From a virus, in the IMG/VR virus record IMGVR_UViG_3300009285_000037, positions 1 through 24,712 of that record: 24,712 nt of DNA; one strand, given 5' to 3'. Position numbers and translations under genes: made by a program. The notes beneath the pieces were generated by a model. The model was not told the DNA's origin, ran no database searches, and saw only the letters and a list, made by a program, of their open reading frames with translations. Position 1 is the stretch's first letter; each line of letters begins with the position of its first letter. This document shows, piece by piece, positions 1 through 24,712 of the stretch.

Positions 1-77
1 ACTGCTGATGTAGAGCGTAAGCCTGTTGCTGCTTGTATGTTGCGGATGGTTGGCGGGATGGCATTCTCCCGCCAATA
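1..77. repeat. terminal direct repeat, copy at window start (circular overlap)
   Basis: Identical to 24636-24712, 77 nt with no mismatch. A length of 77 equals a common assembler k-mer, so this is most likely the overlap left on a circular contig rather than a biological terminal repeat. A coding frame runs cleanly through the join. It contains a 9-bp stem (TTGGCGGGA with TCCCGCCAA, 50-75) that lies inside the regulator gene. Confidence 0.93.
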
Positions 78-119
78 ATCCGTGATGGCCGCGAGTACTC
101 TACTTGTCGTATTTGACAT
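1..119 (-). CDS. LexA-type winged-helix regulator, N-terminal part (gene continues across the circle junction into 24485..24712)
   Basis: On the circle this is one 89-aa gene with ATG at 119, running down to 1 and on through 24635 to a TGA at 24485-24487. Residues about 5-60 match the LexA N-terminal winged helix: an IPPTIRNIQAATGL segment followed by STSAVRYCYMKLEKYG, the layout of the LexA recognition helix and wing. The S24 peptidase half of true LexA is absent, so it should not self-cleave. It begins inside the last codons of the 38-aa gene (20-nt overlap) with no good Shine-Dalgarno, so translation is probably coupled. The likely role is control of the divergent integrase and leftward early promoters; that is inferred from position. 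Confidence 0.82.
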   Translation of the reverse strand, partial: MSNTTSRVLAAITDYWRENAIPPTIRNIQAATGLRSTSA

Positions 120-216
120 TGGTCACGCGGCTGGACTTTGCGCCCTGAATACGTCCCCATAGTCCGAAGGTGACGATGTTCAAGATCAGGTCTTTGAGGG
201 TGAGTAGAATTGTCAT
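100..216 (-). CDS. 38-aa peptide, first gene of the leftward early operon
   Basis: The ATG at 216 follows AAGGAATCCAGCA, the ribosome-binding module shared by several genes here. The peptide starts MTILLTLKDLILNIVTFGLW, a hydrophobic amphipathic stretch, and ends in a basic tail (GAKSSRVTNVKYDK). It could be a small membrane-associated or leader peptide. I do not recognise a family. The stop codon lies 20 nt inside the LexA-like gene, suggesting coupled translation. It is the gene nearest the divergent integrase region. Confidence 0.6.
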   Translation of the reverse strand: MTILLTLKDLILNIVTFGLWGRIQGAKSSRVTNVKYDK

Positions 217-252
217 TGCTGGATTCCTTTTTGTTGATGGTAAAATCTGATT

Positions 253-307
253 GTTACTGGTTTCGTGTGAGTTTTCCTTGCTGGATTCCCTTCATGAAAC
301 CAGTAAC
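253..307. promoter_or_regulatory. 12-bp perfect inverted repeat in the int/regulator divergent region
   Basis: GTTACTGGTTTC (253-264) and GAAACCAGTAAC (296-307) are exact reverse complements separated by 31 nt. They lie between the leftward 38-aa gene and the rightward integrase, where operators or recombinase arm sites would be expected. A second GGAATCCAGCAAG sequence (minus strand) sits in the spacer, as if an RBS module had been duplicated. Three shorter hairpins follow: 319-338, 348-367 and 375-390. I could not find a convincing sigma70 promoter for either direction. Confidence 0.5.
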
Positions 308-421
308 TTTTTGTTGTACCCGCGTGTCCCGACGCGGGCTTTGCTCTCATGCCGTTGTGTCGGCATGTATAAGCCTAACGAGATTGTTAGTTGCTTGTCC
401 AGACAATTTCCGTCTTGTCTA

Positions 422-458
422 CAAAAATGCGTGCGTGACGTTCGCACGCACATTTTTG
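422..458. terminator. bidirectional intrinsic-terminator-like hairpin before integrase
   Basis: CAAAAATG (422-429) pairs with CATTTTTG (451-458), and inside it GCGTGCG pairs with CGCACGC. The A-run, GC stem, T-run order fits a terminator working in both directions. It ends 22 nt before the integrase GTG, so integrase must be expressed from a promoter inside or just after it, or by read-through. The same core (GCGTGCGTGACG) recurs in the hairpin at 20169-20215. Confidence 0.55.
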
Positions 459-480
459 CAGATTGTCGTGGAGGTGCGAT

Positions 481-1305
481 GTGATTCGAGTGAGAGAGTT
501 TCTTTCGTCGTTTCCGTTTGCAGACACAACCAAGCGCACTTATGCAAGTGTTCTTTTCCGCTTTCTGGCGGAATGTGTCCCTGCTGATCTCTCGGCTGCT
601 GGATTGATCGAGTTTGTCTCTAAACCTGAGTGGGGGAGTAGTCGGCGCTGCGTTGCCCTGGCTGCCTGTCAGAAATATCTTTCATGGAAGTATGGGCGTC
701 ATCCTGCATTGTCGGCGAAGTTGAAGCGTGTTGCTGGTAAGCCACAGCGCGCCTTGAGTGCGGATGTGGCCTTGCGGTTGCTGGCTTCATTCGATCCGTA
801 TACGTCGAAGGGGACTCGTGATCTGGCGATTGCGGCTGTGGCTTTGGATACGGGACTGCGCTGCTCTGAGCTTTGCCGGCTTCAGCAGGCAGATACCGAT
901 CTGCATCAGCGCGTTTTACAGGTGATCGTCAAAGGCGGTCAGTGGTCGGCTGCTGTTTTCTCCCCCGAGACCGCCGAGAATATCGCGCGCTGGCTGCATT
1001 ATCGCGAGGTTGCGGATGGGCAGGGGTTTTTATTCACAAATGTTTTTACGGGGGATGGGCTGACTCCCGAGGGGTTGTACTCGATTGTCAGGGAATGGGG
1101 TCGGCGAATTGGCATAAAACTTTCGCCGCATGATCTTCGTCGTACCTTCGCTGTGCTTGCCACGGAGAACGGTGCTCCTGAACGTGTGTTGATGGAGGGG
1201 GGCCGGTGGAACAATTCAGAGATGATCCATCGCTACACCCGCACCCTGAAGCTAGATTCTATGCGTCAGTATTTGCCTGTTTCGAAGCTCCTAAAGGATT
1301 TATAA
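481..1305 (+). CDS. int: tyrosine recombinase (phage-type integrase)
   Basis: Site-specific recombinase of the lambda Int/XerD class. I chose GTG 481 because GGAGG lies 6 nt upstream; a TTG at 463 is possible but has no such site. The protein is 274 aa. Residues 1-75 form a SAM-like core-binding domain (LSSFPFADTTKRTYASVLFR). The catalytic domain shows R127 (GLRCSEL), K151 (VKGG), H217 and R220 (HDLRR), W243 in the place of the second His (GGRWNNSEMIHRY), and the tyrosine nucleophile Y252. The set is complete, so it should be active. The attP core lies 17 bp behind the stop and an excisionase gene follows, forming a full integration/excision module. Confidence 0.95.
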   Translation: MIRVREFLSSFPFADTTKRTYASVLFRFLAECVPADLSAAGLIEFVSKPEWGSSRRCVALAACQKYLSWKYGRHPALSAKLKRVAGKPQRALSADVALRLLASFDPYTSKGTRDLAIAAVALDTGLRCSELCRLQQADTDLHQRVLQVIVKGGQWSAAVFSPETAENIARWLHYREVADGQGFLFTNVFTGDGLTPEGLYSIVREWGRRIGIKLSPHDLRRTFAVLATENGAPERVLMEGGRWNNSEMIHRYTRTLKLDSMRQYLPVSKLLKDL

Positions 1306-1321
1306 TGAACTATTCCCACTT

Positions 1322-1375
1322 GAGAACGCTTGCTTCCCAAGCAAGATATCGTGGGTTCGAGTCCCATCACCCGCT
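1322..1375 (+). other. attP core: 3' part of a tRNA-Gly(CCC) gene
   Basis: The sequence folds as the 3' two thirds of a tRNA: end of D stem (GAAC, 1324-1327), anticodon stem CTTGC/GCAAG with loop TTCCCAA (anticodon CCC, 1336-1338), variable loop ATATC, T arm GTGGG-TTCGAGT-CCCAT, and acceptor strand CACCCGC (1368-1374). No matching 5' acceptor GCGGGTG is present upstream, so it is not a whole tRNA. Integrases often use a tRNA 3' end, and this one sits right behind int, so it is very likely the crossover region that rebuilds a host tRNA-Gly on integration. Confidence 0.85.
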
Positions 1376-1442
1376 CTGTCTATTCGGTTGTAAAGGTACG
1401 GTGTTTTAGGCTCTTACCTTTGCGGCCGGATGGCCTACGAAG

Positions 1443-1490
1443 GCGCTCCGTGTTCAAGCCTGTCTGCCGACAGGCAGGCACGGGGCGCTC
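1443..1490. repeat. long imperfect hairpin with a CCTGTCTGC-family core
   Basis: GCGCTCCGTG pairs imperfectly with CACGGGGCGC, and between them lies CCTGTCTGCC-GACAGGCAGG, one copy of the dispersed palindrome. It sits in the non-coding stretch between attP and the end of the excisionase gene. There is no T-run, so it is not an obvious terminator. The interval 1376-1587 holds no gene I can support. Confidence 0.6.
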
Positions 1491-1587
1491 TCGTTATCTG
1501 CCGCGAAATTCCAGCCTGCTTGCGTGATTGCAGGCAAGCGCAATCAACCAGACGATGATCAGCAGGAAAAGTAACATTGCAGTTTCA

Positions 1588-1797
1588 TTATTTTCTGCCT
1601 GGCTGACTTCGCGGGTTCGCTCGTTCTCTAAGTATGCGCTCAATGCTTTTCTTAGAGACACGTATTTTCGAATTACTCTTTGATGGATTGAGTTTGTATC
1701 CTTCAATAATCCCTTCTTTCCACCAATTGATAATGGTTTGGTCGCTGACTTCCAGCATCTCCGCCGCTTCCTTGGTTGATAGTGTCGTCCTGGTCAT
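1588..1797 (-). CDS. xis: excisionase, MerR-like helix-turn-helix
   Basis: A 69-aa protein of the excisionase family (winged HTH related to MerR). Residues 7-29, LSTKEAAEMLEVSDQTIINW, are the classic helix-turn-helix for this group, followed by a KEGIIEGYKL wing and a basic tail. It would bend attachment-site DNA and steer integrase towards excision. The ATG lies exactly 6 nt after a strong -10 box, so the mRNA is probably leaderless. It is convergent with int across the attP region. Confidence 0.85.
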   Translation of the reverse strand: MTRTTLSTKEAAEMLEVSDQTIINWWKEGIIEGYKLNPSKSNSKIRVSKKSIERILRERANPRSQPGRK

Positions 1798-1832
1798 AAG
1801 CCAAATATACCAAATATTCCAAGTGCGGTCAA
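1798..1832 (-). promoter_or_regulatory. excisionase promoter (leaderless) with overlapping direct repeats
   Basis: On the minus strand: -35 TTGACC (1827-1832), 17-bp spacer, -10 TATATT (1804-1809), then TGGCTT and the ATG. Transcription should start at or next to the start codon. Across the -10 and spacer, CCAAATAT occurs at 1801-1808 and 1810-1817 with a partial third copy (CCAA) at 1819, a 9-bp period that looks like an operator. Confidence 0.78.
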
Positions 1833-2185
1833 GGGAATTATGAGAAACCTGTCAGATGGAAAACGGGGAGGGGCGTGGGGCACGCGTGCCCCGTCTACGC
1901 CCTGGCTCTCCTGATTTAGCGGATGCCTTTAGAGGGGGACCTGGACGGTGTCGCATGGCGCCATGGCGACACTCTCCGAATTATGTGTACTTGATCTTGC
2001 TCTGCGCTGACCTGTCTGCGTGCGAAGGTCTTTCTGCTTGTGTGTTCCTTACGCAGACAGGTGACCTTCTTTGCACAGGCAGAAAGCGCCCACACACGCC
2101 AACTCCCAAGGCAAAACTATCAGCAAACCCGATTCTCTGTCCGCTTGCCACGAAGTGCGAGCCGTCAGGCTCGAAAATTTTTGCA
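1833..2185. repeat. non-coding stretch with three palindromes
   Basis: No gene is supported here. It holds a perfect 16-bp palindrome GGGGCACGCGTGCCCC (1877-1892) inside a larger GGCGT/ACGCC stem, and a near-perfect 25-bp palindrome (1948-1972) whose half ATGGCGCCATGGCGACAC recurs exactly at 24531-24548. A widely spaced CCTGTCTGCGT / ACGCAGACAGG pair lies at about 2010-2062. A CGAGCC-GTCA-GGCTCG hairpin lies at 2158-2173. Confidence 0.6.
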
Positions 2186-2186
2186 G

Positions 2187-2219
2187 AAAAAAGACCCCTG
2201 CCTTCCTTGGGGCAGGGGT
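2187..2219 (-). terminator. intrinsic terminator of the accessory operon
   Basis: On the minus strand ACCCCTGCC (2211-2219) pairs perfectly with GGCAGGGGT (2194-2202) around an 8-nt loop, followed by CTTTTTT. It begins 19 nt after the stop of the last accessory gene and insulates the excisionase promoter downstream. Confidence 0.92.
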
Positions 2220-2237
2220 GGGTGTGAGTGCCAACGG

Positions 2238-2666
2238 CTATTTCTCCGGCTCTGGTGCAACCGGTGCAATTCTCAATACGGCCTGCTTCCGGTGCTCTCC
2301 TACGGTGATAATGATCTTCTTCCCGATCACTTCGCCGGCTGTCCTGGCGCTGGTGGCGGACTTCAATGACTCCACGTCCACCTGTGCGGATACCAGATAA
2401 CCGCGTGGGAATTCTGCGCCGGTCTTGGTCTTGAAGTAAAGTACTGGCTGCATCACTATGCGCGGCTTCCCTTTGGGGTTCTGCTTGTCCGCGGTTTTGG
2501 GATCCAAGTCCTTTGGATTGGGTACGGTTTCTTCGCTCATCATGCGTGAAATCGTGACGGTCAACTGCTGCACGTTCCAGCGTTCGAGCAGGTCCGAGAC
2601 TTGCAGGAAGCGTTTCGGGTGTAAGTCGTCCAGCAGGGTGTTGGGTTGGATGGGTTGGGCGTTCAT
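2238..2666 (-). CDS. hypothetical protein, last gene of accessory operon (142 aa)
   Basis: I do not recognise a family. The start is ATG 2666, with GGAG 8 nt upstream and just after the stop of the preceding gene; the longer frame from 2690 would overlap that gene and lacks a better site. The N-terminal half is helical (LHPKRFLQVSDLLERW), the middle is a polar linker rich in Lys, Pro and Asp, and the C-terminal half is beta-rich (LVSAQVDVESLK, GKKIIITVGEHRKQAVLRI). No membrane segment or cysteine motif. A strong terminator follows. Confidence 0.72.
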   Translation of the reverse strand: MNAQPIQPNTLLDDLHPKRFLQVSDLLERWNVQQLTVTISRMMSEETVPNPKDLDPKTADKQNPKGKPRIVMQPVLYFKTKTGAEFPRGYLVSAQVDVESLKSATSARTAGEVIGKKIIITVGEHRKQAVLRIAPVAPEPEK

Positions 2667-2667
2667 G

Positions 2668-2880
2668 TTATTTACTCCATCGTTTGGCATCGGCGTTCTT
2701 GCGGATGGTCTCGGCGGGGCTTTCGCCTTCGTCGCTGTCGCTGCCGCCGTTGAGCCAGTGCACGCGCTCGGCTGCTGCTTCCTGGCTGGCGTGATAGCTC
2801 TCTGGCTGAAACTTACCGGATGGGTCGTAAAACCCCACGGTGTAAAGTCCTGGCTCTTTGATGTAAACGTAACTGTTCAT
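2668..2880 (-). CDS. small hypothetical protein (70 aa)
   Basis: The ATG at 2880 overlaps the upstream stop (ATGA) and follows the GGAGAATCCAGCAA ribosome-binding module. The N-terminal half, MNSYVYIKEPGLYTVGFYDP, followed by SYHASQEAAAERVHWLNGG, looks like a small compact phage protein of the kind often found in early regions. The tail is acidic then basic. No function can be assigned. Neighbours are likewise small and translationally coupled. Confidence 0.75.
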   Translation of the reverse strand: MNSYVYIKEPGLYTVGFYDPSGKFQPESYHASQEAAAERVHWLNGGSDSDEGESPAETIRKNADAKRWSK

Positions 2881-3095
2881 TTGCTGGATTCTCCTTTGAG
2901 TGAGTTCAGATAATCTTCTTCGTCGCGTCGTGCGATTGCTTCGTAGTATGCGACGAATTCCCGCGCTGCGGTTTCAGTTTCTTCGACGGTCGGGTAAGTC
3001 GAACTGGTATATCGCACTTTTCCAAAAAAACGTTCTGTGACCGTGAACCAGAATTCCTGCTTTAGGTATGTTTGGTATGTCGTGAAGTAAAACAT
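2877..3095 (-). CDS. small hypothetical protein (72 aa)
   Basis: I chose ATG 3095 because AAGGA lies 8 nt upstream; a longer frame runs back into a palindromic repeat and is unlikely to be translated. The protein starts MFYFTTYQTYLKQEFWF, is rich in aromatic residues, and carries a helix (TVEETETAAREFVAYYEAIA). Its stop overlaps the next start as ATGA. No family recognised. Confidence 0.7.
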   Translation of the reverse strand: MFYFTTYQTYLKQEFWFTVTERFFGKVRYTSSTYPTVEETETAAREFVAYYEAIARRDEEDYLNSLKGESSK

Positions 3096-3106
3096 TGTGT
3101 TTTCCT

Positions 3107-3388
3107 TTACCAGTCTTGAGACTGGTCTACTGTCTCTGCCTGTGCGCTGCACGCAGACAGGTCGCGCTCTGGCTCTTTCGCTTCAAGCACCATCTGCCAG
3201 TCAATCGGCAGGTTATAAACTTTCTCGATCACTTCTATACCATGTCCGAGTCGGCGGGTGTAGTGGGTTGGGTCTCCGTGTGGGAAGTAGGTCTCTCCGT
3301 GGCAGATTTGCTTTTGCCTGCGGGTGACTTCCAGCCAGTGGACACGGACGCATTCGTCGCAATAGCGTTGTTCGTAGTAGGTTTTCAT
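3107..3388 (-). CDS. small hypothetical protein with repeat-derived C-terminus (93 aa)
   Basis: The start is ATG 3388, which overlaps the preceding stop (ATGA). Two cysteines near the N-terminus (RYCDECVRVHW) and later H and C residues could hold a metal, but this is uncertain. The last 17 residues, starting LSACSAQAE, are encoded by a dispersed palindrome (3135-3162). The next gene upstream ends in almost the same peptide for the same reason. The ancestral protein probably ended near residue 76. Confidence 0.68.
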   Translation of the reverse strand: MKTYYEQRYCDECVRVHWLEVTRRQKQICHGETYFPHGDPTHYTRRLGHGIEVIEKVYNLPIDWQMVLEAKEPERDLSACSAQAETVDQSQDW

Positions 3389-3711
3389 GTTTGCTCTTGG
3401 ATCGCCTCTGCCTGTGCGTCGCACGCAGACAGGTGGCTGAATTGAATGAACGCGAGTGAGTTTGTGTTCGTTGCGCGCGGCGCTCCGAACGATTGAAGGA
3501 TGGTTCCGTCGTCATAGACTAGCGAAATATTGGCAATGTTCTGAAACGTGACTTCGGTAACAAACAGACTGCCGCGTACTTGAACTTTGGCGGATTTTGA
3601 AAGGCTGCTTGCTTCGATCACCAAACAATCACGGTATGCGCCCTGCACGAAACATCTGCCGCGTAAGTTGATGGCGCCTTTGCCTTCGGGGGGGGTATTG
3701 ATTGGACTCAT
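3385..3711 (-). CDS. hypothetical beta-rich protein (108 aa)
   Basis: ATG 3711 follows GGAGAAACCAGCAA, the shared ribosome-binding module; the longer frame to 3903 runs through palindromes and another gene and is rejected. The protein alternates short hydrophobic strands (VQVRGSLFVTEVTFQNIANISLVYDDG), suggesting a small beta barrel. The C-terminus (HLSACDAQAEAIQEQT) comes from a palindromic repeat at 3408-3434. No family recognised. Confidence 0.68.
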   Translation of the reverse strand: MSPINTPPEGKGAINLRGRCFVQGAYRDCLVIEASSLSKSAKVQVRGSLFVTEVTFQNIANISLVYDDGTILQSFGAPRATNTNSLAFIQFSHLSACDAQAEAIQEQT

Positions 3712-3740
3712 TTGCTGGTTTCTCCTATTGATTGATTGAA

Positions 3741-3782
3741 CCGCGAGAACGCCTCGCGGAAGACCTGCCTGCGCAGGCAGGT
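3741..3782. repeat. two adjacent palindromes between accessory genes
   Basis: CCGCGAG/CTCGCGG (3741-3759) is followed at once by a perfect 20-bp palindrome ACCTGCCTGCGCAGGCAGGT (3763-3782). The second is the most symmetrical member of the dispersed family. They fill the gap between the SLOG-like gene's stop and the next start. There is no T-run. Confidence 0.75.
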
Positions 3783-3784
3783 GA

Positions 3785-4327
3785 CTAAATAAAAGATAAT
3801 TGCGCGGACAACCACTGCCAGCATTGAAAACCCATGAACTGAGATTTGACCCAGGAACCGGCACAACCGCGCGGGCTGCCTGGCATGGGATTGGAAAAAG
3901 CAAAAACCGGAATGCCGCGCTCTACTGCAACACCAGCGACTTTGAGCGAGCCAACCCCAGGACTAAAAAAGACGGCTGCGGATGCGCCTGTGAGACCTGC
4001 CACGGAACGGGACATGAGACGGGCGACCATGGGAACCTGCAAACCACCACCGGCCAGCCATGACACGGACCCGCCCATTTTTGCGAACTGCTGAACCTGG
4101 CGGACGGCTGAACCCGACCAGGAACCGGCCCCGGACTGAGCGAAGGCTGCAAACACGCGAAGCTGCGAAAACGATGAGACACCAACAGACTGTATTACCT
4201 GCTGATCTGCGCCTGTGGCACAACCAACAGTAACGGACTGGCCGGAACTAAGAATTGCCTTTACAACCTGGCCCACGATGGGGGATGATGGGAGCGATCG
4301 GGAACCGCCGAAGTAAACGCTAGACAT
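3785..4327 (-). CDS. SLOG-like nucleotide-binding protein (180 aa)
   Basis: Residues 5-12 (YFGGSRSL) and 33-42 (TVGCATGADQ) give the first strand and glycine-rich loop of a SLOG/LOG-type Rossmann fold, which in known families binds nucleotides or nucleotide-derived signals. Further on come SGSAVRQVQQFAKMGG, LMSRSVAGL, and VFFSPGVGSLKVAGVAVERG before a final strand IPVFAF, consistent with a lone SLOG domain and no effector. ATG 4327 has only a weak ribosome site. Base use is unusually GC-rich and repetitive in Gly, Ser and Val codons compared with its neighbours. A role in signalling or anti-phage response is possible but not shown. Confidence 0.68.
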   Translation of the reverse strand: MSSVYFGGSRSLPSSPIVGQVVKAILSSGQSVTVGCATGADQQVIQSVGVSSFSQLRVFAAFAQSGAGSWSGSAVRQVQQFAKMGGSVSWLAGGGLQVPMVARLMSRSVAGLTGASAAVFFSPGVGSLKVAGVAVERGIPVFAFSNPMPGSPRGCAGSWVKSQFMGFQCWQWLSAQLSFI

Positions 4328-4408
4328 GGGACACCGCCCATGGAAGGGGGAGCACAGAAAGAAACCGCATTACTAGAACGCAGATGAAATGCTCGAATGA
4401 TGCTGACA

Positions 4409-4594
4409 TTATGAACCTGCCTTTTTTGTTTGGCTGAACTTTGCTAGCCAGATTTCTTGAACTTTGTTTGGGTTGACGGATGGATCAAGGGCGGCTGCTG
4501 CCTGCGCCAAGATTTGCGCCTTTGTTTGGGTTGGCGCTGTGATTGCCCTGTGTATTAGGGATCGTGCTGCTGCTTGCTGGATTGATGTTTTCAT
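4409..4594 (-). CDS. small hypothetical protein with its own promoter (61 aa)
   Basis: ATG 4594 is 6 nt downstream of a good -10 box, so the transcript is probably leaderless; the frame can be extended to 4654 but that would run through the promoter. The protein is helical and polar (MKTSIQQAAARSLIHRAITA, then QILAQAAAALDPSVNPNKV, then a basic end). It may be a small regulator, but no family is recognised. Its promoter carries the repeats also found at the divergent gene at 5388. Confidence 0.6.
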   Translation of the reverse strand: MKTSIQQAAARSLIHRAITAPTQTKAQILAQAAAALDPSVNPNKVQEIWLAKFSQTKKAGS

Positions 4595-4634
4595 AGCTAC
4601 AGTGTAGCACACAATGCAATACAATGCAATACAA
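4595..4634 (-). promoter_or_regulatory. promoter of the 61-aa gene with tandem operator-like repeats
   Basis: On the minus strand: -35 TTGCAT (4624-4629), 17-bp spacer, -10 TACACT (4601-4606), then GTAGCT and ATG. On the plus strand ACAATGCAAT is tandemly repeated at 4611-4620 and 4621-4630, covering spacer and -35, so a bound protein would block the promoter. The same ACAATGCAATACAA occurs at the 5388 promoter. Confidence 0.75.
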
Positions 4635-4687
4635 AAGAGTTTACAATTATGCAAGGTTTTTTTTGCCTTTGCCTTTGCCTTGCACTA

Positions 4688-4917
4688 CAAAAATGCCTGG
4701 ATTTCTGGCTAATTCCCAAAGCAGAAAAAATGCGGCAAGTGTGCTCTCAAAATACGGGTGGTGGCGTGTTGTTTTGGTGGTGATGGCCTGCGGCGCTTTT
4801 GGTTTTGCCGCACAGCCAGCATCCACCAAAAAACAAACACGGGTTCGCCACCACGCCGGTATTTTGACACTTGCGCATTTTTGCTTTGGATTATCATTTG
4901 CCAGCCCAGGCTTTTTG
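4688..4917. repeat. 230-bp long imperfect inverted repeat (MITE-like or giant hairpin)
   Basis: The two halves pair in order. Outer: CAAAAA and GCCTGG (4688-4700) with CCAGGC and TTTTTG (4906-4917). Then CCAAAGC (4716) with GCTTTGG (4883); AAAAATGCG (4726) with CGCATTTTT (4874); CAAGTGT (4736) with ACACTTG (4867); TCAAAATAC (4747) with GTATTTTGA (4859); TGGTGGCG (4759) with CGCCACCA (4846); and an inner CTGCGGC/GCCGCA stem near 4789-4811. Small bulges separate the blocks. I see no clear target-site duplication and no believable gene in it. Confidence 0.8.
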
Positions 4918-5046
4918 TTCCCCCCGTCCTGGTTTTTCTTTTTCAGATGCCGCGTTCTTGGCTGAGGGAAGGGGAACGTATCAGATCGAGATCAAATTCC
5001 ACACCCCAGACTCATCAGGAACAGAATCCCTCTGACAGTGTAGATG

Positions 5047-5234
5047 CCTGTCTGCCTTCAGGCAGGTCTTTTCCCCCTGTCCCACCGGGGGTTAGTTCGA
5101 GTGGGGCTCACCCCATGTCGCACTGTGGCTTTGCCTGTCTGCCCAGGCAGGCTCTGGTGGTTAGTTCGAGTAGGCTATGCCTATGTCGCACTGTGCCTGC
5201 CTGTCCATGCCTGCGGCATGCAGGAGCAGACAGG
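5047..5234. repeat. alternating palindromes and two structured direct repeats
   Basis: Dispersed-family palindromes lie at 5047-5066, 5132-5152 and 5196-5234. Between them are two copies of a 36-37 nt unit (5091-5127 and 5160-5195) with identical ends, GTTAGTTCGAG and TGTCGCACTGTG. The middle differs in sequence but keeps its pairing: TGGGG/CCCCA in the first, TAGGC/GCCTA in the second. The remaining non-coding DNA from 4918 to 5326 holds nothing else I can name. Confidence 0.75.
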
Positions 5235-5326
5235 GCTTTGCTTTTTATGGTTTTCTTTGAGAACTGGCGAGCTTTACGTGAGCCTGGCGCCGCAGCGCCA
5301 CCATCTGCTTATCTGAAAACTCGTCC

Positions 5327-5364
5327 TTGACTTTGTGTTGCTATTAGTTTACAATGCAATACAA
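5327..5364 (+). promoter_or_regulatory. strong sigma70-type promoter and operator for the RHH-like gene
   Basis: -35 TTGACT (5327-5332), 17-bp spacer, -10 TACAAT (5350-5355). ACAATGCAATACAA (5351-5364) overlaps the -10 and start point and is identical to the repeat at the divergent 4594 promoter. An AAAGGAG ribosome site follows in the leader. Confidence 0.82.
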
Positions 5365-5387
5365 ATCGAATGAGCAAAGGAGTAATT

Positions 5388-5576
5388 ATGAAAAAGAAGA
5401 ACGAAGTCCCTGGGCGTTTGATTACCAAGTCCGTTCGCTTGACTGCTGAGGATCAGGCGCGGCTTGATCGTTTGTGTTTGTTGTTTTCCCCTTACGCAAA
5501 GTTGTCTGAGGGCAAGGCTATTTCTGCGGCATTGAAGATCGCAGAAGAGAAGTTGTCGAAGGGTCGTGGGGAGTGA
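5388..5576 (+). CDS. small RHH-like DNA-binding protein (62 aa)
   Basis: ATG 5388 has AAAGGAG 5 nt upstream; ATG 5370 is too close to the transcription start and has no ribosome site. After a basic N-terminus comes a short strand (TKSVRLTAEDQARLDRL), as in ribbon-helix-helix (CopG/Arc-like) proteins, then a helix (GKAISAALKIAEEKLSK). It would be expected to bind DNA as a dimer. The operator-like repeats at its own promoter and at 4611-4634 are the obvious candidate sites. It overlaps the next gene by GTGA. Confidence 0.62.
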   Translation: MKKKNEVPGRLITKSVRLTAEDQARLDRLCLLFSPYAKLSEGKAISAALKIAEEKLSKGRGE

Positions 5577-6034
5577 AGCAAATACCCCTGTCGCGTGGGC
5601 GTGTGGCTCTTGTGGATGACGGGGATTTTGAATGGTTGTCTCAATGGAAATGGTATGCACATGAAGATAAGTGGAATTGGTATGCACAACGCGGCGAAGG
5701 GTTGTTTTCAAAAACTATCTTTATGCATCGTGTCATTATGAACACTCCTGCTGGAGTTGAAACGGATCATGTTGACGGAAACGGCTTGAACAATCAGCGC
5801 GAGAATCTTCGGCTTGCTACTACTTCACAAAATCAAGGCAATAAGAAAAAGTCGTTTACTAATGCCAGTGGCTATAAAGGTGTTTATCGACATCGTGGTA
5901 GATGGCGCGCGCGCTTGCGTAAGGATGGTGTATGTGTCTTTGAGGAGTCTTTTGATGCTCAGGAAGATGCTGCCCGCGCGTATGATGCTAAGGCTAGGGA
6001 GTTTTTCGGGGAATATGCACGGACAAATTTCTAG
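5573..6034 (+). CDS. HNH endonuclease with C-terminal AP2 DNA-binding domain
   Basis: A 153-aa free-standing HNH homing-type nuclease. The HNH part shows MHRVIM (51-56), the DHVDGNGLNNQRENLR core (65-80) with metal and catalytic His/Asn residues, and then a linker. Residues about 99-153, SGYKGVYRHRGRWRARLRK to AYDAKAREFFGEYARTNF, are an AP2 domain. Such genes commonly sit as mobile insertions in phage genomes. The start is GTG 5573, overlapping the stop of the RHH-like gene, so the two form a two-gene plus-strand operon against an otherwise leftward neighbourhood. Confidence 0.93.
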   Translation: MKQIPLSRGRVALVDDGDFEWLSQWKWYAHEDKWNWYAQRGEGLFSKTIFMHRVIMNTPAGVETDHVDGNGLNNQRENLRLATTSQNQGNKKKSFTNASGYKGVYRHRGRWRARLRKDGVCVFEESFDAQEDAARAYDAKAREFFGEYARTNF

Positions 6035-6058
6035 AGGGGCGGGGGGCGGCTTGCGCGC

Positions 6059-6279
6059 CTGTCTGCGTGCGTGTACTTCGCACAGGCAGGATCTGCTCTT
6101 GATCTTGCTTCCCCGGCCTGTGCGAGACTCGGAGCCGACGATGGAAGGAGGAATCTTGCTCTTGACTTTGCTTGAGGCGCGCGGTGGCACGTTTGCGGAG
6201 GCTATGCCGGAGCGTGCCATCCGAAGCCGAACTGAGCGGAGGCACTACCGAAGCGAAGTATCTGCTTTTGATCTTGCTT
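6059..6279. repeat. palindrome and three copies of a 19-nt repeat in non-coding DNA
   Basis: TCTGCTCTTGATCTTGCTT (6092-6110) and TCTGCTTTTGATCTTGCTT (6261-6279) differ at one base; a weaker copy, TTGCTCTTGACTTTGCTT, lies at about 6156-6173. A dispersed palindrome is at 6059-6090. The interval 6035-6352 has no gene I can support. Confidence 0.5.
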
Positions 6280-6352
6280 GTCTGAGGTATCACTGGCGCC
6301 GACTGTGGAAGGCGCATGCTTTCGACAAGATTTCTAGTCGTGAGCATGGTTC

Positions 6353-6381
6353 TTGACCCCAAATAGATAATCGTCTATACT
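6353..6381 (+). promoter_or_regulatory. strong sigma70-type promoter for a non-coding transcript
   Basis: -35 TTGACC (6353-6358), 17-bp spacer, -10 TATACT (6376-6381). It faces right, against the late operon, with no plus-strand gene downstream before a terminator. Confidence 0.82.
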
Positions 6382-6387
6382 TCCACC

Positions 6388-6516
6388 TGATCTGCCTGTG
6401 CGTGAAGCACGCAGACAGGTACGCGGAAGGATGAGGATGAGCCGAAACGAGAGGAGTACGCGAGTTCTGATCCGGTTAGCTCCCATGATCGTCACAGTTC
6501 ATGGGAGCTCTTTTTT
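6388..6516 (+). ncRNA. candidate small RNA of about 130 nt
   Basis: It is bounded by the promoter at 6353-6381 and the intrinsic terminator at 6478-6516. The 5' part carries a dispersed-family hairpin (CTGCCTGTGCGTG with CACGCAGACAG, 6392-6418). The middle is purine-rich (AAGGATGAGGATGAG, AGAGGAG), unpaired by eye and resembling ribosome-binding sites or their targets. GTACGCG occurs twice (6419 and 6456). No frame both opens and closes inside it. It ends at the stop codon of the convergent fibre gene. Possible roles are regulation of phage mRNAs or immunity, as the small CI RNA does in satellite P4; neither is demonstrated. Confidence 0.65.
6478..6516 (+). terminator. intrinsic terminator of the candidate sRNA
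   Basis: AGCTCCCATGA (6478-6488) pairs perfectly with TCATGGGAGCT (6499-6509), followed by C and TTTTTT. The 11-bp stem and T-run are on the plus strand. On the minus strand the stem has no T-run, though it may still protect the late mRNA's 3' end. Confidence 0.92.
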
Positions 6517-6517
6517 G

Positions 6518-8596
6518 TTATGCTTCTATGTTCCCTGCAATCAACAGACTATCACTGGTAGTCCATGTGAAATCAGTACCCTGGCCTATTCCATTAGGGG
6601 ATGCGTCGGTTTGGACGTAAATCGTTGTTGAGTTGAGTTTGAGAGTCTGTCCGATCTTTTGACCTACACTCGCGTCGTTCAATACTGCGCCTCCCGGCTC
6701 GGAATAGGCTGTTGTATCAAGGGCTGTAACCGGCAGGGTAAATGTCCACGCACCCGTTCCGCCTGTGGTCGTACTGCCCCATGTCAACGCTATCTTATAG
6801 AACACGATGGGACCGATCCGTAGATACTTTCCTGCGATTGTTCCGTTTCCAAGCGCCGGCGCTGTGCCTGTTGAACTCCATGTAGGGGTGTAGCTTGTCC
6901 ACGCGCCTGGCCTGTGTACATGGTCGCGTCTGGCGGCGTATGTGCTCGTCCCATCGGCTGCGGCTGTGCCGATGTTGGCGGGGTCGCCTTCGGAGTCACT
7001 GAACAATAATGTGGCGGGTGCTTTTCTTTCAAAAACTGCATCCCCGGCATTCCAATATAGGATGTCACCATCTGTAAGTACAGTTAGGAGCGCGGGGTCA
7101 ATTGTTGCGCCTTGTATGGCTTTTGCGCTTGTTCCTAATACTCTCCATCTTGAGGATGTGCTGTCGTATTGCAGGATAACTGTGTAGTTTGGGGTTATCG
7201 TCAGTGTTCCGCCGCCTAAAGCGAATCGGTTTGCCGCGGCGCTTGCTCCGCCGCCTGTTTCATTTATGAGATAGAGCGCGTATGTAGCGCCGATGTTGTG
7301 GATGACAATGATCCGTCCGTCTGTGCCACCTGCCAATCCTGTGATGCTTCTGGCTGCTCCGCTGGCTTCGAGCCTGAGCACGGATGCTGTAGAGAGTCCG
7401 GTGGGGTTGTAATCGTTTTGGTCTGCGCTGAGCGCGGTGGGGGTGATGTCTCCTGTTAGCGCGAAATCTTTGGCTGTGTGTCCGTGGTCGTCGATGGTCT
7501 CCATCGCGGCCTGGATGTTGTTGTCGTTGGTGGTTAGGATGCCGTCGAAGTTGGTTGTGTTGAGCGGTGTGAATGGCGCGGCGGCTTCAATGGTTCCTGG
7601 TAGTGCTCCGCCTTCTGTGCCGCGTGACCAATCATAGGTATTGAGAATAATCCTCCATGCCAGTTCTTTGAATTCGGTGTTGAATTCCTCTGTTACTTGC
7701 AGGTTTCTTGAGTCGTTGGTGTATAGGGAGTTGGGGTAGTTTCCAAAAGTAAATGCAAATTGGTCGAATGATAGATACTTTAGATGGGGTGCGATCGGCT
7801 TTAGTCTGAAAGGGAATGACACGTTGGAGACTGGCGGGCTGGCTGTACTTTCCAGGTAGCCCAAATTCCATAATGGATCATTGGCGTTTCCGTCGTAGTG
7901 AATGGTTGCGGCTTCGTCCCGGTACAGGAAGCGCCTATACGCGGCTGTATCGTAGCCGAGTTCTTCGAACAATCCAATTGCCAGTGTGTGGTCTGCGCTT
8001 CCGTCTGCGTCTGTGCCTACGGCTTTGAACAGGATTTGATCGTTGCCGTTGTCACATGCAAAGATAAGATATTTCTGTTTGAGCATATTGAGTACATCAT
8101 AGGCTCGGTTGAGATTGAGTACCTTTCCTGATCCCAGGAATTTATAGGACTGCCATGCTGCTCCGACTGTGTAATATACTGCCGTCTTGCCCTGGGCTGT
8201 GCATAGTGCGTCTATGAGCGTCTTATAGGTTACGTCTGCTGCGGCTGTGTATTTCTGTGCCTTGAGCATGCAGGCGGTGACGGTCTGAAATATCCCGTCC
8301 CACACTTGAGTCAATCCGTAATAGTAGGAGGAGTCTATGGTGTAGTTTATGCCTGCAATTGTCACGCCGCGCGTGATTTTGAATTCCAATTCGTGTGGAT
8401 AGTTGAAACCTTCGTAGACTGAGCCTTGTTGTCGGACCCATTTGGCTTCAAGGTTGATTCCCGATAGTTTGAATTGGAATGGCTGTGCTGTTTCCAGTAT
8501 GCTGAATCCCACTTCGCGAACGGTCAGTAGAAAGTAAGGCTGAAAACTTCCGCTATCGAGTGCGGCTTCGAGTGTGGCGTTTAGAGTGCGTGGCAC
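6518..8596 (-). CDS. large tail-fibre-like / receptor-binding structural protein (692 aa)
   Basis: Last gene of the late operon. Residues 1-310 form a region I do not recognise (LTVREVGFSILETAQPFQFK, then mixed alpha/beta), perhaps the virion-anchoring part. From about 345 the sequence is fibre-like: DDHGHTAKDF, repeats rich in Gly, Ala, Thr and Ser, a domain with GGTDGRIIVIHNIG typical of fibre modules, and GTSTYAARRDHVHRPG near 570 before a beta-rich C-terminal domain. Position behind an adaptor-like gene fits a tail or fibre component. With no tape measure or tube gene present, this may be the only substantial tail protein. It starts 3 bp after the preceding stop. Confidence 0.75.
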   Translation of the reverse strand: MPRTLNATLEAALDSGSFQPYFLLTVREVGFSILETAQPFQFKLSGINLEAKWVRQQGSVYEGFNYPHELEFKITRGVTIAGINYTIDSSYYYGLTQVWDGIFQTVTACMLKAQKYTAAADVTYKTLIDALCTAQGKTAVYYTVGAAWQSYKFLGSGKVLNLNRAYDVLNMLKQKYLIFACDNGNDQILFKAVGTDADGSADHTLAIGLFEELGYDTAAYRRFLYRDEAATIHYDGNANDPLWNLGYLESTASPPVSNVSFPFRLKPIAPHLKYLSFDQFAFTFGNYPNSLYTNDSRNLQVTEEFNTEFKELAWRIILNTYDWSRGTEGGALPGTIEAAAPFTPLNTTNFDGILTTNDNNIQAAMETIDDHGHTAKDFALTGDITPTALSADQNDYNPTGLSTASVLRLEASGAARSITGLAGGTDGRIIVIHNIGATYALYLINETGGGASAAANRFALGGGTLTITPNYTVILQYDSTSSRWRVLGTSAKAIQGATIDPALLTVLTDGDILYWNAGDAVFERKAPATLLFSDSEGDPANIGTAAADGTSTYAARRDHVHRPGAWTSYTPTWSSTGTAPALGNGTIAGKYLRIGPIVFYKIALTWGSTTTGGTGAWTFTLPVTALDTTAYSEPGGAVLNDASVGQKIGQTLKLNSTTIYVQTDASPNGIGQGTDFTWTTSDSLLIAGNIEA

Positions 8597-8599
8597 TTG

Positions 8600-9250
8600 T
8601 TATTGCCCCCATGAATGGTACTGGTCATTCCATGCGCGCGTGTCGGGTTCGGAGACGGGCGCTTGTCTGCGTTGCGCCTGAGTAATCCCTGCTTTGAATG
8701 CTGTTTTGTATTGTTCGGCTATTTCCCGGTAATTGTCTGATTGATCCTGTGATAGATTGATCGTCTCGACTCGCGCTGTGGCTCGGATCGTGATTGCATA
8801 GAATGCGGCTCCGTCTACGATAACTTGATCGTGTTGTGCCTGGATGGTGCTTTCGGTTGCAGAGTCCAGTCCGTTGATTGTGTGGTCTTTGGTGTAGCGC
8901 ACGATGATGGTATTGCTTGTGGTCTCGGGTTGGCGCAGTCGAAAGAATAAACGTTCATCTTCCCAATACTTGTCATAGTCGAGTGAGATGTCCAGTTCGT
9001 TTTGGTTGTCTCCCTGCTCGAGCACGTCAAGAATATCGGTGGCTAAACTATCTTCGTCTGATAGTTCATACTCGTATTGATCGTTCACTCCGGTGATGGT
9101 TACTGCCGCGTAGACTGGCACGGCGAGATTGAATTCGTCGAGCGCCTGGCGAACGCCGGCTGTCACGATGGCGCTTGTGAAGTATGTGCCGGACGAATCG
9201 CCGAGAATGTTCTGGACCTTGGTGATGAGGGTGGTCAATGAGTCGGACAT
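8600..9250 (-). CDS. phage adaptor / head-tail connector-like protein (216 aa)
   Basis: The N-terminus (LITKVQNILGDSSGTYFTSAIVTAGVRQALDEFN) matches the pattern of phage adaptor proteins that bind below the portal: a short helix, a LGD-ssg turn, then a helix ending near a conserved aromatic. The middle is beta-rich (VTITGVNDQYEYEL, TIIVRYTKDH) and the C-terminal third is helical (QSDNYREIAEQYKTAFKAGI). Similar proteins form the ring joining portal to tail in siphoviruses and podoviruses. The family call is by eye. Confidence 0.62.
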   Translation of the reverse strand: MSDSLTTLITKVQNILGDSSGTYFTSAIVTAGVRQALDEFNLAVPVYAAVTITGVNDQYEYELSDEDSLATDILDVLEQGDNQNELDISLDYDKYWEDERLFFRLRQPETTSNTIIVRYTKDHTINGLDSATESTIQAQHDQVIVDGAAFYAITIRATARVETINLSQDQSDNYREIAEQYKTAFKAGITQAQRRQAPVSEPDTRAWNDQYHSWGQ

Positions 9251-9293
9251 GGTTTATTTGCCTTCTACAATTGTCCTGGCACCTGTCTGTTGA

Positions 9294-9425
9294 CTAGGCA
9301 GGCGTAGTGCCACGGAGAAGCTCCCTGAGCGATTTTGTCGCGCGGGCATAGTATGGGTCGTAAATTGATTGAAAATCGCTCGTGGGCTTGTTATTTGCGA
9401 TAACTTTGATTCTGTACAAGCCCAC
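9294..9425 (-). CDS. possible small protein (43 aa), start uncertain
   Basis: In the 186-bp gap between two late genes one minus frame is open and looks coding: GLYRIKVIANNKPTSDFQS, then YDPYYARATKSLRELLRG. GTG 9425 is used here, but there is no clear ribosome site. The frame also runs open back through the end of the previous gene, so coupling or frameshifting is possible. The stop lies in a dispersed palindrome. The same DNA contains two perfect inverted repeats, which may be the real feature. Confidence 0.35.
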   Translation of the reverse strand: MGLYRIKVIANNKPTSDFQSIYDPYYARATKSLRELLRGTTPA

Positions 9426-9428
9426 GAG
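9327..9428. repeat. two interlocking perfect inverted repeats
   Basis: GAGCGATTTT (9327-9336) pairs with AAAATCGCTC (9372-9381), and CTCGTGGGCTTG (9379-9390) pairs with CAAGCCCACGAG (9417-9428). The inner arms share three bases, so the two stems cannot be complete at once. Confidence 0.7.
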
Positions 9429-9436
9429 TAGGAAAC

Positions 9437-9619
9437 TTATTGTATTCGGCCTTTGGCTCTGAGTTCGGGCACAATGCCGAACAGTTTCAGGAATGCGAGC
9501 ACGAGCACGAGTAACACGCCTGCTTCGAGTTTATAGTCCGTGAAGTAGGCGACGAGCGCGGCGGCTACGTATGCCAACGCCTGCCAGAATGCAAGTGAGT
9601 AAACGAATGGGGGGATCAT
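9437..9619 (-). CDS. small membrane protein, holin-like (60 aa)
   Basis: Two hydrophobic segments (about residues 8-27, FWQALAYVAAALVAYF, and 33-50, AGVLLVLVLAFLKLFGIV) joined by a short TDYKLE turn, with a basic end. Two-helix topology and position in the late region fit a class II holin or a small virion membrane protein. It overlaps the preceding gene by ATGA. Another membrane protein with coiled coil lies next to the endolysin, so which of them acts as holin is open. Confidence 0.62.
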   Translation of the reverse strand: MIPPFVYSLAFWQALAYVAAALVAYFTDYKLEAGVLLVLVLAFLKLFGIVPELRAKGRIQ

Positions 9620-9879
9620 GATCTTGTCTTTCTCCTTTTTGGTTTTGGTTGTTCTTCTTCGACTGCATCTTCGATGTAGGCGAAGGGTTCTGATACTTTT
9701 CTTGTTGGGCGCGGCGCGTCATCGTCTGTGGTCTCGAACCGCAACTTCCGACCATCACACAGAATGATGATGATCTCTGTGCCGTGTAGCGCCGCGTCTA
9801 GTAGTTCGGGCTTTTCGGGGCCTAGCTGCTCGATCTGTTTTAGATAGCGCGTGGCTATCTCTTTTGTGACTGCATCCAT
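9616..9879 (-). CDS. hypothetical late protein (87 aa)
   Basis: ATG 9879 follows AGAGCCAGCA, a weaker version of the shared ribosome-binding module. The N-terminus is helical (VTKEIATRYLKQIEQLGPEK), then a strand pair (HGTEIIIILCDGRKLRFET), then an acidic stretch and a strongly basic tail (KPKRRKTRS). No family recognised. It sits between the tandem paralogues and a membrane protein. Confidence 0.68.
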   Translation of the reverse strand: MDAVTKEIATRYLKQIEQLGPEKPELLDAALHGTEIIIILCDGRKLRFETTDDDAPRPTRKVSEPFAYIEDAVEEEQPKPKRRKTRS

Positions 9880-9887
9880 TGCTGGCT

Positions 9888-10400
9888 CTACACTTTCAAG
9901 TCGAAGTTTGCCACTGCGCCTAACAGGTCAATGGTTGTGGTGAGCGCCTGGTTGAGCGTGAGTTCGACAAGCACGTAAACGTCATTGTCGATCCAGATCG
10001 GTGTGGACAGTGTGAGAGTCATCTTGTGTTGATCGAGGTCATCTCTCTCGGCTGCGGTGTCGTGGCCGGTGTCATAGGTAAACGTCTGCGCTGCCACGAC
10101 TGCTACGGCGCCCTCTGCGCCGCGCGTAACTTTGTTGATGACTGCATCCACCGCGTCACATGCGGCAATGAGTATCTCGAAATCCACTTCTATAGACTTG
10201 AGATATGCGCCTTTGAGTGCAACGCTGTTGGAGGGTAGCAGGATCGGGATGTTGACGACGGCCGTTTGATCGGCTGCGGCGACGTGTTTGGCAATCGTGC
10301 TTGTCACGGCTCCCGCCGCGTTCGTCCATGTTCCGGTGACGCAGTGAAACAGGGTCGGCGGGATGTACTGGCTCATGTGGGTGTCTTGAACGTATCCCAT
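9888..10400 (-). CDS. late structural protein, paralogue B (170 aa)
   Basis: Clearly related to the next gene upstream: both begin MGYV-DT-MSQ, then an aromatic residue and IPP, and share LPSNSV-LKGAYLKS, INKVTRGA, DQHK-T-TL and WIDNDVY. The fold looks all-beta. Position right after the capsid gene suggests a capsid decoration or cement protein, or a fibre-like surface protein. Tail tube cannot be excluded. AGGTG lies 7 nt before the ATG. I know of similar uncharacterised proteins in metagenomic phages, but not their function. Confidence 0.78.
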   Translation of the reverse strand: MGYVQDTHMSQYIPPTLFHCVTGTWTNAAGAVTSTIAKHVAAADQTAVVNIPILLPSNSVALKGAYLKSIEVDFEILIAACDAVDAVINKVTRGAEGAVAVVAAQTFTYDTGHDTAAERDDLDQHKMTLTLSTPIWIDNDVYVLVELTLNQALTTTIDLLGAVANFDLKV

Positions 10401-10407
10401 GTCACAC

Positions 10408-10914
10408 CTACAATCTCAAAGTGTAGTTCGCGACGGCTGCGAGAATATCCACGGTGACGGTGCCTCCGCAGACGAGCGTGAGCGTCAATAGATAATAGAC
10501 ATCGTTGTCTATCCATTCTGGTGTGGTGAGCGTGACCGTTAGTTTGTGTTGATCTTCGGTAGCTGCGGTTGTGGCTGCGACAAGGCTTTGTGTAACGGTG
10601 ACAGACGAAACGACTGCTACGGCTTCATCGGCTCCGCGTGTGACTTTGTTGATGGCCGCGGTTACGCTGGTTGCTACGGCAAGCAGGAGTTCGTAGTCGA
10701 TTTCCACGCTTTTCAGGTATGCGCCTTTGAGTCCTACGCTGTTGCTTGGCAGGATGATCGGGATTGTGACGACTCCCGTTGAAGCTGCGGCCGCGCGGTG
10801 CAGGGCGATCGTCCCTGTGACGGCTCCGGCTGCTTGTGTGTAAGTGCCTGTTACGCCCATCATTGCTGTGGGCGGGATGAATTGACTCATCGCTGTGTCA
10901 TGTACGTAACCCAT
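10408..10914 (-). CDS. late structural protein, paralogue A (168 aa)
   Basis: I chose ATG 10914 over 10932 because GGAG lies 8 nt upstream and it gives the same MGYV start as the paralogue. The two proteins are collinear over their whole length, differing most in the DTAMSQF/DTHMSQY region and in the middle (SLVAATTAATEDQHK versus DTGHDTAAERDDLDQHK). They are separated by 7 bp, so this is a tandem duplication. An upstream hairpin may separate its expression from the capsid gene. Decoration or surface protein by position. Confidence 0.78.
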   Translation of the reverse strand: MGYVHDTAMSQFIPPTAMMGVTGTYTQAAGAVTGTIALHRAAAASTGVVTIPIILPSNSVGLKGAYLKSVEIDYELLLAVATSVTAAINKVTRGADEAVAVVSSVTVTQSLVAATTAATEDQHKLTVTLTTPEWIDNDVYYLLTLTLVCGGTVTVDILAAVANYTLRL

Positions 10915-10931
10915 GATGTTTACTCCTTCCA

Positions 10932-10998
10932 TGCCTTCATGGAGGCATGGTGACTATTTCCCACCATTGGACAGTGAAAGCAGGTGTCCAATGGTGGG
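10932..10998. repeat. strong hairpins between capsid gene and tandem paralogues
   Basis: CCCACCATTGGACA (10960-10973) pairs perfectly with TGTCCAATGGTGGG (10985-10998) around an 11-nt loop. A CATGCCT/AGGCATG hairpin lies alongside at about 10930-10949. There is no T-run in the transcribed direction. It could set mRNA 3' ends or stability for the abundant capsid and paralogue messages. Confidence 0.7.
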
Positions 10999-11019
10999 TG
11001 AATACAATTGTTCTTGCTC

Positions 11020-12543
11020 TTATCCTGCGACGTTGTTCTTGTGCAAGGGCAGGTCGTCGGCGACGCCGACGGTCAGGAATTGTCTGACCTTGATTCGGCT
11101 CTCGTCATTAGCGAACATGGCGGGGTCGATCTCGCTCGATGCGCTGAAAATCTGAGGCACTACGCCGAAGATTTCTCCGATCATTACGCCTGGGCGCAGT
11201 TTGGGGTCTATTACTGCCGCCCAATCGGTTGCATCTGTCCATTCAGGGACTGCGATCGGGTCAACGCGTCCGCCCCAACGCACGCTTGCGGTAGCTGGCA
11301 CGTTCTGCGCGGGCGCTTCCCAACGCGGCACGAACAATGCTTCGGCTGCTGCAATCAGATCAGCAGGTACAAGGCAGATGGAGGGCTTGAGTCCCTGGGG
11401 CTTGCCTGTGCCGTAGTACCCGGCTGCGTTCTTGACCATGAGCTTTTTCTTGTACATGGCCGTTGCAACCGCGTTCCATGCGGTGTAGTCTGTGCCGAGG
11501 GCTGTCGTTAGAAGATTGATGTGTCCGCCGGCTGTGGTCTGTGCGGTTGAGTTGAACAGTGCTCCGCCGTCGTTCATGGTGGGGCCTGCTCCGGCTGCCT
11601 GTGTGAAGATGGCCGCAACCTGTTCTGAGACATTGCGGATTCCGGCTAAGGCTGCTTCGCGCGGCATTCGGGTAAATGCGCGCAAGTCATCTCTGAGCAC
11701 GGCTTCGATGGTCAACGGCACGTATCCGCCGTACTTTGCCCAATCGGATGTTTCCTTGTTGTCACCAATCGGTAGTTCGGTGTACTCTCCACGTTCCGCG
11801 ACGGTGGGCAGGCTTGCGATCGTGCCGGTGCGGACCCATGTCACTTGATTTAGGTTCGTGAAGTGTTCGACGGTGACGATCTTCTTCCACCAGCCATACA
11901 CGTCTTCGAAGTCTTTCCATGCGTTGGTCAGCATCTTGTTCATGACGTTGGCCACGATGGATGGGAAGTTGGCGGTCACCAGTGCGAATTCAGGGTAAAA
12001 ACCGCCCATGAATGACACATCGCCGGTTGCCATGAGATAGGCTTCTTGAATGCCGTTTAGCCTGCGAACTTTTATATTCGCTTCTGCTGGCGAGCGTTCC
12101 ATGCCGAACAGGTCTTCGACGGCGAGCCGGAATTGATCACGGCTGTCTACTATGCCGTAGACGCTGCGGCCTGGTCCTTGGATGTTGTTCCCATTCGATA
12201 GCGCGGCAAGTTCTGTGCGCGCGTCCGAGACGGCTTCTGATAGTTCGGATGCCTTGAACGCGCGGCCTTCGAATCCCTTGCGGATGCGCTTCTGCACGAT
12301 CTCCGGTAACTTGGAGGATGCGAGTCCGCTGGATAGCAGGTGTTCGCATTGCGCTACGAGAACGGCATTGCTCTCAGCGAGTTGGGCTTCGAGCGCGTTC
12401 ATTCGTTCGGTCTCACCAAGCAGTTGCGCGGCTGCCTGGCGGTTGGCTTCGATCTGCTGTTCTTGCAGGGAAGTCTCAACGACTTCACCTTCGATCTCCG
12501 ACTCTACTCCCTCTGCGTTTGTCACTTTGACTTTTCTTTTCAT
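11020..12543 (-). CDS. probable internal translation product: scaffold-capsid protein (507 aa)
   Basis: Inside the fused gene, AAGGAGG lies 5 nt before ATG 12543 (residue 231 of the fusion), the best ribosome site in the window. Starting here would give scaffold plus capsid without protease, supplying many capsid subunits per protease, as lambda does with its C/Nu3 nested gene. This is prediction from the start site only. Confidence 0.6.
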   Translation of the reverse strand: MKRKVKVTNAEGVESEIEGEVVETSLQEQQIEANRQAAAQLLGETERMNALEAQLAESNAVLVAQCEHLLSSGLASSKLPEIVQKRIRKGFEGRAFKASELSEAVSDARTELAALSNGNNIQGPGRSVYGIVDSRDQFRLAVEDLFGMERSPAEANIKVRRLNGIQEAYLMATGDVSFMGGFYPEFALVTANFPSIVANVMNKMLTNAWKDFEDVYGWWKKIVTVEHFTNLNQVTWVRTGTIASLPTVAERGEYTELPIGDNKETSDWAKYGGYVPLTIEAVLRDDLRAFTRMPREAALAGIRNVSEQVAAIFTQAAGAGPTMNDGGALFNSTAQTTAGGHINLLTTALGTDYTAWNAVATAMYKKKLMVKNAAGYYGTGKPQGLKPSICLVPADLIAAAEALFVPRWEAPAQNVPATASVRWGGRVDPIAVPEWTDATDWAAVIDPKLRPGVMIGEIFGVVPQIFSASSEIDPAMFANDESRIKVRQFLTVGVADDLPLHKNNVAG

Positions 12544-13233
12544 TGAGACCTCCTTGGTCTTTGAATTTGATACAAGCTGTTTGCCTGTATGGGTAACGGC
12601 GGTCAGTTCGCCGACTACTTCTAATTTATATTCTTGAAGCTGATCGATCCCTGTGCCTTCGATGGCGGGGGTGTTTACGGCTGATGTTTCCTTGCCTTTT
12701 GGATTGATGAAAATTAGCATTGCCATTTGATCTTTGCCTTCGACCTTGTAGGTTTGGCCTGGGGAATGTCTGCATTCGGACGAAAACCATGATTGCTTGC
12801 AAATGGAGCACATCACGTCATCATAGAACCATCCGATTGAGAAGCGGTCAATCTTGCCTTCGATGAAATCGGTCATTCCGCGGCGTGTGGTCAAGCGGAT
12901 GGTTTGCTTGAATGCCTGGCCCCCGCCTGCCGTTCCGGCGCGGGCAGGTTCGAGCGCCGAGTCGATGATTGTGCCGTCGCGCGCGTCTATGTCCATGGTG
13001 TCGTGATTGCGGAGGAACGGTTGTCCTTCGAAGCTGTCGGCGAAGCTGTGTAAATCTTCGTCCTTGAATACGTAGGGGTTTCGGTTCTTGCCTGTGCCGT
13101 ATACGCGCGCCTGAAAATCGAGATGATCGATCTCTCCGCTCTCGATCTTCGGGAGCATCTCTGCGCGCGATGGCAGGTCTAGTTTTTCATGGACTGGCAG
13201 GGAACGTAGGATTGGTAAGGGTTTATTTTTCAT
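11020..13233 (-). CDS. fused prohead protease - scaffold - major capsid protein (737 aa)
   Basis: Residues 1-220 are an S78-type HK97 prohead protease: H77 in LRNHD and S132 in FSIGW are the likely catalytic pair. A four-ligand metal site follows (C142, C145, C154, H156). Residues about 231-340 are charged and coiled-coil (LQEQQIEANRQAAAQLLGE), as in a scaffold or delta domain. Residues 350-737 look like an HK97-fold capsid: VANVMNKMLTNAWKDFEDVY, GEYTELPIGDNKETSDWAKY as an E-loop-like stretch, and a C-terminal strand IKVRQFLTVGVADD. A second start with an ideal ribosome site lies at residue 231. An in-frame palindromic repeat encodes PARAGTAGGGQ at about 96-106. Fusions like this are known in other phages. 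Confidence 0.88.
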   Translation of the reverse strand: MKNKPLPILRSLPVHEKLDLPSRAEMLPKIESGEIDHLDFQARVYGTGKNRNPYVFKDEDLHSFADSFEGQPFLRNHDTMDIDARDGTIIDSALEPARAGTAGGGQAFKQTIRLTTRRGMTDFIEGKIDRFSIGWFYDDVMCSICKQSWFSSECRHSPGQTYKVEGKDQMAMLIFINPKGKETSAVNTPAIEGTGIDQLQEYKLEVVGELTAVTHTGKQLVSNSKTKEVSMKRKVKVTNAEGVESEIEGEVVETSLQEQQIEANRQAAAQLLGETERMNALEAQLAESNAVLVAQCEHLLSSGLASSKLPEIVQKRIRKGFEGRAFKASELSEAVSDARTELAALSNGNNIQGPGRSVYGIVDSRDQFRLAVEDLFGMERSPAEANIKVRRLNGIQEAYLMATGDVSFMGGFYPEFALVTANFPSIVANVMNKMLTNAWKDFEDVYGWWKKIVTVEHFTNLNQVTWVRTGTIASLPTVAERGEYTELPIGDNKETSDWAKYGGYVPLTIEAVLRDDLRAFTRMPREAALAGIRNVSEQVAAIFTQAAGAGPTMNDGGALFNSTAQTTAGGHINLLTTALGTDYTAWNAVATAMYKKKLMVKNAAGYYGTGKPQGLKPSICLVPADLIAAAEALFVPRWEAPAQNVPATASVRWGGRVDPIAVPEWTDATDWAAVIDPKLRPGVMIGEIFGVVPQIFSASSEIDPAMFANDESRIKVRQFLTVGVADDLPLHKNNVAG
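12922..12948. repeat. in-frame palindromic repeat in the protease region
   Basis: This 27-nt palindrome matches the one in the small terminase gene (17195-17221) at 25 of 27 bases, though the genes are unrelated. It encodes PARAGTAGG, just before the catalytic-serine region. Confidence 0.85.
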
Positions 13234-13245
13234 GTGCTTGCTCCT

Positions 13246-13512
13246 TTACTTGCACGGATCATTGAATGCTGTAAATTCAGGTACCAGGATTTTGAATCCA
13301 CCGGTTGGTGTTGCAGTGTAGAGCACCATCTTTGGTGGCTCTGGCTCTTGTGGTTTCTCTCGTTTGAAAACACATGAAGCCCATTGAATGGACGGGCGAC
13401 CGACGACCGATGACGGGCGGGGCGCGCTTCCGACTCTTCGCCCGTTGATGTTGATATAGCGGATGCCGATGCCTGAGAGTGGCGTGAGTCTGCGTGGGCC
13501 TGGGGATGGCAT
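13246..13512 (-). CDS. small hypothetical protein between portal and capsid (88 aa)
   Basis: Starts at ATG 13512, 8 bp after the portal stop. It is basic and proline-rich (MPSPGPRRLTPLSGIGIRYI, then NGRRVGSAPRPSS) with two cysteines. A beta-like C-terminal part (KMVLYTATPTGGFKILVPEF) follows. No family recognised. The ribosome site is weak, so translation may be coupled to portal. Confidence 0.58.
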   Translation of the reverse strand: MPSPGPRRLTPLSGIGIRYININGRRVGSAPRPSSVVGRPSIQWASCVFKREKPQEPEPPKMVLYTATPTGGFKILVPEFTAFNDPCK

Positions 13513-13520
13513 TACTGGCT

Positions 13521-14882
13521 TTAGCCTGGTTCGGCTCCTTCGTCCTTTGGATCGGTCTCGTCCGCGCCGGGATTTGGTGCGGCTGCTGCGCCTGCGCCTG
13601 GTGCTGTGAGCGGCTTGCGCTTAATCTTTGGTGTTTTGTCGCTCTCCCACACTTCGGCGAACATCTTGTACACGAGCCGTAGGAATTCCTTATCGTCTAT
13701 CCCTTCTCTGTCGAACAGGTCGGCGAGTTGTGGATATGCTCTGCCTAATGCGAGCGCGAGCGTGGCATTGTCTCTTTCTGTGATGTCGGGACCACCGACT
13801 TCGATCTCCGCTTTAGCATCGACGCTCTTGTCGATTTTGGATCTGACTTCGAGCGCGACGCGCGCCATTTCGACGATCATCTCGAAGAAGTCGTCCTGTG
13901 TTTCTTCGAGTGTTCGGAATGTCGGCGTGCCGGCTGCTTCAGCGGTTGTGCGTGTCGATCCTTCCGGCTCTGCCAGCCAGTGCATGGGGAATCCGATGCC
14001 GCCTGCTATCATCTTCTTGATTGCTGTCCCGTCCATCGAAGCATCGAAGGCGTCCAGTTGTGCGGACAGAATGCCCCATTCTTCGCCGTTGTTGGAGTTA
14101 AGTACAAGCAGGCTGCCGGATTGTGGCGGGTTGGCTTTGAGCGTCTTTTCTCGCGTGGCTCGTTCGGCTTCGCTTGAGTAGGCACCGCGTACCACATACA
14201 TAAAAGCGGTACGGAAGCGATTGAGTCTGACTCGATCTTCGAGCCACGACGAGAAGCGTCCTATCCATACGAGAAGCGGTGATAAATCCGCTTCGCCCCA
14301 TGGACTCCCTACCGGCTGATTGCTGGCGAAGTGGAGCATAAATAATGGCTGGTCTTGACCTGGCTCGTACGCAACCCACTTGTCCTCTCCGACTGCATCC
14401 CGTGTATAGCCGGTCTCCTGCTCTATGTCGTTCTCTTTGGTCTCGATCTCTTCGATCTGTTCTGCCGGGACCATGCGGATGATAGTCATGCCGGTTGCAT
14501 CCACGTTGAACAACGGGAATAGATTGCCTGTGCGTGTGTCCTCATCCTTCCAGCGTTTCAAGTTCCGTTTGAATTTATTTGCCTTCATCCATTCTTGAAG
14601 AAAATCGTTTGTTCCTTCATGTGGGCTGGTTATCGAGATACCTTTGCCGATGACGAAGGATGTCATGAGCCGGACGATCCTGCGCGCGATGGGGTTGACT
14701 CTCCATGCACGGAGAGACTCGGCAAAAATCTTCTTGCGGTCCCACGTGCTGCGGCCTTCGTACAATCCGCTCATGCCGCCTGTGAAGAAGTTCGAATCTC
14801 TTTCGGGGCTGAGCGCGAGTGACGCTTCGAGCGCGTCGTTGAGCATTGATACCTGTTGTTCAAGCTGCTTTTTAGTTGTCAT
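13521..14882 (-). CDS. phage portal protein (453 aa)
   Basis: Twelve copies would form the DNA entry channel at one capsid vertex. Features typical of HK97/SPP1-like portals: N-terminal helix; RAWRVNPIARRIVRLMTSFV at about 60-80; GKGISITSP; the beta-rich wing (DEDTRTGNLFPLFNVD, MVPAEQIEEIE); and the clip/stem region LSPLLVWIGRFSSWLEDRVRLN. The C-terminus is a low-complexity Ala/Pro/Asp tail. It lies after TerL and one small gene, before protease-capsid, the standard order. It starts 11 nt inside the preceding gene. Confidence 0.9.
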   Translation of the reverse strand: MTTKKQLEQQVSMLNDALEASLALSPERDSNFFTGGMSGLYEGRSTWDRKKIFAESLRAWRVNPIARRIVRLMTSFVIGKGISITSPHEGTNDFLQEWMKANKFKRNLKRWKDEDTRTGNLFPLFNVDATGMTIIRMVPAEQIEEIETKENDIEQETGYTRDAVGEDKWVAYEPGQDQPLFMLHFASNQPVGSPWGEADLSPLLVWIGRFSSWLEDRVRLNRFRTAFMYVVRGAYSSEAERATREKTLKANPPQSGSLLVLNSNNGEEWGILSAQLDAFDASMDGTAIKKMIAGGIGFPMHWLAEPEGSTRTTAEAAGTPTFRTLEETQDDFFEMIVEMARVALEVRSKIDKSVDAKAEIEVGGPDITERDNATLALALGRAYPQLADLFDREGIDDKEFLRLVYKMFAEVWESDKTPKIKRKPLTAPGAGAAAAPNPGADETDPKDEGAEPG

Positions 14883-15126
14883 GCTGTTCGGTGAACCTTA
14901 TTTGAAACTCTGGTATCTCATCGCCGTCATGGATTTCTGGAAATGAATCGTGTGTGAAAATGAAAAATACCTCTCCCCTGTTCTGGTCGTAACCGTTGTA
15001 GATGAATTGCGCGTCGGGTGGTAATCCTGCGGTTGTTTTCGTTTTTTGGATTTCATTGTCTTGCGTTATCATGCTGACAATCAATCCAAATGAGACATAA
15101 ACCTTTACAATTTTTCTAGTAGGCAT
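14872..15126 (-). CDS. small hypothetical protein between TerL and portal (84 aa)
   Basis: The ATG at 15126 overlaps the end of TerL, with AGGAG upstream inside TerL. A beta-rich small protein: IVKVYVSFGLIVSMI, GLPPDAQFIYNGYDQNRGEV, then FFIFTHDSFPEI and an acidic stretch. The pattern resembles a small uncharacterised phage protein often found by packaging genes. Function unknown. Confidence 0.72.
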   Translation of the reverse strand: MPTRKIVKVYVSFGLIVSMITQDNEIQKTKTTAGLPPDAQFIYNGYDQNRGEVFFIFTHDSFPEIHDGDEIPEFQIRFTEQHDN

Positions 15127-16606
15127 TGTTCATCTCCTGTAATACGTCCTGCTCCGGCTCTATGATGGTCGTTTCGGATGGCACATACCACTCGAGCTTG
15201 TCTAGTTCGGCGGTCATGGCGTCGGCTGTGATATGGTCGTCGTGTATAAGCTGACCATTGGCTCCGCGCGTGCCGTCCTTCACACCCCAACGCATGGTCT
15301 TGGCTGGCCCGATCAGAATTTCGCTTTCGCAGTTGGCGTATTGTTCGTCAACGATCCCGCTTGGCGCGCAGTCTCTGAACCTTCCTGTTTCGATCATGCC
15401 GATGAATGCGTATCCGATCTCGCTTTTGGTCTGTTGTGTGAACTTGACTGGAATTGTTTTGGTGGGGAATCGCTTGGTAGTCATTGCCCATAACCCCTCC
15501 CCTACTCCGGTTGAGTCTATGACGATGTACTGCGCGTTCCATGCTTCGGCTATGGCTTTGATCTTGCCGAAGATGGAAATATGGTTCTCTCCCTGCCATG
15601 CCTTGCGCTGCACTACTCTATAAGTTGGCGCTTGCAGGTCTTCGAGCGTGGACAGGTCTATGTCCACGATGTTGAGTGTGGTGTAGTCCCTGCCTGGATT
15701 GCCCATGCCGTCGAGATTCAGGAGTGCTTCATCCTGTCCGCCTACGTCGATTGTTAGTGCATAAATGCGACCGGGGACAGGAGACGGAAGACCGGGCTGA
15801 TCTCCGATCATCAGGGCGCGGCGTGCGGCGTTGAACATACCGGCTAGTTCGTCGATCTCCTCACAGAAGTATTGTGTCTTTACGAGTGGGTGCTGTCGGC
15901 CTAGTTTCTTGATTTCGTTGTCGATGAATGTGCCGTACGCGGGTACGATCTTGCGGACCTGGTCGGCATTGTAGATAAAGACTCGTTTGATCCCGTCCTG
16001 CTTTTCGAGCTCGAGTCCTGTTCTCATCTCCCTTGCTAATAGAGTCTTGCTTGTCCACGTTGTGCCTGTAATGAGCCTGGTTGCGTTCGTGCTCGCAACC
16101 ATGGGAGCGAATTTTTTATCGTATACGCTCGGCTCTATGTCCTGGGCTTCGTTGATGATCAGGGCAAGGCTTGCCGTGGCTCCTACCACGTTGGCGCTGC
16201 CGTCACCTGACAGGAAACTGACGACTGCATTTCCGATCATACGCATGAAGTCGGAGCGTTTCGACCAGAACATTTTTGTAATCAGGTTTGTTGAGAGTCG
16301 TTTCTCGAAGCGCATGATCGCATTGATCGTCTGCGGTTTGTAGGTTGGGTTGGCGACGACGATCCCCACGTCTCGATGTGCGAATAGATTGCAGAGGAAT
16401 GCCAGCAGGTTTCCGACAAGTTCGTCCTTCCCTGCCTGGCGTGACATGATGACGACGAACGTGAGTCCTTTTTTGTGAATGACTGAATCAATGATTGCTT
16501 TTGCCGGCGCGAGTTGATAGCTTCGCATGGTGATACCTCCGCCGCGTTCGGTGAACGAAGCGAAGTTCTTTGCAATGTGTTTGATCGTTTGCTTGATCGT
16601 GCTCAC
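15116..16606 (-). CDS. terL: terminase large subunit (496 aa)
   Basis: DNA-packaging ATPase and nuclease. ATPase: Walker A SRQAGKDE (55-62), Walker B strand LALIINEA (147-154) with catalytic E153, coupling motif TGTTW (180-184). RNase-H-like nuclease: D287 (ALTIDVGG), D364 (YIVIDSTGVGEG) and D456/D457 or D462 (DDHITADA) supply the acidic triad. Walker B has Asn152 where Asp is more usual. The start is GTG 16606, overlapping the preceding stop (GTGA) with GGGAGG 8 nt upstream. It docks on the portal encoded two genes later. Confidence 0.95.
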   Translation of the reverse strand: MSTIKQTIKHIAKNFASFTERGGGITMRSYQLAPAKAIIDSVIHKKGLTFVVIMSRQAGKDELVGNLLAFLCNLFAHRDVGIVVANPTYKPQTINAIMRFEKRLSTNLITKMFWSKRSDFMRMIGNAVVSFLSGDGSANVVGATASLALIINEAQDIEPSVYDKKFAPMVASTNATRLITGTTWTSKTLLAREMRTGLELEKQDGIKRVFIYNADQVRKIVPAYGTFIDNEIKKLGRQHPLVKTQYFCEEIDELAGMFNAARRALMIGDQPGLPSPVPGRIYALTIDVGGQDEALLNLDGMGNPGRDYTTLNIVDIDLSTLEDLQAPTYRVVQRKAWQGENHISIFGKIKAIAEAWNAQYIVIDSTGVGEGLWAMTTKRFPTKTIPVKFTQQTKSEIGYAFIGMIETGRFRDCAPSGIVDEQYANCESEILIGPAKTMRWGVKDGTRGANGQLIHDDHITADAMTAELDKLEWYVPSETTIIEPEQDVLQEMNNAY

Positions 16607-16833
16607 CTGTCTGCCTCCCAGGTAGATATAAACCCCTCAAACGGCATCTCTACCCTGCCGCATTGTGAGCATGTTGCGTTTGGCTTTTCAACCAATCGGC
16701 CTAATCCGTTGACTGTGACTGTTTTGTCTGCCTTCACGTAGCGCGCACAATTTGGGCAAACTGGAACAAAGCAAGGGTCTCCTTCTCCCTTTCCGTCGTA
16801 TGTTTTTCTTCTTGTCTCTGCATATTCAAACAT
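16603..16833 (-). CDS. zinc-ribbon small protein between terminase subunits (76 aa)
   Basis: Two CxxC pairs, CPNC (about 26-29) and CSQC (about 55-58), separated by a beta-like segment, make a zinc ribbon. Starts 2 bp after the TerS stop and ends overlapping the TerL start, so all three are one translational unit. A DNA-binding role in packaging is a reasonable guess. HNH nucleases are sometimes found at this position in HK97-like phages, but no HNH motif is seen here. Confidence 0.75.
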   Translation of the reverse strand: MFEYAETRRKTYDGKGEGDPCFVPVCPNCARYVKADKTVTVNGLGRLVEKPNATCSQCGRVEMPFEGFISTWEADR

Positions 16834-16834
16834 G

Positions 16835-17257
16835 TTACAAACCTAATTCAAGCCTGAGTTCTTCCAATGCTTCCATGATGCCCTGTTCGAGCGTGCCGCC
16901 TTTGCCGCGTGTGAGGTAGTGTGTTCGGATCATGGTGGATAGAGATTGGGTCATAAGCGATAGTGTGTTCAATTGCTGCAAATAATGGTTGTCGCGGGTG
17001 TAATTGCCTTTGTCGTCTCTGTGAGTGATTTCATCGAAAGATAATTGCTCTGTAAGTCTATCCATGCAGACACGGAGTAGATCAAGTTCATCCTCAATCG
17101 TGAAGCGGTCTTGTCCTTCAAGTCTTTTGCTTTCAGTCGTTGAGAACTGGCGCGAATAGAATCCGTGCTTCTGTGCATTCTTATTTCCTGGCTGCCCGCC
17201 TGCCTTTCCGGCGTGGGCAGGCGCGCCGTGCTTGCGTCCTTTCGTGGCTTTGGGCAT
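16835..17257 (-). CDS. terS: terminase small subunit (140 aa)
   Basis: The N-terminal GNKNAQKHGFYSRQF segment is characteristic of a group of small terminase and terminase-like proteins. It is followed by helices (DELDLLRVCMDRLTEQL, LQQLNTLSLMTQSLSTMI). It would recognise phage DNA and regulate TerL. The segment PAHAGKAGGQPG near residues 14-25 is encoded by a palindromic repeat (17195-17221) shared with the capsid gene. Immediately precedes the zinc-ribbon and TerL genes. Confidence 0.8.
   Translation of the reverse strand: MPKATKGRKHGAPAHAGKAGGQPGNKNAQKHGFYSRQFSTTESKRLEGQDRFTIEDELDLLRVCMDRLTEQLSFDEITHRDDKGNYTRDNHYLQQLNTLSLMTQSLSTMIRTHYLTRGKGGTLEQGIMEALEELRLELGL
17195..17221. repeat. in-frame palindromic repeat in the small terminase gene
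   Basis: 25 of 27 bases match 12922-12948 in the capsid-protease gene. Encodes PAHAGKAGG. A third relative lies in the SH3b lipoprotein gene at 22222-22252. Confidence 0.85.
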
Positions 17258-17273
17258 GTCACCTGTCTGCGCC

Positions 17274-17600
17274 TTAGGCAGGTCCTGACAACCATCTGAA
17301 TAGCTCTATAAGGATTATGCCAATGCCTGGTGAAATGATCGCCCAACGCCATTTGCCGCGTTCTGCTTCTGCTTTTGCTTCCTTCGTGGTCTGTGCTTCC
17401 AGAAAATCATTGATTGCCTTTTCCATGTTTGCGATCCGTGTGTTGGTTGTGCCTTTGGTCTCTGCCACGTCGCCGATCACCTGCATGGCCTCCTTCATAA
17501 CGGTTGCCATGAATCGCAGACCCTGGCGCGTTTCGAATTTGTCGTCTTTGAGTGCTTCGTCGATCTTCTCGATCACTGCTGCTGCTGTGCCGTTGGTCAT
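17274..17600 (-). CDS. XhlA-like coiled-coil membrane protein (108 aa)
   Basis: ATG 17600 overlaps the preceding stop (ATGA). Residues 1-85 are helical and heptad-like (IEKIDEALKDDKFETRQ, TRIANMEKAINDFLEAQ). A single transmembrane helix follows (WAIISPGIGIILIELFRWL) with a very short outside tail. This layout fits the XhlA family of holin-associated proteins, and it follows the endolysin by one gene, so a role in lysis is likely. The final SGPA and stop are encoded by a dispersed palindrome (17260-17283). Confidence 0.72.
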   Translation of the reverse strand: MTNGTAAAVIEKIDEALKDDKFETRQGLRFMATVMKEAMQVIGDVAETKGTTNTRIANMEKAINDFLEAQTTKEAKAEAERGKWRWAIISPGIGIILIELFRWLSGPA

Positions 17601-18358
17601 GGGTAGTATGGATATCCTTTCTTGCCGTCGATCAACAGTTTTGTGTAGGCGAGTGGGTAATAAATCGGCTGGCTTGCTATGATCGGGATAGGTACGTCCT
17701 TCCCGTCCAGATTTGGGAAACGATAGACTGCGTAACCTCCGTTCTTTTTCGTGCCTGTAATGGTTGTGGCGAAAAAGATACGCGGGTCGGTGTTGATATT
17801 GATCGTCTCTATCGGTGGCGGGCTGCCGTTGCCGTCGAAGTAATCTACTTTGAGCATTGATACGCCTTTGGTGTTGATCTTCTTCTCCCCTGCCAGTGAT
17901 GCGCCGCCGCATACGAGCGTGTAGATGCTTGGCAAGCCTTCGGTCAATCTCTCTCCTAGCAGGTAGTTTCTGAACAAGTCGAGTCCCTTGTTGTTCGAGA
18001 ATGCGCGTGCGCTGGCGTAGACTGCGGTGGTGCGCTTTGCCATGTAAGCGCGTTCAAGTTTGGTAAGTTTCGTGTGTGGTTTTCCGTAGTAGGACAATGA
18101 GAGTAAGTCCATCAAGAAGAACTGCCATTCTGAATTGAGGTCTGAGTAGTGTCCGTTGCTGCTGTTGTCGAGTTCCCCGCATCGGAATACCATTGGAAGA
18201 TTTGGGCGCGTGATCGTGCCTGTGAAGTCGGCTCGCTCCCAATCGCGGAGCACGAAGTAGAGGGGACGGGAGACCGGGGGCGGGAGACCGATGACAGGCT
18301 CCGGCACATAGGTAAGGTTCTCGTCTGTGTATTGGAGAATGACTCTATTCGGGTACAT
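17597..18358 (-). CDS. hypothetical protein in the lysis cluster (253 aa)
   Basis: No family recognised. It begins MYPNRVILQYTDENLTYVPE, which closely repeats the last 19 residues of the GH25 enzyme encoded just upstream, and overlaps that gene by 14 nt. The rest is rich in Tyr and Pro, with an AYMAKRTTAVYASARAF helix and beta strands later (DPRIFFATTITGT). It may bind the cell wall or an envelope component, judging only from the shared segment and location. Confidence 0.7.
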   Translation of the reverse strand: MYPNRVILQYTDENLTYVPEPVIGLPPPVSRPLYFVLRDWERADFTGTITRPNLPMVFRCGELDNSSNGHYSDLNSEWQFFLMDLLSLSYYGKPHTKLTKLERAYMAKRTTAVYASARAFSNNKGLDLFRNYLLGERLTEGLPSIYTLVCGGASLAGEKKINTKGVSMLKVDYFDGNGSPPPIETININTDPRIFFATTITGTKKNGGYAVYRFPNLDGKDVPIPIIASQPIYYPLAYTKLLIDGKKGYPYYP

Positions 18359-19058
18359 AGCCTTTGATCTCGTTCTCGTATTGGAGCACGACGCGCGTCG
18401 GGTAGTTATTGCCTGCTGGTGGTGCGGGCGGGAAAAGGATCTGATAGAACGTGGGCGAAATCCAATTGCAATCGACGGACCCGCTGATTCCTGTCACCTG
18501 TCCGCTGCTGGTGTATTGCCATAGGTAGACAGGCCCCCACCTGGTTTGGTCGGGGATGTAGCTCGCTGGCGGCGCGGGATATAGATCGGGGAACCACGGA
18601 TAGCCGGCTGTCCAGATGGGTATTTGCTTGAGCCTGGTCTTTTGGCTTTCCGTCATGGGGATTGGATCGAGAATGTTCTTGCGCGAGTAGATGAGCATCA
18701 GGTTGCTGAATTGTGCCTGTACATAATCCAGCCATGCAATGATCTGCGCTGCGGTCTCTCCGCCTTCTTCGATGTCGAGCGCGAGAACGTCTTTGGGTTC
18801 TATCACTGGCGCGATGGTTCTTACGAAATGTTCGGCTTGTCTGGCTGCGGTTGTGGCCTTGCGGTGAAAGTGGAATGCTCCCCTGAGGATGCCGTCTTGT
18901 TTCAGGTCGGCCATGTATTTCAGGAAAGTATTGTCTGTAAAATTGTCTGCTTCGGTTGCTTTAGTGACGACGAGCGCGGGTCTTGGCTGAACGAGCGCGA
19001 AGTCTGGTATCTCTTTCCAGTGGGACGTGTCGTAGGCTGGCGGCAATTTTATGATCAT
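18345..19058 (-). CDS. GH25 muramidase endolysin (237 aa)
   Basis: Glycoside hydrolase family 25: YDTSHW at 9-14 (D10), VVTKATEAD at 30-38, RGAFHFHR at 59-66, and the catalytic LALDIEEGG (D95, E97) followed by W and the late YLWQYTSSGQ with a Cys/Asp end (SVDCNW). It cleaves the MurNAc-GlcNAc bond of peptidoglycan to release phage. No signal peptide is seen, so it would need a holin; the XhlA-like protein is two genes on. A short C-terminal segment (YPTRVVLQY to YVPE) follows the catalytic domain and is repeated at the start of the next gene. Confidence 0.92.
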   Translation of the reverse strand: MIIKLPPAYDTSHWKEIPDFALVQPRPALVVTKATEADNFTDNTFLKYMADLKQDGILRGAFHFHRKATTAARQAEHFVRTIAPVIEPKDVLALDIEEGGETAAQIIAWLDYVQAQFSNLMLIYSRKNILDPIPMTESQKTRLKQIPIWTAGYPWFPDLYPAPPASYIPDQTRWGPVYLWQYTSSGQVTGISGSVDCNWISPTFYQILFPPAPPAGNNYPTRVVLQYENEIKGYVPE

Positions 19059-19621
19059 CCGTCCACCTCCCCCACTTCTTCCGTGGGTATTACCTTGTCG
19101 AAAAACACATTCACGACTTCTGGGTCAAAATCTTTACCCTTCAATCCCTGGATGTAGGTTTTTGAAAAGTTGTACGTGTGGCGGTCTCTGTGTGGTCGTT
19201 GGTTTGTAAGTGCGTCGTATACATCAGCGACAGCCAACAAGCGCGCGCCGATTGGGATCTGCTGGCCTTTGAGTCCATCAGGGTAGCCGGACCCGTCCCA
19301 TTTCTCGTGATGGTGGCGCACCATTCTGAGAATGGTCGGGTGATAACCGGCTTGTTCTAGGATTGCCCACCCCAGTAGTGAATGTTTCTGTATCTTCTCC
19401 CGCTCATCTGGTGTTAGTTTGCGGGGCAGGTTCAACAGGTCTTTGGATACGAGCAGTTTTCCGATGTCGTGAAGGTGTGCGGCTGTGTTGATGAGTTCTA
19501 TGTCTTTCAATTCCATTGCTTCGGCCAGCTTCACGGTGTACTCTGCGACGCGTGAAGCGTGGTGATTGTAATTGTCCCTCATCATGTCTATGATCGAAAG
19601 TATTTTGAATAATTGTTCCAT
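19055..19621 (-). CDS. HD-GYP domain phosphodiesterase (188 aa), first gene of the late operon
   Basis: A near-minimal HD-GYP domain: NHHASR (19-24), HDIGK (51-55), KH at 79-80, HHHEKWDGSGYPDGLKG (103-119), ADVYDAL, and RPHR in place of the usual RPYR. Metal ligands look complete. Known HD-GYP enzymes hydrolyse c-di-GMP, and some act on 3'3'-cGAMP. It has no sensory domain. In a phage it might lower a host second messenger or counter CBASS defence; that is inference. ATG 19621 is 10 nt from a terminator T-run and has no ribosome site. The gene overlaps the endolysin by ATGA. Confidence 0.9.
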   Translation of the reverse strand: MEQLFKILSIIDMMRDNYNHHASRVAEYTVKLAEAMELKDIELINTAAHLHDIGKLLVSKDLLNLPRKLTPDEREKIQKHSLLGWAILEQAGYHPTILRMVRHHHEKWDGSGYPDGLKGQQIPIGARLLAVADVYDALTNQRPHRDRHTYNFSKTYIQGLKGKDFDPEVVNVFFDKVIPTEEVGEVDG

Positions 19622-19630
19622 AGTGTGTAA

Positions 19631-19661
19631 ATAAAAAAGCCGCGTCATTTCTGACGCGGCT
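19631..19661 (-). terminator. intrinsic terminator between early and late regions
   Basis: On the minus strand AGCCGCGTCA (19652-19661) pairs perfectly with TGACGCGGCT (19638-19647) around GAAA, followed by TTTTTT. The HD-GYP start codon is only 10 nt past the T-run, so late expression needs read-through or a promoter embedded in the hairpin. Confidence 0.93.
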
Positions 19662-19663
19662 GG

Positions 19664-19750
19664 TTGCCTGCCTGTGCCGTTTGCACGCAGACAGGTGAAG
19701 GCAGTCGCCTTGTCCGCTCTGCGTGGCGCCATTGGCGCCAGGGAGAGCGG
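19664..19750 (-). promoter_or_regulatory. structured leader upstream of the late-operon terminator
   Basis: Two further hairpins precede the terminator on the minus strand. CCGCTCT (19714-19720) pairs with AGAGCGG (19744-19750), enclosing TGGCGCC/GGCGCCA. A dispersed-family hairpin lies at 19664-19696. Together with the terminator they form three stems in 120 nt. No clear promoter is visible in this stretch. Confidence 0.5.
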
Positions 19751-19773
19751 CCTAAGTTATTGGCGTAAGTGTA

Positions 19774-20154
19774 TCACAAGTTTATATCGGCTCCTTTCGG
19801 CAATGCTTTGATGGCTGTAAGTCTGCGCTTCAACTCATCGTTTTCATCACGTAGATAATCGAGCGTTTGCTGTGCGCGCTGCATTGCGTTTAGATGCTCT
19901 TCACGCGTGATGATTGGGGCATCGTATTCGATGATCTCATGGCCTGGTCTTGCGTAGCCGCGAGCGATTTCTTCGCTTACGATGCGTATGCGGTAGACTG
20001 ACTGGCTCCCGAAAAATTCGGTTCGGAATGTTTCGCCTTCGGGAATATCAACTTGCCAAAGGCCGCCATATTCGCCCGGCTTAGTGATACTGCCCGCGAT
20101 GGTGATGTGTCCCATCAACTCGACAACTGCCCAGGTATTATTATTTTCTGACAT
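19774..20154 (-). CDS. phage early protein, acetyl-/methyl-transferase-neighbour type, function unknown (126 aa)
   Basis: I chose ATG 20154 because AAAGGA is at a proper 8-nt distance; ATG 20160 is too close to it. The N-terminal TWAVVELMGHITIAGSITKP, followed by a WQVDIP strand, EFFGSQSVYRIRIVSEEIA and YARPGHE, is a pattern I have seen in uncharacterised phage proteins. The last 45 residues are a coiled coil (MQRAQQTLDYLRDENDELKRRL). It is the last gene before the early/late terminator. The product name is descriptive only; no activity is shown. Confidence 0.72.
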   Translation of the reverse strand: MSENNNTWAVVELMGHITIAGSITKPGEYGGLWQVDIPEGETFRTEFFGSQSVYRIRIVSEEIARGYARPGHEIIEYDAPIITREEHLNAMQRAQQTLDYLRDENDELKRRLTAIKALPKGADINL

Positions 20155-20168
20155 TTTCATTTCCTTTC

Positions 20169-20215
20169 ATCAATAAAACTGCGTGCGTGACGTGCGCACG
20201 CACAGTTTTATTGAT
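20169..20215. terminator. bidirectional terminator-like hairpin in the early operon
   Basis: ATCAATAAAACT (20169-20180) pairs perfectly with AGTTTTATTGAT (20204-20215), with GCGTGCG/CGCACGC inside. A-rich arm, GC stem, T-rich arm. Overlaps the stop codon of the upstream gene. It may reduce expression of the next gene. Its GC core matches the hairpin at 422-458. Confidence 0.65.
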
Positions 20216-20489
20216 GGTTCTTTTTCCAATTAGGATCGACATGGGATAGGAATTGGTTGAGTGCGCGGATAACGGCAGTTCGCCATGTGTTGTTGATACC
20301 TGCCTGTACGGTAGCCAGGCCCAAATGCCTTTGAATTTCTCTGACGGCTTCGCTCACGTTCTGTAATTCATTGAGCGTTGTTTCGAGCCTGTCGAGATGC
20401 TTGCTATCGAGTTTGTTGATAGCTTGCAGGATGACGCGCGTTCGGTCGGTGATGGGTTGCTCTGTTGGTTCTAATTCAACGTCTGCCAT
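20208..20489 (-). CDS. small hypothetical helical protein (93 aa)
   Basis: Starts at ATG 20489; the upstream extension is rejected because it overlaps the preceding gene and contains no better site. Acidic N-terminus (MADVELEPTEQP), then long helices (RTRVILQAINKLDSKHLDRL, LNELQNVSEAVREIQRHLG). Likely a small all-helical, possibly oligomeric protein. No family recognised. Confidence 0.65.
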   Translation of the reverse strand: MADVELEPTEQPITDRTRVILQAINKLDSKHLDRLETTLNELQNVSEAVREIQRHLGLATVQAGINNTWRTAVIRALNQFLSHVDPNWKKNHQ

Positions 20490-20505
20490 GATGTTACTTC
20501 TAAAG

Positions 20506-20799
20506 CTAGAACATCTGAGCTTGGATCGTGCGCGCCGTTGGTATTTCGGCTTTGAGCGCCATGCGCCGATCATTGTCGACAATTCTACTCGGCTCTACAT
20601 GCTTCACATGGTACGGCCAGTGTTTGAGCACGGTTTTCCATTCCTGCTCTGATGGATATACCTTATCGCGCGCGATGATGAGCGTGAACGCATTTGGTCT
20701 TTGTAGGATGGAAACGTGCAAGCCTTGTTTGAGCGCGCGCTTGGCCGGTTTCCCCTGGTGTGTTTCGTCAATCATTTGGTTGATGAGTTGGGTTAGCAT
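20506..20799 (-). CDS. small hypothetical protein (97 aa)
   Basis: ATG 20799 follows AGGAGTCCAGCC, close to the shared ribosome module. Contains a basic middle (HQGKPAKRALKQGLHVSIL), a strand FTLIIARDKVYPSEQEWKTV and an aromatic-basic segment. The mixed alpha/beta layout and early position resemble many uncharacterised phage genes. Overlaps the preceding gene by 32 nt. Confidence 0.65.
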   Translation of the reverse strand: MLTQLINQMIDETHQGKPAKRALKQGLHVSILQRPNAFTLIIARDKVYPSEQEWKTVLKHWPYHVKHVEPSRIVDNDRRMALKAEIPTARTIQAQMF

Positions 20800-20971
20800 G
20801 GCTGGACTCCTGTTGTTCTTCCAGGTATTCCCTGGCTTCTGTTGTGGCCTGCTCGCTTGATGTGTAGGCTTTGCGGGTGACGTAGATTATATCTGCGCCG
20901 ATGGACACGATGCAGTAATGCTGCCGGCGCGGTGTGAGTTTGATCGTGAATGTGTAGGGCTGCATGTTCAT
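20768..20971 (-). CDS. small hypothetical protein (67 aa)
   Basis: ATG 20971 overlaps the upstream stop (ATGA), with AAGGAG upstream. Beta-strand pair (YTFTIKLTPRRQHYCIVSIG) then a helix (SEQATTEAREYLEEQQ) and a disordered end. A similar strand-then-helix plan is seen in the 72-aa gene at 2877, but I would not claim homology. Confidence 0.66.
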   Translation of the reverse strand: MNMQPYTFTIKLTPRRQHYCIVSIGADIIYVTRKAYTSSEQATTEAREYLEEQQESSHANPTHQPND

Positions 20972-21435
20972 TTTTCGATGATCTCCTTTGATTGAGAAAT
21001 GGTGTTTGACAACTTACCGTACTGCTCCCTGAATTGCTCGATCCACTTCCTGGCCTTCGGTGTGATGAACATTGCCGCGTCCCGCTCTACGATGTCCATT
21101 GCCTTGACGGCGAAGTCGATGGTCAACGCCATGCGTCGGTTGAGAATTGCAAGTGCCTGGTTCTCGTCGAACAATTCGCCCACGGCTTCCTTCACGTTCT
21201 CGAATTCGGTGAGTGCCTCATCCAAGTCTGATGTATGGCCGGTGATGTCCAGGAGGCGCTTGCCTGTGATGGCAGACAGGCATGTCGGGCACGTAACCTT
21301 TTCGCTATTGGCTGAGACTGTGCGCTTGTCATCACTTGACGCAACAGCGCCGCACAAGGCGAAGTACTTTTCTTTGGTGTCCGGGCTGTTCTCTGTTCTA
21401 ACGAGTAGATGGCGTATGATTGATTTGTTGTGCAT
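20968..21435 (-). CDS. hypothetical protein with Cys motif (155 aa)
   Basis: The N-terminal third has FALCGA and later CPTC (about 49-52), so three cysteines that could bind a metal with a His. The rest is mostly helical (LDEALTEFENVKEAVGELFD, IDFAVKAMDIVERDAAM, KARKWIEQFREQYGKL). AAAGG lies 10 nt before ATG 21435. Starts 38 nt inside the preceding gene. Function unknown. Confidence 0.7.
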   Translation of the reverse strand: MHNKSIIRHLLVRTENSPDTKEKYFALCGAVASSDDKRTVSANSEKVTCPTCLSAITGKRLLDITGHTSDLDEALTEFENVKEAVGELFDENQALAILNRRMALTIDFAVKAMDIVERDAAMFITPKARKWIEQFREQYGKLSNTISQSKEIIEK

Positions 21436-21736
21436 GGTTGTATAGCCTTTCTACGATCCGGTTTCGGCTTTTCTTGTCGAGAGTGTATCTCCACCACTTG
21501 ACGTGAGGGGGCAATGGCTCGCTCTTTCTGGCGGTGTGTGATCGCTGGTACTTCGGCAGGAATAGCATCTTGCGGATGTTGGCATTTGTCGGCTGTTCGC
21601 CGTAGCGAATGAGCCGGTGCACGTAGTACACGTTTACACCCAGTGTCTTTGCCAGTGTTTGGAAATTCCAGCGCGCCCGTCGGAATTCGGTCTTGAGCCG
21701 GCGCGGCGTGGCGGGATGGATGGACGGCTTTATCAT
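21398..21736 (-). CDS. helix-turn-helix DNA-binding protein (112 aa)
   Basis: ATG 21736 is taken because upstream in-frame sequence includes a palindromic repeat (21752-21772). Residues about 10-45 (RRLKTEFRRARWNFQTLAKT, then LGVNVYYVHRLIRYG) form a helix-turn-helix like that of phage repressors. The C-terminal half is basic, with PPHVKWWRYTLDKKSRN and a terminal helix. A regulator of early genes or a replication accessory factor would fit. Lies four bases after the preceding stop. Confidence 0.7.
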   Translation of the reverse strand: MIKPSIHPATPRRLKTEFRRARWNFQTLAKTLGVNVYYVHRLIRYGEQPTNANIRKMLFLPKYQRSHTARKSEPLPPHVKWWRYTLDKKSRNRIVERLYNHAQQINHTPSTR

Positions 21737-21740
21737 GGTT

Positions 21741-21953
21741 CTATTCTTCTCCTGCCTGCTGGTAGGCAGGTCGGTAATTTGTATGAACGCCTTTTTCAAG
21801 ATGGATTTCATGACCGGATTCTCTAACATGCTTTCGGATTTCTTTGTAGCCTGTTTCTTTGTCCGTATGATCTGTATACTCCCAAGAACAGTTATTGCAA
21901 GTAGCGAGAAAATGTGGTGCTCCGTATTGAATAGCGATGACTGCTTTTCTCAT
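21741..21953 (-). CDS. zinc-finger-like small protein (70 aa)
   Basis: ATG 21953 overlaps the preceding stop (ATGA), with CGGAG upstream. Core: FLATCNNCSWEY, TDHTDKETGYKEIRKHVRES, then GHEIH. One CxxC pair followed by spaced histidines suggests a Zn-binding finger. The last residues (AYQQAGEE) come from a palindromic repeat. Similar small proteins are common in actinophage-like and Chloroflexi elements; function unknown. Confidence 0.7.
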   Translation of the reverse strand: MRKAVIAIQYGAPHFLATCNNCSWEYTDHTDKETGYKEIRKHVRESGHEIHLEKGVHTNYRPAYQQAGEE

Positions 21954-22144
21954 GGTTTGCACTCCGCTAGATTTCCACGTGGGACGATCATAAATCTATT
22001 GTCATCAAGAAACACCAAGGCGTTGATGATCTTCTTTCCGCCACTCTTGATGATTGTTCCGCGGGCTAGATGTGGACACGTTGTGCGCATGGACTTCCGA
22101 TAATGCAGTTCTACGCGTGTGCCTGGCTTGGGTCTCCATATCAC
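21950..22144 (-). CDS. small hypothetical protein (64 aa)
   Basis: GTG 22144 overlaps the stop of the lipoprotein gene (GTGA), with GGAG 8 nt upstream. A beta-rich basic protein (VELHYRKSMRTTCPHLARGT, IINALVFLDDNRFMIVPRG). A small SH3-like or translation-factor-like barrel is possible by appearance. An ATG-like longer start at 22219 would overlap the lipoprotein domain fully and is unlikely. Confidence 0.6.
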   Translation of the reverse strand: MIWRPKPGTRVELHYRKSMRTTCPHLARGTIIKSGGKKIINALVFLDDNRFMIVPRGNLAECKP

Positions 22145-22551
22145 GGCGCACACTCCGCAAGCCGTAAGTATTTCGCATTGGCGTAGCCGGTGCCCTGGCT
22201 GGTGCTGAGTTTCCACCACTGCCCGCCTGCCTGTCCGCGGGACGCAGGCAGGAATGCAATAACTCTAACCTGCTCCCCATTGTGAAGGTAAGCCAGGACC
22301 TGCGCTCGCTCGTTCGGCTGGTCCCGAAGATGGAGGGATTGGATCGCGGTCACGGTGGCGCAGAGAGGCGCGGCGGTGGGGATCTCAAAAACTGTTCCGC
22401 TGGCGGGTTCGTCATTGTTGGCATGCACTATCGCTGTTTGCGTGGGTGTTGATGTGGCGCTTTTTGTGGCGGTGTCTGCCGGAATGGTGCTTGTCATGCA
22501 GGCAAGGGATGCAAGGATCGCGATCGCGATCGCGATTGGGATGATCTTCAT
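22141..22551 (-). CDS. lipoprotein with SH3b domain (136 aa)
   Basis: N-terminal signal with lipobox LASLAC (Cys18) predicts an exported, lipid-anchored protein. Residues 19-65 are a Thr/Ser/Pro-rich linker. Residues 66-136 form a bacterial SH3 domain (TVTAIQSLHLRDQP, YLHNGEQVRVIAF, WWKLSTSQGTGYANAKYLRL). SH3b domains often bind peptidoglycan, so surface exclusion or cell-wall attachment is plausible. The hydrophobic IAIAIAI run is encoded by a GATCGC tandem repeat near 22519-22540. A palindromic repeat (22222-22252) inserts PASRGQAGGQ inside the SH3 domain. Coupled by ATGA to the initiator gene. Confidence 0.82.
   Translation of the reverse strand: MKIIPIAIAIAILASLACMTSTIPADTATKSATSTPTQTAIVHANNDEPASGTVFEIPTAAPLCATVTAIQSLHLRDQPNERAQVLAYLHNGEQVRVIAFLPASRGQAGGQWWKLSTSQGTGYANAKYLRLAECAP
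22222..22252. repeat. in-frame palindromic repeat inside the SH3b domain
   Basis: Encodes PASRGQAGGQ in a loop of the SH3b fold. Its GGCAGGCGGGCAG end is identical to the copy in the small terminase gene. Confidence 0.8.
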
Positions 22552-23231
22552 TGGACTGCCTCCGGCACGACAAACTTTATCCTGATTGGTTCATCTGTTG
22601 CGAGAATTCCAGTCAGTTTACTTTGAGCCTGTTTTGCTATCCGTGTGGTTAGCCAATCGCTTGTGTAGCTGTCTGGTACTTCGACTGTCAAAATCTTTCC
22701 GTCAAAGGCGACGGCTTTTGTCGGCTCGATCCACTTTGTGAACTGGCTTCCGGTCAGTTCTTTTTGTAGTTCGGTTTTCAGTGTCGCCCAAATCATCCCA
22801 AAATCTATATTATTTACATATTGTAAATCTAAGGGTGAGTCTTTAATATTGGGTGGCACCATGTCACCCGAAGGAATGTCACCCGAAGGAATGTCACCCG
22901 AAGGAATGTCACCCCTTTCAAATGTCACCGGTGACACCATGCCACCCCCTGCCCCTGGGATGTACCATCGGTTTTGACCCTTTGGGCCTTGTCCGTCTGC
23001 TACAAGCGCGCCCATTTCTTCGAGTTGGCGCGTTAGTCTTTGGACTGTGCGCTCGTCGAGTCCCGTTTTCCTGGCTATGGTGAGGATGGCTGGGAAGATG
23101 TTTCGCCCGTTGTGGTCGGCGTGGTCTGCGTACATGGCGAGCACGAATTTAGTACTTGATCTAAATGACAAGCCGTTTATTTCGGTTGGGCATTCCATTT
23201 CGAGGACTAATGACATTGTTTTGACGCTCAT
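22548..23231 (-). CDS. replication initiator: winged HTH plus DnaA N-terminal-like domain (227 aa)
   Basis: ATG 23231 has AAAGGAG 8 nt upstream; the longer start at 23252 lies in a hairpin. Residues 20-95 look like an HTH_36/RepA-type winged helix (FRSSTKFVLAMYADHAD, IFPAILTIARKTGLDERTVQ, RLTRQLEEMGALV). Residues 107-124 are GDIPS repeats encoded by iteron-like DNA. Residues 147-200 match DnaA domain I-like sequence (IWATLKTELQKELTGSQFTK, WIEPTKAVAFDGKILTVEVP, SYTSDWLTTR), a domain that recruits DnaB helicase or partners. With no helicase or polymerase encoded, the element must use host replication machinery. Confidence 0.82.
   Translation of the reverse strand: MSVKTMSLVLEMECPTEINGLSFRSSTKFVLAMYADHADHNGRNIFPAILTIARKTGLDERTVQRLTRQLEEMGALVADGQGPKGQNRWYIPGAGGGMVSPVTFERGDIPSGDIPSGDIPSGDMVPPNIKDSPLDLQYVNNIDFGMIWATLKTELQKELTGSQFTKWIEPTKAVAFDGKILTVEVPDSYTSDWLTTRIAKQAQSKLTGILATDEPIRIKFVVPEAVQ
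22801..22936. other. candidate replication origin inside the initiator gene
   Basis: TGTCACC occurs at 22862, 22877, 22892, 22907 and 22923: exact 15-bp steps and then one of 16. The last forms the 14-bp palindrome TGTCACCGGTGACA (22923-22936). Directly beside it, 22801-22850 is very AT-rich (AAATCTATATTATTTACATA, then TTGTAAATCT) with a TTTACA/TGTAAA dyad. Iterons next to an unwinding element inside the initiator gene is the lambda O / ori arrangement. Confidence 0.65.
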
Positions 23232-23256
23232 GGTAGAATCTCCTTTGCTCATGGTG

Positions 23257-23296
23257 CTCTCGCGCGGCTTTGACCGCGCGAGAGCGTTTTTATTTT
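23257..23296 (+). terminator. plus-strand intrinsic terminator in the initiator's 5' leader
   Basis: CTCTCGCGCGG (23257-23267) pairs perfectly with CCGCGCGAGAG (23274-23284), followed by CGTTTTTATTTT on the plus strand. No plus-strand gene ends here, which suggests an antisense transcript over the initiator start. I found no convincing promoter for it. In the leftward mRNA the same stem lies 26 nt before the initiator ATG. Confidence 0.78.
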
Positions 23297-23463
23297 CTGA
23301 TCATCTTCCGAAACCATCGGATGAACCGGTTAGGTCTGACGACCTTTATCAACCTGCGGAGTCTGGTCTGTGTAATGAGATCATCGTCCAGCCTGGGCGC
23401 TCGTGATGTGCGGCGCCGGAATTCCAGTAGGCGTTTGGCTTTTTGGAGTTTTCGGTTTTTCAT
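23290..23463 (-). CDS. very basic small protein (57 aa)
   Basis: ATG 23463 has GGAG 7 nt upstream. Over a third of residues are Arg or Lys (KNRKLQKAKRLLEFRRRTSR, then FIRWFRKMIRK), which suggests nucleic-acid binding. The first 83 nt overlap the end of the preceding gene in another frame, so at least one of the two may be over-called. No family recognised. Confidence 0.5.
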   Translation of the reverse strand: MKNRKLQKAKRLLEFRRRTSRAPRLDDDLITQTRLRRLIKVVRPNRFIRWFRKMIRK

Positions 23464-23578
23464 TTGTGGCTCCCATGGCCAGGACAGGCAGGTTGGGCGG
23501 GTCTCCATGCCTGGGGCATGGGCCGTTGTCGCCGATGTAGTGGAGGCAGATGCAGGTCTCGACTTTCTGGTTGTTCAT
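23381..23578 (-). CDS. small Cys/His protein (65 aa)
   Basis: ATG 23578 follows AAAGGAGAAAACAGCA, a clear member of the shared ribosome module, the best support for this gene. The N-terminus has CICLHYIGDNGPCPRHGD, a plausible zinc site. The rest is Pro/Lys/Thr-rich and probably disordered. It overlaps the basic 57-aa frame. Confidence 0.58.
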   Translation of the reverse strand: MNNQKVETCICLHYIGDNGPCPRHGDPPNLPVLAMGATNEKPKTPKSQTPTGIPAPHITSAQAGR

Positions 23579-23612
23579 TGCTGTTTTCTCCTTTTAAGTT
23601 GACACGTGTCAT

Positions 23613-23801
23613 TCACTTGTGCCGGTAGTAGCGGTTTCTGTGGCGGCTGTTCAAGAATTTCTGGTTTACGAAATGGGTCTCGAATTCTTCTCCGCAACAG
23701 GCACAAGTCTTGATTACGATGGGCTGGCGTTTGCCTGTGAAGCGGGGTCCAGTGTTGCTTCCGGCGCTACCGGCTCCTGTGCTGCCTTCATGTGGCTGCA
23801 C
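23613..23801 (-). CDS. degenerate zinc-ribbon protein (62 aa), start uncertain
   Basis: The C-terminal KTCACCGEEFETHF, then NQKFLNSRHRNRYYRHK, follows the common CxxCG-x-F ... FCSxxCRxRYYR zinc-ribbon pattern, but the second cysteine pair is replaced (LNSRH). GTG 23801, with GGAG close by, is the most likely start; none is ideal. The frame overlaps the next gene upstream. Confidence 0.5.
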   Translation of the reverse strand: MQPHEGSTGAGSAGSNTGPRFTGKRQPIVIKTCACCGEEFETHFVNQKFLNSRHRNRYYRHK

Positions 23802-23893
23802 AACTCTCCACCGATCCAGTCCCGGCCTTCCTTCAAGCAGGACAGGCAAAAGGCTCTGCGCTTGCTGCCGTCCCTGCTGGTGATGGTTTGCAT
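23714..23893 (-). CDS. zinc-finger-like small protein (59 aa)
   Basis: ATG 23893 has AAGG 7 nt upstream. FCLSC (about 16-20), then ELCSH (about 31-35), gives a C-x2-C ... C-x-H site. The C-terminus is Ala/Pro/Ser-rich. It follows the membrane protein by 23 bp and overlaps the degenerate ribbon gene in another frame. Function unknown. Confidence 0.5.
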   Translation of the reverse strand: MQTITSRDGSKRRAFCLSCLKEGRDWIGGELCSHMKAAQEPVAPEATLDPASQANASPS

Positions 23894-23916
23894 CCACAAG
23901 CCTTGAGTCAATTGCG

Positions 23917-24507
23917 TTACTCGCTTGGAGTCGGAAAAGGGGAAGGGGTCGTGACCTGGGGCACGGTTGGGGTGATGGGGGAGGGGACTTGTGCTGGGTA
24001 GGTTCGGCTCTCGACTCTGCGGTCGAATACAGTTTCGCTGATGGGTGTGCCTTTGCTTTTCCATGCTGCGCCGATGTCGTCGCCGATGAAGTCGAGCACT
24101 AAGGCGACTGCATGGACTCCGCCTAGTATGCGGATCGCCCAAATCATGATGTCGATTTCTTCCTTCGTGAAGGCTATCCCTGCGTTGGTATAGGCTTCGA
24201 CTTGCATCCCGAAGCCTGCGGCTGCCAGTTCGCCGATCCCGCAAATTAGGATCATGGACATGGAGACGAACTTTTGCAGGTCTGTCTTTGCCATAAACTT
24301 GAAGATCAGGATGTAGGCGATGAAGGCTCCGCCTGTCAGTCCGAATCCGAGTGGTCGGTATATGGCTTGCTCATCTGGAAACGTCCACGCGAAGAAATTT
24401 AGCGTGTGTAATCCGAGAAAGGCGAGCACGGTTAAGGCGATTATTACTTTGCCTGCTCCGGCGAAGAATCGCCCGATTCCGCTGTCACTTGCTGGTTGGT
24501 TTTGCAT
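23917..24507 (-). CDS. four-helix membrane protein (196 aa)
   Basis: ATG 24507 follows GGAGAATCCAGCA. Predicted transmembrane helices at about 19-40, 52-72, 80-101 and 118-141, then a Pro/Thr/Ser-rich cytoplasmic or outside tail (PSPITPTVPQVTTPSPFPTP). No signal peptide or lipobox. It lies between the LexA-like regulator and the replication genes, a place where superinfection-exclusion or membrane-anchoring proteins are found, but no family is recognised. Confidence 0.78.
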   Translation of the reverse strand: MQNQPASDSGIGRFFAGAGKVIIALTVLAFLGLHTLNFFAWTFPDEQAIYRPLGFGLTGGAFIAYILIFKFMAKTDLQKFVSMSMILICGIGELAAAGFGMQVEAYTNAGIAFTKEEIDIMIWAIRILGGVHAVALVLDFIGDDIGAAWKSKGTPISETVFDRRVESRTYPAQVPSPITPTVPQVTTPSPFPTPSE

Positions 24508-24712
24508 TGCTGGATTCTCCTTTTGGCTCTATGGCGCCATGGCGACACAAGAGTAGATAGATTGAGAGCGGCACAGGCTTGCTCTTTATTCTTTTGATTT
24601 CCCCGTATTTTTCGAGTTTCATGTAGCAGTATCTGACTGCTGATGTAGAGCGTAAGCCTGTTGCTGCTTGTATGTTGCGGATGGTTGGCGGGATGGCATT
24701 CTCCCGCCAATA
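24485..24712 (-). CDS. LexA-type winged-helix regulator, C-terminal part (5' portion is at 119..1)
   Basis: Bases 24636-24712 repeat 1-77, so the real join is 24485..24635 with 1..119. This part holds the wing (YGEIKRIKSKP) and a tail of about 25 residues. The tail includes LCRHGAIEP, encoded by the palindromic ATGGCGCCATGGCGACAC repeat at 24531-24548. The last codons overlap the start of the next gene (24507) and also form its ribosome binding site (GGAGAATCCAGCA). The family match is to LexA DNA-binding domains only. The tail looks acquired from repeat sequence rather than conserved. Confidence 0.8.
   Translation of the reverse strand, partial: YWRENAIPPTIRNIQAATGLRSTSAVRYCYMKLEKYGEIKRIKSKPVPLSIYLLLCRHGAIEPKGESSNAKPTSK
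24636..24712. repeat. terminal direct repeat, copy at window end (circular overlap)
   Basis: Exact repeat of bases 1-77. Removing one copy gives a circle of about 24,635 bp. Confidence 0.93.

Follow-up and report, generated by a model that had tools for sequence, protein, structure and literature searches.

Origins of replication that lie inside the gene of their own initiator are already known from phage lambda, phage SPP1 and plasmid pSK41. In lambda, the central part of the initiator gene O contains the iterons and an AT-rich tract (PMC7466680). In SPP1, the initiator gp38 binds direct repeats inside gene 38, where an AT-rich unwinding element is also described, and replication has been reconstituted in vitro (PMC6316719). 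For the Rep protein of pSK41, an N-terminal DNA-binding domain, central Rep boxes, a linker encoded by the ori and a separate C-terminal domain have been reported (PMC5703833). As for DnaA, it is domain I of the E. coli protein that contacts the helicase DnaB; Trp6 serves in dimerisation, and Glu21 and Phe46 contact DnaB (PMC5448010).

The viral DNA analysed here (the window, 24,712 nucleotides in full length) carries the same 77 bp at both ends as a direct terminal repeat (1–77 and 24636–24712), so the record appears to be complete, with 24,635 bp. We propose that the window contains a lambda-style origin inside its own initiator gene, and we put the probability of this reading, taking binding, melting and the start of replication together, at about 0.88. 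That is, the gene at 22551–23252 would encode the phage replication initiator, with its linker DNA as the origin. The winged HTH, in several copies, would bind the GGTGACA half-sites, which form dyads at both ends of the array and direct repeats between them; the bound initiator would open the neighbouring AT-rich stretch, and the C-terminal DnaA domain I would recruit host DnaB or the loading machinery. The features are collected in Table 1.

Table 1 Positions of the features of the initiator gene and its array (window coordinates, except for the last line)
Feature	Position	Strand	Basis or remark
Gene of the proposed initiator (234 aa), with HTH_36 winged HTH, linker and DnaA domain I	22551–23252	-	
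Winged HTH, residues 9–97; recognition helix 67–80 including Arg72	22962–23228	-	PF13730 at residues 34–81; AF2 model
DNA of the disordered linker, residues 103–147	22812–22946	-	pLDDT below 50; takes in the array and some of the AT-rich stretch
C-terminal domain resembling DnaA domain I, residues ~151–228	22569–22802	-	PF11638; sequence matches 4tps, 8btg, 2e0g
Iteron half-site 1, GGTGACA	22862–22868	-	motif count
Iteron half-site 2, GGTGACA	22877–22883	-	motif count
Iteron half-site 3, GGTGACA	22892–22898	-	motif count
Iteron half-site 4, GGTGACA	22907–22913	-	motif count
Iteron half-site 5, GGTGACA, reading frame differs from 1–4	22923–22929	-	
Inverted half-site GGTGACA	22930–22936	+	palindrome with 22923–22929; 10-bp-offset dyad with 22940–22946
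Degenerate half-site GGTGGCA, dyad at the gene-sense 5' end of the array	22940–22946	-	
Degenerate inverted half-site GGTGGCA, dyad at the gene-sense 3' end of the array	22852–22858	+	
AT-rich stretch, proposed unwinding element	22800–22849	.	80% A+T (40/50)
Chimeric initiator ORF of L380 (positions in that record)	3490–4443	strand carrying the array	

The original prediction had described the gene product as a winged-HTH protein with a DnaA-N-like domain, and the Pfam scan agrees with it: HTH_36 (PF13730) matches with an E value of 5e-9 and 36.2 bits against a curated cut-off of 25, and DnaA_N (PF11638) with 9e-10 and 38.6 bits against 24.6. The PHROG matches are replication proteins only, among them phage replication initiators such as phrog_1032 (E 5.8e-16), and the weak Foldseek matches include 4pql, 4pta, 4pt7 and 5kbj, which are titled initiator or Rep-DNA. 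In the AF2 model two confidently predicted domains are joined by a linker of low confidence, and the array is located in the coding sequence of this linker, as had been claimed. The C-terminal domain does have the expected fold of DnaA domain I, aligning with that of B. subtilis DnaA (4tps_B) with a Z score of 15.2 and an rmsd of 1.5 Å over 82 residues. In the alignment with E. coli DnaA, Trp6 corresponds to Trp155 of the window protein; since Glu21 is replaced by Gln170, and Phe46 by Tyr196, a direct contact with DnaB is uncertain.

In comparison with the described systems, the term lambda-like proves right for the arrangement and wrong for the protein family. As in lambda O and its ori, iterons and an AT-rich tract lie within the initiator gene, and in both cases the iterons cross several reading frames. 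On the other hand, the iteron sequence is different, the N-terminus is of the HTH_36 kind with no detectable lambda O N-terminal domain (lambda O itself scores below zero bits against the HTH profile), and at the C-terminus there is DnaA domain I where lambda O has its own C-terminal domain. SPP1, compared by description, also combines direct repeats and an AT-rich element inside the initiator gene (gp38/oriL); it differs in having a loader (gp39) and a helicase (gp40) of its own. The Rep protein of pSK41, a member of RepA_N, shares the N-terminal DNA binding, the central position of the repeats in the gene, the origin-coded linker and the separate C-terminal domain; however, RepA_N (PF06970) has no match in the window protein at E 0.1, and DnaA domain I stands in the place of a DnaD-like C-terminus. 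The Rep protein of lactococcal phage TP901-1, whose record marks the replication protein as experimental, has a similar HTH_36-type match, just below the cut-off, but a DnaD-like C-terminus (DnaB_2), and a GGGTG-type array was not found in its rep gene. DnaA itself resembles the C-terminus of the window protein in domain I, both by sequence and by predicted fold, whereas neither its AAA+ domain III nor its C-terminal DNA-binding domain IV appears in the Pfam scan of the 234-aa protein, and the HTH_36 winged helix is placed at the opposite end. By the tests made here, the window protein would fall outside both the lambda O and the RepA_N families.

The array covers 22852–22946. Five copies of TGTCACC with steps of 15, 15, 15 and 16 bp had been claimed, and they are present exactly so; the 14-bp palindrome TGTCACCGGTGACA is also real, being completed by the inverted copy next to half-site 5. 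Two degenerate half-sites had been overlooked. With them, each end of the array is a dyad with a 10-bp offset, of the GGTGACAnnnTGTCACC / GGTGNCAnnnTGNCACC type, consisting of one exact and one degenerate half-site, and the relatives are built likewise. Over both strands of the window, TGTCACC occurs 11 times against 2.8 expected, with 8 as the largest count in 100 shuffles. Five copies of one 7-mer within 90 bp are found at this array only, and 100 order-3 Markov simulations gave no more than three. When lambda gene O was put through this unsupervised 7-mer count as a positive control, the result was ATCCCTC, which is the core of the lambda iterons as annotated.

The AT-rich stretch adjoining the repeats, which the original prediction had pointed out, has the highest A+T content of any 50 bp in the genome. 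In the first set of 30 genes, the 60-bp stretch that follows the array is AT-richer than the gene in 29 (mean 0.578 vs 0.471), and the upstream flank has a value of 0.457. In the scanned set, among the matches listed, the same 60 bp are AT-enriched in 163 of 184 genes (0.504 vs 0.430), and the upstream flank shows a smaller rise than the DNA after the array (0.464).

The homologues differ in what follows the HTH. Besides the window, the order of HTH and then DnaA_N, above the Pfam cut-off, is found in L003, L026, L047, L065 (which matches the Desulforudis MAG contig L089 in sequence) and L082. The C-terminus of L067 aligns with this DnaA_N group with no Pfam match, and L029 has a C-terminal DnaB_2. 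In L380, the same kind of HTH is combined with GGGTCAGA iterons and with the C-terminal domain of lambda O (53% identity over 83 residues). Judging from these proteins, the C-terminal module is exchangeable and may be DnaA domain I, DnaD-like or lambda-O-like, and the fusion of DnaA domain I to a phage initiator appears to be new. DnaB is present in none of the 11 records with a DnaA_N or a short C-terminus and in 5 of the 14 others; since many of the records are fragments, the tie between the DnaA_N type and the absence of DnaB is suggestive only.

We have scanned IMG/VR for arrays with three copies of GGGTGCAA or of GGGTGACA at gaps of 5–17 bp, which gave at least 120 and at least 119 records, respectively, and have called HTH-type ORFs by means of a profile for which 27 homologues served as the training set. 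Among the matches listed, 192 of 239 arrays are located at an HTH-type ORF, all but one of them inside it, while the background on the same contigs is one HTH-type ORF in 1766. As for the other 47 arrays among these matches, several resemble truncated or more divergent initiators, and the remainder consists mostly of collagen-like and other coding repeats. By itself, a GGTGACA array has no diagnostic value, since a first scan, limited to arrays with 15-bp steps, gave chiefly unrelated coding repeats. The motif GGGTCAGA, taken as a permuted negative control, was unfit for this use, with 14 of its 22 arrays (L373–L394) at HTH-type genes; by this association, it is itself a further iteron variant in HTH-type initiators, which have other residues at position 72.

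In the first set of genes, Arg follows 'VQ' when the motif has C at position 6, and not with GGTGCAA. The scanned set shares at least one record with the first set. Among its matches listed, all 92 of the GGGTGACA genes have Arg in the column of Arg72; in the 100 GGGTGCAA genes the residue is Tyr in 93, Asn in 4, and Ser, Lys or Val in one each, and Arg in none. The mutual information with the motif is 0.995 for this column, and no more than 0.60 for any other HTH column. When trees are built with residue 72 omitted, residue and motif agree in 188 of 188 non-redundant rows (matches listed). The best trees contain 10 to 17 motif changes. Four independent contrasts fall on supported branches, and each of them goes the way the rule predicts; with this number, a sign test cannot attain 0.05. 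Among the near relatives of the window, L050 has Tyr, and GGGTGCAA at every site. A mixed case is L005 (1715–2350), where the direct repeats are GGGTGACA and the dyads GGGTGTAA/TTACACC, position 72 is Arg, and the turn is longer by an insertion of one residue; this array is possibly caught between two specificities. Residue 72 was compared with two motif letters only, and other motifs exist; as the GGGTCAGA arrays go with other residues at this position, the code is wider than two letters. The rule appears to be new, and no earlier account of the motif, of HTH_36 origins or of DnaA_N phage proteins was found in the literature searched, which covered few subscription papers.

From these data one may sketch an HTH_36 origin code. 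The residue after 'VQ' (Arg72) would set the iteron (Arg for GGGTGACA, mainly Tyr for GGGTGCAA), the iterons would be carried in the linker DNA of the same protein, and the helicase-recruiting C-terminus would be freely swapped, with the window protein acting as an AAA+-free mini-DnaA that takes the host helicase directly. This generalisation is tentative, and we rate its chance at slightly less than even.

A tandem repeat within a gene may also be a matter of the protein, with GDIPS units forming a low-complexity linker and the DNA repeat being merely its consequence. Four of the copies indeed share one frame, GGTGACA arrays at other places in viral contigs are in many cases nothing but coding repeats, and L002 equals the window gene except for one 15-bp unit, as expected of slippage. 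Such an origin of the repeats is nevertheless very improbable, as the same gene has the motif inverted and in other frames, and as its 7 sites, against 1.3 expected, were reached in 0 of 300 synonymous shuffles. In most of the GGTGWCA-array genes, too, the motif count is above that of synonymous shuffles. Pseudomonas phage JBD68 repeats GGTGCAA at exact 22-bp steps, passing through frames 0, 1, 2 and 0. Among the 185 non-redundant genes of the scanned set (matches listed), 175 show at least two strand-frame states, the repeat spacing peaks at 21–23 bp, and sense-strand GGTGACA is missing from the single frame that gives TGA. That recognition helix and motif covary completely also argues against a mere coding repeat. 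In L003 (69% identity) the sites read GGTGTCA instead of GGTGACA, and further relatives have the motif at the same linker position, in both orientations and in differing frames; motif and spacing are conserved among homologues and the linker peptides vary, just as predicted. The repeats are under selection at the DNA level that exceeds the requirement of the protein.

Autoregulation is common in winged HTH proteins, and the binding of plasmid iterons often has both regulatory and origin roles. The array could accordingly be an operator, through which the protein represses its own gene or controls copy number, with the origin elsewhere. We consider this very unlikely, though slightly less so than the coding repeat: the sites lie ~300 bp into the gene, the AT-rich flank is conserved on one side, and the C-terminal modules are replication domains (DnaA_N, DnaB_2 and the lambda O C-terminus). 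Least probable of all is a packaging site, that is, a small-terminase-like HTH protein with pac repeats in its own gene. Packaging genes can contain pac sites, but the replication proteins are the only kind among the PHROG matches, the large terminase (15119–16606) is 6 kb away from the initiator gene, and in Pseudomonas phage vB_Pae_U2 the genes for a DnaC-like loader and DnaB lie next to the homologue.

A skew change near 22.9 kb had further been expected for the proposed origin inside the initiator gene. After detrending, the cumulative GC skew does not turn there, and in a 24.6-kb phage with coding mostly on one strand, this result is neither for nor against the origin. As to the step after opening, no DnaB gene was found in the window record, which makes the helicase of the host the likely target; we infer a recruitment of host DnaB via DnaA domain I at roughly even odds. 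The host itself is likely of the Chloroflexota kind, since Chloroflexota MAGs, one of them from Anaerolineae, are among the genome relatives found.

In phages known from sequence alone, the origins are mostly unmapped. Should the rule hold, many phages (each scan gave ~120 records or more) would allow both origin and initiator to be located from sequence, and exchanging one residue could swap the iteron specificity. The fusion with DnaA domain I would in addition offer a minimal system for asking whether domain I is able to bring a helicase to an opened origin when the AAA+ filament is lacking.

Several other genes of the window deserve mention. A LexA-type HTH protein of ~90 aa is encoded on the minus strand at 24485–24712 and continues over the junction, being whole on the circle only; it is possibly a regulator near the initiator. 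At 20971–21435 (minus strand) there is a weak YabA-like match (E 0.03, below the cut-off) in the same phage whose initiator carries a DnaA domain, and it is probably due to chance. Finally, the minus strand at 19058–19732 encodes an HD_5 domain protein (E 3e-34), which is a surprising cargo given the small size of the phage.
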